From: CAVSKL01 sp963728475 [NCBI: Candidatus Eiseniibacteriota bacterium] | GTDB lineage: Bacteria > Eisenbacteria > RBG-16-71-46 > JABDJR01 | DNA length: 64,000 bases | Direction: 5' to 3' | Assembly: GCA_963728475.1 (NCBI GenBank) | Contig: CAVSKL010000002.1 | Coordinates: forward strand, 372,001 to 436,000 | Shown: positions 1 through 64,000 of the stretch, one piece after another | Layout: the number at the start of each line of letters is the position of its first letter | How positions within the stretch are numbered: position 1 is the first letter of the stretch | Program-made: the position numbers and the translations under genes | The notes under the pieces: model-generated | The model's database searches: none | What the model saw: the letters and a program-made list of their open reading frames with translations, nothing else | Told to the model about the DNA's origin: nothing

Positions 1-692
1 CCGACGGGAGCCCGGACCGGGCGCGGGCGGCCGGAGCGCGGGTGGTGGCGCTGGCTCCGGAGCGGTTCACCCACGCGGTGAGCACCAACCTGGGGTTCCG
101 CGAGGCGCGGGGGGAGCTGGTGGCCATGCTCAGCCAGGACGCCTTTCCGGTGGGTCCCCGCTGGCTGGAGCGCTTGACCGCGCCCTTCGCCGACGCCTCG
201 GTGGCGGCCGCGTTCGGCCGCCAGCTGCCCCGGCCCGCCTGTTTCCCGGTGGAGCGCTGGGAGCTGGAACGCAACTACCCGGAAACGGGGACCCCGGCCG
301 CAGTCTACAGCAACGTCAACTCCGCCGCCCGGCGATCGGTGTGGGCCGAGCGCCCCTTCGACGAGGGGGTGGCGATTGCCGAGGACCGGTTCTGGGCGCT
401 GGCGGTGCGGGAACGGGGGCTCCGCGTGGTATACGTCCCCGGGGCCGCCGTGATTCACTCCCACCGGTACACCCTCCGCCAGGTCTACGCGCGCTGCCGG
501 GCCGAAGCGCGCGCGCGGGCCCGGGCGGAAGGGGTGCGGGAGGGATGGAACGTCCTGGTGAAGGGGTGGCCACGACAGACCGCGCGGGACGCGGCCCGGC
601 TCCGGGCGGAGGGGGAGCTGGGAGCGTGGCCGCGCGCCGCGCTCTACCGTTTCGCCCAGCTCGCGGGCATCGTGGCCGGGGGACGGGCGTGA
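1..692 (+). CDS. Family 2 glycosyltransferase, C-terminal part (5' end outside window)
   Basis: Probably transfers a sugar from a nucleotide-activated donor during surface polysaccharide assembly. The frame is open from base 3, and the first visible codons read DGSPD, which resembles the nucleotide-binding D-G-S-x-D stretch of GT-A enzymes. It continues through a N-L-G-x3-A-R-G-E-L block and SQDA, close to rhamnosyltransferase-like GT2 proteins, where the acidic residue of QDA helps bind the metal-nucleotide. About 229 residues are visible and the N-terminal Rossmann strand is missing. Its stop overlaps the next GTG start by 4 bp, so it opens a translationally coupled operon. Donor and acceptor cannot be told from sequence. 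Confidence 0.85.
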   Translation, partial: DGSPDRARAAGARVVALAPERFTHAVSTNLGFREARGELVAMLSQDAFPVGPRWLERLTAPFADASVAAAFGRQLPRPACFPVERWELERNYPETGTPAAVYSNVNSAARRSVWAERPFDEGVAIAEDRFWALAVRERGLRVVYVPGAAVIHSHRYTLRQVYARCRAEARARARAEGVREGWNVLVKGWPRQTARDAARLRAEGELGAWPRAALYRFAQLAGIVAGGRA

Positions 693-1795
693 GGCCTTTT
701 ACCGCGGAAGCGGGGGCGGACGCCGAGGCGCGGGTGGCGGCCGACCTCGAGCGCGTGGTGGAAGCGGTGCGAGTGGAGGCCGCCGGCGACGCCCTCACCG
801 CGGTGGTGCTCCTGGGCGGCTACGCCCGCGGGGACGGCGCGGTGGTGAGCGTCCCCGACGGTTCCCTTCGCGGCTTCAACGATTACGACCTGCTCCTGGT
901 CTTCGCCCGGCCGCCGCGCCGGCCCGAACGCTACGCCGAACTCTCGCGCCGCCTGGCCGCCGAGCTTGAGATCGACTTCGTGGACCTGGGGCTGGCGTCG
1001 AACCGCGACCTGGAACGCGCCGCGCCCACCCTCTTCTGGTACGAGCTGGGCGAGTCCCACCGGGTGCTCTGGCCGGCGGGAGGCGCCGGCCTCCGGTTTC
1101 CCCGGTTCCCCCTGGAGGCGCTCGATCCGCTGGAAGGGCCCCGCCTCCTCCTGAATCGCGGCCTGGCCGCGGTGTGGGGGGCGCTCCGCCTCTGGTCCAC
1201 CGGGGCTCCCGGAAACGGCCCCCCCTCCGGCGACCCCGCGGTCCTCCGCTTCACCGCCATCGCCGCCCACAAGGCGGTCCTGGCCGCGGGGGACGCGGCG
1301 CTCCTCCGCGCCCGGGCCTACCGGTTGCGGCAGGAGGAGCGGCTGGAGGTCCTCACCGGCCGGCCGGAGCTGCGCAGCTGGGCCGCCCCCGGATTCCTGG
1401 AGTCCTACGCCGAGGCCTCGGCGTTCCGGCGCCGGCCCCGGATCGGCGGCCCCGTCGAGGTCGCCGAACTCTGGTGGCGGGCGCGGCGGCACCACGAAGC
1501 CGGCTTCCGCGCGGCGGAGGAGGTGCGCCTGGCCGCCCCCATCCCCGCCTGGAGCGCCCACCGCCGCCTGCTCCAGCGCCGGCTCCTGCGCTCGACGGTG
1601 GCTCACCCGCGGCCCGCGGCGGGGGCGGCGCGGCGGTGGCTCCGCACCGGAACCTGGCTCCGCCCCGAGGAGCGCTTCTTCCTGGCCCTTCCCGGCCTCT
1701 ACTACGTCTCCCGTCCGGCGGGGAGCCCCGCGCCGGAACGCGCCGCGGCCTGGCGCCGCCGGGCCGAGGGGACGGTGGCCGCGTGGCACCGGTGA
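689..1795 (+). CDS. Nucleotidyltransferase-fold protein, function unknown
   Basis: 368 residues from a GTG that overlaps the upstream stop (GTGA). The N-terminal part has a GGYARGDG motif followed by an N-D-Y-D-L-L-L-V-F strand. This is the G-G/S...D-x-D pattern of the polymerase-beta-type nucleotidyltransferase superfamily. The rest is Arg- and Ala-rich and probably helical, and I do not recognise it. Its place inside a polysaccharide operon suggests nucleotidyl transfer to a sugar, lipid or protein, but that is inference. The 4-bp overlap with the next gene implies stoichiometric expression with a phosphatase-fold protein. Its substrate is unknown. Confidence 0.6.
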   Translation: MRPFTAEAGADAEARVAADLERVVEAVRVEAAGDALTAVVLLGGYARGDGAVVSVPDGSLRGFNDYDLLLVFARPPRRPERYAELSRRLAAELEIDFVDLGLASNRDLERAAPTLFWYELGESHRVLWPAGGAGLRFPRFPLEALDPLEGPRLLLNRGLAAVWGALRLWSTGAPGNGPPSGDPAVLRFTAIAAHKAVLAAGDAALLRARAYRLRQEERLEVLTGRPELRSWAAPGFLESYAEASAFRRRPRIGGPVEVAELWWRARRHHEAGFRAAEEVRLAAPIPAWSAHRRLLQRRLLRSTVAHPRPAAGAARRWLRTGTWLRPEERFFLALPGLYYVSRPAGSPAPERAAAWRRRAEGTVAAWHR

Positions 1796-2931
1796 GCGCG
1801 CCCCGCCGCCAGCTCATCCTGCTCGTGGACGCCCTGGGGTGGCTCACCGTGGAGCGCACGCGCTTCCTGGCCGAGCGGCTTCCCTTCCGCCGCCGGCTCA
1901 CCACGGTGTTCGGCTACAGCAGCACCGCGGTGCCGTCGCTGTTGACCGGGGCGTGGCCGGTGGAGCACGGGCACTGGTTCCTGTTCCGCCGCGCCTTCGG
2001 GCGCTCTCCGTTCCGGGAGGCGGGGCTGGTGGCGCGGCTGGGCGGGCTCGGCGACCGCTGGCGGGTGCGGGTGCGGCTCCAGGAACACTGGCGGCGCCGG
2101 GCGAACATCCGGGGCTACTTCAGCCTCTACAACGTTCCCATGTCGGTCCTGGGGGAGCTCGCCCCGGTCGAGATCGCCGACACCTGGGCCCCCGGCGCCT
2201 TTCCCGCCACCCCCACCCTGGTGGACGAGCTGGCCCGCCGCGGCGAGCCCTTCCACGTCTCCGACTGGCGCGTGCCCGACGAGGAGAAAGTGGAACGCGC
2301 GATGGCCGCGCTCGACGCCGGCCGTCCCCGTACCGTGCTGCTCTATCTCACCGAGATCGACTCCGTCCAGCACCGGGTGGGCCCGGTCCATCCCGAACTG
2401 GACGAGGCGCTGGAACGGCTGGGGGGGCGGGTGGTGAGCCTCCTCCATCGGATGGAGAGGGACGGCCCGGTGGGAGTGACCCTCTTCTCGGACCACGGGA
2501 TGACCCCGGTCACCTCCGGCCGCGATCTTCTGGGGGCCCTGGCCGCCGCCGGGCTGGCCCGGGGACGCGACTACCAGGGATTCTTCGATTCCACCGTGGC
2601 CCGCTTCTGGAATCTGCGTGACCGCGACCGCCTGGAGCGGGTGCTCCGCGGCCAGAGCTGGGGCCGGATTCTCGCCGACCACGAGCTTCGCGAGTGGGGG
2701 GTGCTCTTCCCCGGCCGCGACTACGGCGATCTGCTCTTTCTGGCCGGGCCGGGGGCGCTCATTCTTCCCAGCGATATGGGCCGGGAATCCCTGGCCGCCA
2801 TGCACGGCTACGATCCCGCCGACCCCACCTCCGACGCCTGCCTCCTCGCCGACCGGGAGCTGCCGCTGGCCGCCGGCCACATCACCGCGGTGCTCCCCGC
2901 GCTCAAGTCCCGCCTGGAGGAGGGCCGGTGA
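1792..2931 (+). CDS. Alkaline phosphatase superfamily protein (phosphodiesterase/nucleotide pyrophosphatase-like)
   Basis: 379 residues. The GTG start overlaps the previous stop by 4 bp (another in-frame GTG lies at 1783). Metal-site motifs of the type I phosphodiesterase/phosphoglycerate mutase fold are visible: LLVDALG at the N-terminus, a Y-S-S-T-A segment with a candidate nucleophilic Thr/Ser, Y-L-T-E-I-D-S-V-Q-H in the middle and FSDHGM further on. Family members hydrolyse phosphodiester or phosphomonoester bonds on two metals. In polysaccharide loci they may act on sugar nucleotides or transfer phospho-groups to glycans. No signal peptide is obvious, so a cytoplasmic location is likely. 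Specificity is unknown. Confidence 0.72.
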   Translation: MSAPRRQLILLVDALGWLTVERTRFLAERLPFRRRLTTVFGYSSTAVPSLLTGAWPVEHGHWFLFRRAFGRSPFREAGLVARLGGLGDRWRVRVRLQEHWRRRANIRGYFSLYNVPMSVLGELAPVEIADTWAPGAFPATPTLVDELARRGEPFHVSDWRVPDEEKVERAMAALDAGRPRTVLLYLTEIDSVQHRVGPVHPELDEALERLGGRVVSLLHRMERDGPVGVTLFSDHGMTPVTSGRDLLGALAAAGLARGRDYQGFFDSTVARFWNLRDRDRLERVLRGQSWGRILADHELREWGVLFPGRDYGDLLFLAGPGALILPSDMGRESLAAMHGYDPADPTSDACLLADRELPLAAGHITAVLPALKSRLEEGR

Positions 2932-4475
2932 GCGAGCAGGATCACGTCCAGAAGCTGGGGGGAGCGCTGGGGTGGGGGGTGGCCGCGCGGATGGCGCGGA
3001 TGGGGCTGGGCCTGGCCGGCTCGGTCCTGGTCGTCCGGGGTCTCGGCGCCTACGACTACGGCATCCTGGCCGTGGTTCGCACCGTGCTCGGGTTCGTGGG
3101 AATCGTGGTGGGGGCCGGCCTCACTCAGGGGCTCCTCCGCTACCTCCCCGCCTGGCGGCTGGGCAAGCGCCGCGACGCCGTGCGCCGGACTCTGGCCGCT
3201 ACCCTGGGGGTGCAGGCGGCGCTGTGGGTGATGGTGGCGGCGCTGTTCGCGGTGGCGCGCCCGTGGGTGGGGGAGCTGAGCAAGCCGGCGGTGGCCGGCC
3301 TCCTGGTCCTCGGGGCGCTGCTGATCCTGCCCGAGGTGCTGGGCAACACCGCCACCCAGATCGCCAACGCCTACTACGACTCGCGCGCGGTGAGCCTGGC
3401 GGTGGTGGTCGCCACCGTGACCTACGTGGGCGTGGTGGCGTGGTTGATCGCCCGGGGATGGGGGGTGGCGGGGGTGCTGGTGGCGTCGGCGGTCTCCAAC
3501 GCGGTGCTGGCGGTCTGGCTCCTGAGGCGGGTGCCGCGCTACCTGGCCGCCACCGCGACCGGGGGCGGCGGGCGGCCGGTTCCGGATCCCGGGCTGGGCC
3601 GGGTGCTGCGCTACTCGATCCCCTTCCTGGCCATCGGGCTCCTGAACCTCATCACCTGGCGCCAGAGCGAGGTGCTGTTCCTGGGCCACTTCCGGGGGGC
3701 CGCCGCGGCCGGCTTCTTCGACCTCGCCTACCGGGTGCCGCAGATGATCCTGGAGTTCGTGCCCGGAGCGATCTGGCCCCTGGTCATGGCCGGGTTCTCC
3801 GAGGTCTATACCCGCGACCGCGACGCCTTGCAGAGGGGGACCGCCGCGTACTATAAACTCCTCTTCCTTCTGGTCGCCCCGCTTTCGGTGGGAGGGGTTC
3901 TGGTGGGGGACATCGCGGTCCGGCTCCTCTACGGGGGCGACTTCGCCGCCTCCGGAGTGATCTGCCAGGTGTTCTTCTTCATCTTCAGCGTGTCGTTTCT
4001 CTCGACGCCGCTCAGCATGGTGTTGTACGTGGTGGAACGGCCCTTCGCCGGCCTCCTCATCTATCTGGTCAACGCGGTCCTCAACGTGGGGCTGGACCTC
4101 CTGCTCATTCCGCGCCTGGGGCTTTGGGGCGCGGTGATCCCGGTATCCCTGGTGATCCTGTTCTCGCCGCTCCCGTACCTGTGGGCGATCCGCCGGGCGG
4201 GGATCTCGCTTCGCCTGCCGTGGGGTTTCCTGGGGCGGATCTACGGGGCCTCGGGGATGATGCTGCTCCTGTGGCCGCTCCGGGGCCGGGTGGCGGGGCC
4301 GGCGGGGCTGGCGCTGTTCATCCTCGCCGGCACGGTGCTGTTCGCGGGGGGCCTCCGGATCTTCCGGGTGCTGGGTCCGGAGGAGCGGACCCTGATCCGG
4401 CGGGTGAACCCCGCGGCCTGGGCCTGGCTGAAGCCGGTGGCCGCCGTGCGGGGCGGAGGAAGGGGGGAGCCGTGA
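2928..4475 (+). CDS. Oligosaccharide flippase, Wzx/MVF type
   Basis: 515 residues from a GTG that overlaps the previous stop. It has about 12-14 hydrophobic segments and starts with a short polar head and a G-W-G-x-A-x-R-x3-M segment. The conserved L-G-A-Y-D-Y-G-I-L-A region and the later R-x-S-E-V-L-F-L-G-H segment are typical of the polysaccharide-biosynthesis flippases (MOP superfamily). Such proteins move undecaprenyl-linked oligosaccharides across the inner membrane for assembly outside. Its position after glycosyltransferase genes and next to a DPM1-like GT2 supports this. Length is normal for Wzx. The transported glycan is unknown. Confidence 0.85.
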   Translation: MSEQDHVQKLGGALGWGVAARMARMGLGLAGSVLVVRGLGAYDYGILAVVRTVLGFVGIVVGAGLTQGLLRYLPAWRLGKRRDAVRRTLAATLGVQAALWVMVAALFAVARPWVGELSKPAVAGLLVLGALLILPEVLGNTATQIANAYYDSRAVSLAVVVATVTYVGVVAWLIARGWGVAGVLVASAVSNAVLAVWLLRRVPRYLAATATGGGGRPVPDPGLGRVLRYSIPFLAIGLLNLITWRQSEVLFLGHFRGAAAAGFFDLAYRVPQMILEFVPGAIWPLVMAGFSEVYTRDRDALQRGTAAYYKLLFLLVAPLSVGGVLVGDIAVRLLYGGDFAASGVICQVFFFIFSVSFLSTPLSMVLYVVERPFAGLLIYLVNAVLNVGLDLLLIPRLGLWGAVIPVSLVILFSPLPYLWAIRRAGISLRLPWGFLGRIYGASGMMLLLWPLRGRVAGPAGLALFILAGTVLFAGGLRIFRVLGPEERTLIRRVNPAAWAWLKPVAAVRGGGRGEP

Positions 4476-5362
4476 CCGGGAACCCGGTACCGGACCGCCC
4501 CGGGCTCTCGGTGGTGGTCCCCGCCTTCAACGAGGCCGGCGTGGTGGGGCCGGTGCTCGACGCCCTCCTCGCCGAACTCCGGCGGCTCGGGATCCCGCAC
4601 CGGGTGATCGTGGTCGACGACGGCTCCGGGGACGGGACCCGGGAGGTGCTCGCCGCCCGCGACGACGTGCGGGTCCTGCGCCACCCGGTGAACCGGGGGT
4701 ACGGGGCCTCGCTCAAGACCGGGATCGCGGCGGCGGAACACGACCGCGTGCTCTTCTACGACGCGGACGGCCAGTTCCGTCCCCAGGACATCGAAGCGCT
4801 CTACACCGAGGCCCTGGAAGCGGACATGGCCACCGGCCGGCGGGGGGCCGACTCCGACGCCCCCTGGCTGCGCCGGCCCGGGAAGCGGATCCTCTCCCTC
4901 ACCGCGAACTACCTGGCCCGCCGGCGGATTCCCGACCTCAACTGCGGGTTCCGGGTCGTGCGCCGGGAGCATCTGGTCCGCTACGCGCACCTCCTTCCCG
5001 ACGGTTTTTCCGCCTCCACCACCCTCACCCTCCTCATGGTGAAGGGGGGCTACGACGTGCGGTTCGTTCCGGTGCGGATCGAGCGCCGGGTGGGCACGAG
5101 CTCGGTCAACGTGCTCTCGGACGGGTTCGACACCCTCATGCTCATCGTGCGGCTGATCACCCTCCTCGATCCGCTCCGCGTCTTCCTGCCCGCCAGCGCC
5201 GTCTTCTTCGCCGCCGGCTTCCTGTGGGGGACCCGCTATTTCCTGGTCGGCCGCGGCCTCTCGGTAGCCACCCTCTTCCTGTTCATCTCCGGGGTGCTGA
5301 CCTTCCTGATCGGGCTCCTCGCCGATCAGGTGTCGGCGCTCCGCCGCGAGTACCACCAGTAG
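4472..5362 (+). CDS. Polyprenyl-phosphate glycosyltransferase, DPM1-like GT2
   Basis: 296 residues with a GTG start overlapping the previous stop. The GT-A motifs are complete: VVVPAFNE, VVDDGSGDGT and the metal-binding Y-D-A-D-G-Q. The C-terminus has two predicted membrane helices (starting F-L-P-A-S-A-V-F-F and V-A-T-L-F-L-F), as in the DPM1/GtrB/ArnC group. Such enzymes load hexose or aminosugar onto polyprenyl phosphate on the cytoplasmic face. The two PMT-like membrane proteins elsewhere in the window are plausible users of such a lipid donor, but this is inference. The next gene's ATG follows the stop directly. Confidence 0.85.
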   Translation: MTGNPVPDRPGLSVVVPAFNEAGVVGPVLDALLAELRRLGIPHRVIVVDDGSGDGTREVLAARDDVRVLRHPVNRGYGASLKTGIAAAEHDRVLFYDADGQFRPQDIEALYTEALEADMATGRRGADSDAPWLRRPGKRILSLTANYLARRRIPDLNCGFRVVRREHLVRYAHLLPDGFSASTTLTLLMVKGGYDVRFVPVRIERRVGTSSVNVLSDGFDTLMLIVRLITLLDPLRVFLPASAVFFAAGFLWGTRYFLVGRGLSVATLFLFISGVLTFLIGLLADQVSALRREYHQ

Positions 5363-7309
5363 ATGTGCGGCATCGCGGGCATCGTGGAACGGGACCGGAG
5401 CCGGCGCCCCGACGAGGGGGCGCTGCGGCGGATGGTGGAGGTGCTCCATCACCGGGGGCCCGACTCGGGGGGGATGGTGGCGGTGGGCCCGGCCGGGTTG
5501 GGTATGCGGCGGCTGGCGGTCATCGATCCCGCCGGGGGCGGGCAGCCCATGTCGGACGAGGCCGGCGAGGCCTGGGTCGTCTACAACGGCGAGATCTACA
5601 ACTTCCGCGAGCTGGCCCGGGACCTGGAGGCGGGCGGGGTGCATCTCCGCACCCGCTCCGACACCGAGGTTCTGCTCCGCCTCTTCCAGCGCCACGGCCC
5701 GGACTGCGTGCGCTTCCTGAACGGGATGTTCGCCTTCGCCGCCTACGACCGGCGGCGGAACCTGCTGCTCCTGGCCCGCGACCGGCTGGGGATCAAGCCG
5801 CTCTACTACCGGCTGGACCCCGACCGGCTCCGCTTCGGCTCCGAGGTTAAGGCGATCCTCGCCGACCCGCGGGTGCCGCGGGAGATCGATCCCCAGGCGG
5901 TCCACGACTTCCTCGCCTTCAACTACATGCCCGCGCCCCAGACCGCGCTGAAGGGAGTGCGGCAGCTCGAGCCCGGACACCGGCTGGTCCTGGAGAACGG
6001 CCGGGAGCGGATCGAGCGGTACTGGGAGCTCCGCTACGAGCCGGAGCGGACCCGTCCGGAGGAGTACTGGGTGGGCGCGGTGCGCGATTCCCTCGAGGCC
6101 TCGGTAAAACGGCGCCTGGTTTCCGACGTTCCCTTCGGCGCCTTCCTCTCCGGAGGGATCGACTCCAGCGCGGTGGTGGCGTTCATGTCCCGCCACCTCG
6201 ACCGGCCGGTGAAGACCTTCTCGATCGGGTTCCGGGAGCCGTCCTACAGCGAGCTGGACCAGGCCGGCATCGCCGCCCGCGCCTTCGGCACCGAGCACCA
6301 CGAGCTGGTGGTGGAGCCGGACGTGGCGGACCTGGTGCCGCGGCTGGTCTGGCATTCCGACGAGCCCTCGGGCGACTCCTCGGCCATTCCCGTCTACCTG
6401 GTGTCCGAGCTGGCCCGCCGCCACGTGACCATGGCGCTGTCCGGCGACGGCGGGGATGAGCTCTTCGCCGGCTATGAGACCTATCAGGCCCATCACTGGC
6501 GGCGCGCCTACCGGCGGATCCCGCGGCTGGTGCGGAGCGGGCTCCTCCGCCCTCTGGTGGAGAGCCTCCCGCCGTCGTCGCGGAAGTCGAGCCTGGAGTC
6601 CAAGGCCAAGCGCTTCGTCCGGGGGGCCGAGCTTTCTTCCGAGCGCTCCCACTATTCCTGGCGGAACATCATGGACGACGCCCTGCGCGCCGATCTCTAC
6701 GCCCCCGGGTTCGCCGCGGGGTTCACCCCCCTCGATTCGTTCCGGTTCTACCGGGAGCACTTCGACCGGTCCCGGGGCTGGGACCCGCTGGACCGGATGC
6801 TCCACGTCGACACCGGCTTCTATCTTCCCAACGACATGCTGGTGAAGGTGGACCGCATGTCTATGGCCTGCTCGCTGGAGGTCCGGGTGCCGTATTTGGA
6901 TCACACCCTGGTGGAACTCGCCGCCCGCATTCCACCCGAGATCAAGTTCAAGGGCCGGGAGAAGAAGGCGCTCCTGAAGCGCGCGCTCCGCGGCATGGTC
7001 CCCGACGTTCTCCTCGACCAGCCCAAGAAAGGGTTCAACGTGCCGATCCCCATCTGGCTCCGGGGGCCGCTGGCCCCGCTGGCCCGCGAGACCCTGGGCC
7101 CGGAGCGCCAGCGGCGCATGGGCCTCTTCCGCCCCGAGGCGGTGACCCGGCTCCTCGAGGAGCATCTTTCCGGCCGCCGGGACCATTCCTTCCCCCTCTG
7201 GGGCCTCCTCACCCTGAGCCTGTGGCACGAGATCTTCCTGGAGGGGGGCGAGCGGCGGTTCCAGAGCCCGCCGGCGGAACCGGCGAGGACGGTGGAGGCG
7301 CCGGTATGA
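5363..7309 (+). CDS. asnB: Asparagine synthase (glutamine-hydrolysing), surface-polysaccharide type
   Basis: 648 residues. The ATG follows the previous stop with no gap and gives Met-Cys-Gly, so Cys2 becomes the N-terminal nucleophile of the class II glutaminase domain (about residues 1-210). The synthetase domain carries the ATP pyrophosphatase loop SGGIDSS (about residue 265) and the later SGDGGDELF motif. The length and the placement among glycosyltransferases resemble AsnB-like amidotransferases of polysaccharide and exosortase-associated loci. There they may amidate sugar carboxylates rather than make free asparagine. No exosortase is visible here. The family call is firm and the substrate is open. 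Confidence 0.9.
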   Translation: MCGIAGIVERDRSRRPDEGALRRMVEVLHHRGPDSGGMVAVGPAGLGMRRLAVIDPAGGGQPMSDEAGEAWVVYNGEIYNFRELARDLEAGGVHLRTRSDTEVLLRLFQRHGPDCVRFLNGMFAFAAYDRRRNLLLLARDRLGIKPLYYRLDPDRLRFGSEVKAILADPRVPREIDPQAVHDFLAFNYMPAPQTALKGVRQLEPGHRLVLENGRERIERYWELRYEPERTRPEEYWVGAVRDSLEASVKRRLVSDVPFGAFLSGGIDSSAVVAFMSRHLDRPVKTFSIGFREPSYSELDQAGIAARAFGTEHHELVVEPDVADLVPRLVWHSDEPSGDSSAIPVYLVSELARRHVTMALSGDGGDELFAGYETYQAHHWRRAYRRIPRLVRSGLLRPLVESLPPSSRKSSLESKAKRFVRGAELSSERSHYSWRNIMDDALRADLYAPGFAAGFTPLDSFRFYREHFDRSRGWDPLDRMLHVDTGFYLPNDMLVKVDRMSMACSLEVRVPYLDHTLVELAARIPPEIKFKGREKKALLKRALRGMVPDVLLDQPKKGFNVPIPIWLRGPLAPLARETLGPERQRRMGLFRPEAVTRLLEEHLSGRRDHSFPLWGLLTLSLWHEIFLEGGERRFQSPPAEPARTVEAPV

Positions 7310-8298
7310 GGCGGCACTGGTTGACCGTGATCGGGGTGGCGATCACGGTGGTTTGCCTGTTCATCGCGTTCCGGGGGATCCACTACCGGGAGCTCATGGA
7401 CGTGTTCCGGACCACCAGGTACGTGTGGGGGGTGCCGCTGGTGGCGGCGACCCTGCTCTCCATCTGGATCCGGGCCGTGCGCTGGAAGCTCATGCTCCGC
7501 CCGGTCAAGGAGGTCGCCCTCGGCAAGGCCTACTCCGCGACCATGATCGGGTTCATGGCCAACAACGTGCTCCCCATGCGGCTGGGGGAGCTGGTCCGCG
7601 CGTACTCGGTGGGACAGAACTCCGGGGTGTCCAAGAGCAGCGCCTTCGCCACCATCGTGGTGGAGCGCGCCTTCGACCTCCTGGCCATTCTCCTCTTCCT
7701 GGGGGTCATGCTCCTTCAGTACTCGTTCGCGGCGTGGGTGCAGGTGACCGGCTACGTCGCGCTCGCCGCGTGCGTGGGCATGTTCGTGATGATGGCGCTG
7801 TTGCGTTGGAAGCGGGCGGCGACCATGCGGGTCTTCCACCGCCTGACCGCGTTCCTTCCCGCCGGGCTGGAGGCCAAGGCCAACGGCCTCATGCACCGCT
7901 TCCTGGACGGGCTCGAAGTGCTCTCCAGCGGGTCCCACGTGTTCTGGATCATCCTCCTCTCGATCCTCACCTGGCTGGCCATGGCCTCGAGCTACTTCTT
8001 CACCGGGCTCGCCTTCGATCTTCACCTGCCGCTTCACGCCAGCCTGGTGCTGGTGGTGGTGACCGCGCTGGCGGTGATGGTTCCGGCGGGCCCCGGCTAC
8101 GTCGGCACCTTCGAGGTGGGGTGCAAGTACGGGCTGCTGCTCTTCGGGGTGGGGGATAGGACCGCCCTCGCCTACGCGCTCTTTTACCACGTGGTCCAGT
8201 TCTTCCCCATCACGCTGCTCGGGTTCTACCACCTGTGGCGGGAGAACTTCTCGTTGCGGCGGGCGGTGGAGGCCGAAGAGGTCGACGAGCTCAAGTGA
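7306..8298 (+). CDS. Flippase-like membrane protein (lysylphosphatidylglycerol synthase TM region family)
   Basis: 330 residues from an ATG that overlaps the previous stop. The protein has about eight hydrophobic helices and the family hallmarks: W-I-R-A-x-R-W near the start, a N-N-V-L-P-x-R-L-G-E-L-x-R-A segment, V-V-E-R-A-F-D, and P-A-G-P-G-Y-x-G near the C-terminus. This is the UPF0104/AglD-like group that shares the membrane domain of MprF, often linked with polysaccharide and lipid-glycan operons. It probably moves or binds a lipid-linked intermediate, but no activity can be assigned. It is coupled by a 4-bp overlap to the next gene. Confidence 0.8.
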   Translation: MRRHWLTVIGVAITVVCLFIAFRGIHYRELMDVFRTTRYVWGVPLVAATLLSIWIRAVRWKLMLRPVKEVALGKAYSATMIGFMANNVLPMRLGELVRAYSVGQNSGVSKSSAFATIVVERAFDLLAILLFLGVMLLQYSFAAWVQVTGYVALAACVGMFVMMALLRWKRAATMRVFHRLTAFLPAGLEAKANGLMHRFLDGLEVLSSGSHVFWIILLSILTWLAMASSYFFTGLAFDLHLPLHASLVLVVVTALAVMVPAGPGYVGTFEVGCKYGLLLFGVGDRTALAYALFYHVVQFFPITLLGFYHLWRENFSLRRAVEAEEVDELK

Positions 8299-10784
8299 CC
8301 GACCCGGTGTCCGCCCGCGAGCGCGCCCCCCTGGCGCTCCTGGGGCTCCTGACCGTCTGCCTGGTGCTGGTGGCCAGGACCCTCCACCTTCCCCCCGGGA
8401 TCCGGGCCGGGGCGGGCCTGGTTGCGGTCCTGATCCTTCCCGGCGCGGCGCTCGCGCTCCTGTGGCCGGGGATCTCCCGCCACGGCTGGCCGGCGGTGCT
8501 CGCGCTCTCGTTCCCGCTTTCCCTGGTCCCGGTGCTGGGCGCCTCGGTGTTCGCGACGGTGCTGGGGTGGAAGCTTCTCCCCCTGGGCGCCGCCTACCTC
8601 TTCGGGACCTTCGCGGTGGCGCTCGTCTCCCTGGTTCTGGCGCGGCGGCGCGAGGCTCCGGACCCCTCGCCCCCCGGCGCGCGCCGGGCGCTGGCGGCGC
8701 TCCTGATCGGGGCGGCCGCGCTCCTCGCGGTCTCGGGAGCGCCCACCGGGCCGGAGACCGACGGTCCCGACCACGAGGCCACCGTGAACGCGATCCTCCA
8801 GGGGCGCGGGCTCTTCCCCTCCGACGTGCTCGCTCCCGCCGGGGAGATCGGGCGGCCCGATCCCCGCAAGGGGGTGTTCCACGTCGGGCTGGCCCTGGCC
8901 GCCTCGGTGGGAAACGTGGACGCCAGCCGGGTCTGGACCGAGGCCCCCGCGGTGCTGGCGGTGTCGTGGCTCTGTCTCGTCTTTGTGCTGGGGATCCGGC
9001 TGGGGCTGGGTGGATGGGGAGCGTTTCTCGCCGCCCTCCTCGCGCTTCTCTACACCGGGGGTGAGGGGGGGCGCTGGGCCGCCCGGCTGGGCTACGGAGC
9101 CCACGCCGGGCTCCTCACCGCCTGGGCGGGGACCTGGGTGCTCCTGGGCCTCCTCCGGGAGTTCGAGCGTCCCGGGGTGCTGCTCCTGGCCGTGCTCACC
9201 GCGGTGGCGGCGGCGGTGCATCCCATGGCCCCCGCCTTTCTCTTCCTGCCTGCGATCCTGCTCGCCCTCACCCCCCGCGGCGACGCCGGGACGGGATTCC
9301 TGCGGACGGCGGGGGCGCTGGCGACGGCGCTGGCGGTGGCGGCGCCGGTCCTGGTCTGGCGGTTTCTGGAGGTGCGGGGCCCGGTGAACCCGCTTCACCG
9401 GGAGGTGATGCCGGTTCTGGAACTCGGACGCGGAGGGAGCGTGCTGTGGCCCCCGGAGGTCTGGAACGTCCTGGGGCCGGTCGGCACCGCGGGGCTCCTC
9501 CTCGCCCTGGCCGCGCCGCGCTTTCATCCCGACCGGTGGGGGAGGCGGTACCTGGCGGCGGCGGGGGCGGCCTCGGTGGCGGTCGCGCTGGTGCCCGGGC
9601 TCTTCGACGCGGGAGCGGCGGCGGCCAGCTCCCTTCCCGTGAAGCTCCTCTACCTGACCCCGTTCTGCTGGGCGCTGGCGGCGCTCTGGGAAAAGCGGTG
9701 GAAGGGGGCCCGGCTCGCTCTCCAGGTTCCCGCCGCCCTCCTCGCCCTGGCCGCTCTCCCGGCGGCGGTGGCCGGGTTCGCCCCCGCCCGCACCGCGGGG
9801 TGGCGGCCGCCGGAAGCGGAAGCGGCGATCCGGCTGCTCCACCGCGCGCCGGGGCCGGGGACGGTGGCCGCCGATCCGTGGATGTCGTCCCTGGTGGCGG
9901 CGGAGACCTCGCACCGCCCGGTCACCGTGTACCACCAGCACGGGAACCCGCTCGACCCCGGCGGCCTCTCCCGGTTGAACGACCTCGAAGCGATCCTCTC
10001 CCCGTGGACGCCGCCGGAGGAGACCGGGCGGCTTCTCCGCGGGCATCACGTGGCTTACGTGCTCGTGCCCGACGCGGCCTCGGGGAAGTTGCGCACGGGA
10101 TTCGGGGCCGCCCGGGGGGGAGCGCTCTCCGAGATGCGCTACCGCAAGTTCGCGCGCCGGCCCCGGGATTTTCCTCCGGTCGCGCGCGGGCCGGGGTGGG
10201 CGCTCTTCCGGGTGGCGGACCCGGGCGCCGGCCCCGCGCCGGAGCCGCTCCTCCCGGCCCCCGCCGGGACGCCGCGGGGGTGGAGGGTGGATCCCGCGGA
10301 CGGATCCGCGGAGGGAGTGCGCCTCTCCGCCCTGGAATTTCCCGACTCGGTGCGGGCGGGCGACGCGGTGCCCGCGGTCCTCTGGTGGCGGCGGGATCCG
10401 GAGGCCACGGGGTGGCCGGTGGAGGTTCATCTGCGCCTGGTGGCGGCGGGGGCGGGGGAGGGGAGCAAGCTCGCGCGCCTCCTTCGCGAGCGAATCCCCG
10501 GACGGAGGGAAGCGCGCCGGCGCGACCGCGAGGTCCTGGCCCCGTTTCTGGGGGCGTGGCCGGCGACCTCGTGGCCGGCGCGGGTGGATCTCGCCGACAG
10601 CGTGCGGATCGCCGTGCCGGGTGACCTGGCTCCGGGCCGTTACCGCGTCTCGGTGCGGGTGCTCCCGCGGCCTATGTTCTTGCGAGTTTCCCTCCACGAC
10701 CTCCTCTCCGAAAACGACCGATGGCAGGGGAAGGCTCTCGCCGTGGTCCGGGTGGCCGGGACGGAGCCGGGGCCGCGACGGTAA
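8295..10784 (+). CDS. Large multi-pass membrane protein with soluble C-terminal domain, putative polysaccharide enzyme
   Basis: 829 residues from a GTG that overlaps the previous stop. The first ~520 residues contain about a dozen hydrophobic segments. One loop holds T-G-P-E-T-D-G-P-D-H-E, rich in acidic residues and His, at a position where membrane glycosyltransferases carry catalytic acids. The last ~300 residues are soluble and mixed alpha/beta. I do not recognise a named family. The topology resembles GT-C-like proteins or polymerase/ligase proteins of polysaccharide loci. It is the last gene of the first operon, and the following 600 bases are non-coding. Confidence 0.65.
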   Translation: MTDPVSARERAPLALLGLLTVCLVLVARTLHLPPGIRAGAGLVAVLILPGAALALLWPGISRHGWPAVLALSFPLSLVPVLGASVFATVLGWKLLPLGAAYLFGTFAVALVSLVLARRREAPDPSPPGARRALAALLIGAAALLAVSGAPTGPETDGPDHEATVNAILQGRGLFPSDVLAPAGEIGRPDPRKGVFHVGLALAASVGNVDASRVWTEAPAVLAVSWLCLVFVLGIRLGLGGWGAFLAALLALLYTGGEGGRWAARLGYGAHAGLLTAWAGTWVLLGLLREFERPGVLLLAVLTAVAAAVHPMAPAFLFLPAILLALTPRGDAGTGFLRTAGALATALAVAAPVLVWRFLEVRGPVNPLHREVMPVLELGRGGSVLWPPEVWNVLGPVGTAGLLLALAAPRFHPDRWGRRYLAAAGAASVAVALVPGLFDAGAAAASSLPVKLLYLTPFCWALAALWEKRWKGARLALQVPAALLALAALPAAVAGFAPARTAGWRPPEAEAAIRLLHRAPGPGTVAADPWMSSLVAAETSHRPVTVYHQHGNPLDPGGLSRLNDLEAILSPWTPPEETGRLLRGHHVAYVLVPDAASGKLRTGFGAARGGALSEMRYRKFARRPRDFPPVARGPGWALFRVADPGAGPAPEPLLPAPAGTPRGWRVDPADGSAEGVRLSALEFPDSVRAGDAVPAVLWWRRDPEATGWPVEVHLRLVAAGAGEGSKLARLLRERIPGRREARRRDREVLAPFLGAWPATSWPARVDLADSVRIAVPGDLAPGRYRVSVRVLPRPMFLRVSLHDLLSENDRWQGKALAVVRVAGTEPGPRR

Positions 10785-10825
10785 CGCATGGAGTCGCAAA
10801 ACTTAACACGGACTTGAAAAGCTCG

Positions 10826-10854
10826 TTGACGCAACTCGTTGCCCCTGTTAAGCT
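10826..10854 (+). promoter_or_regulatory. Candidate housekeeping promoter upstream of the sugar transferase operon
   Basis: TTGACG (10826-10831) and TAAGCT (10849-10854) are separated by 17 bases, a good sigma-70-type layout in an AT-enriched patch that stands out from its surroundings. Short GTTG/CAAC inverted repeats overlap and flank the -35 box (for example 10831-10842), so an operator could sit here. Transcription would begin near 10861, leaving a leader of about 520 nt before the ATG at 11385. Confidence 0.5.
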
Positions 10855-10860
10855 TTTGCA

Positions 10861-11384
10861 ACGGCGGGATTGCACCCCTCCCTCCCGGGAGGGATTCCCC
10901 CGACGGTGACGGCGCTCACGGCGGTGCGTCTCGGCTCGGGCCCCGTGAGCGGACGGGAGGTGATGACCAGGACTCCATTGGCTAATCCGCTGATAGGCTA
11001 GAAACCTAGCCACGTCCAACCCGGATCCGGGTCCCGAGCAGCACAGGGCACGGCCCTGAGCGGAGCACGCCGCTCCGCCGCAGCAACACGCAAGCTTTGG
11101 GCCGGTCGTTCCGGGGCGGAAAACAGGTCTTTGCGCGCAGATCGGTCTAGGCAACTCAGTTGGACCTTTTTCTCGCGTCGGAACGGGACGGGAAGGAATA
11201 GCGACAAGCCGGAGTCCAGGTCGGCTCGAGGCCCCCGGCTCCCCAGGTGACGGCCGGACCCGCGTCCGCGGCCGGAGCCACGCAGGGGGGCGAGCGGCGG
11301 GCCCTGCACCGCCCACGATCAACGTCCAGAGTCGCCGCCCCTTTCCCATCCCCTGTCCGCCGAGCCCATCTTGAGCAGGCACCC
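10861..11384 (+). promoter_or_regulatory. Long hairpin-rich 5' leader of the exopolysaccharide operon
   Basis: No convincing protein is encoded here. Perfect inverted repeats follow one another: 10880-10893 (CCCTCCCGGGAGGG), 10996-11011 (6-bp stem, loop AAAC), 11019-11032 (ACCCGGATCCGGGT), 11044-11058 (CAGGGC/GCCCTG, loop ACG) and 11058-11075 (GAGCGG/CCGCTC, loop AGCACG). A short T-run lies at about 11167-11171. The density of hairpins plus the length suggests a regulated leader, possibly attenuation or anti-termination. I could not match it to a known riboswitch class. In DNA this GC-rich some hairpins arise by chance. Confidence 0.4.
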
Positions 11385-12158
11385 ATGTACAAGTCGGCGC
11401 AGAGGGACTCTCAGAGCGGTTTCCTGCAAGGTGTGAAGAGCGTGGATGCCGTGTCGCCGCTCAAGACGGCGCAGGCACGGAGCGCCAACCGGGTCAAAAT
11501 GGAACTTCCCCCCCCCGCCGTCCTGGCCGCCGGCACCCTGGCGTGCGAGGACACCTTCTACAAGCGCCGCGGCAAGCGGACCATGGACCTCCTGGGCGCC
11601 CTCCTCGGACTCCTGCTCTTCCTCCCCTTCTTTCCCCTGGTGGCGCTGGCCATCAAGCTCAACTCCCGAGGTCCGGTGCTTTACAAGTCCATCCGTCTGG
11701 GCAAGGATGGTAAGCCGTTCACGTTCTATAAGTTCAGGAGCATGGTGGACGGGGCGCACGAGTCGAGGAACTTCCTCCTGCACCTGAACGAGGTCGAGGG
11801 ACCGGTGTTCAAGATCGCCAGGGATCCCCGGGTCACCTGGGTGGGCGGCCTCCTCCGCCGCACCTCGGTGGACGAGGTGCCCCAGCTCCTGAACGTGTTG
11901 CGGGGCGACATGTCGCTGATCGGGCCGCGGCCTCCCATCCCGGAAGAGGTGGAGAAGTACGAGCCCTGGCAGCGGCGCCGGCTGGACGTCAAACCGGGGA
12001 TCACCTGTCTGTGGCAGATTTCGGGACGCAGCAAGCTCGGTTTCGACGAATGGATGCGCCTGGACATCCGGTACATCCAGTACATGTCGTTCCTCCTCGA
12101 CCTGAAGATCCTGCTCCGCACCATTCCCGCCGTGCTCTCCCGCGACGGGGCCTATTGA
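11385..12158 (+). CDS. Undecaprenyl-phosphate sugar-phosphate transferase (initiating, bacterial sugar transferase family)
   Basis: 257 residues from the ATG at 11385. The frame stays open back to 11247, so the start is not certain. A ~60-residue tail precedes K-R-x-M-D-L and one hydrophobic re-entrant helix. Then come the catalytic signatures of monotopic phosphoglycosyl transferases: Y-K-F-R-S-M, T-S-V-D-E-V-P-Q-L, S-L-I-G-P-R-P-P and the C-terminal K-P-G-I-T-C-L-W-Q-I-S-G-R. The single membrane segment suggests a short WcaJ/EpsL-like form rather than the five-helix WbaP form. It should start repeat-unit synthesis by putting a sugar-phosphate on undecaprenyl phosphate, feeding the glycosyltransferases downstream. 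Confidence 0.9.
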   Translation: MYKSAQRDSQSGFLQGVKSVDAVSPLKTAQARSANRVKMELPPPAVLAAGTLACEDTFYKRRGKRTMDLLGALLGLLLFLPFFPLVALAIKLNSRGPVLYKSIRLGKDGKPFTFYKFRSMVDGAHESRNFLLHLNEVEGPVFKIARDPRVTWVGGLLRRTSVDEVPQLLNVLRGDMSLIGPRPPIPEEVEKYEPWQRRRLDVKPGITCLWQISGRSKLGFDEWMRLDIRYIQYMSFLLDLKILLRTIPAVLSRDGAY

Positions 12159-13687
12159 CGGACCGGTCTCCCGGTTCGAATCCCACTCTCCCCGCGCCCG
12201 CGGTCCCGGCCTGGTCGTACTTCCTCGTCCCCCTCGCTATCGGCGTCTTCCTGCGGCTCTTCTGTCTCACCCGCCAGCCGATCTGGGTGGACGAGTCGCT
12301 CACCCTGCGCGCCGCCTCCATCGGGCTTCCCTTCCGGTTCGCCGACGTGCTGGCCAACCCCGCCGGGCCCCTTCCCGGGGTGTGGCTCCGCGCGTGGACC
12401 CAGCTCTTCGGCACCGGAGACCTCGCGCTGCGTCTGTGGGCCGCCACCGCCGGCATCGCCGGCCTGATCCTGGCCGCCTTCGCGTTCCGCCGGGTACTCC
12501 CGCGGGCCGCGCTCGCCGCCACCTGGCTCCTCGCCCTCTCCCCCTTCCACATCTGGTACTCCCAGGAGGTGCGCAACTACGCCCTGCTCCTGGCCGCCGC
12601 GGCGCTCGTGCTGTGGAGCCTGGTCCGGGCCCTGGAGCGGCCGGGCCCGGGGGCGTGGCTGGTGCACGCCGCCGCCCTCGGTCTGGCGCTCCTCTGCAAC
12701 CTGAGCGCGCTCGTGCTCTTCCCGGTGATCGGGCTCTACCTGCTCCTCGACCGGCGCGACCGGCTGCTGAGCTGGCTCGGCGCCGCCATGGTGGCCGGCC
12801 TCGTGATCGCGCCGTGGCTGGTGGTGGAGTTCCGCCGCCACGTGGAGTGGAGCGGGGTGGGGGGGAGCGGGACCGGCCCGGTGCGCGGCGACCTCACCTT
12901 CTCCCCGCTCGCCCTGCCCTTCGCCTACGCCTCGTTCCTGGGGGGATTCGGCCTGGGCCCGCCGCTCCGCGCCCTCCACGACCGGACCGCGTTCTCCATG
13001 TTCGTGCCCTACCTACCGGTGCTGGCGGTGGCGGCGGCGGGGGCGGCGGTCGCGCTGGTGTTGGCCGCCAGAGGCCTCGGCGAGCCGCGCCTGCGCCTCC
13101 TGTTCCTGTGGGCGTTCCTACCCGCCGTCGGCATCGCCGCGGTCGCGGCGGTGGGGCTGAAGGCGTTCAACGCCCGCTACCTCGCGGTGTCCCAGCCGGT
13201 GTTCCTGCTGCTCCTGGCCGAGGGGTGGGGGCGGGCGCGCGCCCGGGGCCGGGTCCTCGCGTGGGCGCTGGCGGCCGCGCTGGTGGTGCCGATGCTGGTG
13301 GGGTGGGGGCGGCAGACCTTCGACCCGCGCTATGCCAAGGAGGATTTCCGGGGAGCCGCCGCCTATCTCGATCGCGAGAGCCGTCCCGGGGACCTGATCG
13401 TGGAGGAAGGGGTGGAGGGACCGCTCCTCCGGTACTACCGCGGCGCCGCCGCCGTCTTCACCTACTTTCCGCTCTACTTCGAGGGTCCGCGGGGGGGCGA
13501 GACCAAGCTCGACGACGTCCTCGCCGGCCACCGGCGCGCGTGGTGGGTGGGAAGCCGGCTCTGGTACACCGACCCCAATCTGAAGGTGCTCGCCTGGCTG
13601 CGGGCGCGGGGAACGCCGGTCGGGACCTGGAACCGGGGCGGCGTCCGGATCGAGGGGTTCGACCTGGAAGGGGAGCGCCCCCGGTGA
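12155..13687 (+). CDS. GT39/PMT-like membrane glycosyltransferase
   Basis: 510 residues. The only start that fits the spacing is TTG at 12155, overlapping the previous stop (TTGA). After the first membrane helix comes W-V-D-E-S-L-T, the luminal acidic loop motif expected in dolichyl-phosphate-mannose-type transferases (GT39/GT83 fold). Then about 10 further hydrophobic segments and a S-P-F-H-I-W-Y-S-Q-E-x-R-N-Y segment follow, the latter common in bacterial members. Such proteins use a polyprenyl-phosphate sugar on the periplasmic side. It is followed by a 4-bp overlap with a GT4 gene. Acceptor is unknown. Confidence 0.8.
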   Translation: MTDRSPGSNPTLPAPAVPAWSYFLVPLAIGVFLRLFCLTRQPIWVDESLTLRAASIGLPFRFADVLANPAGPLPGVWLRAWTQLFGTGDLALRLWAATAGIAGLILAAFAFRRVLPRAALAATWLLALSPFHIWYSQEVRNYALLLAAAALVLWSLVRALERPGPGAWLVHAAALGLALLCNLSALVLFPVIGLYLLLDRRDRLLSWLGAAMVAGLVIAPWLVVEFRRHVEWSGVGGSGTGPVRGDLTFSPLALPFAYASFLGGFGLGPPLRALHDRTAFSMFVPYLPVLAVAAAGAAVALVLAARGLGEPRLRLLFLWAFLPAVGIAAVAAVGLKAFNARYLAVSQPVFLLLLAEGWGRARARGRVLAWALAAALVVPMLVGWGRQTFDPRYAKEDFRGAAAYLDRESRPGDLIVEEGVEGPLLRYYRGAAAVFTYFPLYFEGPRGGETKLDDVLAGHRRAWWVGSRLWYTDPNLKVLAWLRARGTPVGTWNRGGVRIEGFDLEGERPR

Positions 13688-14757
13688 AGCGGGTCCTCAT
13701 GGTGTCGGAGGCCCACGGGGTGGGCGGGGCCGAGATCTATCTCGAGCGGCTGTCCCGCGCGCTTCCGGGCTGGAAGGTCGAGCTCGCGATCCCCGAGCGC
13801 CCCGCGCTCGCGCCCTGGGGGGAGCGACTCGCCCGGCTCGGCGTTTCCGCGCGCGCCTACCGGCCCGGACCCGGCGACGGCTGGAGGCTGGCCCGCGCCG
13901 CCCGCGCCGGCGGATTCGACCTGGTCCACGTGAACCTCCCCAACACCTACGACGGCGGCTCGGGCCTCCTTCCCTGGTTGCTGGCCCGGGGGAGCGGGCT
14001 CCCGGTGGTCTGCACCGAGCACCTGGTGGAGATCCCGCGATCCCGCCGCCGCCGGTGGCGCAAGCGCGCGCTGGCCGGCCCGGTGGCGGCGACCATCGTC
14101 CTCACTGCGGCCGCCCGCCGGCGCCTGGCCGCCGAGGGTCTCGACCCCGGGCGGATCGCGGTGGTGCCGAACGGGGTCCCCGATCCCGGCCCCCCCGTTC
14201 CCATGCCCCCCCCGTCTCCCTTGATCGTGGGGGTGATGGCGAGCCTGGAGCCGCGGAAGCAGATCGAGGTGGTGGTGCAGGCGGCGGCCCGGCTTCCCGA
14301 GGTGCCGCTCGAGGTGCGGGTGGCCGGCCGGGGGCCGCTTCGGCCGGCCCTGGAACGCCTGGCCGGGAAACTGGGGCAGGCGGGGCGGGTGCGCTTCCTG
14401 GGCCAGGTGGAGGACCCCGACGCGTTCCTGGACGGCGTGCATCTCCTCGCCCTCCCCTCGCGGCTGGAGGGGATGCCGCTGGTGGTGCTCCAGGCCATGG
14501 CCCGGGGGCGCGGGGCGCTCCTGAGCGACCTGCCGGGCATGGACGAGGTGGTGGCCGACGGGGTGACCGGGCGCCGCCTCCCTCCCCTGGACGTGGCGGC
14601 CTGGACCGAGGCCCTGGCCGCCGCCGCCGCCGGTTTCGAGACCCTGCGCGCGTGGGGGGCGGCCGCCCGCGCCGGCTACGAGGCGCGCTTCACCCTGGCC
14701 CGCTCCGCCGCCGCCACCGCGGCGGTGTTCGACCGGGCGGCGGCCGGAGCGCGCTGA
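13684..14757 (+). CDS. GT4-family glycosyltransferase
   Basis: 357 residues from a GTG that overlaps the previous stop. The GT-B fold is clear: the N-terminal V-G-G-A-E glycine loop, V-V-P-N-G-V at the domain junction, V-A-G-R-G-P-L, and the donor-site segment L-P-S-R-x-E-G-M-P. In the usual E-x7-E motif the second Glu appears to be Gln (E-G-M-P-L-V-V-L-Q). This could alter donor contacts without abolishing activity, since the motif tolerates change. Likely cytoplasmic, extending the lipid-linked repeat unit. Its stop codon shares one base with the next ATG. Confidence 0.85.
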   Translation: MKRVLMVSEAHGVGGAEIYLERLSRALPGWKVELAIPERPALAPWGERLARLGVSARAYRPGPGDGWRLARAARAGGFDLVHVNLPNTYDGGSGLLPWLLARGSGLPVVCTEHLVEIPRSRRRRWRKRALAGPVAATIVLTAAARRRLAAEGLDPGRIAVVPNGVPDPGPPVPMPPPSPLIVGVMASLEPRKQIEVVVQAAARLPEVPLEVRVAGRGPLRPALERLAGKLGQAGRVRFLGQVEDPDAFLDGVHLLALPSRLEGMPLVVLQAMARGRGALLSDLPGMDEVVADGVTGRRLPPLDVAAWTEALAAAAAGFETLRAWGAAARAGYEARFTLARSAAATAAVFDRAAAGAR

Positions 14758-16022
14758 TGCGGATCCTGTGGATGAAACCCATCGTGCCCTATCCCCCGGT
14801 CCAGGGGACGAGCCGGGTCACGCTCCAGATCCTGGCCAATCTTGCCGCCGAGCACCGGATCCGCCTCTTCGCCCGGCGCCTGGGGCGCGGCGAGGAGGCG
14901 CGGGTGGCGGGGCTCCGGGAGGCGGTGCCGGGGCTGGAGGTGACGGCGCCCCTCGCCCCCAACCGGGCCTCGGCGGTTCATCGCGCGCTCTACCGGTGGC
15001 GCACCCGCCGCGACGCCCGTCGCGGCGTCCCCCCGGTGGTGGGCTACACCGCGCCCGCCCCGCTCCTCGACGCCTTCGCCCGGGAGGCGGCGGCGTTCGC
15101 GCCGGAGCTGGTGGTGGCGGAGTACTGGTACGCCGCCGGCTATCTGAAGCGCGTTCCCGGCGTCCCCGCGGTGCTCTTCGCCCACGACCTGGAGTACCGG
15201 GTGCGGGAGCGGGCGGGGGAGCGCGACCGGGACGGCGCCCGCCCCGCGCGCTGGGCCGCGCTCGAGACCGCGTGCGAAAAGGAAGCGCTGGCCGCAAGCC
15301 CGTTCACCTGGTTTCTCACCGACGCCGACCGCGCGGGCGCGGTCGCGGACGGGCTCGCCCGGCCCGGCCGGAGCGCGGTCGTGCCCTACGGGGTCGATCT
15401 GGACCGCGAGCTCGCCCCCCGGGGTCCGGACGACCCGCCCGAGGACCCGGACCGGGCGCTTCTCTTCGGTTCCTTCCGCGCCGACTTCAACCGCGACGCC
15501 CTCGCCTACACCCTGGAAGCGGTCTGGCCCGCGCTCCGCCGGCTCCATCCCCGGGTGCGGCTCACGGTGGCGGGAGGTGGACTCCCTCCCCCGCTGGCCC
15601 GGCGGGCCCGCGAAGCCGGGGCCGAGGTCCGGGGCGAGGTGCGCGACGTGCGGAGGCTGTTGCTGGAGGCGGCGGTGGTGCTGGTGCCGCTCCGCTACGG
15701 GGGAGGGCTCCGCATCCGGCTGCTGGAGTCGCTGGCGCTGGAACGGGCGGTGGTGGGAACGCCGGTAGGGGTGCTGGGAATGGGCCCCGAGGCCGGGCGC
15801 GAGGTGCTGGTGGGGGAGAGCGCGGAGGCGCTGGCCGGGGCGGCCGCGCGCGCGCTGCGCGATCCGGCGCTCCGCGCCGGGCTGGGGCGGGCGGGCCGGG
15901 AGTGGGTGGGGGCCCACCACGGCCTCGGGGTGGCGGCACGGATCCAGCGGGAGCTGCTCCGGCGCTCCTATGAGATCCAAACCGGTTCGACCGGCGCCGC
16001 CAACCGGTCCGGCGGCGCGTGA
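14757..16022 (+). CDS. GT-B glycosyltransferase (GT4/GT1-like)
   Basis: 421 residues from the ATG at 14757, which shares its A with the previous TGA. N-terminal W-M-K-P-x2-P-Y-P-P-x2-G and the middle F-A-H-D-L-E-Y-R-V segment match GT4-like enzymes that begin with a P-P-x2-G-x3-R loop. The C-terminal half holds V-V-P-Y-G-V, a LLFGSF strand and a R-Y-G-G-G-L-R-I-R-L-L-E-S donor-binding segment. This is the last gene of the sugar-transferase operon. After it come ~185 bases with a GC-rich inverted repeat (GCGGCC about 16063-16068 with GGCCGC about 16084-16089) and the promoter of the PTS gene. Confidence 0.8.
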   Translation: MRILWMKPIVPYPPVQGTSRVTLQILANLAAEHRIRLFARRLGRGEEARVAGLREAVPGLEVTAPLAPNRASAVHRALYRWRTRRDARRGVPPVVGYTAPAPLLDAFAREAAAFAPELVVAEYWYAAGYLKRVPGVPAVLFAHDLEYRVRERAGERDRDGARPARWAALETACEKEALAASPFTWFLTDADRAGAVADGLARPGRSAVVPYGVDLDRELAPRGPDDPPEDPDRALLFGSFRADFNRDALAYTLEAVWPALRRLHPRVRLTVAGGGLPPPLARRAREAGAEVRGEVRDVRRLLLEAAVVLVPLRYGGGLRIRLLESLALERAVVGTPVGVLGMGPEAGREVLVGESAEALAGAAARALRDPALRAGLGRAGREWVGAHHGLGVAARIQRELLRRSYEIQTGSTGAANRSGGA

Positions 16023-16090
16023 CCGCATGCGCTTTCCCGCGCTTCCGCCGCAAAAGGAGCCGCGGCCGTCGCTTCCGGTCGCGGGCCGCA

Positions 16091-16120
16091 TTGACCCCTT
16101 TCCGGCCGCGGCGCTAGACT
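16091..16120 (+). promoter_or_regulatory. Candidate promoter of the PTS IIA / threonine synthase operon
   Basis: TTGACC (16091-16096) and TAGACT (16115-16120) with an 18-base spacer. The expected start of transcription is near 16127, about 80 bases before the PTS gene. The layout matches the other TTGACA/C promoters in this window. Confidence 0.5.
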
Positions 16121-16208
16121 GAACCGGCGAAACGATATCCCGCCGCATGCGGGTCGCGACCGCGGCCCGGAGAGCCGACCGACACCAACGATCCGCGAGG
16201 TGGAGACC

Positions 16209-16679
16209 GTGACCATCCGGCTGAGCGAGTTCTTCGAGGAAGACCTCTTCATTCCCGCGCTCAAGACGAAGGACAAGGAAGGGGCGCTCAAGGAGATGGT
16301 GGAGGCGCTGGTCCGCGCGCAACGCATCAAGGAGGGGGAGATCCTTCTCGACATGCTGCGCCAGCGCGAGCACCTCGGCAGCACCGGCATCGGCCGGGGG
16401 GTGGCGGTTCCCCACGGGCGAACCCTCACCATCACCCGTCTCGGGGTGGTGTTCGCGCGGTCCGAGGAGGGGATCGACTTCGACGCCATGGACGGGAAGC
16501 CGGTGCACCTGATCTTCCTCACCGTGGCCCCGCCCCAGGAGCGAAGCAACCTCTATCTTCCGGTGCTGGGCAAGATCGTGGAGATGGTGAAGAGCGCGAA
16601 GTCCCGGCGGTCGCTTCTCACCGCCAAGGATTTCGACGAGGTGGCGGAAATCCTCGAGGAGGCGGACGAAGGTGCATGA
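16209..16679 (+). CDS. PTS EIIA domain protein, fructose/nitrogen type (PtsN-like)
   Basis: 156 residues. I prefer GTG at 16209 because GAGG/GGAG lies just upstream; GTG at 16200 is the alternative and has no clear ribosome site. The single EIIA-2 domain carries G-R-G-V-A-V-P-H-G-R with the phosphorylatable His, followed by the usual F-x-A-x-D-G-x-P-V-H strand. With no EIIB or EIIC partner nearby, this looks like a regulatory IIA(Ntr) that takes phosphate from a PTS relay and signals carbon/nitrogen or potassium status. It overlaps the zinc-ribbon gene by 8 bp, so the two are co-translated. Confidence 0.85.
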   Translation: MTIRLSEFFEEDLFIPALKTKDKEGALKEMVEALVRAQRIKEGEILLDMLRQREHLGSTGIGRGVAVPHGRTLTITRLGVVFARSEEGIDFDAMDGKPVHLIFLTVAPPQERSNLYLPVLGKIVEMVKSAKSRRSLLTAKDFDEVAEILEEADEGA

Positions 16680-17025
16680 GCAGGTTCTTCTCCTGGTGAC
16701 CCTGCAGGATCTGGACACCCTGATCCGCGAGACCCAGGACGACCAGCGGCGCGGGGAGCTGGAAGGGATGGGGTTCTCCCTCGACAACCTGGAACCGCTG
16801 CACGCCGCCCGGGAGAAGATCGCGGGCAAGATCGACCGGCGGTACCTTCGGATTTACGAGCGGCTGATCGCCAAGTACGGGCGGGCGGTGGTGCCGGTGG
16901 AGAACCGGATCTGCCTGGGCTGCTTCCAGGGGGTTCCCCCCAGCTTCTTCTCCGAGATCACCGCCGACCAGCCGGTCAAGGTGTGCGAGAACTGCGGGCG
17001 CATCCTCTACCTCCTCACCGACTGA
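16672..17025 (+). CDS. Short C4 zinc-ribbon protein, FlgZ/CT398-like
   Basis: 117 residues from GTG at 16672, within the end of the PTS gene. The N-terminus has L-V-T-L-Q-D-L-D-x-L-I, as in the zinc-ribbon family that includes Helicobacter HP0958 (FlgZ) and Chlamydia CT398. The C-terminus has C-L-G-C and C-E-N-C-G-R-I-L-Y, the four zinc ligands and family tail. Those relatives are about 230-250 residues with a long antiparallel coiled coil. Here most of the coiled coil is absent. FlgZ and CT398 bind sigma-54 (RpoN), and PtsN genes often neighbour rpoN, so a regulatory link is plausible but inferred. Confidence 0.65.
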   Translation: MHEQVLLLVTLQDLDTLIRETQDDQRRGELEGMGFSLDNLEPLHAAREKIAGKIDRRYLRIYERLIAKYGRAVVPVENRICLGCFQGVPPSFFSEITADQPVKVCENCGRILYLLTD

Positions 17026-17044
17026 CGGCCGGGGGCCGATCCCG

Positions 17045-18226
17045 ATGACCGCGGCGCCCGCCTCGACCCTCACCGGGCTCCGCTGCGCCCGCTGCGCCGC
17101 TGGCGCCGACGCCGACCGCCTCCAGACCATCTGCGCCTGCGGCGGGACCTGGCTGGCCGAGTACGACCTCTCCCGCGCCCGCCGCACCCTCACCCCCGAA
17201 TCGCTGCGGGAGCGCCCTCCCGGGCTCTGGCGCTGGGCGGAGGTCCTTCCGGTGCGCGACCCCGCCCGCCGGCGCGGCCTGGGGGAAGGGGGCACGCCGC
17301 TTCTCCTCGCCGAACGCCTCGGCCGCCGGCTGGGGCTTTCGCGGCTGTTCCTCAAGGACGAGGGGCGTAACCCCGGCGGCTCGTTCAAGGCGCGGGGGAT
17401 GGCGACGGCGGTGGCGCGGGCGGTGGAGCTGGGGGGGCGCGACTTCGCACTCCCCTCGGCGGGGAACGCGGGGGGCGCGGCCGCCGCTTACGGCGCCTAC
17501 TGGAACGTCCGGGTCCACGTGGCCCTTCCCGTTCTCACCCCCGAGCCCTTCCGGGAGGAAGCGCGGCTCCACGGGGCGACGGTCTACGACGTGGACGGGA
17601 ACATCGCCGAAGCCGGGAAGTGGCTGGCGTCCCGCCCCCAGGCCTCGGACTGGTTCTTCCTCTCCACCCTGAAGGAGCCCTACCGGGTCGAAGGCAAGAA
17701 GACCATGGGGCTGGAGCTGGTGGAGCAGTTCGGGGGACGCTGGCCGCGGGTGGTGGTCTATCCCACCGGGGGGGGGACCGGCATCGTGGGTATGGCCAAG
17801 GCCGACCGCGAGCTGCGGGAGCTGGGCCTGGTGGAGGGTCCGCCGCCCCGCTTCGTGGTGGTGCAGGCCGCGGGCTGCGCCCCCATCGTGCGCGCGTTCG
17901 AGGAGGGGGCCGAGCACGCCCGGGCCTGGGAGAATCCGGTGACCGAGGCCAACGGGCTCCGGGTTCCCGGCACCATCGGCGACCACCTGATCCTGGACGC
18001 GGTCCGCTCCACCGGCGGCACCGCGATCACCGTGACCGACGCCGCGATGGCGGAGGCCCGCCGCTGGGTCGGGCGCGACGAGGGGCTTTTCACCGCCCCG
18101 GAATCCGCGGCCACCGTCGCCGCCGCCCTCGAGCTCGCGCGTTCGGGGTGGATCGGGCCCCACGAGGACGTGGTGCTCTTCCTCACCGGGAACGGGTTCA
18201 AGTACCCGCTGGCGGAGGGCGAGTGA
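17045..18226 (+). CDS. thrC: Threonine synthase
   Basis: 393 residues from ATG at 17045. Makes threonine from O-phosphohomoserine using pyridoxal phosphate. The N-terminus has a small zinc-ribbon-like C-A-R-C ... C-A-C-G-G pair, common in this threonine synthase class. The PLP lysine sits in N-P-G-G-S-F-K-A-R-G, the PLP phosphate loop is probably Y-P-T-G-G-G-T-G, and the S-A-G-N-A-G-G-A segment binds the cofactor ring. No homoserine kinase or homoserine dehydrogenase gene is adjacent. It overlaps the RsbU-type gene by 4 bp, which is unusual company for an amino-acid enzyme. Confidence 0.85.
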   Translation: MTAAPASTLTGLRCARCAAGADADRLQTICACGGTWLAEYDLSRARRTLTPESLRERPPGLWRWAEVLPVRDPARRRGLGEGGTPLLLAERLGRRLGLSRLFLKDEGRNPGGSFKARGMATAVARAVELGGRDFALPSAGNAGGAAAAYGAYWNVRVHVALPVLTPEPFREEARLHGATVYDVDGNIAEAGKWLASRPQASDWFFLSTLKEPYRVEGKKTMGLELVEQFGGRWPRVVVYPTGGGTGIVGMAKADRELRELGLVEGPPPRFVVVQAAGCAPIVRAFEEGAEHARAWENPVTEANGLRVPGTIGDHLILDAVRSTGGTAITVTDAAMAEARRWVGRDEGLFTAPESAATVAAALELARSGWIGPHEDVVLFLTGNGFKYPLAEGE

Positions 18227-20007
18227 CGGGCTCTCCCGGGGACGCCGCCCTCTCCGACGCCGCCCTCCTCCGGCGCCATCACGCCTTCCGGGAGGTGCGG
18301 ACGCGGATCCTCGCCCTGGACCCGCTTCACGACCTCCGGAGCTTCCTGAGTTCGGCGGCGGGGATCCTCATGGAGCATCTCGGGGCCGACGCCTGCGCGG
18401 TGGTGGCCCGGTTCCCGGAGTCCGCCCGCGACTTCCATCTCCTGGTGCCGCTCCACGGCGAGGCGATCCGGCGCGAGCGCCCCCTGGGGACCGGGGAACG
18501 GAACCGGGATCTCCCCGCTCCCGAGCCGGGAGAGCGCGACGGATTCTTCTACCCTCCCTTCGCCGGGATGGCCGCCGAGGCCGGGGTGGTTCCGGCGCGG
18601 GTGTGGGCGGCGCCGGTGCGGGCGCGGGGGCGGGTGATCGTGGGGATCGAACTGGTCCGGCCCGACCCCGGGCTGGTCCCCGGTCCGGAGCCGCTCCAGG
18701 ACCTGGTGGACGGGCTCGCCGCCGCGTTCGAGGTGGCGTTCCTGCTCGCCCAGCTCCGCCGGGAACGGCTGGAGGCGCGGCTCCTGCAGGAGGTCGGCCA
18801 GGAGCTGGGGAGCACCCTCGACCTCCACGAACTTCTCACCACCATCCTCGACCTGCTGCGGCAGGTGGTCCCCTACGACGCCGCGGTGATCTATCTCCTG
18901 GGGGAGGACGGGCTGGACGTGGTGCACCAATCGCTGCGCGGCTATCCCGCCGGACAGGAGGAGATCGTGAGCCTCAAGGTGGGGCAGGGGATCGTGGGCT
19001 CGGTGGCCCGCACCGGCGCCCCCGAGATCGTGCCCCGGGTGCTGAGCGATCCCCGCTACTACAACGCCCGGGCCGAGACCCGCGCGGAGATGGTGGCCCC
19101 GCTCAAATCCGGAGGCCGGGTGATCGGGGTGTTCAACCTGGAGAGCGACCGTCCCGACGCCTACACCGCCCACGACCTGGAGCTGCTGGAAGGGTTCGCG
19201 GGCCAGGCCGCGGTGGCCCTGGAGCGGGCGCGGCTCCTGGAGCGGGAGCGGAACCAGCGGCGCCTGGAGCAGGAGCTGGGGATCGCCCGGCGTATACAGC
19301 GTTATTTTCTGCCGAAATTGCCGGAAAATGTGGCCCGGCGCGGGCTGGACGCGCGCACCCTGCCCAACGAGGAGGTGAGCGGCGACTACTACGATTTCCT
19401 GGAGCGCAAGGACGGAACCCTGGCGGTGGCGGTGGCCGACGTGTCGGGCAAGGGGATTCCCGCCGCGCTCATCAGCGCCGGGGTCCGGACCGCGTTCCGC
19501 CTCACCGCCGCCCAGCGCTCCCATCCCTCGGTCCTCTGCCGGGAGATGAACGTGTTCCTGGCCGACAGCCTCCGCGAGACCGAGTTCGTGACCGGGGTGT
19601 TCGGGGTCCTGGACGACCGCCGCCGGAGCTTCCGCTACTGCAACGCCGGCCACAACCCGCCCCTCTGGCTCCATCGCGACGGCGCGGTGGAGTGGCTCTC
19701 CACCGGCGGCACCATCCTCGGCGTGTTCCCCCACGCGGACTACGAGGAGGAGGTGATCGAGATGGAGGAGGGGGACCTGCTCGTCCTCTACACCGACGGG
19801 GTGACCGAGGCCATGGACGCGGCCGAGGAGGAGTTCGGCACCGGGCGCCTGGTGGAGGTGGTGCGCGCTCACGCCGCCGAGTCGCCCCGGGCGCTGGTGG
19901 ACGCGGTGATCGACGCGGTGCGCACCTTCGCCGAGGGGGCGCTTCCCGACGACCTCACCCTGGTGGTGATCGCCGGCGGCGCCGCCGCCCGGGAAGGGGC
20001 GCCGTGA
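18223..20007 (+). CDS. GAF-domain PP2C phosphatase (RsbU/SpoIIE type)
   Basis: 594 residues from a GTG overlapping the thrC stop. Residues ~1-180 form a weakly recognisable sensory region. Residues ~190-345 are a GAF domain (E-L-G-S-T-L-D-L-x-E-L-L ... N-L-E-S-D-R-P-D). A short coiled linker leads to a SpoIIE/PP2C domain with S-G-D-Y-Y-D-F, V-A-D-V-S-G-K-G, N-A-G-H-N-P-P, Y-T-D-G-V-T-E-A and a closing D-D-L-T-L-V-V. Family members dephosphorylate STAS anti-anti-sigma factors in partner-switching pathways, but no STAS or HPK gene is in the window. Codons at about 19291-19332 are unusually AT-rich. Confidence 0.85.
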   Translation: MTGSPGDAALSDAALLRRHHAFREVRTRILALDPLHDLRSFLSSAAGILMEHLGADACAVVARFPESARDFHLLVPLHGEAIRRERPLGTGERNRDLPAPEPGERDGFFYPPFAGMAAEAGVVPARVWAAPVRARGRVIVGIELVRPDPGLVPGPEPLQDLVDGLAAAFEVAFLLAQLRRERLEARLLQEVGQELGSTLDLHELLTTILDLLRQVVPYDAAVIYLLGEDGLDVVHQSLRGYPAGQEEIVSLKVGQGIVGSVARTGAPEIVPRVLSDPRYYNARAETRAEMVAPLKSGGRVIGVFNLESDRPDAYTAHDLELLEGFAGQAAVALERARLLERERNQRRLEQELGIARRIQRYFLPKLPENVARRGLDARTLPNEEVSGDYYDFLERKDGTLAVAVADVSGKGIPAALISAGVRTAFRLTAAQRSHPSVLCREMNVFLADSLRETEFVTGVFGVLDDRRRSFRYCNAGHNPPLWLHRDGAVEWLSTGGTILGVFPHADYEEEVIEMEEGDLLVLYTDGVTEAMDAAEEEFGTGRLVEVVRAHAAESPRALVDAVIDAVRTFAEGALPDDLTLVVIAGGAAAREGAP

Positions 20008-20981
20008 ACGACCTCCTCTGTCCCGCCTGCGGCCGCGAGGCCCGGACCGGCCCCACCTATCCCTTCCGCTGCATCTGCGGCGGGCTCTGGATCGCCCGCG
20101 CCCCCGAACTCTACCCGGTCTCCGAAGCCGGGGACGAAGGGGTGCAACCGCCGATCCCGCTCTGGGCCGACCCCGGGGACGCGCGGCTCCGGTGGAAGCG
20201 CGAGGACCTGAACGCCACCGGTTCGTTCAAGGACCGGGGGGCGGCGGTGCTGGCGGCGGTGGCGCAGCGCGCCGGCGCCGAGGCCCTGGTGGTCGACTCC
20301 TCGGGGAGCGCCGCCCTGGCTGCGGCGGGGGCGGCGGCCCGGGTGGGGCTCCCGGTCACCGTGCACACCCCGGGTGGGCTCTCCCCGGTGAAGCGGGACG
20401 CGCTGCGGGAGCTGGGGGCGGCGGTGGTGGCGGAGGGAACCCGCGCCGAGGCCTCGGCGCGCGCGCGCCGCGAGGCGGATCACGTGTTCTACTTCAGCCA
20501 CGTCTACCATCCCGCCTTCCGCGAGGGGACGGCGCTGGCCGCGCTGGAGATCCTGGAGCAGACCGGCGGCGATCCTCCCCCGCTGTGGGTGGTGCCGGTG
20601 GGGAACGGGTCGCTCTTCGTCGGCCTCGCGCTGGCGCTGGAGCGTGCGGGGCGAAGCGAGGTGCGGCTCTTCGCGGTCCAGGCCGGGGCCTGCCCCGGGC
20701 TCCGCCGTCCGGGGACCGGAGGCGCCACCCGCGCCCACGGCATCGGGATCGACGACCCGCCCCGCCGGGAGGAGATCCTGGCCGCGCTCCGGCGCGGGGG
20801 GGGGCGCACGGTGGAGGTGTCCGAGGAGGAGATCGAGGCCGGCCGGCTGGCCCTGGGGCGGCGCGGGATTTCGGCGGAGCCCGCCTCGGCGGCGGCGGAG
20901 GCGGCGGTGCGCCGGCTCCGCGCGGAGGGGGAGACCGGGGAGATCCTCGCCTTTCTCACCGGCTCCGGCCACCGCGGCTGA
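20004..20981 (+). CDS. Second threonine-synthase-like PLP enzyme
   Basis: 325 residues from a GTG overlapping the RsbU stop. Fold-type II PLP enzyme: N-terminal C-P-A-C ... C-I-C-G-G zinc-ribbon-like pair, PLP lysine in A-T-G-S-F-K-D-R-G-A, cofactor-ring segment D-S-S-G-S-A-A-L-A, and a V-P-V-G-N-G-S-L-F phosphate loop. It is a diverged and shorter paralogue of the threonine synthase encoded ~1.8 kb upstream. The ring-binding Asn of S-x-G-N is replaced by Ser (S-S-G-S), so substrate or reaction may differ. It is the last gene of the operon. Confidence 0.8.
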   Translation: MNDLLCPACGREARTGPTYPFRCICGGLWIARAPELYPVSEAGDEGVQPPIPLWADPGDARLRWKREDLNATGSFKDRGAAVLAAVAQRAGAEALVVDSSGSAALAAAGAAARVGLPVTVHTPGGLSPVKRDALRELGAAVVAEGTRAEASARARREADHVFYFSHVYHPAFREGTALAALEILEQTGGDPPPLWVVPVGNGSLFVGLALALERAGRSEVRLFAVQAGACPGLRRPGTGGATRAHGIGIDDPPRREEILAALRRGGGRTVEVSEEEIEAGRLALGRRGISAEPASAAAEAAVRRLRAEGETGEILAFLTGSGHRG

Positions 20982-20998
20982 TCTTCCGGCCGTGCCGC

Positions 20999-21024
20999 CC
21001 GGGCGGGGGTCAGACCCCGCCCGG
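20999..21024. terminator. Hairpin between convergent genes
   Basis: A perfect 10-bp GC-rich stem (20999-21008 with 21015-21024), loop GTCAGA, lies between the end of the PLP enzyme gene (20981) and the stop of the K+ channel gene, which it overlaps. It probably serves both strands. There is no U-tract. Confidence 0.5.
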
Positions 21025-22089
21025 AGCCTTCTCCCGCTCCAGCTCCGACTCCAGGTTTCCCAGGCTCTCCTGCGTTCCCACCACCAGCATCACGTCGCCT
21101 TCCAGGAGCGTCTCCTCGGCGCCGGGGCTCGGCAGGTAACGGCCGTCGCGCCGGAGCGCCAGCACCTGGATGCCGAGCCGCGCCCTCAGGTTCAGCGCCT
21201 TCAACGTCCGCCCCGCCGCGAAGCAGCCGGCCGGGAGCCGCAGCGCCTCCAGGTGCGCGTCGCCGAGGGCCGGGTTCATCATCTCCTCGAGGAAGGTGAC
21301 CACCTCGGGATGGAGGAGGGAGCGGGCCATCCGCACCGCTCCCAGGTCGTCCAGGTAGACCACGCTCTGGGCGCCGGCCTGGGTGAGATAGCGCCCGCCC
21401 CGGGCGCGGGAGCCTCGGGCGACCACCGCGATCCCGGGGTTGAGCGCGCGCGAGCTCACGATGATGTAGAGGTTCTCGGCGTCGTCCGAGATCACCGTGG
21501 CCAGGCCGCGGGCCCGGTCCACCCGCGCGGCATGGAGCACCGCGTCGTCGGTGGCGTCCCCCTCCACCACCAGGCGGCCGTCGTCGCGGGCGGCCTGAGC
21601 CCGGGCGGGATCGCGCTCCACCACCACGAAGTCCGCGCCCGCCTGGGCCAGCTCCGCGGTCAGCCGCACCCCGATCTGTCCGTAGCCGCAGACCACGAAA
21701 TGGCGATCGAGCTCTCCGACGTGCTTCCGCATGCGCCGCTCCTCCACCAGCCGGCCGAGGCGCCCCTCCACCAGGAGCGCGGCCAGGGAACCCACCGCGT
21801 AGAATGCCACGCTCACCCCGCCCAGCATCACCGCCACCGCGAACCAGCGGCCGCCGGCGGTGTGGGGGACCAGGTCGCCATAGCCCACCGTGGTCATGGT
21901 GGACACGGCGAGATAGACCGCTTCGGGCAGGGAGAGGTGCTCGAAAAACGCGAAGCCCGCCACCCCCGTCGCGAGGACCGCGGCCAGGATGGCCAGCAGG
22001 CGCCCCAGGGTGCCGAGGGCGTTCGTTCCTCCCCGGACGCCCCGCGGCCGTCGTGCGGAAACCGACCCCGGCATTCTGTTGGGACCCAC
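21010..22089 (-). CDS. Potassium channel with RCK (TrkA-N/TrkA-C) domains
   Basis: 359 residues. A first membrane helix (L-L-A-I-L-A-A-V-L) is followed by the pore helix and selectivity filter T-V-G-Y-G-D, then a second helix. This is the two-helix Kch/MthK layout. The cytosolic part begins with V-V-C-G-Y-G-Q-I-G, the Rossmann nucleotide-binding loop of RCK-N. A C-terminal RCK-C domain follows with L-x-G-D-V-M-L-V-V-G. It likely forms a tetrameric K+ channel gated by ligand or nucleotide. It is convergent with the threonine-synthase operon and divergent from the cation exporter. Confidence 0.88.
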   Translation of the reverse strand: MGPNRMPGSVSARRPRGVRGGTNALGTLGRLLAILAAVLATGVAGFAFFEHLSLPEAVYLAVSTMTTVGYGDLVPHTAGGRWFAVAVMLGGVSVAFYAVGSLAALLVEGRLGRLVEERRMRKHVGELDRHFVVCGYGQIGVRLTAELAQAGADFVVVERDPARAQAARDDGRLVVEGDATDDAVLHAARVDRARGLATVISDDAENLYIIVSSRALNPGIAVVARGSRARGGRYLTQAGAQSVVYLDDLGAVRMARSLLHPEVVTFLEEMMNPALGDAHLEALRLPAGCFAAGRTLKALNLRARLGIQVLALRRDGRYLPSPGAEETLLEGDVMLVVGTQESLGNLESELEREKAPGGV

Positions 22090-22128
22090 CGTGCCTCCCC
22101 GGTCGCATTCCCGGTTCGCTCCCGATTG

Positions 22129-22159
22129 TTGACACGTTGCCCGGCGACCGGCCTATAGT
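22129..22159 (+). promoter_or_regulatory. Candidate promoter of the cation exporter operon
   Basis: TTGACA (22129-22134) and TATAGT (22154-22159). The spacer is 19 bases, longer than ideal, which can mark promoters remodelled by MerR-type activators. The start would be about 34 bases upstream of the ATG at 22200, whose ribosome site GAGGAG is strong. Confidence 0.5.
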
Positions 22160-22199
22160 CAAGTGCTTTAGTCAGTTCCACGTTCGGCGAGGAGTCTCC

Positions 22200-23153
22200 A
22201 TGTCCGGCCACCATCACATTCGCGCCGGTTCGGCGGAGGAGGCGCGGGCGCTCAAGCGGGCGTTGGTGGTGACGGTGGTGCTGTTCCTGGCCGAGGTGGC
22301 GGGGGGGTGGGTGTCGCACTCCCTGGCGCTGCTCTCCGACGCCGGCCACATGCTCACCGATCTGCTTTCGCTGGGGCTGGCGGTGGCCGCGATCCGGTTC
22401 GCCTCCCGTCCCGCCAACCGCATCCGCACCTTCGGCTACTACCGGCTCGAGATCCTGAGCGCGCTGGCCAACGGGATCCTTCTCGCCCTGGTGGCGGCGG
22501 CGATCCTGGTCGAGGCCTGGCGGCGTTTCCGGAGCCCCCCGCGGGTCGAGGTGGACGTGCTCTTCCCGGTGGCGGCGGCGGGGCTGGTGGCCAACCTGCT
22601 CGTCATCTGGTGGCTGAGCCGGGCCCGCGGCGGCCTCGGCACCCGGGCCGCCCTCTGGCACGCCGGATCCGACGGGGCCAGCTCGGTGCTGGTCCTGGCC
22701 GCGGCGGCGGCGATGGCCGCCACCTCGTGGTACTGGGTGGATCCCGCGGTGAGCGTGGTGCTGGCGGTGGTGGTGGTGTACGGGGCGTACCGCCTCCTGC
22801 GCGAGGCGGTGGACGTGCTCCTGGAGTCCGCCCCCCGCGAGGTGGACCTGGCCGCGCTCGGCCGCGCGGTGACCGGTCTCGACGGGGTGGAAGGGGTGCA
22901 CGACCTCCACGTCTGGAGCCTCACCTCCCGCGTGCATGCGCTCTCCGGCCATCTCCGGGTGATGCCGGAGCGGCTGGCCGAGACCGACCGCATCCTGCTC
23001 GAGGCCAAGGCGGTGCTGCTCCGGGAATTCGGAATCACCCACACCACCCTCCAGGTGGAGTCGGAGGGGTGCGAACGCGTGGTCTGCGTGCTGGGCGTCA
23101 CCGAGGCCCCTCCCGCCGCCCCCCTCCCTCCGGAACGGAAAGGACACCCGTAA
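22200..23153 (+). CDS. Cation diffusion facilitator (zinc/cobalt exporter)
   Basis: 317 residues, ATG with GAGGAG upstream. A short His-rich head (G-H-H-H) is followed by six membrane helices. Metal-site residues of the CDF family are visible: S-D-A-G-H-M-x2-D in helix 2 and H-A-G-S-D in helix 5. The C-terminal cytoplasmic domain contains G-V-H-D-L-H-V-W, typical of the metal-sensing ferredoxin-like fold. It should export Zn2+ or a similar ion in exchange for protons. Its stop overlaps the tldD start (TAATG). The 19-base promoter spacer hints at metal-responsive control, but no MerR gene is visible. Confidence 0.88.
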   Translation: MSGHHHIRAGSAEEARALKRALVVTVVLFLAEVAGGWVSHSLALLSDAGHMLTDLLSLGLAVAAIRFASRPANRIRTFGYYRLEILSALANGILLALVAAAILVEAWRRFRSPPRVEVDVLFPVAAAGLVANLLVIWWLSRARGGLGTRAALWHAGSDGASSVLVLAAAAAMAATSWYWVDPAVSVVLAVVVVYGAYRLLREAVDVLLESAPREVDLAALGRAVTGLDGVEGVHDLHVWSLTSRVHALSGHLRVMPERLAETDRILLEAKAVLLREFGITHTTLQVESEGCERVVCVLGVTEAPPAAPLPPERKGHP

Positions 23154-24613
23154 TGACCGACCGCGATCCGATGGATTTCCTGCGCGCCGGGCTCGCCCAC
23201 CTGCGCGAAGCGGGGGTGGACTACGGCGACCTCCGTCACGTGGAAAACGCCACCGAGAGCCTGCTGATCCGGAACGGGGTGCTCGAGACCGCGCTCCGCG
23301 GGACCGACCGGGGGTTCGGGGTGCGGGTGCTGCTCGACGGGGCGTGGGGCTTCGCCGGCTCGAGCCTGGAGAGCCCCGAGTCCCTCCGCGACACCGTGGC
23401 GCGGGCGGTGGCGGTGGCCCGGGCCTCCGCCGGCGCGGGCGGGGAGCGGGTGGTGCTGGCTCCGGTGGAGTCCGCCACCGGCTCCTGGACCTCGGACCGG
23501 CGCGAGGACCCGTTCGCGGTGCCGCTGGACGAGAAGATCGCGCTCCTCTCCCAGGCGGTGGACACCATGCGGTCGGTGGAGCACGTGGCCTCGGCGGAGG
23601 CGTCCATGGATTTCTTCCGTTTCCGCAAACGCTTCGTTTCCACCGAGGGTTCGGAGCTGGAGCAGGAGGTGCTGGAGTCGGGGGGAGGCATCGCCGCCAC
23701 CGCCGAGCTGAACGGCGAGGTCCAGCGCCGCTCCTATCCCAACTCCTTCCGCGGCAACTTCCGCGCCGCCGGCTACGAGTTCGTGCGCGACCTGGATCTG
23801 GCCGGGCGCGCCCGGAGCCTGGCCGGGGAGGCGGTGGCGCTCTGCCTCGCCCCCGACTGTCCCCCCCGCGAGACCACCCTGGTCCTGGGCGCGGACCAGG
23901 TGGGGCTCCAGGTCCACGAGTCCTGCGGCCACCCCACCGAACTCGACCGGGTGCTCGGCACCGAGATCTCGCTGGCCGGCGGGAGCTTCATGCAGCGGGA
24001 CGGCCTGGGCAAGCTCCGCTACGGGTCGGAGCTGGTGAACCTCACCGCCGACTCGACCACCCCCGGGGGCCTCGGGACCTTCGGCTGGGACGACGAGGGG
24101 GTGCCGGCCGGCCGCACCCGGCTCGTCCACCGGGGGATCCACGTGGGTTACCTCACCTCGCGCGAGACCGCGCCGCGGGTGGGGCTCGACCGCTCCGGCG
24201 GCACCATGCGGGCGGAGAGCTGGTCCCACATCCCGCTCATCCGCATGGTCAACGTGAACCTGGAGCCGCACCAGGGAACGCTCGAGGAGATTCTCTCCGA
24301 GGTGAAGGACGGGGTCTACATGACCACCAACAAGTCCTGGAGCATCGACGACATCCGCCTCAACTTCCAGTTCGGGCTGGAGGTCGCGTGGGAAATCAAG
24401 AACGGGAGGCTCGGCCGCATGCTCAAGAACCCGGTCTACACCGGAATCACCCCCCGGTTCTGGGGAGGCTGCTCCGCGGTGGGGGGCGAGTCCGGCTGGC
24501 TGCTCACCGGGCTTCCCTCCTGCGGCAAGGGGGAACCGATGCAGGTCATGCACGTGAGCCACGGCGCGCCCCCGGCGCGGTTCGAGAACGTCCGGGTGGG
24601 GGTGTCGCGATGA
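23153..24613 (+). CDS. tldD: TldD-family metalloprotease
   Basis: 486 residues from the ATG at 23153, overlapping the exporter stop by one base. The zinc-binding H-E-S-C-G-H (HExxxH) lies near residue 260 and a C-terminal Cys-containing segment follows, as in TldD. In Escherichia coli TldD and TldE form a heterodimer that degrades unfolded peptides and trims the microcin B17 leader. The next gene encodes the TldE partner and overlaps by 4 bp. The Zn exporter upstream may simply share the operon. A role in lanthipeptide leader removal is possible in principle but unsupported, since that cluster lies 31 kb away. Confidence 0.92.
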   Translation: MTDRDPMDFLRAGLAHLREAGVDYGDLRHVENATESLLIRNGVLETALRGTDRGFGVRVLLDGAWGFAGSSLESPESLRDTVARAVAVARASAGAGGERVVLAPVESATGSWTSDRREDPFAVPLDEKIALLSQAVDTMRSVEHVASAEASMDFFRFRKRFVSTEGSELEQEVLESGGGIAATAELNGEVQRRSYPNSFRGNFRAAGYEFVRDLDLAGRARSLAGEAVALCLAPDCPPRETTLVLGADQVGLQVHESCGHPTELDRVLGTEISLAGGSFMQRDGLGKLRYGSELVNLTADSTTPGGLGTFGWDDEGVPAGRTRLVHRGIHVGYLTSRETAPRVGLDRSGGTMRAESWSHIPLIRMVNVNLEPHQGTLEEILSEVKDGVYMTTNKSWSIDDIRLNFQFGLEVAWEIKNGRLGRMLKNPVYTGITPRFWGGCSAVGGESGWLLTGLPSCGKGEPMQVMHVSHGAPPARFENVRVGVSR

Positions 24614-25971
24614 CCGGGCGCGAGCGGATGCTGGAGACGATGACGGGGGCGCTGAAGGCCGCCGGCGGCGACGAGGCCGAGCTGGTGGTGGTGGCCGGGC
24701 GGAGCGCCCTCAGCCGCTGCGCGAACTCGGTGATCCACCAGAACGTGACCGCCGACGACGCGCTGGTGGTGGCGCGGGTGATCCGGGACGGGCGCACCGG
24801 GAGGGCCTCGGCGCACGGCTTCTCGCCCGAGGCCTGCGCGGGCGCGCTGGTCCAGGCCGCCGATCTCGCCCGGGTCGCCCCCCGGGATCCGGGGTTCCCG
24901 GGGCTCCCGGGCCCCCGCCCGCTCCCCGAGGTCGGGAGCCACGTTCCTGCGACCGCCGCCCTCGGACCCGGGGAGCGCGCCACCGCGCTGAAACGCGTGT
25001 TCGATGCCGCGGCCCGGCACGGTCTCACCGTGGCCGGGGGGTTCGGGTCCTCGGAGAAGGAGCTGGCGGTGGTGAACTCGCGGGGGGTGGCGGCCTACGC
25101 TCCGCTCACCAGCGCCGCGGTGAACCTGATCGCGCTCGGCGAGAACACTTCCGGGTTCGGCTCGGCCATGAGCCGAAACGCGCGCGAGCTGGACGTGGAC
25201 GCGGTGGGGGAGACCGCGATCCTGAAGTGCCGGGAGGGGTCGAAGCCGGTGACGGTGGAGCCGGGGACCTACGAGGTGATCCTGGAGCCGGCGGCGGTGG
25301 CCGAGCTCATGGAGTGGATGACCTTCACCTCGTTCACCGCGCGGTCGATCCGCGAGAAGACCTCGGCCCTGGCCGGAAAGCTGGGAGAGCGGCTGGTGGG
25401 AACGAACGTCACCATCTACGACGACGCCACCGATCCCGCCGGGGTGCCCACGCCCTTCGACTTCGAAGGGCAGCCCAAGCGCCGGCTCGTGATTCTGGAC
25501 CGGGGGGTCGCCCGGGGTTTCGGCACCGACACCGGGTGGGCGGCGCGGCTGGGCTGCGAGAACACCTCGCACGCGGTGCTCCCGGGCCACGAGGGTTCCG
25601 ACCCGGTGCCCATGAACCTGTTCATCGCTCCCGGCGACGCGGCCGCGGCGGAGATGCCGTCGCGGGTGGCGCGGGGGCTCCTGGTCACCCGCTTCCACTA
25701 CGTGAACGGCTTCCTGGACACCCGCAAGGCGACCATGACCGGGATGACCCGGGACGGCACCTTCCTGATCGAGGACGGGAAGGTGAAGGGCGCGGTCGGC
25801 AACCTCCGCTTCACCCAGAGCCTGGTCGAGGCCTTCGGGGACGTGCGGGCGATCTCGCGCGAGCGGAAACGGGTGCCTTCGTGGTGGTCGTCCACCGCCG
25901 ACACCGGGGGGTTGACCATGCCCGCCGTCCACTTCGGGTCGTTCCGGTTCACCGGCCGGACCGAGCGGTAG
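24610..25971 (+). CDS. tldE: TldE/PmbA-family protein
   Basis: 453 residues from an ATG overlapping the tldD stop (ATGA). The sequence follows the PmbA/TldE pattern: an N-terminal domain with the R-C-A-N-S-x-I-H-Q-N strand, and a C-terminal half containing G-R-F/V-like and T-S-H-A-V-L-P-G segments without the HExxxH of TldD. It is the non-catalytic partner of the heterodimeric TldD/E protease. Full length. The gene ends 22 bases before the convergent acyl-CoA synthetase gene, separated by an 8-bp-stem hairpin. Confidence 0.9.
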   Translation: MTGRERMLETMTGALKAAGGDEAELVVVAGRSALSRCANSVIHQNVTADDALVVARVIRDGRTGRASAHGFSPEACAGALVQAADLARVAPRDPGFPGLPGPRPLPEVGSHVPATAALGPGERATALKRVFDAAARHGLTVAGGFGSSEKELAVVNSRGVAAYAPLTSAAVNLIALGENTSGFGSAMSRNARELDVDAVGETAILKCREGSKPVTVEPGTYEVILEPAAVAELMEWMTFTSFTARSIREKTSALAGKLGERLVGTNVTIYDDATDPAGVPTPFDFEGQPKRRLVILDRGVARGFGTDTGWAARLGCENTSHAVLPGHEGSDPVPMNLFIAPGDAAAAEMPSRVARGLLVTRFHYVNGFLDTRKATMTGMTRDGTFLIEDGKVKGAVGNLRFTQSLVEAFGDVRAISRERKRVPSWWSSTADTGGLTMPAVHFGSFRFTGRTER

Positions 25972-25991
25972 CGGGTCGCGGGCGCGACCCG
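25972..25991. terminator. Hairpin between tldE and the convergent acyl-CoA synthetase gene
   Basis: CGGGTCGC (25972-25979), loop GGGC, GCGACCCG (25984-25991). A perfect 8-bp stem fills the 21-base gap between two convergent stops, so it is a likely shared terminator. There is no U-tract. Confidence 0.5.
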
Positions 25992-25992
25992 G

Positions 25993-28059
25993 TCACTGCG
26001 CCGCCGGCTGCCAGCGGGCGTCCACCACCCACAGGGTCCCCGTCTCGCGGTCCCAGATCGCCGGGTTGACCTCGGCCATGGCCACCGCGGGGGCCTCGGC
26101 GGCCAGCCGCGCCAGCGCCTCGACCAGGCTCCGCACCGCGCTCACCGCGGGGTCCCCCGCCTTGCCCAGCTCGGCCAGGAACCGGGCGTGCCGGAAGAAC
26201 GCCTCCGCCTGGGGGGCGCCGGTGGGGAGCGAGAGCCAGGCCGGCGGCTCCCCGCGCTCCACCGCGCTTCCCCCGCGGGCCAGCCCCACGAACGCGCCCA
26301 GGCCGGGATGGCGGAGGAAGGCGGCGAAGACCTCAGGGCCGGGCGGCGCCAGCTTCTGGACGAGCCACCGGTCCCCCTCCCGCTCTCGGGAGGCCAGGGC
26401 GTCGATCCCGCGGCGAAGGCCGGGGGCGTCGTGGGCCAGGGCCAGGAGACCGGCCTTGGCCTTGTGGGGCTCGGTGGGCCGCTCGATCTTGAGCGCCACC
26501 GGGAGGCCGATCCCCCGCGCCGCGCGTTCGGCCTCGGCCGCGCCGGTCACCCGGCAATGGAGCACCGGCCGCACCGAGGGCCCGGTGACGAACGACTCCA
26601 GCAAGTCGGGGTCGCCCCAGGAGGGACCCAGGAGCCGCAGGGACTCCGGCCACCGTCCGCCGCTCCGGCCGGTCGCGGGCCACCCCGCCCCGGGAGTCCG
26701 GGGCTGGCGCACCCAGCGGGCCAGGGCCCGGGCCGCGCGGTTGGGCTCGGTGAGGACCGGGAGCCCGGCGTCACGCAGCGCCTCGCCGGTGGCCGCCGCC
26801 TCCGGCGCGGCCATCCAGCAGGGGACCGCGGCCGCCTTCGCTCCCGGGAGCACCGCGGCGAACACCGAGGCCACCTCGGCGGCGTCGGTGACGATGGGAT
26901 GCATGAAGATGGGAAGGAGCGCGTCGATCTCGTCGCTCGCCGCGAGCGTGGTGAGCACGTCCCGGTACGCCTCGGGTCCCGCCGAGGCCAGCATGTCCAC
27001 CGGGTTGGCGGTCACCGCCGCCGCCGGTAGCCCCCCGGCCAGCCGCGCGCGAAGGCGGTCGGAGAGCACCGGAAGCTCCACCCCGTTCCGGGCCAGCTCG
27101 TCGGTGGCGAGCACCGCGGGGCCGCCGGCGTTGGTCACCACCGCCACCCGCCCGCCGCGGGCGATGCCCAGGCGGTCCCCGCACTCCAGGAGATCCACCG
27201 CGTCCACCAGGGACGGCACGTCCACCGCGTCCACCGCCCCCAGCAGCGCCTCGGCCAGGGCGGGCTCCGCCGCCACCGCGCCGGTATGCCCTCCCACCGC
27301 CCGGCGGCCCGAGCCGGTGGTGCCGCCCCGGACCACGATCAGCCGGGTGCCGGGCCGGAGCGCCGCCGCCGCCTCGCGCAAGCGGTCCGCCCGGGGAATC
27401 GTTTCCAGGTAGAGGAGCACCTGCTCGACCTGGGGCAGGTGCTCGGCCACCCCCTCCATGAAGTCGGGCACGGTGAGGTCGGCCATGTTGCCCACGCTGG
27501 CGAAGAAGGCCGCCCCCAGCCTCCGCTCGGTGAACCGCAGCATGAGCCACTCGCCGATCGATCCGCTCTGGCAGATCAAGGCGATCCGCCCCGGCGCCGG
27601 CAAAACCCGGGAGAAGCTTCCGTCGAAGCGGTAGCTGGGGGTCACGGTATGGAGCCCCATGCAATTGGAGCCCATGAGCACCGCGCCCGCCTCGCGGCAG
27701 GCCGCGGCCAGCGCCTCTTCGCGCGCGCGTCCCTCCGGACCCAGCTCTCCGAAGCCGGCGGTGAGGAGCACGAAGGCGCGGGTCCCCCGCTCCAGAAGCT
27801 CCCGGATGGCCGACTCCGCGGCCTCGGGAGCGACCCCGATCACCGCCAGCTCGGGCGCTTCCGGGAGCGCGCGGAGATCGGGCCACGCCCGCGCTCCGAA
27901 CACCGTCCCCGCCCTGGGATGCACCGGGTAGACGGGGCCGGCGAAGCCGCCGGCGAGCAGGCTCTTGAGCACGGCGCCCGGAAGCGAGCCGGGGCGCTCG
28001 GACGCGCCCACCACCGCCGCCGAGCGGGGGAAGAGGAGCGGTTTCAAGTCGCGTCTCAT
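25993..28059 (-). CDS. ADP-forming acyl-CoA synthetase (acetate-CoA ligase, fused alpha-beta)
   Basis: 688 residues. The start is set at the ATG at 28059 because the CoA-binding domain begins just after it; an upstream ATG at 28095 is the alternative. Order: CoA-binding Rossmann domain (V-V-G-A-S-E-R-P-G), a succinyl-CoA-ligase-like domain with G-S-N-C-M-G and a later V-G-G-H-T-G-A-V-A region, where family members carry the phospho-His, then a C-terminal ATP-grasp domain. It interconverts acyl-CoA plus ADP and phosphate with the acid plus ATP, a substrate-level ATP source in anaerobic or flexible metabolism. Acyl specificity is unknown. Confidence 0.85.
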   Translation of the reverse strand: MRRDLKPLLFPRSAAVVGASERPGSLPGAVLKSLLAGGFAGPVYPVHPRAGTVFGARAWPDLRALPEAPELAVIGVAPEAAESAIRELLERGTRAFVLLTAGFGELGPEGRAREEALAAACREAGAVLMGSNCMGLHTVTPSYRFDGSFSRVLPAPGRIALICQSGSIGEWLMLRFTERRLGAAFFASVGNMADLTVPDFMEGVAEHLPQVEQVLLYLETIPRADRLREAAAALRPGTRLIVVRGGTTGSGRRAVGGHTGAVAAEPALAEALLGAVDAVDVPSLVDAVDLLECGDRLGIARGGRVAVVTNAGGPAVLATDELARNGVELPVLSDRLRARLAGGLPAAAVTANPVDMLASAGPEAYRDVLTTLAASDEIDALLPIFMHPIVTDAAEVASVFAAVLPGAKAAAVPCWMAAPEAAATGEALRDAGLPVLTEPNRAARALARWVRQPRTPGAGWPATGRSGGRWPESLRLLGPSWGDPDLLESFVTGPSVRPVLHCRVTGAAEAERAARGIGLPVALKIERPTEPHKAKAGLLALAHDAPGLRRGIDALASREREGDRWLVQKLAPPGPEVFAAFLRHPGLGAFVGLARGGSAVERGEPPAWLSLPTGAPQAEAFFRHARFLAELGKAGDPAVSAVRSLVEALARLAAEAPAVAMAEVNPAIWDRETGTLWVVDARWQPAAQ

Positions 28060-28172
28060 GGCCCGAACTCTACCCGCGGCCGCGCCCAGCGTCACCGGCG
28101 AAACGGGAATTCGCGGAGAGCGAAGGCGCGGGGACGCGGGCGCGGCCTCTCCCGCTCGCCCTCCCGGGTTGG

Positions 28173-28187
28173 TAAGATCGACCGCCT
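28173..28187 (+). promoter_or_regulatory. Candidate -10 element giving a near-leaderless suhB transcript
   Basis: TAAGAT at 28173-28178 ends nine bases before the ATG at 28188. There is no Shine-Dalgarno sequence, so the transcript may start at or just before the start codon. A -35 box is not convincing. Confidence 0.3.
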
Positions 28188-29003
28188 ATGGACCTCGACG
28201 CCCTCCTCCAGGACACCGTTCGCGTCGCCCACGAGGCCGGCGCGTTGTTACTGAACAAACTCGGTCGGGTTCGGCACGTGGAACACAAGGGGGTGATGGA
28301 CCTGGTCACCGAGGCCGACACCGAGTCCGAGAGGCTCCTGGTCCGCCGGCTCACCGAGCTCGTTCCCACCGCCTCGATCCTCGCCGAGGAGGAGGACCGC
28401 ATCCATCGCGACGGGCCCCTCTGCTGGATCGTGGACCCCCTGGACGGCACCACCAACTTCGCCCACGGCTACCCGGTGTTCTCGGTCTCGATCGCCCTGG
28501 AGCGGGACGGGGAACGGGTGGCGGGGGTGGTGCACGACCCGACCCGCGGGGAGACCTTCGCCGCCCGGCGCGCCGGCGGTGCCCACCGGAACGGCGCCCG
28601 GCTCGCGGTGAGCGCCACCGGAGACCTCGGGGAGGCGCTCCTGGTCACCGGGTTCCCCTACGACGTGCGGAGCGCGCCCCGCGACAATCTCCGCCAGTTC
28701 GCTTCGTTTCTCAAGCGCTCCCAGGGGGTTCGGCGGGGGGGGAGCGCGGCCCTGGACCTCGCCTACGTGGCCGCGGGGCGGTTCGACGGCTACTGGGAGG
28801 AGAAGCTCAAGCCCTGGGACGTGGCCGCCGGCGCGCTCCTGGTGGAGGAGGCGGGCGGGCGGGTCACCGGCTACCGGGGGGAGCGGTTCCGGATGGCCGG
28901 GGCCCACATCGTGGCCACCAACGGCCGGGTCCACGACGCCGTCACCGACATCCTCACCGGGATCGAGGACTCGGGCGAGCTGCCGCCCCTTCCCGGCGCC
29001 TGA
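28188..29003 (+). CDS. suhB: Inositol monophosphatase family protein
   Basis: 271 residues. Metal-binding residues are in order: E-A-D-x-E-S-E, I-L-A-E-E, W-I-V-D-P-L-D-G-T-T-N-F and, near the C-terminus, K-P-W-D-V-A-A-G. This is the complete lithium-sensitive phosphatase signature. It hydrolyses myo-inositol-1-phosphate or related sugar phosphates with Mg2+. SuhB homologues also affect rRNA transcription in Escherichia coli. An unusual TTG-TTA codon pair occurs near residues 21-22. It is a single-gene unit, ending at a 7-bp-stem hairpin before the convergent CMD-family gene. Confidence 0.88.
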   Translation: MDLDALLQDTVRVAHEAGALLLNKLGRVRHVEHKGVMDLVTEADTESERLLVRRLTELVPTASILAEEEDRIHRDGPLCWIVDPLDGTTNFAHGYPVFSVSIALERDGERVAGVVHDPTRGETFAARRAGGAHRNGARLAVSATGDLGEALLVTGFPYDVRSAPRDNLRQFASFLKRSQGVRRGGSAALDLAYVAAGRFDGYWEEKLKPWDVAAGALLVEEAGGRVTGYRGERFRMAGAHIVATNGRVHDAVTDILTGIEDSGELPPLPGA

Positions 29004-29013
29004 CCCCCGGCGC

Positions 29014-29031
29014 CCGGCGACGCGTCGCCGG
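29014..29031. terminator. Hairpin between suhB and the convergent CMD-family gene
   Basis: CCGGCGA (29014-29020), loop CGCG, TCGCCGG (29025-29031). A perfect stem centred between convergent stop codons (29003 and 29049), so a probable shared terminator. Confidence 0.45.
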
Positions 29032-29048
29032 ACTCCCGGGACGCGGAA

Positions 29049-29747
29049 CTACCCCCCGCGGTGGCGCGCGGAGGCCTCGGTCCAAAGGCGCCGCGCCAGC
29101 GGGGCTCCCTCCGGCGCCGCCACCGCCGCCGCCGCCAGCGTTCCGTCGAGATCCTCCGCGCTCGCCCCCACCAAGAGCGCCCCCCGAAGATGCGCGCGAA
29201 GCTGGCCGGGAACGTCGAGCGCGGCCAGCGCCGCCACCGCGCACAGCTCCCGGGTCCGCGCGTCCGGCCCTGGGCGTGCGAGCACCTTGCCGTAGCCCTC
29301 CACCACCATCCACCGTCCCAGCTCGGGGGAGATCCGGGCCATGGTCGCGAGCAGCCGGTCGTAGGTGGGACCGTAGACCCGGCGGCAGAGGCTCTCTCCG
29401 CGGGCCAGCCAGTCCCGGTCCCGCCCCCGGTCCGCGGCCAGGTCCAGGGCCGGGGGGGCCGGAGGCTCGGGGACGAGGGCGGCCAGCTCGGCCAGGGCGT
29501 TGATCGCGCGGGGATAGCCGGCGAAGAGGTAGACCTGGAGGAGGATCTCACCCAGGTCCGGCGCGGGGATCCCGCGGCCCAGGGCCAGGCGGAGCGCGGC
29601 CCGGGTGACGTCCCGGCGGCCCGCCGCCGCCGCCGCCGAGGCCGCGGCCAGGAGCCGGACCGCCTCGCCCGGGGGTCCGGAGAGCGCGCGCAAGCCGGAG
29701 TCCAGTTTCCGCTCCGGCGGCCGATAACGAGGTTGGGAGGAATCCAT
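29049..29747 (-). CDS. Carboxymuconolactone decarboxylase-like (CMD/AhpD fold) protein
   Basis: 232 residues, starting at the ATG at 29747 (M-D-S-S-Q). The C-terminal half holds R-E-L-C-A-V-A-A-L-A-A-L-D-V-P-G-Q-L-x2-H and a G-A-L-L-V-G-A-S-A-E-D-L helix, the CMD domain signature. A second, weaker CMD-like repeat covers L-A-L-G-R-G-I-P-A-P-D-L-G-E-I-L near residues 50-80. The C-x-x-C pair of AhpD peroxidases is absent, so peroxidase activity is doubtful. Substrate and role are unknown. It has its own promoter and stands alone. Confidence 0.7.
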   Translation of the reverse strand: MDSSQPRYRPPERKLDSGLRALSGPPGEAVRLLAAASAAAAAGRRDVTRAALRLALGRGIPAPDLGEILLQVYLFAGYPRAINALAELAALVPEPPAPPALDLAADRGRDRDWLARGESLCRRVYGPTYDRLLATMARISPELGRWMVVEGYGKVLARPGPDARTRELCAVAALAALDVPGQLRAHLRGALLVGASAEDLDGTLAAAAVAAPEGAPLARRLWTEASARHRGG

Positions 29748-29779
29748 CGCGGGCTTGCCCCCTAATTGAAAGGGGCGCC

Positions 29780-29809
29780 AGTATATCGGATAGGCCGCCG
29801 CCCTGTCGA
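29780..29809 (-). promoter_or_regulatory. Candidate promoter of the CMD-family gene
   Basis: On the minus strand TCGACA (29809-29804) and TATACT (29785-29780) are separated by 18 bases. Transcription would start near 29773, about 26 bases upstream of the ATG at 29747. Confidence 0.45.
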
Positions 29810-29888
29810 AACCCGGGGCCGGAGCGGCCGCCCGCGAGGGCGCCGGCCGCACCCGGCCCGCCCGTTTCAGGAGGGGATCGCGATCCGC

Positions 29889-31034
29889 ATGCGCGCACCG
29901 GAACACCGGGCCGGCCCGCTCGGCCTTCTCATCACGTCGTTCCTGCTCGGAACCGCCGGCGGGGCCCTGGCCGCGCCGCGCCTCCCCGCGGGTTCCCACC
30001 ACGGGGTGCCCGCCACCGCCACCTTCTCGATCGTGGCCGCGGACACCGCGGACGGGGAGTGGGGGATCGCGGTGGCTTCCCGGTTCCTGGCGGTGGGAGC
30101 GGTGGTGCCCTACGCCGAGGCCGGCGCGGGGGCCCTCGCCACCCAGGCCATCGCCGATCCGGCCTACGGCCCTCAGGCGATGAAGCTCCTGGCCGAGGGG
30201 AGAAGCGCGGACGAGGTGATCCGGAAGCTCGTCGACGGCGACCCCGACCGCGACATCCGCCAGATCGGGATCGTGGACTCCCGGGGGGAGACCGCCACCT
30301 TCACCGGCCGGCGCTGCGAGGGCTGGGCGGGAGGGGTGAGCGGACCCGGTTACGTGATCCAGGGAAACGACCTCGTCTCCGACGACGTGGTCTACACCAT
30401 GGCCCGCGCCTTCGAGCGCACCGAGGGGAGCCTGGCCGAGCGGCTCCTGGCCGCGCTCGCCGCCGGGGACGCCGCCGGCGGGGACCGAAGGGGCAAGCAG
30501 GCGGCCGCGCTCCTGGTGGTGCGGGCCCACGGCGGCTACCTGGGGGCCAACGACCGCTACGTGGACCTTCGCGTGGACGACGCTCCCGATCCGGTGCCCG
30601 AACTCCAGCGGCTCTACGATCTTCACGCGCGCACCTTCCTTCCCGCCGTGCACACCCGCCTCGGGGATGAGGCGCTGGCCCGGGGGGACCGCGGCCGCGC
30701 CGACCGCGAGTTCGCGCGCGTCATCCATCTCTACCGCGCCGCCATCGCCGCCGACCCCGGCGACGTCGACTCGCGAAACGGCCTCGCCTGGTTCTACGCG
30801 CGCCACCGGGTGAACCTGGACGAGGCGCTCCGGCTGGCCGACGAGGCGCACCGGCTGGCCCCGGACTCGTGGCAGGTGCTCGACACCCTGGCCGAGATCC
30901 ACTACGAGCGCGGGGACCTCTCCGACGCGTGCCGGATGGCCCGCGAGGCGCTGGAGAGTGATCCGCGGAATCCGTACCTGAAGGACCAGGCCGCGCGCTT
31001 CCAGGCCGCCCTCGACCGGGAGTCCAGGAAATGA
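29889..31034 (+). CDS. Secreted DUF1028 (Ntn-hydrolase-like) protein with C-terminal TPR repeats
   Basis: 381 residues from ATG at 29889. An export signal is visible (R-A-G-P-L-G-L-L-I-T-S-F helix, then A-L-A-A). Residues ~40-245 match the DUF1028 family: A-T-F-S-I-V-A, G-V-A-V-A-S-like strand, and G-N-D-L-V-S and R-A-H-G-G-Y-L-G-A-N-D-R-Y-V-D-L-R-V-D segments. The remaining ~135 residues are TPR-like helices. DUF1028 proteins resemble Ntn hydrolases and are often periplasmic, but their reaction is unknown. The stop overlaps the start of the regulator gene by 4 bp, suggesting the two are functionally linked. Confidence 0.78.
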   Translation: MRAPEHRAGPLGLLITSFLLGTAGGALAAPRLPAGSHHGVPATATFSIVAADTADGEWGIAVASRFLAVGAVVPYAEAGAGALATQAIADPAYGPQAMKLLAEGRSADEVIRKLVDGDPDRDIRQIGIVDSRGETATFTGRRCEGWAGGVSGPGYVIQGNDLVSDDVVYTMARAFERTEGSLAERLLAALAAGDAAGGDRRGKQAAALLVVRAHGGYLGANDRYVDLRVDDAPDPVPELQRLYDLHARTFLPAVHTRLGDEALARGDRGRADREFARVIHLYRAAIAADPGDVDSRNGLAWFYARHRVNLDEALRLADEAHRLAPDSWQVLDTLAEIHYERGDLSDACRMAREALESDPRNPYLKDQAARFQAALDRESRK

Positions 31035-32392
31035 GCCCGCTCACCATCCTGGTGGTGGAGCCGGAGGAAGCGCTCCGGGAGCGGGTTCGCGCCGCCCTCC
31101 AGAAGGAGGGCCATCGGGTGCTGGCGTTCGGCCGGGCCGAGGGCGCGCTGGCGGTCCTGACCGAGGCCGCTTCCCCCGCGCTCGCGCTCCTCACCGCGGG
31201 GGCCGACCCGGACATGGAAGCGCTCCTGGCCGCGCTCGCCGCGTCCTCGACCCAGTGCCAGAAGGTGTGGATCGCCCCTCCCGGCGACGAGGGGATGGAC
31301 CGGCTGGCCGCCACCCGCCAGCCCCGCGGCCTCCTTCCCCGCACCAACCTGGACGAGGAGGTCCGTCACCTCGCCGAGCGGGTGTGGCGAAGCCGCGAGC
31401 GGGGACGGGCCTTGGCCGGCGCGCCCCCCATGCTCGGCGACTCGGAAGCGGCGGGTGCGGTGCGCGACCTCATCGATCGCATGGCCGCCGGCGGCGCTTC
31501 CAACGTGCTCGTCACCGGGGAGAGCGGGACCGGCAAGGAGGTGGCCGCGCGCCGGCTCCACGCCCTCGGTCCGCGCGCGCACGGCCCCTTCGTGGAGGTG
31601 GACTGCGCCTCCATCCCGATGAATCTGCTGGAGAGCGAGCTTTTCGGTCACGAGCCGGGCGCGTTCACCGACGCCCGGCAGGGGAAGGTCGGGCTCCTGG
31701 AGCTGGCCCAGGGGGGGACCGCGTTCCTGGACGAGATCGGGGAGCTGGACCTGGGGCTCCAGGCCAAGCTCCTGCGCGTGCTCGACTCCCGGCGGTTCCG
31801 CCGGGTGGGAGGACGCGACGAGATCACGCTCGACATCCACCTGGTCGCCGCCACCAACCGGGACCTGGCGCACGAGGTGCGCGAAGGCCGGTTCCGCGCC
31901 GACCTCTACTTCCGGCTGGACGTGGTCCGGCTGGAGCTGCCGCCGGTGCGCGAGCGCGGGGAAGATGCGTGGCTCCTGGCCGAGACGTTCCTGGAGGAGG
32001 CCGGCCGGCGCCTCGGCCGCCCGCCGCTCCGGCTGGCGCCGGTGGTCAAGCGCGACGTGCTCGGCTACCCCTGGCCCGGCAACGTGCGCGAGATCCGGAA
32101 TCACATGGAGCGGCTCGCGCTCCTTTCCCCTCCCGAGACGCGCCTGGTCGAGGACCTGGCCCTTCCCGACCGGGCCGCCCCGTCCGGGAGCGGATTCCAC
32201 ATCGACTTCTCGCGGGGGCCGGTACGGTGGGAGGACATCGAGCGCACGGTGATCGAAGCCGCCCTCGATTCGGCGGCGGGCAACGTGAGCGAGGCGGCGC
32301 GACTGCTGGGGCTGGGCCGGGGCGCCCTCCGGTATCGCATGAGCCGCCACGGCCTGGCCGAGGACGCCCCGGTCGCGCGCAGGGCGGCCTGA
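31031..32392 (+). CDS. Sigma-54-type activator with degenerate receiver domain
   Basis: 453 residues, ATG overlapping the previous stop. Residues 1-120 look like a response-regulator receiver, but the acidic pair is replaced by E-P-E and the phospho-acceptor Asp position reads L-L-T-A-G. Phosphorylation is therefore unlikely. The AAA+ domain has Walker A G-E-S-G-T-G-K-E, Walker B F-L-D-E-I-G-E-L, and G-A-F-T-D-A where sigma-54 activators have GAFTGA. A C-terminal Fis-type helix-turn-helix (N-V-S-E-A-A-R-L-L-G) binds DNA. It may sense a partner protein, possibly linked to the DUF1028 product. Confidence 0.85.
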   Translation: MSPLTILVVEPEEALRERVRAALQKEGHRVLAFGRAEGALAVLTEAASPALALLTAGADPDMEALLAALAASSTQCQKVWIAPPGDEGMDRLAATRQPRGLLPRTNLDEEVRHLAERVWRSRERGRALAGAPPMLGDSEAAGAVRDLIDRMAAGGASNVLVTGESGTGKEVAARRLHALGPRAHGPFVEVDCASIPMNLLESELFGHEPGAFTDARQGKVGLLELAQGGTAFLDEIGELDLGLQAKLLRVLDSRRFRRVGGRDEITLDIHLVAATNRDLAHEVREGRFRADLYFRLDVVRLELPPVRERGEDAWLLAETFLEEAGRRLGRPPLRLAPVVKRDVLGYPWPGNVREIRNHMERLALLSPPETRLVEDLALPDRAAPSGSGFHIDFSRGPVRWEDIERTVIEAALDSAAGNVSEAARLLGLGRGALRYRMSRHGLAEDAPVARRAA

Positions 32393-32430
32393 GGCGCCTT
32401 CCCGGGCTCTCTCTGGGTACTTTCACGCAC

Positions 32431-32472
32431 CCGTCAACAATCGTTTACAAGCCGTCAACACTGCGCTAAGAT
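32431..32472 (+). promoter_or_regulatory. Candidate promoter with paired direct repeats upstream of the GAF-sigma-54 activator gene
   Basis: TTTACA (32444-32449) and TAAGAT (32467-32472) with a 17-base spacer. Two copies of CCGTCAACA (32431-32439 and 32452-32460) lie 21 bp apart, i.e. on one face of the helix, one upstream of the -35 and one in the spacer. This suggests a repressor or autoregulatory operator. The AT content of 32430-32535 is much higher than its surroundings. Confidence 0.5.
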
Positions 32473-32556
32473 TCAGGCGCCATTGCCCGGGATTTTATCC
32501 TGGGGCGATCCTTTTATTTTCATCATACCGGCTTGAACGGCGATCAGGGGGAGAGT

Positions 32557-34230
32557 ATGTCCGCCGTCGATCCACGCGAGACGCCCGATCACCACGAACC
32601 CGACGACGACCCCGAGAAGCTCCTGGCCGAGGCGACCGAGGCGGTGCAGGCGGAGGAACGGCAGGACCTCCTCCGGGCCGCCGATCACTCCGGGGAGCGG
32701 ATCGAAATCCTGGAGGAGCAGCGGCGGAAGCTCCTGCTCCTGCTTGACGTGGCCCGGACGCTGAACCGGGCGGGGCGGGTTCGTGAACTGCTCGAGCGCG
32801 TTCTGGAGAGCGCGCTCGAGATCACCGGCGCCGACCGGGCCTACCTGCTCCAGAGCACGGCGCCGGGAAGCCTGCGCACCGTGGCCTCGCGCACCCGCGA
32901 CGGCTCCCCCGGGGATCCGTCCGTGCTCGCCGAGATCAGCCATACCATCCTCGACCGGGTGCTCGACCAGGGCCGCACCCTCTACGTCTCCGACGCGCTC
33001 AACAACCCCGACTTCATGTCCCGCCGCTCGGTGAAGGAGCTTTCGCTCCGCACCGTGGTGTGCGTGCCGCTTCCCGGTCCCAGCGGGGTCCAGGGCGCGC
33101 TCTACGTGGACAGCCGGAGCGTGTCCGGCCTCCTGGAAGGGGAGGGGGTGGAGATCCTGGAGGCGTTCGGAGTGCAGGCGGGGATCGCGCTCGAGACCGC
33201 GCAGCATCGCGAAGAACTCGAGGCGGCGGCGGAGGACCTGGTGGCCGAGAACCGCACCCTCAAGCACGCGCTGGGCGAGCGTTCCCGGTGGGACCAGATC
33301 CTGGGCCGGAGCCCGGCGGTGGAGAAGGTGTTCCTGATCATGGACCGGGTGGTGGGCAACTCGGTGACGGTGCTGCTCCAGGGGGAGACGGGGACCGGCA
33401 AGGAACTGGTGGCCCAGGCCCTGCATTTCAACGGCCCCCGCCGCGAGTCGAACTTCATTCCCGTCAACTGCGGGGCGTTCCCTGAGGCGCTCCTGGAGAG
33501 CGAACTCTTCGGATACCGCCGGGGCGCGTTCACCGGCGCCGAGCGCGACCACGCCGGCCTGGTCGAGGCGGCCGACGGGGGGACCCTGTTTCTGGACGAG
33601 ATCGGCGAGCTCAGCTTGCCGCTCCAGGTCAAGCTCCTGCGGGTGCTCCAGGAGAGCGAGGTGCGCCGGATCGGCGAGAGCGCCTCGCGCAAGGTGGACG
33701 TGCGCATCGTCGCCGCCACCAACCGCGACCTGGCCCAGGAGGTCCGGAACGGCCGCTTCCGCGAGGATCTCTTCTACCGGGTGAACGTGGTCACCGTGAC
33801 CCTCCCCCCGCTCCGCGAGCGGGGAGAGGACGTGCTGCTCCTGGCCGAGCACTTCCTGGCGCTGGCCCGGGAGTCGGTGGGGCGGCCCGGCCTCCAGCTC
33901 GGCCGCGAGGCCCGGCGGCTGCTCATGAGCTACTCCTGGCCCGGGAACGTGCGCCAGCTGAAGAACGCGCTGGACCGGGCGGCGGCGCTCACCCAGCAGG
34001 ACCGGATCGAGCCCCAGGACCTGTTGCCGGACCTCGGGACCCAGAGCGCGCCGGTGGTGGCGCGGCAGGGCACCCTCCGCGAAAGCCTTCAGCGTGCCGA
34101 GAAGGCGGCGGTGCTGGGGGCCCTGGAGGAATCGGGCGGGAACATCTCCCAGGCCGCGAGGCACCTGGGGGTGAGCCGCCAGCACCTGCACACCCGGATC
34201 CGGCGCCTGGGCATCCGCCCCCGGGGCTGA
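32557..34230 (+). CDS. GAF-domain sigma-54-dependent transcriptional activator
   Basis: 557 residues. The ATG at 32557 has a purine-rich AGGGGGAGAG upstream and is preferred over TTG at 32533. Residues ~60-220 form a GAF sensory domain (D-R-A-Y-L-L-Q ... I-A-L-E-T-A-Q-H), followed by a coiled linker. The AAA+ domain has Walker A G-E-T-G-T-G-K-E, an intact G-A-F-T-G-A loop and F-L-D-E-I-G-E-L. A Fis-type helix-turn-helix (N-I-S-Q-A-A-R-H-L-G) closes the protein. It should remodel RNA polymerase-sigma-54 in response to a small molecule or redox signal. The adjacent activator may regulate overlapping targets. Confidence 0.9.
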   Translation: MSAVDPRETPDHHEPDDDPEKLLAEATEAVQAEERQDLLRAADHSGERIEILEEQRRKLLLLLDVARTLNRAGRVRELLERVLESALEITGADRAYLLQSTAPGSLRTVASRTRDGSPGDPSVLAEISHTILDRVLDQGRTLYVSDALNNPDFMSRRSVKELSLRTVVCVPLPGPSGVQGALYVDSRSVSGLLEGEGVEILEAFGVQAGIALETAQHREELEAAAEDLVAENRTLKHALGERSRWDQILGRSPAVEKVFLIMDRVVGNSVTVLLQGETGTGKELVAQALHFNGPRRESNFIPVNCGAFPEALLESELFGYRRGAFTGAERDHAGLVEAADGGTLFLDEIGELSLPLQVKLLRVLQESEVRRIGESASRKVDVRIVAATNRDLAQEVRNGRFREDLFYRVNVVTVTLPPLRERGEDVLLLAEHFLALARESVGRPGLQLGREARRLLMSYSWPGNVRQLKNALDRAAALTQQDRIEPQDLLPDLGTQSAPVVARQGTLRESLQRAEKAAVLGALEESGGNISQAARHLGVSRQHLHTRIRRLGIRPRG

Positions 34231-34260
34231 CGCCCGCCCCCGGTCTCCGGCCCGGCAGAG

Positions 34261-34294
34261 AAAGATCCCGGCCCCATCCGGAGCCGGGATCTTT
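34261..34294. terminator. Strong bidirectional terminator
   Basis: AAAGATCCCGGC (34261-34272) pairs perfectly with GCCGGGATCTTT (34283-34294), followed by a T-run on the plus strand. It lies between the convergent activator gene (stop 34230) and the S41 protease gene (stop 34341). It is the clearest intrinsic terminator in the window. Confidence 0.8.
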
Positions 34295-34340
34295 TCGTTC
34301 GGGCGCCGCCGCTGGCGGTTCGGGAGCCGGGCCGGCCCGG

Positions 34341-35966
34341 TCAGCGCTGCTGTTGCGCCGAGGCCTCGTAGGTCTTGGCCATGAGTTCCGCTTCCGGGAA
34401 ATGCTTCATCGCCTCGGCGAGTTCGGGATCCTGCTTCAGGATCACCTCGTAGCGGGCGGTGAGCCCCCACAGGTTGCCGGCGATCTCGCGCTTCACCGCG
34501 GTCCTGATGTAGTCGGACTCCTTGCCCAGGTCGTCCTTGGAAAGGTGGATCGAGGTGTCCGCCTCCGCCTCCTTCTCGAACCGGGCCAGGGCGTCGTCCG
34601 GCAGCTTCCAGTTCTTGAGGAAGTCCTGCTGGTCGAGGGTCTTGGGGTCGAGGTGCTTGGCCGCGAAGGAATTGGCGAAGGTGAAGGGGAGCCGGCTCTG
34701 CTCGATCGCCACCTCGGCGTCGTTCAGCTCCATGCTCGCGGTGATCCGGATGTCGGGGGTGATGCCGCCCCCGCCGTGCATCGGGCGGTGCTCGGTGAGG
34801 GTGAAGTAGATCGGCTTTCCGGTGGTGTCCTCCTCCGCCTCCTTGGCGAGCTGCGCATCGCTCTCCGACCAGTGCTCCAAGTACTCGTCCCGGTTGGCGT
34901 AGGAGCGCTGGATGAGCCGCCCGCTGGGGGTGTAATAGCGGGCCACGGTCAGGAGCAGGGCGCCGCCGTCCTGGAGCATGAACTGGCGCTGGACCAGCCC
35001 CTTGCCGAAGGTGGTGACCCCGGCCACCAGGCCCCGGTCGTGGTCCTGGACCGCGCCGGATACGATCTCCGAGGCCGACGCGGTGCCGTGGTTCACCAGC
35101 ACGATCATTGGGTAGCGTGGGTGGGTGGCGACGTCGGTGGAGTAGTAGTACTGGCTCGAGCCCTCGATCCGGCCCTTGGTGTAGACGATCACCTCGTTGC
35201 CGTCGATGAACTTGTCCGCAACCTCGATGGCCTGGTTCAGGAACCCGCCGCTGTTGTTGCGCAGGTCGAAGACCAGGCGCTGCATGCCCTGCTTCTCCAG
35301 GCTCTCGAGCGCGGTCTCCAGCTCGTCGCTGGTGGTGGCGCTGAACCGGATCATCCGCACGTAGCCGGTCTTGCCGTCGTCGAGCATGAAAGCGTAGGGG
35401 ACCGAGTAGATCGGGATCTTGTCGCGGACGATGGTGAAGCTCAGGTCCTTGTCGATCCCCGGGCGGCGGACGGTGATGTGGACCGCCGTCCCCTTGGGCC
35501 CCTTGAGCTTGGCGACCACGTCGTCGTTGGACAGGTCCTTGGCCGACTCGCCCTCGATCTTGGTGATGCGGTCGCCGGGCCGAATGCCGAGGTGCGCCGA
35601 CGGGCCCCCCTCGATCGCCGAGATCACGGTGATCCAGCCGTCCCGGATCTCGAACGAAACCCCGATCCCCTCGTACTCGCCGGTGTTCCGCTCGTTCATC
35701 CGGGCGAACGCCTCCGGATCGACGTAGGTGGTATGGGGGTCGAGCTGCTCCAGCATGCCCCGGATGGCGCCCCGGACGAGTTTTTGGGAGTCGACCTCCT
35801 CCACGTAATTGCCCTTCACGTAGTTCAACACCTGGTTGAACACGTGGAGCTGGTTGTAGAGGGTGTCGGGTTCGGCGTGCACCTGGCCCGAGAGGATGGT
35901 GCCCAAGCCGAATCCTATGAACACCGCCCCCGCCACGATGAGCGCAGGGACCCGGACTCTTTTCAT
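34341..35966 (-). CDS. S41-family C-terminal processing protease
   Basis: 541 residues, ATG at 35966 with GGAGGT upstream. A signal-anchor segment (V-P-A-L-I-V-A-G-A-V-F-I-G-F) and V-H-A cleavage-like site point to export. A PDZ domain (about residues 95-185, with G-P-S-A-H-L-G-I-R-P-G-D-R-I) is followed by the S41 protease core with the catalytic Ser in T-A-S-A-S-E-I and Lys in F-G-K-G-L-V-Q. Relatives are the CtpA/Prc proteases that trim periplasmic proteins from the C-terminus. The ~170 residues after the core form an unrecognised helical tail. Codon use is less GC-biased than its neighbours. Confidence 0.9.
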   Translation of the reverse strand: MKRVRVPALIVAGAVFIGFGLGTILSGQVHAEPDTLYNQLHVFNQVLNYVKGNYVEEVDSQKLVRGAIRGMLEQLDPHTTYVDPEAFARMNERNTGEYEGIGVSFEIRDGWITVISAIEGGPSAHLGIRPGDRITKIEGESAKDLSNDDVVAKLKGPKGTAVHITVRRPGIDKDLSFTIVRDKIPIYSVPYAFMLDDGKTGYVRMIRFSATTSDELETALESLEKQGMQRLVFDLRNNSGGFLNQAIEVADKFIDGNEVIVYTKGRIEGSSQYYYSTDVATHPRYPMIVLVNHGTASASEIVSGAVQDHDRGLVAGVTTFGKGLVQRQFMLQDGGALLLTVARYYTPSGRLIQRSYANRDEYLEHWSESDAQLAKEAEEDTTGKPIYFTLTEHRPMHGGGGITPDIRITASMELNDAEVAIEQSRLPFTFANSFAAKHLDPKTLDQQDFLKNWKLPDDALARFEKEAEADTSIHLSKDDLGKESDYIRTAVKREIAGNLWGLTARYEVILKQDPELAEAMKHFPEAELMAKTYEASAQQQR

Positions 35967-36125
35967 GATGACCTCCGGCTGGAAGAGCTCACGCGGGAGC
36001 GGCCGCCGGCGTCGGGGCCGCGCCGAGGGGGTGCGCCGGACGCTCCTGGGTGAGACGAGGAAGAACCTCCTATGTAACGACGGATTCTAGCACGGGGCGG
36101 TTCCGTCCGGCCGCCCCCCGCCCGC

Positions 36126-38171
36126 TCACCGCTGGTAGACCCAGTAGTGGAACGAGCCGTAGGCGGAATGGTGCGGATCGTCCGAGGCCAGGTCGATCTC
36201 GAGGGCCGCGGAGGTCATGGCGGCGGCGGGGAGCACGAAGGTGCTTTCCTGCCACTTCCCGGCCTCCTCTCCCGGTTCTACCCACATACCCCGGAACCCC
36301 CCTCCGGTATCCACCCGAAGTCGAAAGGGGGCGTGGCTCCGCCCGGCCAGCGTCACCTCCCGCCCCGGGGTGAGCCCGGTGACGGTGAAGGACTCGCCCC
36401 CGCTCACGATCCGGCCCCCGTCCAGGACCTCGCGGCCGTCGCCGGCGGGCAGGAGCCGCAACAGGTTCTGATAGGCCCCGTCCAGGATGTGGAGGCGGTA
36501 CCCGGCGGCCCGTTCACTGGCCAGATCGGCCACGTCCACCGTCGCCGCGAGCCGCATCCCCGCCACCGCCCGCAGGACCCCGGGATCGTGGGGGAGATCC
36601 CCCGAACCGGCCAGGCTCCAGTCGGCCCGGTACACGTTCATCGGATTCCCCCCCGCGATGGAAGGGCGATAGAGCCGCTGGCTCCCCACCAGCCGGTGGG
36701 GCTGCAGGAACGCGGGGTCGAACCATCCCGGGTAGACGGCGAGCACGTCGGGGCGCCGGCCGGGAGGAAGGCGCTCCAGCTCCTCCCACACCCCGGCCGA
36801 GCCCAGCCGGCCCGGCTCCCGGAAGCTCTCGTCCACCAGCCCCTCGAAGTCGGTGACCGGGTAGTCGCCGTAGTAGGCCAGGGCCCCGGCGTCGTTGAGT
36901 CCGAGCCGGGTGGGGTGGACCGGGTCCCCGGCGGCCAGCCGCCGGGCGAGTTCGGTCTGCTGGAAGTAGATGTCGGCGCAGTTCCGGCCGTAGGCGACCA
37001 CGAAGAACGCCGTTCCCGGCAGCGCCAGGGCAACCAGCGCCACCCCCACCGCGCGGGTCCCGTCGGGGGGGGCGAGCTCCGCCCAGGCCTGCTCCACCCA
37101 GCGGCCCACCCGGTCCGCGCCCGCCGCCACCCCCGGGAGCACGAAGGCGTAGACCGGCATCAGATAGCGGTGCCAGTGCCAGGTCCGGGGGACGGTGAAC
37201 GCCACCGCCAGGAGCGAGAGCGCGATCCAGGCCAGCAGGAGCGCGTGGGGCCCGGGGCGGCGCCGGCGGGCCTCGGACCAGGCCCCCGGCACCAGCCCGA
37301 GCAGCACCAGCGCCAGCGCGAACGGGACCAGATAGAAGCCCATCCCGGAGCCGTCGTTGGCCGCGATCCCCGAGGCGTCCCGGACCACCCCTCCGCCCAG
37401 CGCCCCCTTGATCGCGATCTGGAGGTAGGACGCCGCTCCCGCGAACCAGTCGGGGAAGTTGAAGCCGGGACCGCCGAGCACCGACTTCACCTCCATCGAC
37501 GCGGACTGGGGGCGGCCGGTGAGGATCCACTGGAGCGCGAAGGGGAGCGCCGCCCCCGCCCACGGGAGCGCCCACCATCCCCGCCGTCCCCGCCGGAACC
37601 CGAATAGGAACGCGGGCAGCACCAGGAAGAGGGCGTCGGGACGGGCCAGGCCGAGGAGGGCGCCGAAGACGAAGAAGCGGCGGGGGAAGGGGGCGTCGTC
37701 TGCGGGCCATGCCGCGGCGGTGGCCAGGGCGAGCGCCGCGAACAGCGGAAGGTCCATGCCGCTCAGGAAGCCCCAAAGGAGGGGGCCGGAGGTGAGGATG
37801 AGGGCGGGGGCGATCCAGGGGGCCCGGGGGGCGATCCGGCGCCCGATCGCGTGCGCGCTCACCGCCGCCCAGGCGAAGGCCGCCCCCCCCGACAGCACCG
37901 CGAACAGCGCCATCGCCGGTCCGCGGAAGCCGGCCAGGTAGCCCAGGGTATCCACCCATACCGTGAGGAGGCCGGTGGCCCCGGCGGAGGGACCGCCCCC
38001 GGCCTGATAGGTGAAGGGGGAGCCGGCCGCCCACCGTTTCGCGTACTGGAAGAAGATGAACGCGTCGTCGAGAGGCATGGAAAGGTGGCCGCCGGTGGCG
38101 GCGAGCATGACGGCGAGGCAGAGAGCGGCGGCGGCCGCGGCGACCCCCGCGATGACGAGCTTGGTCTTCAC
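36126..38171 (-). CDS. Multi-pass membrane glycosyltransferase-like protein (GT-C)
   Basis: 681 residues from a GTG at 38171 with GGAGG upstream. After one helix comes M-P-L-D-D-A-F-I-F-F-Q-Y-A, an acidic loop plus amphipathic segment as in arabinosyl/mannosyl-type GT-C transferases. About 10-11 hydrophobic helices follow, and the C-terminal ~280 residues are extracytoplasmic, with a beta-rich end. It probably uses a polyprenyl-linked sugar in the periplasm. The gene stands alone on the minus strand, divergent from another GT-C gene at 38442. Substrates are unknown. Confidence 0.7.
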   Translation of the reverse strand: MKTKLVIAGVAAAAAALCLAVMLAATGGHLSMPLDDAFIFFQYAKRWAAGSPFTYQAGGGPSAGATGLLTVWVDTLGYLAGFRGPAMALFAVLSGGAAFAWAAVSAHAIGRRIAPRAPWIAPALILTSGPLLWGFLSGMDLPLFAALALATAAAWPADDAPFPRRFFVFGALLGLARPDALFLVLPAFLFGFRRGRRGWWALPWAGAALPFALQWILTGRPQSASMEVKSVLGGPGFNFPDWFAGAASYLQIAIKGALGGGVVRDASGIAANDGSGMGFYLVPFALALVLLGLVPGAWSEARRRRPGPHALLLAWIALSLLAVAFTVPRTWHWHRYLMPVYAFVLPGVAAGADRVGRWVEQAWAELAPPDGTRAVGVALVALALPGTAFFVVAYGRNCADIYFQQTELARRLAAGDPVHPTRLGLNDAGALAYYGDYPVTDFEGLVDESFREPGRLGSAGVWEELERLPPGRRPDVLAVYPGWFDPAFLQPHRLVGSQRLYRPSIAGGNPMNVYRADWSLAGSGDLPHDPGVLRAVAGMRLAATVDVADLASERAAGYRLHILDGAYQNLLRLLPAGDGREVLDGGRIVSGGESFTVTGLTPGREVTLAGRSHAPFRLRVDTGGGFRGMWVEPGEEAGKWQESTFVLPAAAMTSAALEIDLASDDPHHSAYGSFHYWVYQR

Positions 38172-38206
38172 CGGTGCGCCTCCCCGAGTGCGGGCGGGAG
38201 CCTTCC

Positions 38207-38236
38207 TTGACCCCGGAATCCCGCGGTTCCTATACT
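38207..38236 (+). promoter_or_regulatory. Candidate promoter of the GT39-TPR gene
   Basis: TTGACC (38207-38212) and TATACT (38231-38236), spacer 18. Transcription would start near 38243, giving a ~200-nt leader before the TTG at 38442. The leader contains a 10-bp stem (38247-38256 with its complement ending near 38288, loop ~22) and a 14-base palindrome GCCCGCCGGCGGGC at about 38309-38322. Confidence 0.5.
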
Positions 38237-38441
38237 GGCGCGCGAACGGGCCAGACGGGGCCGCCCGGGCTCCGTGCTGGCCCGTTGCCGTCCGGGCCGC
38301 GCCGCCCGCCGGCGGGCGCCCGCGCCCCCGGCGGCGCCGTGGACCGCGAAACCATAGCGCCGAACTTCGCGCCCGGTCACGCCGTCATTCGGCCGGCGGA
38401 CCCGGCGGGGGCGGGTCCGGCGCCCGAAAGGCCACCCCGGT

Positions 38442-40544
38442 TTGAAGATCCGCACCGGCACCGTCGCCCTCTGGGGCCTGACCGCGTTCGCGCTCGCGGT
38501 GCGGGTCGTGCACCTTCGCTGGGGTTTCCCGGAGGTCTTCGAGGAGGCCACCCCGGTCCACCAGGCGATCGGCTTCTGGGGCCGGCCGGGGGGCGGGCTC
38601 GACCTCAATCCCCACTTCTTCAAGTACCCGAGCCTCACCTTCTACCTGAACTTCATCGGCCAGGCGATCTGGTTCCTGATCCTGAGCGTGAAGGGGTCGG
38701 TGGGGTCGCTGAACGAGTTCCGCCAGCTCCTGGCCCAGGATCCCAACCGGGCGGTGCTGCTCGGCCGGAGCATCCAGGCCGCCCTGGGGGCGCTGGCGGT
38801 GATTCCCACCGTGCTCCTGGGCCGCCGCCTGGCCGGCCCCGCTGCCGGGTGGATCGCGGGGGGGCTGTGGGCGCTGCTCCCGGTGGCGGTGATCGAGAGC
38901 CGGCTGGTGGATCCCGACATGGCCCTGACCCTGTTCGCCGCGGCCGCGCTCGCCGCCTCGGTCCGGCTCGCCGACCGCGGGGAGCGGAGCGACTACCTGT
39001 GGACCGGCCTCTGGATCGGCCTCGCCGCCGCCTCCAAGTATCCGGGAGCGCTGCTGCTGGCCGCGCTTCTCGCCGCCCACGTCCACCGGGTGAGGCTGGG
39101 CGGGAGCGGCCCCGCCGGAATCGTCCTCGCCTCCGAACTCTGGCAGTCGCTGGTCACCGCGGCGGTGGCGTTCGCCGCCACCACCCCCTACGTGCTTCTC
39201 GACGCCTCCACCGCCTGGGCCGACATCTCCTTCGAACGCCGGCACATGGCGCTCGGCCACCTCGGCCGGGAGGGGGGGCGCGCCATCACCTACTACCTGG
39301 GCCGGGCCATTCCCCACGGCTGGACGCTGCCGGTGGCGGCGGCGGCGGCGGTGGGACTGGCCCTGCTGCTCGCCCGCCGGGAGAGCCGCGCCCGGGCCTC
39401 GGTCCCGGCCGCGTTCACCCTGATCGTGCTGGCGGTGCTGGGCTCGTGGAAGATGGCCGCGCCGCGCTACCTGCTCCCCCTGGCCCCGGTGGCGTCGGCG
39501 TGGGCGGCGGCGGCGGCGGTGCTCCTCCCGCGCCTGGCGCTCCGGCGGCCGGCCCCGGTCTGGCTCGCCCTCCTCCTGGGAGCGGCGCTGGCGGTGGCGC
39601 CCGCCCTGGGCGCGCGCGCGGTCGTGCGGGAAGGGGGGCGCACCGACTCCCGGGTGGCCGCCGGCCGCTGGATCCGGGAGCACGTGCCCGCCGGGAGCAC
39701 GCTCCTGGTGGAGCGCTACGGTCCCGAGCCCGACCCGGCCCGCTACAACGTGCTCTACCTGCCGTTCCACGGGATCACCCCGCACCTCTACGATCCCGCC
39801 TATTCGCCGCCCTTCTACGCCACCTTCGACTACCTCGTGTTCTCCTCCGAGGTCTCGGCGCGCTACCTGGCCCGCCCCCGGGAGTACCCGGCCCAGGCGT
39901 CGTTCTATGCCGCCATGGACCGCGCCTTCGAGGAGGTGGCGGCGTATCCGTCCGGCGACTACCTGGGCCCCACCGTCCGCATCCTCCACCGCAAGCCGGA
40001 GATGCCGATCAAGGATCTCTCGCACATTCCCGACGGGTTCTTCGAGCAGCTCAAGGGAAACGACCGGCTCGCCGAGTACTTCTCCGCCCTGGGGGTGGTC
40101 CTCGCGCGCCAGGAGCGGGACTCGCTGGGCTTCCGCATGCTCACCGAGGCGGTGGACATGGCCCCCGCCGACGCCAAGGCGTGGGGCAACCTGGGGGTGA
40201 CCCGGATGCAGAAAGGCCAGCTCGACGGCGCCCTGGAAGCGCTGCGCCGGGCCCGGGACCTGGCCCCGCGCAACGCGGAAATCGCCTACGACCTGGGGGT
40301 CCTGCACCAGAAGAGCGGGGAGGCCGGGCAGGCCGCCGACGCCTTCCGCGAAGCCATCCTGATGCGGCCGGAGATGGAGGACGCCTACATCGGGCTCGCC
40401 CGCGCCCTGATCGAGGACGATCACTACGCCGGGGCCCGGGGGGTGCTCCACGAGTTCCTGAACCGCTTCCCGCGCTCCGACAAGCGCGAGACCGCCCGGA
40501 CCGTGCTGGCGGAGCTGGCGAAGATGGGGCCGGGGCGCCCCTGA
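38442..40544 (+). CDS. GT39-like membrane glycosyltransferase with C-terminal TPR domain
   Basis: 700 residues. The only plausible start near the first membrane helix is TTG at 38442. After helix 1 lies F-P-E-V-F-E-E-A-T-P, a variant of the acidic D-E loop motif of PMT-type transferases. Then come L-L-G-R-S-I-Q-A and about ten hydrophobic helices. From ~residue 525 on, three to four TPR units follow (for example A-W-G-N-L-G-V-T-R-M-Q-K-G). The fusion of a lipid-sugar-dependent transferase to TPR repeats suggests it docks a protein acceptor or assembly partner. Confidence 0.75.
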   Translation: MKIRTGTVALWGLTAFALAVRVVHLRWGFPEVFEEATPVHQAIGFWGRPGGGLDLNPHFFKYPSLTFYLNFIGQAIWFLILSVKGSVGSLNEFRQLLAQDPNRAVLLGRSIQAALGALAVIPTVLLGRRLAGPAAGWIAGGLWALLPVAVIESRLVDPDMALTLFAAAALAASVRLADRGERSDYLWTGLWIGLAAASKYPGALLLAALLAAHVHRVRLGGSGPAGIVLASELWQSLVTAAVAFAATTPYVLLDASTAWADISFERRHMALGHLGREGGRAITYYLGRAIPHGWTLPVAAAAAVGLALLLARRESRARASVPAAFTLIVLAVLGSWKMAAPRYLLPLAPVASAWAAAAAVLLPRLALRRPAPVWLALLLGAALAVAPALGARAVVREGGRTDSRVAAGRWIREHVPAGSTLLVERYGPEPDPARYNVLYLPFHGITPHLYDPAYSPPFYATFDYLVFSSEVSARYLARPREYPAQASFYAAMDRAFEEVAAYPSGDYLGPTVRILHRKPEMPIKDLSHIPDGFFEQLKGNDRLAEYFSALGVVLARQERDSLGFRMLTEAVDMAPADAKAWGNLGVTRMQKGQLDGALEALRRARDLAPRNAEIAYDLGVLHQKSGEAGQAADAFREAILMRPEMEDAYIGLARALIEDDHYAGARGVLHEFLNRFPRSDKRETARTVLAELAKMGPGRP

Positions 40545-40552
40545 CCCGCGCC

Positions 40553-40581
40553 TCGACACCGCGCGCCCTCTTGCCTACAAT
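40553..40581 (+). promoter_or_regulatory. Candidate promoter giving a leaderless pspC-like transcript
   Basis: TCGACA (40553-40558) and TACAAT (40576-40581) with an ideal 17-base spacer. The expected transcription start, about seven bases after the -10, coincides with the GTG start codon at 40588. No ribosome-binding site is present, so translation is probably leaderless. Confidence 0.55.
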
Positions 40582-40587
40582 GCCGGC

Positions 40588-40977
40588 GTGGAATCGACGA
40601 GCCGTCCCCAGACTCTCACCCGGTCGTTCGACGACCGCGTTCTCGCCGGCGTGTGCGGCGGGCTGGCCGCGTACCTGGGCGTGGACCCGGTCTGGGTGCG
40701 GGTGGTGTTCGTGGCGGGGTCGCTGTTCTGGGGGCTGGGGCTCATTGTCTACGCGGTGCTGTGGATCACCCTGCCCGAGCAGGCCGAGGACGAAGAGGTC
40801 CCCCCCGGCCCGCCCCTCGCCACTACCGACCCCGCTGCGGTGGCCGGGGTGCTCCTGGTCACGGTCGGGGCGCTGATCCTCCTGTGGAAACTTCTCTCGC
40901 TGCTGAGCTTCAGGATCGTGGTCCCGGTGCTGCTGGTGGCCCTGGGGATCTTCCTCCTCTCCCAGCGCCGGCGGTGA
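40588..40977 (+). CDS. PspC-domain membrane protein
   Basis: 129 residues from GTG at 40588. The PspC domain covers residues ~10-65: R-V-L-A-G-V-C-G-G-L-A-A-Y-L-G-V-D, then V-R-V-V-F-V and a membrane helix ending V-L-W-I-T-L-P. Two more hydrophobic segments follow and the C-terminus is basic. PspC proteins take part in envelope-stress signalling (phage-shock response), but no PspA or PspF gene is visible here. The stop overlaps the heptosyltransferase start by 4 bp. Confidence 0.85.
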   Translation: MESTSRPQTLTRSFDDRVLAGVCGGLAAYLGVDPVWVRVVFVAGSLFWGLGLIVYAVLWITLPEQAEDEEVPPGPPLATTDPAAVAGVLLVTVGALILLWKLLSLLSFRIVVPVLLVALGIFLLSQRRR

Positions 40978-41995
40978 CCGCGCCGCGTTGGCCGGCGCCG
41001 GAGCCCGGAGAGCGCTGGCTCCTCCGGCTGCCCAACTGGATCGGTGACGCGGTGATGACTCTCCCCGCGTTGCGCGCGCTTCCCGGCGCGGACCAGGTCT
41101 GGTGGGGGGTGGCCGACGCCCGGACCCTGCCCATCTACCGCGCCCTGGGACGGTTCGAGCGCCTCCTTCCCGCCCGCGGCGCCCGCGCCCCCCTGGAACT
41201 GGGGAACGCCCTCCGGGCCTGGCGCCCGGACCGCGCAGTGGTGTGGCCCCCCGCCCCCTCCGGCGCGATCCTCGCCTGGCTTTCCGGGGCCCCGCTCCGG
41301 CTCGGCCGGGGAAGGGGAGCCGCCCGCGCCCTCCTCACCGACGCCCTCCCCTCCGGGGACCGCGAGCGGCCCCTCTGGCGCCAGCACCTCGAGCTGGCGG
41401 TGGCGGCGGGGGGGCGGGCGCCGGAGCGGCCCGACTTCGTCCTCGATCCCGGACCCGAGGCCGCGGAGCGGGCCGGGGATCTCCTGGCCCCGGTGGCCGA
41501 CCGTCCCGCGGTGGCCCTGGCCCCCGGAGCCGCGTACGGACCGGCCAAACGCTGGCCGGAGGATCGGTTCCAGACCTTGGTTGAGCGTTTACGTGAGCAT
41601 GGGGCGGCGGCGGTGGTGGTGGGGGGGAGAGCGAGCGCGAGGCCGGAGCCCGCCTGGCCGAGGCGGGGGCGCTCGACCTCACCGCCCGCACCGGCCTCCT
41701 GGAGGCGGTGGCGGTGCTGGTCCGGATGCGCGTCCTGGTCACCAACGATTCCGGCGCCCTCCACCTGGCGCGCGCGGCGGGGACGCCGGTGGTCGGGCTC
41801 TTCGGATCCACCTCCCCCCGCTGGACGGGGCCGGAGCCCGAGGAGGGGACCGCCCTGTGGCTGGGCCTGGAGTGCAGCCCCTGCTTCCGCCGGGAGTGCC
41901 CGCTGGCCGGCGACGACCATCTCCGCTGTCTGCGGGACCTGGGGGTGGAGCCGGTGTGGGCCGAGACCGCGGACCGGGCGGGGATCGGCCGGTGA
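40974..41995 (+). pseudogene. ADP-heptose:LPS heptosyltransferase-like (GT9), interrupted by a -1 frame change at a G7 tract
   Basis: From GTG at 40974 the frame encodes a normal GT9 N-terminus (L-L-R-L-P-N-W-I-G-D-A-V-M-T-L-P-A-L, then A-L-A-P-G-A-A-Y-G-P-A-K-R-W-P). It reaches V-V-V-G-G at the G-run 41621-41627. The expected C-terminus (T-N-D-S-G-A-L-H-L-A-R-A-A-G-T-P) continues in the -1 frame and stops at 41995, directly overlapping the GmhB gene. Joined, the product is 340 residues, the usual family length. Without the shift the zero frame runs on to 42026 with an unrelated tail. It could be a programmed -1 frameshift, a real mutation or a homopolymer sequencing error. GT9 enzymes add heptose to lipid A-core. 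Confidence 0.75.
41621..41674 (+). promoter_or_regulatory. Candidate -1 frameshift signal (slippery G7 plus stem-loop)
   Basis: The zero frame is read GTG-GGG-GGG-AGA, so 41621-41627 forms G_GGG_GGG in the X_XXY_YYZ phase required for -1 slippage. Five bases later an outer stem GAGCGC (41633-41638)/GCGCTC (41669-41674) encloses an inner stem CCCGCCT (41649-41655)/AGGCGGG (41661-41667). The spacing matches known bacterial signals. In DNA this GC-rich such stems also arise by chance. Confidence 0.35.
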
Positions 41996-42546
41996 GCGCG
42001 CGCTGGGGGGTCTTCCTCGACCGTGACGGCACCCTGGTTCCCGACGCCCGGCATCCCACCCGCCCCGGGCAGCTCCGGCTCTACCCGGGAGCGGGGGCGG
42101 CGCTCCGGCGCCTGGCCGGAGCGGGGGCGGTGCTGCTGGTGGTCTCGAACCAGTCCGCGGTGGCCCGAGGACTGCTCACCGTGCCCGGGCTCCGGCTCCT
42201 GGACCGGCGTCTGAAGGAGCTGGCGCGGAGAGAGGGAGTCCGCATCCGGCGCGCCTACTACTGCCCCCACCATCCCGGCCTCACCGGCCCCTGCGCCTGC
42301 CGCAAACCCGGTCCGGCCATGATCGAAGCGGGGCTGGCCGACTTCGGCCTCGACCCGGCCCGGAGCTTTCTGGTGGGGGACACCGCCGCCGACCTCGCCG
42401 CGGGGCGGGCGGCGGGGCTCCGCACGGTGCTGGTTCTCACCGGCCACGGGCGGGCGGTGGCGCGGCCGGCGGGCGCCTCCAAGGTCGCGCGCAACCTCGC
42501 CGAGGCCTCGGCCTGGATCCTGCGGACGCGGGAGGCTTCCTCCTAG
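41992..42546 (+). CDS. gmhB: HAD-family D,D-heptose 1,7-bisphosphate phosphatase-like protein
   Basis: 184 residues from a GTG overlapping the -1 frame stop of the heptosyltransferase. HAD motifs are complete: F-L-D-R-D-G-T-L (nucleophile Asp), V-V-S-N-Q-S, a C-x-H ... C-x-C-R-K-P zinc-loop segment, and V-G-D-T-A-A-D. The zinc loop and R-K-P-x-P-A-M motif are typical of GmhB/HisB-N phosphatases. The pairing with a heptosyltransferase favours GmhB, which removes the C7 phosphate during ADP-heptose synthesis for LPS. That its start sits on the -1 frame stop supports the joined reading of the upstream gene. Confidence 0.82.
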   Translation: MSARWGVFLDRDGTLVPDARHPTRPGQLRLYPGAGAALRRLAGAGAVLLVVSNQSAVARGLLTVPGLRLLDRRLKELARREGVRIRRAYYCPHHPGLTGPCACRKPGPAMIEAGLADFGLDPARSFLVGDTAADLAAGRAAGLRTVLVLTGHGRAVARPAGASKVARNLAEASAWILRTREASS

Positions 42547-43490
42547 CGCGCGTCGCGATGGCGGAGGCGGATCACCTCGCCGCGGAGCCCGTCGCGGGCG
42601 TCGGCCCGGCGCCCGGCCACCTCCTGCGGGAGCCATCCCGCGGGGGCGCTCCGGGCCAGGAGCGGCTGGATCCCGGAGCCGAGGAGGAGCGATCCGAGCA
42701 GGAGCGAGAGCGCCGCGGCCACCGCAGGGCCGGAGACCCGTTTCCGGTGGGCCCGCGGAGAGGCGATCCGCACCGCGTCCCGGGGGTCCACGATCATCAC
42801 CTGCTGGCGGCTCAGGAGTTCGGAGACCGCGTCGTAGGTCAAGTACTCGCCGAGCGGCGAGACCCGGCAGATTTCCTCGATGGTGCTGCCGCCGTCCACG
42901 AACTTGAGCACGACCGTGCATTCGCGCGGCAGGGGCTGCGACTCCGGGTCGGGGACCTGGGCCAGGATGAGATCCGGGGCGAGCATGGACTCCTTGAGGG
43001 TGGCCAGCTCGTCGTTGCGCCGCATGCTCTCGAGGAGGAGCTCCTCGGGGTTCAGCTTGAGGCTGATGCCCTGGCTGGGAAGGCTCTTCTCGTCGCCCGA
43101 GAACTCGTAGGTCCCTTCCCGCCACTCGATGATCCGGTCCACGATCCGCTGGGTGTACCGACGCATCTCCTCGAGCAGGCGGTCGCGGCCCATGACCCCG
43201 CTCGACACCAGCACCGTGAACAGATCGTGCCCGGTGGCGCGGCAGATGTCCTCCACGCTCTCGAGCTGATCCTGGGTGAGGAGCATGTTCTCGGAGAGGT
43301 ACACCAGGAAGGTGTGCCGGCCGTCCTGGCGGCGGTCGGCGGCGGCCATGACCCGGCCGCGCTCGAAGAACAGCACCTCGGTCTGGTTCTTCTGGTCGGC
43401 GAGGACCAGAACCCCGGACTTCTGCTGCAACGCGAGCAGCTGAAGGATCTCAGCCGTCGAGAACTCTGAAAGGCCCCCGCGAATCGCCAT
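42543..43490 (-). CDS. DUF4388 (PATAN-type) domain protein with C-terminal membrane segment
   Basis: 315 residues. The N-terminus L-S-E-F-S-T-A-E-I-L-Q-L-L-A-L-Q-Q-K-S-G-V-L matches the DUF4388/PATAN domain found in regulators of deltaproteobacteria and related phyla. The middle repeats a helical pattern (L-T-Q-D-Q-L-E-S ... R-R-Y-T-Q-R-I-V). A hydrophobic helix (A-A-A-L-S-L-L-L-G-S-L-L-L-G) lies ~55 residues from the end, so the protein is probably anchored. Function is unknown; PATAN domains are implicated in motility or envelope control in other phyla. Its stop overlaps that of gmhB in a shared CTAG. Confidence 0.75.
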   Translation of the reverse strand: MAIRGGLSEFSTAEILQLLALQQKSGVLVLADQKNQTEVLFFERGRVMAAADRRQDGRHTFLVYLSENMLLTQDQLESVEDICRATGHDLFTVLVSSGVMGRDRLLEEMRRYTQRIVDRIIEWREGTYEFSGDEKSLPSQGISLKLNPEELLLESMRRNDELATLKESMLAPDLILAQVPDPESQPLPRECTVVLKFVDGGSTIEEICRVSPLGEYLTYDAVSELLSRQQVMIVDPRDAVRIASPRAHRKRVSGPAVAAALSLLLGSLLLGSGIQPLLARSAPAGWLPQEVAGRRADARDGLRGEVIRLRHRDAR

Positions 43491-43514
43491 GCGCTTGACT
43501 CTCCGGCCTCTCCC

Positions 43515-45395
43515 TTAGGCGGCCCGGTTCCGGTCCAGGTACCCCCCGTCGGAAACGGATGCCCGGACCGGGCCCGTCTCCGGGGCCTCGGCGGATCCGC
43601 CCGCCGGCTTCAGTTTCACCACGGTGAGCCAGGAACCCACCATCACCAGGGCCAGGGCGCAGAGCGGGAGCCAGGGCCACCACATGCCCGCGCCGTTCTC
43701 CAGCCACGCCAGCCGGGTCACCGGCAGGCGGTCGTTGACCGTGAACATCGCCGCCACCGCAAACGACATCGACAGCGCCGCGGCCACGTCCTGATGTCCG
43801 AGGCGGGAGGCGTGGAATCCGGGCAGGATCCACGAGGCCGCCTTGGGCAGGATCGACGCCGCGCTCCGGTTGCGGCGGAGCCGCGAGTCGAGCACCAGCC
43901 GCGAGTAGGCCGTGCTCTGGATCCGGAGGAGCGCGTCGCCGCAGCTCGTGCAGTAGGCGGAGCGGCGGATCCGGCGCAGGCACCGGCGGCACACCGCCCG
44001 GCCGCAGTTGGTGCAGGCGAAGCTGGGGAGGTAGCGGTGGAGCCGCGACCCGGCGACGAGTCCGAGCACGAAGAGAGGAATCGCCACCAGGGGAAGCGCG
44101 ACCAGCGCGCCCGGGAACCACCACCGCATCCAGCCGGGAAGTCCCGGCAGGATCCGCGGCCCCGTCATCGCCGCCGACCACATGGCCGACGTGGGCAGCA
44201 GCTCGTCGATGAGCGGGCTCCCGGAGTCGTCGGTGTTGCGCAGCACCGCGCGGATGCGGCTGAAGGAAAGCCGGTTGGCCTCGAGCATCTCCTGGTCCGC
44301 CTTCTCGAACAGGAGCTTCTTGGCGAAGGCCTGGCTCAGGTTGAAGTGGGGGGCGGCCCGGCCGTTGCCCACCGCCGCCGACCGCTCGAAGTCCTGCATG
44401 GCGTTGTCGTAGTGGCCGCGGAGGAATTCGATCCCGCCCACGTTGTTGTAGACCGAGGCCTCGTCGGCGCCGTAGCGCAGCGCCTGCCGGTAGTCGCGCT
44501 CGGCGGCGTCGAGCTTGTTCCCCCGGCGTTCGATGAGCGCGCGGGCGAACACGAGGTCGGGATCCTCGGGGCTCGCCTCCACCGCGCGGTCCAGCGCCTG
44601 CACCAGGCCGCCGGAGTAGGGCGCGCTCATGGCCCGGTTGAGCAGGAACGGCCTCCCCGCGGGATCGAGGGGCGAGTAGAGGACGGGGGAAAACGCCCAC
44701 AAGAGAAGCGGCGCGACCACGGTCAGGGCGACCAGGGTGACCGCCCATCGGCGCTCGCCCCGGTCCATCCAGCGCCACATGAGGCCGGAGTAGAGCAGGA
44801 TCACCGGGACCAGCCCCACCCGCCAGGCCACCGGCGCGGCCAGGACCAGGACCGCCACCAGCGCCGCCACTCCCGCCGGGAACCAGTGTTTGAGCACCTC
44901 GGCCAGGGTGTGGTGCACGCGGGGGAGCACCCGCGCGGTGGTGTAGAGGGTGATGAGGACGCCCCCCAGCGCCACCACGATCAGGAAGCCGAACACGGTG
45001 TTGATGAGGATGAGGTGCTGCGCTCCGAAGGAGGAGCTCACCGCCTCGGTCGCGTGCCAGAAGTCCTCGACGGCGGCGTGCGGCGCGCTGAAGAGATGGA
45101 TCCGGGCCAGGGCGAGATCGGCCTCGGGAAAGCTGGGGTCGAGGGCGACGGCGTCGGAGAACCGCTCCGCGGCGGCGGCGGCGTCGCCCCGGCGGTAGGC
45201 GTCCATGCCTTCCTGGTAGGCGGCCAGCGCCTCCGCCGACAGCTCGCTCGCTCCCTTCGACCGCACCGCGCGGACCAGGGAGTCGGGGTCGGCGAGATCG
45301 GTCGCCGTGGCCTGGAAGACCCCGGGCCCGGCGACCGCCGGCGCCGCGGCGCCCAGGAACGCACACATAATGCCCAAGCTGAGAACGGCCCGCAT
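43515..45395 (-). CDS. TPR-containing multi-pass membrane protein with zinc-finger-like cluster
   Basis: 626 residues with a cleavable signal (M-R-A-V-L-S-L-G-I-M-C-A-F-L ending A-V-A-G). A periplasmic TPR-like part (A-Y-Q-E-G-M-D-A-Y-R-R-G-D) is followed by several membrane helices, more TPR units (S-V-Y-N-N-V-G-G-I-E-F-L-R-G-H) and a late cysteine cluster: C-T-N-C-G-R-A-V-C-R-R-C and C-T-S-C. A further membrane pair ends the protein. I do not recognise a named family. The gene lies just downstream of the divergent asnS promoter and upstream of the DUF4388 gene, with which it may form an operon (24-bp gap). Confidence 0.7.
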   Translation of the reverse strand: MRAVLSLGIMCAFLGAAAPAVAGPGVFQATATDLADPDSLVRAVRSKGASELSAEALAAYQEGMDAYRRGDAAAAAERFSDAVALDPSFPEADLALARIHLFSAPHAAVEDFWHATEAVSSSFGAQHLILINTVFGFLIVVALGGVLITLYTTARVLPRVHHTLAEVLKHWFPAGVAALVAVLVLAAPVAWRVGLVPVILLYSGLMWRWMDRGERRWAVTLVALTVVAPLLLWAFSPVLYSPLDPAGRPFLLNRAMSAPYSGGLVQALDRAVEASPEDPDLVFARALIERRGNKLDAAERDYRQALRYGADEASVYNNVGGIEFLRGHYDNAMQDFERSAAVGNGRAAPHFNLSQAFAKKLLFEKADQEMLEANRLSFSRIRAVLRNTDDSGSPLIDELLPTSAMWSAAMTGPRILPGLPGWMRWWFPGALVALPLVAIPLFVLGLVAGSRLHRYLPSFACTNCGRAVCRRCLRRIRRSAYCTSCGDALLRIQSTAYSRLVLDSRLRRNRSAASILPKAASWILPGFHASRLGHQDVAAALSMSFAVAAMFTVNDRLPVTRLAWLENGAGMWWPWLPLCALALVMVGSWLTVVKLKPAGGSAEAPETGPVRASVSDGGYLDRNRAA

Positions 45396-45419
45396 CGTCT
45401 CCGCCTCCTCGCCCCTCGG

Positions 45420-45448
45420 TTGACACCGGGGAACGCCGAACCTATAGT
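45420..45448 (+). promoter_or_regulatory. asnS promoter
   Basis: TTGACA (45420-45425) and TATAGT (45443-45448) with a 17-base spacer: the best sigma-70-type match in the window. Transcription would start near 45455, with a ~110-nt leader to the GTG at 45568. Confidence 0.65.
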
Positions 45449-45567
45449 GCTGGCTTCGTTTTGCAGTCTCCCCGCGGCGCTCCAGTCCGTCGTGGGGCTC
45501 ATGGCTGGTATCGGCCCCCGGCGGGACGGGCTTAACGTTTCGGGGGGGAATCGGAGAGGCAGGGGCC

Positions 45568-46863
45568 GTGGCGGCAACCGTCTATGTCAGCGACTTGGGC
45601 CGGTACGTGGGGGAGACCGTCCGCGTGGCCGGCTGGCTCTATAACAAGCGGTCCAGCGGCAAGTTGCAGTTTCTAATCCTCCGGGACGGGACCGGGCTGG
45701 TCCAGGCGGTGGTCTCGCGGAAGGAGGTCCCCCCGGGGAGCTGGGAAGCGGGGGAGCAACTGGCCCAGGAGAGCGCGTTCGCGGTGGAGGGGACGGTCCG
45801 GGCCGACGAGCGGGCCCCCGGCGGCTATGAGCTGACCGCGACCGGGGTGGAGCACCTCTCTCCGTCGGTGGACTACCCGATCACCCCCAAGGAGCACGGG
45901 CCGGAGTTCCTGCTGGACAACCGTCACCTGTGGCTTCGCTCTCGCCGGCCCCACGCGGTGCTCCGGGTCCGGGACGAGGTGATCCTGGCCATCCGGGAAT
46001 GGCTGCACGGGGAAGGGTTCGTCTGCGTGGACGCCCCCGTGTTCACCCCCAACGCCTGCGAGGGGACCACCACCCTGTTCGAGACCGAGTACTTCGGGTC
46101 CAAGGCGTACCTCACCCAGAGCGGCCAGCTCTACATGGAAGCCGCGGCCATGGCCTTCGGCAAGGTCTACTGCTTCGGCCCCACCTTCCGGGCGGAGAAG
46201 TCGAAGACCCGCCGCCATCTCACCGAGTTCTGGATGGTGGAGCCCGAGGTCGCGTTTCTCGACCTGGACGGCAACATGGGACTGATCGAGCGGTTCGTGT
46301 CCGGGGTCGTGAGCCGGGTCCTCGACCGCTGCCGCGAGGAACTCAAGATACTCGAACGGGACACGAGTTCCCTGGAGCGGGTGGTCCCGCCGTTCCCCCG
46401 GCTGGCCTACGACGACGCGGTGGCCCGGCTCAAGGCCAAGGGCCACCCCTTCGAGGATGGAGGCGACTTCGGCGCCCCCGACGAGACCGCGCTCAGCGAG
46501 GAGTACGACCGGCCGCTGTTCGTCCACCGGTTCCCCGCGGCCATCAAGGCCTTCTACATGAAGGGGGACCCCAGCGACCCCAAAGCCAGCCTCTCGGTGG
46601 ATCTCCTGGCCCCCGAGGGCTACGGGGAGATCGTGGGCGGGGGACAGCGCGAAGACGACCTGGAGGTGCTCGAGCGCAAGCTCGGGGAGGAGGGCCTCCC
46701 GGAGGAGGCCTTCCGGTGGTATCTGGACCTGCGCCGTTACGGCAGCGTCCCGCACTCGGGGTTCGGGATGGGGGTGGAGCGTACGGTGTCCTGGATCTGC
46801 GGTCTCAGCCACTTGCGCGAGGCGATCCCGTTCCCGCGCATGATCCACCGGCTCAGCCCCTGA
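45568..46863 (+). CDS. asnS: Asparaginyl-tRNA synthetase
   Basis: 431 residues from GTG at 45568. The N-terminal OB fold contains [17 protein letters not shown] and contacts the tRNA anticodon. The class II core has [10 protein letters not shown] (motif 2) and G-F-G-M-G-V-E-R (motif 3). The C-E-G-T-T-T-L-F and S-x-Q-L-Y-x-E segments favour AsnRS over AspRS. It charges tRNA-Asn with asparagine, so the organism need not rely only on the amidotransferase route. It is a single gene with its own promoter. Confidence 0.93.
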
Positions 46864-46884
46864 TCCTCAAGAGGAACTGGAATC

Positions 46885-46913
46885 TTGACAGCCGTTCGGG
46901 ACGCGAATAAGCT
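46885..46913 (+). promoter_or_regulatory. Candidate exbB-exbD-tonB promoter
   Basis: TTGACA (46885-46890) and TAAGCT (46908-46913) with a 17-base spacer. The -10 sequence is the same as that of the exopolysaccharide leader promoter (10849-10854). Transcription would start near 46920. Confidence 0.5.
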
Positions 46914-46919
46914 CCGTGG

Positions 46920-47228
46920 GGTTGGGCAGGCTGTGGTGCGGACTGCCCGTTGCCTCCTCCGTATGTCTTCCGGCCTCGAACCGCTGAGCGGTTCCGTCGG
47001 ATCCCGCCTCGGGTTGGGCGCGATCGACGGAAGGACGGACCCCCGGGGTCCCCGCCGGCGAGGAACAGCCGGGACCAGCTTTGATTCCCTCTTCCGCGAT
47101 GGCCTCAATGATGCCGGGTCCCGAGGGCGTGTGTCCGCGTCTTTCCGGGAGGCCCCGTTCGTGCCGTCGGTCGGGTCCATCGCCGCATGAACCGGTGCCA
47201 ACAACCTACTGTGTAAGGAGATCTGTAC
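46920..47228 (+). promoter_or_regulatory. Leader of the exb/ton operon with hairpins
   Basis: About 310 bases without a credible gene. Inverted repeats: GAACCGCT/AGCGGTTC (46978-46994) and GGACCCC/GGGGTCC (47037-47051). A good ribosome site (AAGGAGAT, about 47215-47222) precedes the ATG at 47229. It could hold a metal- or Fur-type control region, but I see no clear Fur box. Confidence 0.35.
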
Positions 47229-48107
47229 ATGGTCGCGAAGACTAGGATTCTCGGGTGGGCCCTGCCCCTCGCGCTCGCCGTCGGCCTGGCCCTGGTGGCC
47301 CTGCCGGCCGGCACCGCTCATGCCCAGGCCCAGGGGGATACGAGTGGAGCCGCCATGTCGGGTCAGATGCCCGGGGCGGCGGCCGGAAGCACCGGGGCCG
47401 CAGGCACCAAGGTCCAGGAGTCGCTGCCGACCATGTCGGAGAGCGACGAGGCTCCCGCCGCGACCCTTCCCGCACAGGGCTTCCTGGTCGAGAACTTCCA
47501 GAAGGGCGGCGTGTTCATGTGGCCGCTCCTCCTGTGCTCGTTGATCGGCCTCGGGGTGATCCTGGAGCGGGCCTGGACCCTGTCGCGGGCCCGCGTCAAC
47601 ACCCGCAAGCTCATGGGCCAGGTGATCGGGGCGCTGAAGCAGGACGGCCTCCAGGCCGCGATCGAGGTCTGCCAGCGCACCCGCGGGCCCATCGCCGCCA
47701 TCCTCCATGCCGGTCTCATGCGGGCGCCCAAGGGCCCCGACGCGGTGGAGAAGGCGATCGAGTCCGCCGGCACCATCGAGATGTCGTTCCTGCAGCGGGG
47801 GCTGATCGTGCTCGCCTCGGTGGCCAACGTGGCCCCGCTCCTCGGCTTCCTCGGAACCGTGTCCGGGATGATCCACGCCTTCGAGGCCATCGCCGCCGCC
47901 GAGCAGGTCAGCGCCAAGCTGGTGGCCACCGGGATCTCGGAGGCCCTGATCACCACCGCGGCCGGGCTGATCATCGCTATTCCGGTCCAGATCGCGAACA
48001 ACTTCTTCATCTCCCGGATCGACCGCTTCATCCTGGAAATGGAAGAAGCCTCGGTGGAACTGGTAGATACTCTGGTGGACATGGAGGTGCACCGCGAAGC
48101 GGTCTGA
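47229..48107 (+). CDS. exbB: ExbB/TolQ/MotA-type proton channel protein with N-terminal signal peptide
   Basis: 292 residues. A cleavable signal (A-L-P-L-A-L-A-V-G-L-A-L-V, then A-H-A) and a ~60-residue polar region precede the first membrane helix (M-W-P-L-L-L-C-S-L-I-G-L). The conserved ExbB core follows: V-A-N-V-A-P-L-L-G-F-L-G-T-V-S-G-M-I-x-A-F and the last helix with E-A-L-I-T-T-A-A-G-L-I-I-A-I-P. With ExbD it forms the proton-driven motor that energises TonB-dependent outer-membrane uptake. The extended periplasmic N-terminus is found in several non-proteobacterial ExbB proteins. Confidence 0.92.
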   Translation: MVAKTRILGWALPLALAVGLALVALPAGTAHAQAQGDTSGAAMSGQMPGAAAGSTGAAGTKVQESLPTMSESDEAPAATLPAQGFLVENFQKGGVFMWPLLLCSLIGLGVILERAWTLSRARVNTRKLMGQVIGALKQDGLQAAIEVCQRTRGPIAAILHAGLMRAPKGPDAVEKAIESAGTIEMSFLQRGLIVLASVANVAPLLGFLGTVSGMIHAFEAIAAAEQVSAKLVATGISEALITTAAGLIIAIPVQIANNFFISRIDRFILEMEEASVELVDTLVDMEVHREAV

Positions 48108-48179
48108 GGACGCCGACACCGCCCCGGGGCGCCGGATGCCGCTCCGGGGGAGAGGGCTTTTGAGGAGCACAAGCACACC

Positions 48180-48587
48180 ATGGCCAAGATTCACAGGATC
48201 CGTCCCGACGACAAGATTCCGGACTCCTCGCTCGCGGACGTCGCCTTTCTTCTGCTGATCTTCTTCATCGCCACCACCACCATGTCCGAGGAGTTCGGCC
48301 TGTCGCTGATCCTGCCCGCGAAGTCCAGCCAGGCCTCGGAGGTGAACCGCCAGAACGTGATGGTCATCTCCACCGACCCCTCCGGCCGGGTCTTCTACGT
48401 GGACGACAGCCCCACCCCGCTCCACGACATCAAGCAGCTGGTCAAGGACCGCGAGGCCGCCAACGACAAGCTGGTGGTCTCGGTGGAGCCGGCCAAGGAG
48501 GCGCCTTACCGGGCGATGGTAGACATCCTGGACGAGCTCAAACTGGCGGGGGCGAGCCGCATCTCGCTCAAGACGAAGGGGCAATAG
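48180..48587 (+). CDS. exbD: ExbD/TolR-family protein 1
   Basis: 135 residues from ATG at 48180. A cytoplasmic head ([10 protein letters not shown]) precedes a single membrane helix whose conserved [13 protein letters not shown] segment carries the proton-path Asp. A periplasmic ExbD domain follows. It is the first of two ExbD paralogues between exbB and tonB, one base apart. Two different ExbDs could form a hetero-dimer at the centre of the ExbB pentamer, or serve different TonB-like partners. Confidence 0.9.
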
Positions 48588-48588
48588 C

Positions 48589-49002
48589 GTGGCCAGGATC
48601 AAACGCACCATCGGCGTGCCCGCCAGCATCCCCACCTCGTCCATGGCCGACATTGCCTTCCTGCTGCTCATCTTTTTCATGGCCACCACCATCTTCAAGC
48701 TGGAGGAGGGCCTGCCGGTGACCCTGCCCCGGGCCGAGGCCGGCCAGCGGGTGCCCCGGAACAAGGTCGCGCACATCTGGGTGCTGAACGCGCAGGAGAT
48801 GACCATCGACGACAACCGCATCACCCTGGTGGACATCGTTCCCATCCTTCGCGGGAAGATGGCCGACGACCCGACCCTGGTGGTGGGGCTCAACATCGAT
48901 CAGGCGGTTCCATGGAACATCGCGTCGGAGGTCATCGAGATGCTCAAGGAGGCCCAGTCCCTGAACGCCTCCTTCACCACCGATAGGGAGAAGAGGCGAT
49001 GA
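48589..49002 (+). CDS. exbD: ExbD/TolR-family protein 2
   Basis: 137 residues from GTG at 48589, immediately after the first exbD. It has the same layout: basic head, membrane helix with [13 protein letters not shown] (Asp retained), then a periplasmic domain. The head and periplasmic domain differ clearly from the first copy, so this is an old duplication with probable division of labour. The stop overlaps the tonB start by 4 bp. Confidence 0.9.
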
Positions 49003-49652
49003 GCACGCAAACCGTCGATGCCCTCCGCGGCACCCAGATGGGGAGCGCGAACTTCGAGTTCAAGTCGAAGTACATGCGCACCCTGGAGATCGCGCTCCTG
49101 ATCGCGGGGGCGGTTCATCTTGCGGTCATCTTCGCGGTGCCTCCCATGGAGATCACCCCCTACAAGATGCGCGAGAAGCAGATGACCGCCATCGAGATCC
49201 CCGACGACATCGTGATCCCGCCGCCCCCCCAGGACGTGGAGCGGCCGGCCCTGCCCAGCGAGCTGGAGGTGTCCGAGGACGTGAGCGTGGAGAACACGAT
49301 CCAGGAGACCGACTTCAACCCGTTCGCGCCGCCCCAGGTGGACGCCAACGACACCGGGAACCAGGGGAGCTTCGTCGCCTTCGACACTGCGCCCAAGCCG
49401 ATCAAGACCGAGGCTCCGGAATACCCCGATCTCGCCCGTGCCGCCGGCGCGGAGGGGACCGTGAAGGTCGAGGTCACCATCGACGAGTCCGGCCGCGTGA
49501 TCGCCGCCAAGGTGGTCGAGTCCACCACCATCAAGAGCCTGGAGGAGGCGGCCAAGAAGGCCGCCATGGACTGGCTGTTCACTCCGGCCAAGCAGCGGGA
49601 CCAGCCGGTCAAGGCGAAGATCGTCATCCCGTTCGAGTTCAGGCTCCACTAG
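48999..49652 (+). CDS. tonB: TonB-family energy transducer
   Basis: 217 residues from an ATG overlapping the exbD2 stop. The N-terminal membrane helix ([15 protein letters not shown]) contains the family His. A short proline-rich linker (V-I-P-P-P-P-Q) is followed by the C-terminal TonB domain with [15 protein letters not shown] and the closing [10 protein letters not shown] strand. It transmits proton-motive energy to outer-membrane receptors. No TonB-dependent receptor gene is in the window. Confidence 0.9.
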
Positions 49653-49707
49653 CCTCCCGCCGTTCTGGAAAGGCTCCCGGCCGTCCTTCGAACGCCGGAA
49701 TGGACCC

Positions 49708-49733
49708 GGGCCCGGGGCGGAAGCCCCGGGCCC
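49708..49733 (+). terminator. Hairpin after tonB
   Basis: A perfect 11-bp stem (49708-49718 with 49723-49733) with a GGAA tetraloop, 56 bases after the tonB stop. It is probably the operon terminator or a 3'-end stabilising hairpin; no U-tract. The remaining gap to 50029 shows no gene. A short GCCGTGACGGC palindrome lies near 49784-49794, with a weak TAGAGT at 49811. Confidence 0.5.
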
Positions 49734-50029
49734 TCGCGATGGCTGCGCCGCCCCGGACGGGTCCCGCCGGGCCTCCGGGTTTTGCCGTGACGGCATCCGG
49801 CGACCTGGGGTAGAGTCTCCGTCCGGTCCACCCCCCCTGAGTCCAACCCCGGCCGGCCGGCGGGGGCGCTTCCTGCCGTCATGCCCGGACGCCGGTTCGT
49901 TCGGCCCCGGTCCGGCGGGAGGGGCGCCCGGAAGCCGATGCAACTTTGCCGATTCCCGGGACGTATGGAACGACGACACTTGGCCAGATTCGCCGAGGGC
50001 GACGGTGCGTTGAGGAGGCATAGAGAACG

Positions 50030-51460
50030 ATGAGAATTCCGGGAGATCTCCATCCGGGAGTGGGCCGGACACTGGTCGCGGCGGCGGCGGTGGGAATCCT
50101 GCTGGGCGCGGGACGCGCCACCGCGGTGCCGCCCCCTCCGGGTGCGCTGGACGTGGACGAGGCGGTGCGGATCGCGCTCCGCCAGAACTACGACTACCGC
50201 CAGGCGGAGACGGGGGTGGCCTCGGCTTCGGGTTCCCGCCTGGACGCGGCGGCGGGGCTTCTGCCCGGTGCCAGCGCCTCCTACAGCTACTCCAAGAACA
50301 ACAGCACCCGCACGCTCAAGGACATCGGCACGGTGTACGACTCCAGGGGGAACGTGCTGGAGCGAGGGAACATCTCCCTCGACTCCCGCTCGCACAGCAC
50401 CGGCTGGAGCCTGGGAGTCGACGAGAGCCTGAGCCTGCCGCTCTGGCTCCGCTACCGGAGCGCGGGGAGCCAGCTGGAAGCGGCCCGGAAGGGTCGGGAG
50501 GCTGGCGCCCAGACCCTGGCCTTCGACGTGCGCCAGCAGTTCTATCTGGTGCTCCGGGCCCAGGATCTCCTCACCGTGCAGCAGGAAGCGCTCAAGCTGG
50601 CGCAGGACCAGCTTCAGCGGACCCAGAGCATGTTCGAGCTCGGTTCGGTGGCCAAGGTGGACGTGCTCAAGTCCCGGGTCCAACTCGCCGACGCGCAACT
50701 CTCACTCATCCAGCAGCAGAACCAGGTGGACATCGAAGAGTCGCGGCTGGCCACCCTGCTGGGGTTCCCGTCCGACACCCCGCTTCAGCTGGCGGGCCGG
50801 CTCGATGTCCAGCCCACCCTGGTGGACAGCGCCGCCGCGGCCGGCGACGCCCTGAACCGCCCCGACGTGGAGCAGGCCGGCTACCAGCTCTCGAGCGCGT
50901 CCAGCCTCTACAACGCCGCGGTCTACTCCCGCCTTCCCAGCCTGTTCGCCAGCTTCAGCTGGAGCAATTCAAACGGGGCCTCCGAGTCCGACCAGGCCAG
51001 CCCGTTCCTGCTCGCGGACTCGACCCAGGTGCTGGCCAAGTTCCCGGTGGACTCCCGGAGCGGCTCCGACGGCTGGTCGTTCCGGGTGGGGGCCCAGGTC
51101 TCGCTCGACGCCTTCCTCAACCTGGGGCAACAGAAGCGGGCGAGGGCGGCGAAGAACTCCGCCCGGTATCAGCTCGAGAGCCTGAAGCTGGCCGCCCAGC
51201 AGGACCTGGGGGAGGCCATCCTCAACTATCGGGCCTCGATCCAGGCGATCGAGACCGCCAAGAGCGGGGTGGTGTCGGCGGAGGAGGATCTGCGGCTTTC
51301 CCAGGAACGCTACGACCAGGGGTTGGGCACGGTGCTGGACGTCCTCCAGTCCCAGGTCAACCTGACCCAGGCCCGCAACAGCCTGGTCAACGCCCAGACC
51401 GGACTCTTGATCTCGGAGGCGGCGCTGGACAAGGCGCGCGGAGCGGCGCTGCCTCAATAG
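50030..51460 (+). CDS. TolC-family outer-membrane efflux channel protein
   Basis: 476 residues with a signal peptide (T-L-V-A-A-A-A-V-G-I-L-L ending A-T-A) and the two-repeat outer-membrane efflux protein pattern: L-D-V-D-E-A-V-R-I-A-L near the start, long alpha-hairpin regions, and V-L-D-V-L-Q-S-Q-V-N-L-T-Q-A near the end. It should trimerise into an outer-membrane channel and periplasmic tunnel. The three following genes encode the adaptor and the ABC transporter, so this is a MacAB-TolC-type system. Confidence 0.9.
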   Translation: MRIPGDLHPGVGRTLVAAAAVGILLGAGRATAVPPPPGALDVDEAVRIALRQNYDYRQAETGVASASGSRLDAAAGLLPGASASYSYSKNNSTRTLKDIGTVYDSRGNVLERGNISLDSRSHSTGWSLGVDESLSLPLWLRYRSAGSQLEAARKGREAGAQTLAFDVRQQFYLVLRAQDLLTVQQEALKLAQDQLQRTQSMFELGSVAKVDVLKSRVQLADAQLSLIQQQNQVDIEESRLATLLGFPSDTPLQLAGRLDVQPTLVDSAAAAGDALNRPDVEQAGYQLSSASSLYNAAVYSRLPSLFASFSWSNSNGASESDQASPFLLADSTQVLAKFPVDSRSGSDGWSFRVGAQVSLDAFLNLGQQKRARAAKNSARYQLESLKLAAQQDLGEAILNYRASIQAIETAKSGVVSAEEDLRLSQERYDQGLGTVLDVLQSQVNLTQARNSLVNAQTGLLISEAALDKARGAALPQ

Positions 51461-51506
51461 GGCCGGAGGCGGGAAACCCGCCCCGGATCCCCAGGGGAGA
51501 ACGAAC

Positions 51507-52808
51507 GTGAAACGGTGGCTCTTGATCGGCGGCGCGGTCGTGCTCCTGGCCGTCATCCTCATCGCCAACCTCAAACGCTCCAACGTGCCGACGGAGAAGG
51601 CCCGGATCTCCAAGGTGGAGCGCGGGACGATCACCGCCCGGGTGAGCGCCCCCGGCAAGGTGGACGCGGTCGCCTCGGTGGATCTGAGCGCGGAGGTGCC
51701 GGGCCGGGTGGAGAAGCTCTTCGTGGCCGAGGGCGACTCGGTGAAGAAGGACGACCTCCTGCTCCGGCTCGACGACGACCAGTACCGGAGCCGGGTGGCC
51801 CAGGCCGAGGCCTCGATCGCGAGCGCCAGGGCCAACCTGGTCCTCAGCCAGGCCCGCCTCGCCAAGCTCCAGTCCGACCTGGACCGGGAGGAGGCCATGA
51901 GCAAGAGCGGCCTCACCTCGGCCCAGGCGCTGGAACAGGCCCATACCGACGTCAAGGTGCAGACCGCCGACGTGGAGGCGCGCCGCCAGGAGGTGGCCCA
52001 GATGCAGGCCGCGGTCCAGGACGCGCGCGACAACCTGCGCAAGACCGAGTACCGGGCGCCGGTGTCCGGGATCGTCTCCCGGCTCAACGTGGAGGAGGGG
52101 GAGATCGTGGTGGTCGGGACCATGAACAACCCCGGCACGGTGGTGCTCTCCATCTCCGACCTCAGCGAGATGGAGGTCGATGCCGACGTGGACGAGACCG
52201 ACGTGGTCCACGTGGCCGCCGGCCAGCCCGCCAAGATCAGCGTGGACGCGGTTCCCGACACCACCTTCCCCGGCACCGTGGCCATGGTGGGAAGCTCGGG
52301 ACGGTCCAGCGGGGGAGGCACCGCCAACGAAGCCATCAACTTCGAGGTCAAGGTGCGGTTCGACCAACCGGACCCCCGCCTCAAGCCGGGCATGACCGCG
52401 GACGTGGACATCGAGACCCAGACCCACCGGGACGTGATCGCGGTGCCGATCCAATCCCTGGTCGCCCGGAGCCGCGGCGTGCTCGACCGTGACCGGAAGG
52501 CGGCGGAGAAGCGCGCAGGTAAGGCCACCGGCGGGCGGGGGACCGCCGCCGCCGACACCCTCGACCAGGAGGCCCGGGACAAGCGGGACAAGGAGATCGT
52601 GGAAGGGGTGTACAAGGTGGTGGACGGGGTCGCGACCTTCGTTCCGGTCACCAGCGGGATCGCCGACGACACCCGGATCGAGGTCTCGGGGGATCTCCAG
52701 GAGGGGGCCGAGGTGGTCAGCGGCCCCTACCGGGTGCTTCGCGACCTGAAGGAGGGGACCAGGATCAAGGAGACCAAGGGCGCCGTGGACGAGAAGGAAA
52801 AGGACTAG
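51507..52808 (+). CDS. Periplasmic adaptor (HlyD/MacA-type membrane fusion protein)
   Basis: 433 residues from GTG at 51507. An N-terminal membrane anchor ([12 protein letters not shown]) is followed by the biotinyl-lipoyl half-motif [11 protein letters not shown], a coiled-coil hairpin ([13 protein letters not shown]) and a beta-barrel region with Y-R-A-P-V-S-G-I-V. An Ala/Gly/Arg-rich insert of ~50 residues (R-A-G-K-A-T-G-G-R) precedes the last domain. It should join TolC to the MacB-type permeases encoded downstream. Confidence 0.9.
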
Positions 52809-52884
52809 TGCCGCGCCGAACCGCCGCCCCGCCGCGGCCGGCTCCCGCGGGGAAAATCCGGCCCCACCGGAACGAGCTTCGCCC

Positions 52885-53571
52885 GTGTTGATCGACATCG
52901 ACGACCTCACCAAGGTCTATCACATGGGCGAGATCGAAGTGCGCGCGCTGGATCACATGGACCTGGGGATCGCCGCCGGCGAGTACGTGGCGATCATGGG
53001 GGCTTCGGGCAGCGGCAAGTCCACCCTCATGAACATCCTGGGCTGCCTCGACACCCCCAGCGGCGGGACCTACCGGCTGGAGGGGGAGCTGGTCTCGAGC
53101 CTGGACGACGACCAGCTCGCCGCCATCCGCAACCGGCGGATCGGTTTCGTGTTCCAGACCTTCAACCTGCTGGCCCGGTCCGACGCCTTCCACAACGTGG
53201 AGCTCCCCCTCATCTACGCCGGGATTCCGGGCCCGGAACGCCGGGAACGGGTGGCCGCCGCCCTGGAGATGGTGGGGCTGGCCGACCGCGCCCGCCACCG
53301 TCCCAACGAGCTCTCGGGAGGACAGCGGCAGCGGGTGGCGATCGCGCGGGCGCTCGTCAACAAGCCCTCGCTGATCCTCGCCGACGAGCCCACCGGGAAT
53401 CTCGACACCCGGACCAGCTACGAGATCATGGCCGCTTTCGACACCATCCACGCCGAGGGGAACACGGTCATCCTGGTCACCCATGAAGAGGACATCGCGC
53501 TGCACGCCCGGCGGCGGGTCCGGCTTCGCGACGGCAAGATCGAGAGCGACACCGTCGCGGAAGGCGCCTGA
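52885..53571 (+). CDS. ABC transporter ATPase, MacB/LolD type
   Basis: 228 residues from GTG at 52885. Walker [11 protein letters not shown]-loop F-Q-T-F-N-L, signature L-S-G-G-Q-R-Q-R, Walker [14 protein letters not shown]-loop V-T-H-E. The N-L-D-T-R-T motif is typical of the MacB/LolD/FtsE (type VII) group. In canonical MacB the ATPase is fused to the permease. Here it is separate and drives one or both of the two following permeases. The permease start overlaps its stop. Confidence 0.92.
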
Positions 53572-54791
53572 TGCGGCTCCTGTGGGAGAGCTTCCGCCTC
53601 GGCGCCGCCGCCCTCTGGTCCCACCGGCTCCGCACCCTGCTCACCCTGCTCGGCCACATCATGGGGGTGATCACGGTGATCACCCTGGTGAGCCTGATCC
53701 AGGGGCTGAACCACTACGTCTCCGACAAGATCCTCATCCAGGGAGCGAACCTCTTCCAGGCCGACAAGATCGGCCTTGCCTTCAACGAAGAGGACTTCCT
53801 CGACCGGCTGAAGCGCCCCGACCTGGACATGCGCCAGTACGAGCAGGTGAAGGAGCGGGCGGAGACGCTCAAGGCCTCGGGGGCGGTTCTCCAGACCAGC
53901 GCCCGGGTGAAGTACCGGAACCGCAAGCTCAACGGGGTGGGAGTGGTGGGCATCACCCCCGACTCGCCCTTCTTCGATCCCTATCCCCTGGTGGAGGGAC
54001 GGGGGCTGCGGGATCCGGACCTGCGCTCCCGCCGGAACGTGGCCATCCTCGGCCACGACGTGGCCCATGAGCTCTTCCCCGCGGGGAGCCCGGTGGGTCA
54101 GGACATCCGGGTGGGGAGCCGCCGGTACCAGGTGATCGGGGTGTTCGGGGCGCGGGGGCGGATCTTCGGGCAGAGCACCGACAACTTCGTGGCCGTACCC
54201 ATCACCGAGCTCATGAGCTGGTTCCGGGACAAGAGCTTCTTCACCATCCTGGCCCAGCCCAAGGCGGGGGTGCCGGTGGAGGAGTCCGAGGCCGAGGTGC
54301 GCTGGATCCTGCACTCGGTGCGGGGGCTCCGGCCCCAGGACAAGGACGACTTCGAGGTCTACTCCTCCGACGCCCTCATGGATCTCTACCGCAACCTCAC
54401 CGGGGGGATCTTCGCGGTGCTGGTGGGGGTGGGGAGCATCTCGCTGGTGGTGGGCGGGATCGTGATCATGAACATCATGCTGGTGTCGGTGACCGAGCGC
54501 ACCCGCGAGATCGGGATCCGCAAGTCGGTGGGGGCCCGCCGGCGCGACGTGCTGAACCAGTTCCTGATGGAGTCCCTGGTCATCACCCTGGCCGGAGGTT
54601 CGGTGGGGATCACCGTCGGGTTCACCCTGGGGGTGGTGGTGTCCGCGGCCACCCACTTCCCGGTGCGCATCACCCCCGAAGCCACCGCCCTCGGCTTCGG
54701 CCTGTCGGCGGCGGTGGGCATCTTCTTCGGCATCTATCCCGCCATGCGCGCCTCCCGGCTCGACCCGGTGGTGGCGCTCAGGTTCGAGTAG
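53571..54791 (+). CDS. MacB-type ABC permease 1
   Basis: 406 residues from an ATG overlapping the ATPase stop by one base. The first helix lies in R-L-R-T-L-L-T-L-L-G-H-I-M-G-V, followed by a ~220-residue periplasmic MacB domain, then three C-terminal helices of the FtsX family containing M-N-I-M-L-V-S-V-T-E-R-T-R-E-I-G-I-R-K. The coupling-helix segment E-R-T-R-E-I-G is fully conserved. Type VII ABC proteins act as mechanotransmission machines for export through TolC, or for lipoprotein or division signalling. Confidence 0.9.
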   Translation: MRLLWESFRLGAAALWSHRLRTLLTLLGHIMGVITVITLVSLIQGLNHYVSDKILIQGANLFQADKIGLAFNEEDFLDRLKRPDLDMRQYEQVKERAETLKASGAVLQTSARVKYRNRKLNGVGVVGITPDSPFFDPYPLVEGRGLRDPDLRSRRNVAILGHDVAHELFPAGSPVGQDIRVGSRRYQVIGVFGARGRIFGQSTDNFVAVPITELMSWFRDKSFFTILAQPKAGVPVEESEAEVRWILHSVRGLRPQDKDDFEVYSSDALMDLYRNLTGGIFAVLVGVGSISLVVGGIVIMNIMLVSVTERTREIGIRKSVGARRRDVLNQFLMESLVITLAGGSVGITVGFTLGVVVSAATHFPVRITPEATALGFGLSAAVGIFFGIYPAMRASRLDPVVALRFE

Positions 54792-54851
54792 GACGGGCGC
54801 CATGACCGCGACCCGGTCCGCCGCGTTCCGCTCCCGCCCCGGGGAGGCCCG

Positions 54852-56114
54852 ATGAGGCTGCCCGCCTTCACCCGCGTCTTCCGGCGGACCGGCCAGGAGG
54901 CCGAGATCGTCCGCCTCGCCCTCGGAAGCCTGATCGCCCACAAGATGCGGGGCGGGCTCACCGTGCTCGGCATCGTGATCGGCATCACCTCGGTGGTGGG
55001 CATGGTGAGCCTGGTGGAAGGGCTCAACCGCTCCATGAAGAACCAGCTCGCCACCCTCGGCTCCGACGTCATCCGGGTGCGCCGCTTCGATCCCGGGGTG
55101 TTCGTGGGGGACATTCCCGATTCGCTCCGCAAGCGCAAGGACTTCGACGAGAGCGACGCCCAGGGGATCCGCGAAACCGCTCCCGCGGTGCTGGCGGTGA
55201 GCGGCCTCTACCAGACCACGCAACGCCTGCACTTCGGCGGGGAGCAGAGCCGCCTCACCGACGTCACCGGCATCGATGCCTACTACATGCTGGTGTTCAA
55301 CCGGGCGCTGGAGGACGGCCGCCCCTTCACCGAGGCGGAGGTCCGGGGCGGCGCCCGGGTGGCCCTGATCGGTTCCGAGATCCAGGACCAGCTCTTCGCC
55401 GGGGTGGATCCGGTGGGGCAGGCGATCCAGGTGGGGAACCAGAAGTTCGTGGTCACCGGGGTGCTGGCCAAGCGGGGAAAGTTCGTGGGGCAGAGCCTCG
55501 ACAACGACGTGCTCATCCCCAAGGAGGCGCTCCGCCGATACTTCGGCTCTCCCCGGATGCCGCTCCTCATTGCCGCCCGCCCCATCCGGCCGGAACTCCT
55601 TCCCGCGGCCCTCGACCAGATGACCGAGTCGCTCCGGCGCACCCGGGGACTCCGCCCCCGGGACCAGAACGACTTCGCGCTGGTCACCCAGGAGAACCTG
55701 CTCTCGCTCTACAACCAGATCACCGGCGCCTTCTTCGTGGTGGTGGTGGCGATCGCGTCGGTGGCGCTCCTGGTGGGCGGGATCGGAGTCATGAACATCA
55801 TGCTGGTCTCGGTGACCGAGCGCACCCGGGAGATCGGGGTGCGGAAGGCGCTGGGAGCCACCCGCCGTCAGATCCTGGTGCAGTTCCTGGCCGAAGCGGT
55901 GATGCTCACCGCCACCGGGGGGGTGATCGGGATTGTGCTGGGGTTCTCCATCGGAAAGCTGGTCGATCTCCTCACCCCGCTCCCGTCCTTCGTGCCCATC
56001 TGGACCTACGTGGCCGCGATCACCGTCTCCATGGGGGTGGGGCTCTTCTTCGGGATCTGGCCCGCGGTGCGCGCCGCCCGCCTGGACCCGGTGGAAGCGC
56101 TGCGCTACGAGTGA
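54852..56114 (+). CDS. MacB-type ABC permease 2
   Basis: 420 residues from ATG at 54852. Same architecture as the preceding gene: one N-terminal helix (L-T-V-L-G-I-V-I-G-I-T), a periplasmic domain, three C-terminal helices with M-N-I-M-L-V-S-V-T-E-R-T-R-E-I-G-V-R-K. The two permeases are clearly paralogous but well diverged, so they may form a heterodimer served by the single ATPase. Its last 10 bases overlap the end of the convergent lanthipeptide exporter gene, so the two operons meet without any spacer. Confidence 0.9.
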   Translation: MRLPAFTRVFRRTGQEAEIVRLALGSLIAHKMRGGLTVLGIVIGITSVVGMVSLVEGLNRSMKNQLATLGSDVIRVRRFDPGVFVGDIPDSLRKRKDFDESDAQGIRETAPAVLAVSGLYQTTQRLHFGGEQSRLTDVTGIDAYYMLVFNRALEDGRPFTEAEVRGGARVALIGSEIQDQLFAGVDPVGQAIQVGNQKFVVTGVLAKRGKFVGQSLDNDVLIPKEALRRYFGSPRMPLLIAARPIRPELLPAALDQMTESLRRTRGLRPRDQNDFALVTQENLLSLYNQITGAFFVVVVAIASVALLVGGIGVMNIMLVSVTERTREIGVRKALGATRRQILVQFLAEAVMLTATGGVIGIVLGFSIGKLVDLLTPLPSFVPIWTYVAAITVSMGVGLFFGIWPAVRAARLDPVEALRYE

Positions 56115-58285
56115 TTCCCCGCCGGGGTTTCGGACGGGGACGCCGGCGCCGGGGGGCGCGGCCGCCGGCGCGCCCACATGCCCGCGTAGACTCCGCCCCG
56201 GGCCAGAAGCTCGCGATGGGTTCCCCGCTCCACGATCCGCCCCTCCTCCAGGACCAGCACCAGGTCCGCCTCCCGGGCGGCGTCGAGGCGATGGGTGGCG
56301 AGGATCCGGGTGCCGGGGAGCCGGCGGAGCCGGCGGTGGATCCGGCGCTCGGTGATCCGGTCCACCGCGCTGGTGGCCTCGTCCAGGAGCAGCACCGCGG
56401 GGCGGCCGGCCACCGCCCGGGCCAGGCAGAGGCGCTGCCGCTGGCCGCCGCTCAGGTTCAGCCCTCCCGGCCCCACCGGGGTGGCGAGCCCCATCGGGAG
56501 CCGCTTCACGTCGGCGAGGGCGCAGGCGGCGGCGAGTGAGCGCAGGACCCGGACCGTGGGCAGGTCCCGGCCCAGGGTCACGCTCTCCAGCACCGTCCCT
56601 CCGGGGAGCACGTTCTCCTGGAACACCGCGCCGATCCGGGAGCGGAGCGCATCCGGGTCGTAGTCCGCGGCGGGGCGGCCGTCCACCCGGTAACTCCCCG
56701 CGGCGGGCGGGTAGAGGGTGGCCAGGAGCTTGAGGAGGGTGGACTTTCCCGAGCCGGTCCGTCCCACCACCACCACCGTCGATCCGGGGGGCACCTCGAG
56801 GTCGATGCCGTGCAGGATGTCCGGCCCTTCCGGAGCGAACCGGAACGAGACGCCGCGGAGGCTGAGCGCTCCGGCCAGGCCGGCGGCGGAGGCGGGCGCG
56901 GAGGGAGGCGCGGTGGACTCGGAGGGAGCCCGGAGGATCCCGTAGGCACGGCGAAGCTCTTCCCCGGTCCCTCCCAGGCGGTGGAGGGCCTCGGCCAGCC
57001 GCGGCACCGGGGCCAGGGCCACGCCGGCCAGGATGTAGAGGCCGGCCATCGTCCCCGCGGTGGCGTTCCCGACGGCGGCCGGCGCGATTCCCGCGGCGAG
57101 GACGGCCAGGGGGAGCGCGGCGGCGGTCCCCCCCGCCAGCGCCTCCCACAGCGCGCCCGCTTCCCGGCGCCGCCGCCCGGCCCCGGTCCGGTCGGCGAGG
57201 CGCTCCGACCAGGCGGGAAGGACCCGCTCGATCCCCGCCATCTTGACGTCGGCGATGCCGTCCAGGGTGCCGGCGGCGAAGGTGTAGAGCCGGGCGTGGG
57301 CGAGGGCGTCACGCACCCGGGCGTCGCTCGTCCGGCGCCGGGCGAACGCGGTGAGCGCTCCCTGGAGGAGGACCGCGCCCAGGACGGGAAGGGCGAAGCC
57401 GGGGCGGTAAACTGCCAGCGCGAAGAGCGCGGAGACCAGGAAGGCGCCGTCCAGGAACGCGGCGGCGGCGGTGTTGGGAAGCTCGTCCAGGACCAGGTCC
57501 GCGCCCTGGAGCCGGAGCAGCAGCTCCTCCGAGGGGCGGCCGTTGAAGTAGGCGAGGGGAAGGCGGAGGAGCCGGCGGAAGGCGCGGTCGAGCCAGGCCC
57601 GGCTCATCCGTTCACCCGCCGCGGCCAGGATCCGGCCGCGCGCCCACGCGGTCAGGGTCTGCGCCGCGGCCAGGACCGCCGCCGCCGCGCCCAACAGGAC
57701 GGCGAGGGAGAGGCTTCCGGCCGGGAGCGCCCGGTCCACCCCCCATCCCACCACCAGGGGGAGGGCGAGGGCGGAGGCGAGGATCCCCAGGGTCAGCGCC
57801 GCCGCTCCCGCCGCCTCGCCGGGGCGGAGCGGGAAGGCGCCGGCCAGAACCGCGGGCCCGGCCCGCTCCCGGCGGGGGCGGAACCCCGGGCCCTTGCCGA
57901 GCAGCACCAGCACCCCCGAGAACTGCGCGAGGAAGCTCTCCAGGGCCAGGGTGGTCCGACCGCGAAGGGGGTCCACCACCCGCACCGAACGCCCCGGCCG
58001 CACCTCTTCCACCACCACGAAGTGCCCTTCGCGGTAGTGCGCGATGGCGGGGAAGGGCATCCCGGGAAGGAGCGCCGGGTCCTCGATCCGGAACCCCCGC
58101 GCGTCCAGACCGAGGCTCCGCGCCACCCGCACCAGGTCCAGCCCGGTGGTGCCGTCGCGGCCGGTGCCCAGGCGGTCGCGGAGATCGTCGACCGTGCTCC
58201 GGTGCCCGTGGAACCGGAGCACCATGGCCAGGCAGGCGGGCCCGCAGTCCCCGGCGAGCGAGGTGGCGAGCCAGGGGACGCGCAC
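56105..58285 (-). CDS. lanT: Lanthipeptide exporter with C39 leader peptidase domain (LanT/PCAT type)
   Basis: 726 residues. GTG at 58285 starts two bases after the lanM stop and just before the peptidase domain. C39 domain: Cys14 in G-D-C-G-P-A-C-L, His88 in G-H-F-V-V, Asp105 in V-D-P-L-R-G. The position six residues before the Cys, normally the oxyanion-hole Gln, appears to be Thr8. A six-helix ABC membrane domain follows, then the ATPase: Walker A G-R-T-G-S-G-K-S-T, signature L-S-G-G-Q-R-Q-R, Walker B V-L-L-L-D-E-A-T-S. It should export the modified peptide and cut its leader on the way out. Confidence 0.9.
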   Translation of the reverse strand: MRVPWLATSLAGDCGPACLAMVLRFHGHRSTVDDLRDRLGTGRDGTTGLDLVRVARSLGLDARGFRIEDPALLPGMPFPAIAHYREGHFVVVEEVRPGRSVRVVDPLRGRTTLALESFLAQFSGVLVLLGKGPGFRPRRERAGPAVLAGAFPLRPGEAAGAAALTLGILASALALPLVVGWGVDRALPAGSLSLAVLLGAAAAVLAAAQTLTAWARGRILAAAGERMSRAWLDRAFRRLLRLPLAYFNGRPSEELLLRLQGADLVLDELPNTAAAAFLDGAFLVSALFALAVYRPGFALPVLGAVLLQGALTAFARRRTSDARVRDALAHARLYTFAAGTLDGIADVKMAGIERVLPAWSERLADRTGAGRRRREAGALWEALAGGTAAALPLAVLAAGIAPAAVGNATAGTMAGLYILAGVALAPVPRLAEALHRLGGTGEELRRAYGILRAPSESTAPPSAPASAAGLAGALSLRGVSFRFAPEGPDILHGIDLEVPPGSTVVVVGRTGSGKSTLLKLLATLYPPAAGSYRVDGRPAADYDPDALRSRIGAVFQENVLPGGTVLESVTLGRDLPTVRVLRSLAAACALADVKRLPMGLATPVGPGGLNLSGGQRQRLCLARAVAGRPAVLLLDEATSAVDRITERRIHRRLRRLPGTRILATHRLDAAREADLVLVLEEGRIVERGTHRELLARGGVYAGMWARRRPRPPAPASPSETPAGNHS

Positions 58286-58287
58286 GG

Positions 58288-61200
58288 TCAGCGCGGCTCC
58301 GGGGGTTCGAGCACCAGCACCGAGGGGACCCGGCCGGGGGCGGCCAGCCGGAGGAGGCCGAGGCCGATCCCGGCGCGGCCGTTGAGGAGCCCGGCCGAAT
58401 CCACGCCCCCTCGCGTTCCCGGAAGGGGGCCGTCGCGGTCGAGGCTCGCGACCACCCGGCGGGTCCGGTCCCGGACCGCCGCGGCCAGGTCCGGGTTGCC
58501 GGTGAACCGCGCGGCCGCGTCGAGGAAATCGAGGTTGCCGAGGTCGCCGTGGCAGAGACAGTGGTTGCGGCCGAAGCCCCGTTCGACGGTGAGGCGGACG
58601 GCCCGCTCCAGCTCCTCGCGGAGCGCCCCGTCGCCGAGGCTCCGGAGCGCTCCCAGCCGGGAGTAGCCGATCCCGGGCGCCCCGTAGCACCAGGCCATCG
58701 CCACCGCCCGCTCGATCGGCGCGTCCGCGCCGGCGGGCGCGTCCAGCCAGCGCTCGAGTTCCGGCCAGAAAAGCCGCCGCTCCAGCGCCAGCGCCCGCCG
58801 GGCCGCCTCCAGATACCGCGGCTCGTCCAGGGCCCGGCCGAGTTCGCACAGCGCCCACCCGATGCCGGCGTTCCCGTGGGAGAAGCCGATCTGGGGGGCG
58901 TCCCCGCCGATGCGGGTGACCCAGGCGAGCCCGTCCCCGGTCTCGCGGGCGGAGGCGAGGAGGCTCTCCCCGCACGCGCGCGCCGCCGGGAGGAGATCGG
59001 GGTCGCCGGTCGCGCGATGGAGGGCCAGGATCGCCGCCCCCGCGCCCGCCGCACCTCCGACCACGTCGCGGTCCTCGTCGAGGGCGAGGAGCGCGGGGAT
59101 CCGCCGGGCGATCCGCGCCGCCCGGTCCAGGGCCCCGGGGTCGGCGCCCAGGGCCCCGAGATGGGCGTCGGCGTAGAGCACGCCGCCCCATCCGTTCATG
59201 GCCCCCACCGCGGTCAGGCCGCTTCCTTCGCGCTCGAGCCGGGCCTCCAGCGCCCGCCGGCCGGCCCGCGCCAGCTCGAGGTAGCGCTCCTCTCCGGTGA
59301 CGGCCCCCAGGTAGGCCAGGAAAAGCGCGATCCCGGGGACGCCCGCGTAGAGATCCTCCACCATGGGAACCAGGGTCCAGCGCTTCTCCCGGAACTCCAC
59401 CCCCAGCCAGGTGGCCAGGTCCCCGTCGCGGACCGCCTGGGTCGCGAACCAGTCGCCGATCCGCCGGGCCCGGGCGACCAGCTCCCCGGCGATCCCCTCC
59501 CCGGGAAGAAGATCGGCGTCGGCCGGCGGCGCATAGGGGGGCCGGTCGGGGTCGGCCCGGTTGAGGGCCAGGGTGCCCAGGGCCAGCCGCACCAGGTGCC
59601 GCTGGCGGTCGAGCTCGGCCTCGTCGCCGAGAGCGTCCAGGCGGCGCCGGACCGCGTCGAGGGCCGGCTCCTCGAAGAAGCCGGCGAGCTGCTCCCCGTC
59701 CGAGGTGACGAGCCCGGTCCCCGCGGGGACGCAGGTGAAGGAGGGGACGTCGCCGCGCCAGAGGTCGCGGTGCTCGGCGGGAATCGCGCGCCTCAGGACC
59801 GGAAGGTCCTCCACCCCCACCGCCAGCCGGTCGAAGTGGCGGTCGCGGTCGCGCGCGTCGCGGAGCAGATCGGGGTGGGTGCTCTCCGAGAGGAGGAGCG
59901 CGTAGGCGCGGGTGGCGCGGAGCACCGCCCGTACCGGGGTCCCGGCGAAGCGGGCCAGCGGGCCCCCGGGCGCCAGCAGCGCCTCCCGCCGCTCCTCCAG
60001 CCGCCGCCACATCGCGGTGAATCCCGCCGCCACCGCGTCCACGTGGTCGGCGGCGTCCGCCTCCCGGCCGTCCAGCACCGGACGGTTGGCGCCGCCGGGC
60101 ATGGGAAGCCGGGCCCGCGCGGCGTGCATGGCATCGGTGCCCGCCTCCTCCCACCGGAGCACCGGGTCGGGGGTGAGCTGCCCCTCCACCGAGGCGAACC
60201 CGCTCACGTCGACCCCCTCGAAGCCGTCCCCCTCGCCCACCCGGAAAGGGAGGAGGCCGACCCGGAGCACCGAGCGGTCCACCGCCTCCCGGGTGAGCCG
60301 CAGGTCCGGGCTCGCCACCGGCGGGCGCACCGGACGGGGATGGAACAGCGTCTCCAGGTCCACCGGCACCGGCTCCTCGCCGGCGGCAATGAGGTTCTCG
60401 AAGTGCAGGTCGGTAGCCTCGAGGATGTGGAGGAGGGCGAGGAGCTGCCCCAGCCTCCGGTGGTGCCGGTCCACCCCCGCCGCGTCCCGGCAGGGGGCGG
60501 CGGCCACGAACTCGGACCAGCCGTGGGTGCCGCGGTCGAGCACCGCCAGGGTGCGGTGGGAAAGCAGCTCCGGTTCGGGAGCGCCGCCCCCCTCCGGCGA
60601 AAGGAACTGCAGGAGTTCCTGGAAGCGCGCGTCGACCGCCATCGAACGCGGCTTGTAGACCACTCGCGCCCCCGAATCGAAACCGAGGAGATGCACCGAC
60701 CGCCCGCCGCGATGGAGGTCGCCGGCCCCCCCTTCGAGCGCATTCAGGAGGCCGGGGTCGCGCCCGCCCAGGACCTCCCGGACCACCGCGTCCCGGTCCG
60801 AGGCCCACCGCGCCGCGGTCTCGGTGAACGCCCGCTCCGCGCGGCGCAGGCGTTCCGCCACCAGCCGGGCCAGCACCGGGTACTCCTCGAGGAGCGCCGC
60901 CACCGCGGCGGGGTCGCGGAGCCGGCCGGCGAAGCTCCGGAAGCGCTCCTCGCCGGTGGCGCCGGAAAGCCGGCCCTCGAGCCGGGCCACGTGAAGCTCC
61001 AGGACCAGCGTGCGCTCCAGGATCCCCAGCACCCGGAAGGCGGCGGCCCGGCGAAAACCGGCGCCCAGCGCCTCCGGATCGAGGCGCCCGGGGCCGGCGA
61101 GGCCGTCGAGCGACGCGCGGACCCGGGCCGCGGCCCGCGCCACCAGCGGCTCCGCGGGAGCGAGGAGCGGGTGCTCCGGGGCCTCGGGCGATTGCGGGGA

Positions 61201-61338
61201 CGGGGAGCGGTCGCTCCACGCCCGCCACCACCCCGGCTCGGAGGGGCCCGCGGCCGGAGGATCTCCGCCGGGGGCGGCGCGTTCGCCGGAGTTGAGCGCG
61301 GCGAGCCAGGGAGCGGTGCCGGGAACGAAGGTGGACAT
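58288..61338 (-). CDS. lanM: Class II lanthionine synthetase
   Basis: 1016 residues, ATG at 61338 with GGAG upstream. The N-terminal ~600 residues form the LanM dehydratase: a lipid-kinase-like core with Lys229 in V-V-Y-K-P-R, D310-x-H312-x-E314-N315 and D327-x-E329. It phosphorylates and eliminates Ser/Thr to dehydro-amino acids. The C-terminal LanC-like cyclase has zinc ligands Cys884 (W-C-Y-G-A-P-G), Cys929 and His930 (L-C-H-G-D-L-G-N), where Cys thiols are added to make (methyl)lanthionine rings. One synthetase probably serves both precursors encoded upstream. Confidence 0.95.
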   Translation of the reverse strand: MSTFVPGTAPWLAALNSGERAAPGGDPPAAGPSEPGWWRAWSDRSPSPQSPEAPEHPLLAPAEPLVARAAARVRASLDGLAGPGRLDPEALGAGFRRAAAFRVLGILERTLVLELHVARLEGRLSGATGEERFRSFAGRLRDPAAVAALLEEYPVLARLVAERLRRAERAFTETAARWASDRDAVVREVLGGRDPGLLNALEGGAGDLHRGGRSVHLLGFDSGARVVYKPRSMAVDARFQELLQFLSPEGGGAPEPELLSHRTLAVLDRGTHGWSEFVAAAPCRDAAGVDRHHRRLGQLLALLHILEATDLHFENLIAAGEEPVPVDLETLFHPRPVRPPVASPDLRLTREAVDRSVLRVGLLPFRVGEGDGFEGVDVSGFASVEGQLTPDPVLRWEEAGTDAMHAARARLPMPGGANRPVLDGREADAADHVDAVAAGFTAMWRRLEERREALLAPGGPLARFAGTPVRAVLRATRAYALLLSESTHPDLLRDARDRDRHFDRLAVGVEDLPVLRRAIPAEHRDLWRGDVPSFTCVPAGTGLVTSDGEQLAGFFEEPALDAVRRRLDALGDEAELDRQRHLVRLALGTLALNRADPDRPPYAPPADADLLPGEGIAGELVARARRIGDWFATQAVRDGDLATWLGVEFREKRWTLVPMVEDLYAGVPGIALFLAYLGAVTGEERYLELARAGRRALEARLEREGSGLTAVGAMNGWGGVLYADAHLGALGADPGALDRAARIARRIPALLALDEDRDVVGGAAGAGAAILALHRATGDPDLLPAARACGESLLASARETGDGLAWVTRIGGDAPQIGFSHGNAGIGWALCELGRALDEPRYLEAARRALALERRLFWPELERWLDAPAGADAPIERAVAMAWCYGAPGIGYSRLGALRSLGDGALREELERAVRLTVERGFGRNHCLCHGDLGNLDFLDAAARFTGNPDLAAAVRDRTRRVVASLDRDGPLPGTRGGVDSAGLLNGRAGIGLGLLRLAAPGRVPSVLVLEPPEPR

Positions 61339-61448
61339 GGGAGGCTCCGGATCGTCGGCGGGGGTGGCCGCGCGCCCGGGGGGGCGCGGGCCGGAAGACG
61401 GGCGACGGAACCGGTGGGTCCCGCCGCCCGGTTACGCGCGAAACGCGC
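61339..61448 (-). terminator. Attenuator-like hairpins between the precursor and synthetase genes
   Basis: Directly after the precursor stop, GCGCG/CGCGC with loop AAA (61436-61448) forms a short hairpin. Further on CCGCGC/GCGCGG flanks a G-rich loop (about 61369-61390). Partial terminators here are usual in lanthipeptide operons and would give much more precursor than enzyme mRNA. Confidence 0.4.
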
Positions 61449-61670
61449 CTACGGACAGCAGGCGGTCCAGCCGCCGAACGAGCGCAGGGTGCAGAACCAC
61501 GCCGTGGTCATGAGCCGCGAGGCGGCGAGACCCGAAGCGTTCCTGAGCTCGTCGTCGGTGAGCTCGACCGCTCCCGCGGGATGGGTGGGAAGCCCGGCGG
61601 CCTCCTCCGCGCTCAGCGAGGCGCGGTACGCGGGATCCTTCCAGGCGCGAACAATGTCCTGGCCGGACAT
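61449..61670 (-). CDS. lanA2: Class II lanthipeptide precursor 2 (mersacidin/lichenicidin-like family)
   Basis: 73 residues, ATG with a strong AAGGAGG upstream. The leader V-R-A-W-K-D-P-A-Y-R-A-S-L-S, then H-P-A-G and E-L-T-D-D-E-L, is characteristic of the mersacidin/lichenicidin family. The leader ends E-L-R-N-A-S-G-L, where G-G or G-A is normal. If cut after Leu48 the core is 25 residues: Ser51, Thr55, Thr56, Thr61, Ser64, Thr69 and Cys60, Cys71, Cys72, allowing up to three rings. It shares TT, CT-x2-SF-x-GW and the CCP end with precursor 1. Confidence 0.88.
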   Translation of the reverse strand: MSGQDIVRAWKDPAYRASLSAEEAAGLPTHPAGAVELTDDELRNASGLAASRLMTTAWFCTLRSFGGWTACCP

Positions 61671-61757
61671 GGGTATCCTCCTTTCAGGGGGTGAAAGCGT
61701 TCCCCCCGCCTCCGCCCCACATCGTCCCGTGGAACGCGGATCGGACGGCGTACGGGA

Positions 61758-61976
61758 CTACGGGCAGCAGGAGCCCCAACCCCGGAAGCTGTACATGGTG
61801 CAGGCGAGGTTGGTGGTGCGGATGATGCCGGAGAGCCCGGTGGCGGCCTTGAGCTCGGTATCGGTGAGCTCGACCAGTCCCGCGGGATGCGGGGGAACGC
61901 GGGAAAGATCCTCCTCGCTCAGCGAGGCCCGGTAGGCCGGATCCTTCCACGCGCGGACGACATCCAACTCGGACAT
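61758..61976 (-). CDS. lanA1: Class II lanthipeptide precursor 1 (mersacidin/lichenicidin-like family)
   Basis: 72 residues from ATG at 61976 with TGAGGAG upstream; a longer frame from 62054 lacks a leader-like sequence. The leader matches precursor 2 (V-V-R-A-W-K-D-P-A-Y-R-A-S-L-S, H-P-A-G, E-L-T-D-T-E-L) and ends T-G-L. If cut after Leu48 the core is 24 residues: Ser49, Thr54, Thr55, Thr60, Ser63, Ser69 and Cys59, Cys70, Cys71. An 87-base spacer to precursor 2 contains a GCGTTCC/GGAACGC inverted repeat. First gene of the cluster. Confidence 0.88.
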   Translation of the reverse strand: MSELDVVRAWKDPAYRASLSEEDLSRVPPHPAGLVELTDTELKAATGLSGIIRTTNLACTMYSFRGWGSCCP

Positions 61977-62051
61977 GGGGGTACTCCTCAGGTGAGGACC
62001 TGCGCTCCCGACCCGGATCCCGGCCCGGCCCCGCCCGCGGAGCGCAACCTC

Positions 62052-62082
62052 CATCTAGCACGCGGGCGGCGGGAGCGGTCAA
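62052..62082 (-). promoter_or_regulatory. Candidate promoter of the lanthipeptide operon
   Basis: On the minus strand TTGACC (62082-62077) and a TAGATG-type -10 (62057-62052), spacer 19. Transcription would start about 70 bases upstream of the first precursor gene. The -10 is weak, so an activator may be needed. No dedicated regulator gene is adjacent. Confidence 0.35.
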
Positions 62083-62159
62083 GGCCCCACCCCCGGTCAT
62101 CGAGATTATGAATCACCCCCGGGCGCGCCGGCGGCCGCCGCGGGCCCGCTCCGCCTCGC

Positions 62160-62188
62160 TTGACAGCCGGCACCGGCGCGCATAACCT
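62160..62188 (+). promoter_or_regulatory. uvrA promoter
   Basis: TTGACA (62160-62165) and TAACCT (62183-62188), spacer 17. It is divergent from the lanthipeptide promoter ~80 bases away. Start near 62195, ~150 bases before the ATG at 62344. I see no clear LexA-type operator, and nothing coding between 62083 and 62343. Confidence 0.5.
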
Positions 62189-62343
62189 CTATCGCTTCCG
62201 GGACATGCGATCTTCTCTGGCCGGGCGGCGACGCTCTCGCGGAGCGCCCGGCGGCGGTTCTCCGGCGGCCCCCCTCGCCCTGCCGGTCCACCGCGAACCG
62301 ATCCCGTAACCGGCCTCGGGGACCCGACGTCGTCCGCTCGATC

Positions 62344-64000
62344 ATGCAAAACATTTCCATTCGCGGCGCCCGCGAACACAACCTCAAGAACGTCTCCCTG
62401 GAGATCCCCCGCGACAAGCTGGTGGTGATCACCGGGGTCAGCGGCTCCGGCAAGTCCAGCCTGGCCTTCGATACCATCTACGCCGAGGGGCAGCGGCGCT
62501 ACGTGGAGAGCCTCTCCGCCTACGCGCGGCAGTTCCTGGGACAGATGGAGAAGCCCGACGTCGACCACATCGACGGCCTCTCCCCGGCCATCTCGATCGA
62601 GCAGCGCACCGCAGCCCGCAACCCCCGCTCCACCGTGGCCACCGCCACCGAGATCTACGACTACCTCCGGCTCCTCTTCGCCCGGGTGGGCCGCCAGCAC
62701 TGCGTCGGCTGCGGCCGGCCGATCTCGCGGCAGACCGTGCAGGAGATGGCGGACCTGGTTCTGGCCGAGGCCCCGGGCCGGCGCACCCAGCTGCTGGCGC
62801 CGGTGGTGCGCGGGCGGAAAGGGGAGTACCGGGCTGAACTCCAGGAGATGAAGCGCGAGGGGTTCCTGCGGGCCCGGGTGGACGGCGAGTGGACCGAGCT
62901 CGAGACCACCCCCAAGCTCGACAAGAAACGTAAGCACACCATCGAGGTGGTGGTGGACCGGCTCCGCCCCGACCCCGCCCAGCGCCAGCGGCTCACCGAT
63001 TCGCTGGAAACCGCCCTCGGGCTTTCCGGCGGCCTGGTCACGGTGGTGGCGGAGGGGCTGGAAGAGCGGATCCTGAACGAGCACGCCACCTGCGTGGCCT
63101 GCGGGATCTCCTACCCGGACCTGGAACCGCGCATGTTCTCGTTCAACTCCCCCTACGGAGCCTGCCCCGAATGCGACGGGCTCGGCACCCGGATGGAGAT
63201 CGACCCGGAGCGGGTGGTCCCCGACCCCGGCCTCTCCATCGCCCAGGGGGCCATCGCCCCCTACGGGTCGCGGGTGGACAGCGCCTGGCTGGGGGCCAAG
63301 CTCAAGGGGCTGGCCCGGGCCTACAAGATCGACCTCGACCAACCGTGGAAGAAGCACCCCGCCCGCATCCGCAAGCTCCTCCTCTACGGGTCCAACGGCC
63401 AGGAATTCGACGTCAGCTACCGGGACTCCCGGTTCGCGATCAAGTACAAGCAGGAGTGGCGCGGAGTGATCCCCAACCTCATGCGCCGCTACCGCGACTC
63501 GGCCAGCGACAAGGTGCGCGACCACATCCAGCGCTACATGGGCATGACCGCGTGCCAGGCCTGCAGGGGGACCCGGTTGAAGCCGGAATCGCTGGCGGTC
63601 CGGTTGCACGGAGCGAACATCGCCGAGGTCTCGGCGCTGGCGGTCAAGCACGCGGTCCAGTGGGTGGACGGGCTCGAGCTCACCGAACGCGAGCGCCGGA
63701 TCGGCACCCAGGTCCTCAAGGAGATCCGCCAGCGCCTGCAGTTCATGGCCGACGTGGGCCTGGAGTACCTCACCCTCGATCGCAACGCCAGCACTCTCTC
63801 CGGGGGCGAGGCCCAGCGCATCCGGCTCGCCACCCAGGTGGGGTCGCGGCTCATGGGGGTGCTCTACGTCCTCGACGAGCCCTCGATCGGGCTGCACCAT
63901 CGCGACAACCAGCGGCTGCTGCGCACCCTCCTCGCCATGCGCGACCTGGGGAACACGGTGCTGGTGGTGGAGCACGATCTCGACACCATGCGGGCGGCGG
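62344..64000 (+). CDS. uvrA: Excinuclease ABC subunit A, N-terminal part (3' end outside window)
   Basis: 552 codons are visible from ATG at 62344 and the frame is open to the window edge. Walker [10 protein letters not shown] lies near residue 31, then [20 protein letters not shown] (the UvrA signature), two zinc C-x-x-C pairs (C-V-G-C and C-V-A-C, then C-P-E-C), and the ABC signature L-S-G-G-E-A-Q-R-I with L-D-E-P-S-I-G-L-H. UvrA recognises DNA damage and loads UvrB in nucleotide-excision repair. The second ATPase module lies mostly outside the window. Confidence 0.95.

Follow-up and report, generated by a model that had tools for sequence, protein, structure and literature searches.

A predicted class II lanthipeptide operon with two paralogous precursors of an apparently undescribed core type

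Gene content of the locus

Four genes on the minus strand of the window (the whole 64,000-nucleotide stretch that was analyzed) lie in the transcription order PB, PA, LanM, LanT. Judged from sequence, two paralogous precursors, a LanM synthetase and a peptidase-exporter here make up a genuine class II lanthipeptide operon that looks complete. PB (72 aa; 61758..61976, minus) and PA (73 aa; 61449..61670, minus) are open reading frames whose whole products match TIGR03898, the mersacidin/lichenicidin-type leader model, at 65.0 bits (E-value 4.4e-18) and 67.1 bits (9.4e-19), both above the curated cut-off of 23.5 bits. The first-pass annotation had placed two precursors with such a leader here, and both are borne out. 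A purine-rich site that resembles a ribosome-binding site precedes each ATG on the minus strand; read from the sequence, the likely sites are GAGGAG for PB (61984..61989) and AGGAGG for PA (61677..61682). The gaps of 87 bases between PB and PA and 110 bases between PA and LanM, together with a probable GTG start of LanT at 58285, a few bases past the LanM stop, fit what is expected of an operon. A scan of both strands of 61300-62400 for sigma-70-type promoters found none.

LanM (1016 aa; 58288..61338, minus) carries DUF4135 and LANC_like domains and matches TIGR03897 at 826.5 bits (cut-off 304). By sequence it is related to two solved proteins, LicM2 (6st5, E-value 1e-102) and CylM (5dzt). The residues that align with their phosphotransfer site are present (D207, H209, K229, D310, H312, N315 and D327), as are the zinc-site residues C884, C929 and H930, with the zinc motif in the CHG form; we take the roles of all these residues to be those of their counterparts in CylM. 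The dehydratase and LanC-like domains thus occur together in one protein with catalytic and zinc residues in place, as in a class II cluster. LanT (56105..58285, minus) is a C39-peptidase ABC exporter in which the peptidase domain (Peptidase_C39), with Cys16, His90 and Asp107 (numbering from 58291), is followed by membrane and ATPase domains (ABC_membrane, ABC_tran). Going by these enzyme families, LanM would bind the nitrile-hydratase-like leader, phosphorylate and then eliminate Ser and Thr of the core, and add Cys thiols to give (methyl)lanthionine rings; LanT would remove the leader during export. A short antibacterial peptide for use against competitors is the probable product.

The flanking genes run the other way. 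On one side uvrA, recognized by its UvrA domains, starts at 62344 on the plus strand. On the other, a plus-strand efflux operon (50030..56114) encodes a TolC-type outer membrane efflux protein, a HlyD-type adaptor, an ABC ATPase and two MacB/FtsX permeases, and meets LanT tail to tail with a 10-base overlap. It has a possible role in export or self-protection and a putative link to the cluster, and HlyD together with LanT is reported for proteobacterial and cyanobacterial clusters in PMC10027976. No MacB/TolC-like operon was seen beside the related cluster of genome G097 (see below), and we keep the efflux operon as a lead rather than a cluster member.

Precursors PB and PA

The two precursor proteins are 61% identical. 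Both cores fit TT-x3-CT-x2-SF-x-GW-x2-CCP, so the shared TT and CT-x2-SF-x-GW-x2-CCP described in the first pass can be read directly in IIRTTNLACTMYSFRGWGSCCP (PB, residues ~51-72, about 61761-61826) and SRLMTTAWFCTLRSFGGWTACCP (PA, residues ~51-73, about 61452-61520). The leader-core border is placed by inference in both; in PB, which has no double-glycine there, the leader would cover residues 1 to about 47 or 50. Between the paralogs the core is the variable half and the leader the conserved half: the non-synonymous difference is 0.44 in the core and 0.18 in the leader, while the synonymous difference is similar in the two (0.39 and 0.42). A family profile, itself built with PB and PA, matched these two alone in the six frames of the window and revealed no third precursor. 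The specificity of the profile, the LanM and LanT genes directly downstream and the existence elsewhere of relatives that share both gene order and core argue that PB and PA are not chance open reading frames.

The end of the leader is unusual for this leader group. A GG near the leader end is absent from all nine precursors with TT-x3-CT...CC cores (the two window precursors and the seven relatives described below) and present in 51 of the 60 other precursors that we fetched (Fisher p 9e-7, on rows that are related and not independent). In its place these nine have [ST]-G-[LV]-x-[GA], and cleavage could fall after G47 or after residue 50. As the mersacidin leader shows, the LanT site and the start of the core need not coincide (PMC9127955).

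Relatives and distribution

A TIGR03898 search of 396 Acidobacteriota genomes gave matches in 15, above the cut-off in 12. Seven distinct precursors with the TT-x3-CT...CC core and the leader come from four genomes (G097, G206, G220 and G182) of one Acidobacteriota class, i.e. from 4 of the 41 genomes of G206's class and the same 4 of all 396. In three of the four, G097, G206 and G220, precursors, LanM and LanT follow in the window's order, with identities to the window's proteins of 49-52% for LanM and 53-59% for LanT; an eight-member tree places the window LanM and these three LanMs in one clade (support 100/100). For G220, the match to LanT (L044 4304-6354) is split into two pieces in different frames with no masked bases, which indicates a frameshift or an assembly error. 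G182 has two such precursors on two contigs (L045 9212-9433 and L046 2236-2448), and no LanM match was found in its draft genome; some members may therefore be orphaned, or the genome may be incomplete.

The surroundings of the related clusters vary. Past LanT, G206 and G220 have an outer membrane efflux protein, and G220 also has a CusB/YtkA-type adaptor that looks metal-related. Near the lone G182 precursor, at a distance of ~4 kb, is an iron-type set of FTR1/FtsX genes. In G097, two L,D-transpeptidases (L042 10796-13452) sit directly upstream of three precursors and could serve cell-wall self-protection or be there by chance. In G220 (L044 10476-12334), and likewise in G206 (L043), the precursors are directly preceded by an ABC ATPase and by a protein with no Pfam match, which are a candidate immunity transporter.

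A nine-row profile of the two window precursors and the seven relatives scored those nine, which had also built it, at 117.7-135.5 bits; the best of the 60 other distinct precursors fetched reached 75.3. Outside the Acidobacteriota, the profile matched in at least 38 of 193 Myxococcota genomes (best 76.9 bits among the matches listed), at least 6 of 194 Cyanobacteria (best 69.2 among those listed) and at least 1 of 346 Actinomycetota (best 41.3 among those listed), in searches that, for each genome, scored some of the first-look candidates and so may have missed members. The fetched matches from these three phyla contained no TT-x3-CT. The exact core DNA pattern occurred in 0 of 195 Myxococcota genomes, and scanning genome contigs for LanM yielded no confirmed relative. 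A candidate relative on viral contigs (L007) proved to be a piece of a long unrelated frame.

Two further core types were noted on the way. Two Myxococcota precursors (L087 and L092, from G461 and G462) have the cores KTSCCTYSTTATACC and KTSCCTYSTAATACCP, with CT...CC(P) as in the window type; the likeness may be chance, convergence or distant kinship. Another long Cys-rich core, SRSGC-x-TKPWICT-x-NCT...CWS-x-NHTVCDC-x-YSAVAC, recurs in two Acidobacteriota genomes (L028 and L029, from G377 and G203).

The AsnS protein of the window bears on where this DNA comes from. Its near full-length matches in a search of 49 genomes were in 34 Acidobacteriota (52-63% identity) and two Myxococcota (57% and 49%). 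In a tree of 31 rows (the window and its 30 best matches) the window falls outside the class of G206 (fork 96/96), and we rejected a placement in the same class as the relatives. It sits beside G006 on a long branch, a weakly supported position (71/54). The cluster is either old or has moved between lineages.

A core sub-family

The six columns invariant in all nine cores are T54, T55, C59, T60, C70 and C71 (PB numbering), every one a Thr or Cys; since the alignment is itself anchored on TT and CC, the invariance is support rather than proof. TT-x3-C shows no change of length. The residues from C59 to CC number 8, 9 or 10 in 2, 4 and 3 members, respectively: both window cores are C-x10-CC, while the relatives have 8 or 9 in six of seven and 10 in one, so that most are 1-2 residues shorter before CC. 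CT-x2-[ST], a Ser or Thr four past the Cys, is kept in 7/9 cores, as is CCP, and many positions other than Thr and Cys vary. The relative with the most similar core, TTNLACTMYTFNRFRCCP, comes from G182. The conserved leader and the invariant Thr and Cys columns suggest that leader and ring residues are the parts retained by selection.

This picture qualifies two features stressed in the first pass. SF-x-GW is indeed in both window cores but in none of the seven relatives, and the CCP ending, also present in both, is less unusual than claimed, occurring in 5 of the 60 other fetched precursors with the leader.

PB and PA share the six Thr and Cys columns and the LanM clade with the relatives, in a definition drawn from the same nine sequences, and together the nine apparently form a small core sub-family that is so far undescribed. 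We found no description of it in the main texts of the literature searched, in which the core strings did not occur either; the acidobacterial precursors listed in the supplements of PMC10027976 may include this type. A profile search of Protein Data Bank sequences gave no characterized match; the weak matches were three nitrile hydratases and one CFAP253. On a close match to a characterized lanthipeptide core, one of the findings that would have counted against the first-pass reading, both the Protein Data Bank sequences and the literature text came up empty.

Ring pattern and lipid II motif

The class II lipid II motif is given as TxTxEC in PMC7268733 and as CTxTxD/EC in PMC10027976. The first pass had read CT-x2-S-F as the start of the mersacidin ring, C-T-L-T-S-E-C, with Phe at the Glu position. 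That register is probably wrong. A Cys six after C59, which would close such a ring, is found in 0/9 members, while T-T-x-x-x-C keeps a T-x4-C span, equal to that of TxTxEC, in 9/9; the retention of CT-x2-[ST] is the point in favor of the mersacidin register. In the T-x4-C frame the Glu-equivalent position before C59 is Ala in PB, Phe in PA and variable in the family, with Asp in one G182 member (TTAIDC). The favored and most likely topology is one N-terminal ring and two overlapping C-terminal rings: at the N terminus, T54 or T55 is predicted to form a small methyllanthionine ring with C59, and at the C terminus, C70 and C71 would have their partners among T60, S63 and S69. The predicted cores allow at most 5 (PB) and 6 (PA) dehydrations.

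T-x-[ST]-x-[ED]-C is absent from all nine members, both window cores included, and binding of lipid II through that motif is unlikely with its acidic residue missing. The same motif is present in 1 of the 60 other fetched precursors, which makes the missing Glu unremarkable for this leader group. The suggestion that these peptides differ from known lipid II binders thus holds as far as the lack of the acidic motif goes, but that lack is itself ordinary.

Interpretation

The best explanation of the locus, which we hold with good confidence, is a compact class II operon of a distinct sub-family with TT-x3-CT and a Cys-Cys pair 8-10 residues after the Cys. It resembles the mersacidin/lichenicidin type 2 lantibiotics (TIGR03898) in leader, LanM class and peptidase-exporter, and differs from them in a core without TxTxEC and a leader end without GG. 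A larger reading, in which this is a new Acidobacteriota-like scaffold with a neutral N-terminal ring, overlapping Cys-Cys rings, non-GG cleavage and a target other than the lipid II pyrophosphate, is tentative as a whole.

The alternative that survives best, itself doubtful, is a two-component lanthipeptide, formed by PB with PA or more generally by a pair of core types, and modified by one CHG-type LanM in the manner of roseocin. According to PMC10027976, roseocin has two precursors, one CHG LanM and no CTxTxD/EC; the window shares with that family an NHLP-type leader, the single CHG LanM, the two precursors and the lack of an acidic lipid II motif. The family's motifs S/TxxxxTxGCC and GS/TxxxxS/TxGCC, which end in GCC, are absent from both window cores, and these two belong to a single type, identical in spacing and motif. 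The first pass had argued from this likeness that a two-component system is less probable. The argument applies to the window pair but not to the relatives, which combine unlike types: G097, and likewise G206/G220, carry type a (TTF-x-TCTE-[YF]-TFRRFHCC) next to type b (TTC-x-CCTDT...RRCCP), and a third type is present in G097. With unlike core types side by side, a multi-peptide system is conceivable.

On a less probable reading the peptides are not antibiotics but would serve as signals, or be diversifying products of another sort, in which the ring frame is conserved and its decoration varies. The variability of many core positions besides Thr and Cys fits it, but no regulator or sensor family was found among the scanned neighbors, with uvrA and the efflux operon as flanks, and the dedicated exporter is a further point against it, though a signal would use one too.

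Least probable of the three is a lacticin 481-type scaffold minus its acidic residue, which may still bind lipid II by way of ring A together with an aromatic ring at the C terminus. The geometry of the window pair is similar (ring A as T-x4-C, Ser four past the Cys, and C-x10-CC, the spacing implied by the name of NF040664, HEC_x9_TCC, the lacticin 481 family model), and in nukacin ISK-1, of the lacticin 481 group, bulky hydrophobic ring C residues are needed for lipid II binding (PMC6156582). PB matches NF040664 with an E-value of 1.6e-4, but its 21.8 bits fall short of the cut-off, 46; the PB core alone gives 14.4 bits (E-value 0.032), five other family cores give no match, and 2/9 whole precursors match. 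We rejected membership of that family, since the score is below the cut-off and the core contributes little of it; the window cores also lack HEC and the acidic residue, and most relatives have the shorter Cys-to-CC spacing.

As a compact class II operon of its own sub-family, the locus extends the class II lanthipeptides by a small and well-defined core family whose phylum has been little studied. Its nine natural cores and four LanMs are a ready test set for how LanM sets ring patterns, and the same set lends itself to the question of how a C39 peptidase acts where no double-glycine is present. Should the product prove active, it may act on a target other than that of the usual lipid II motif.
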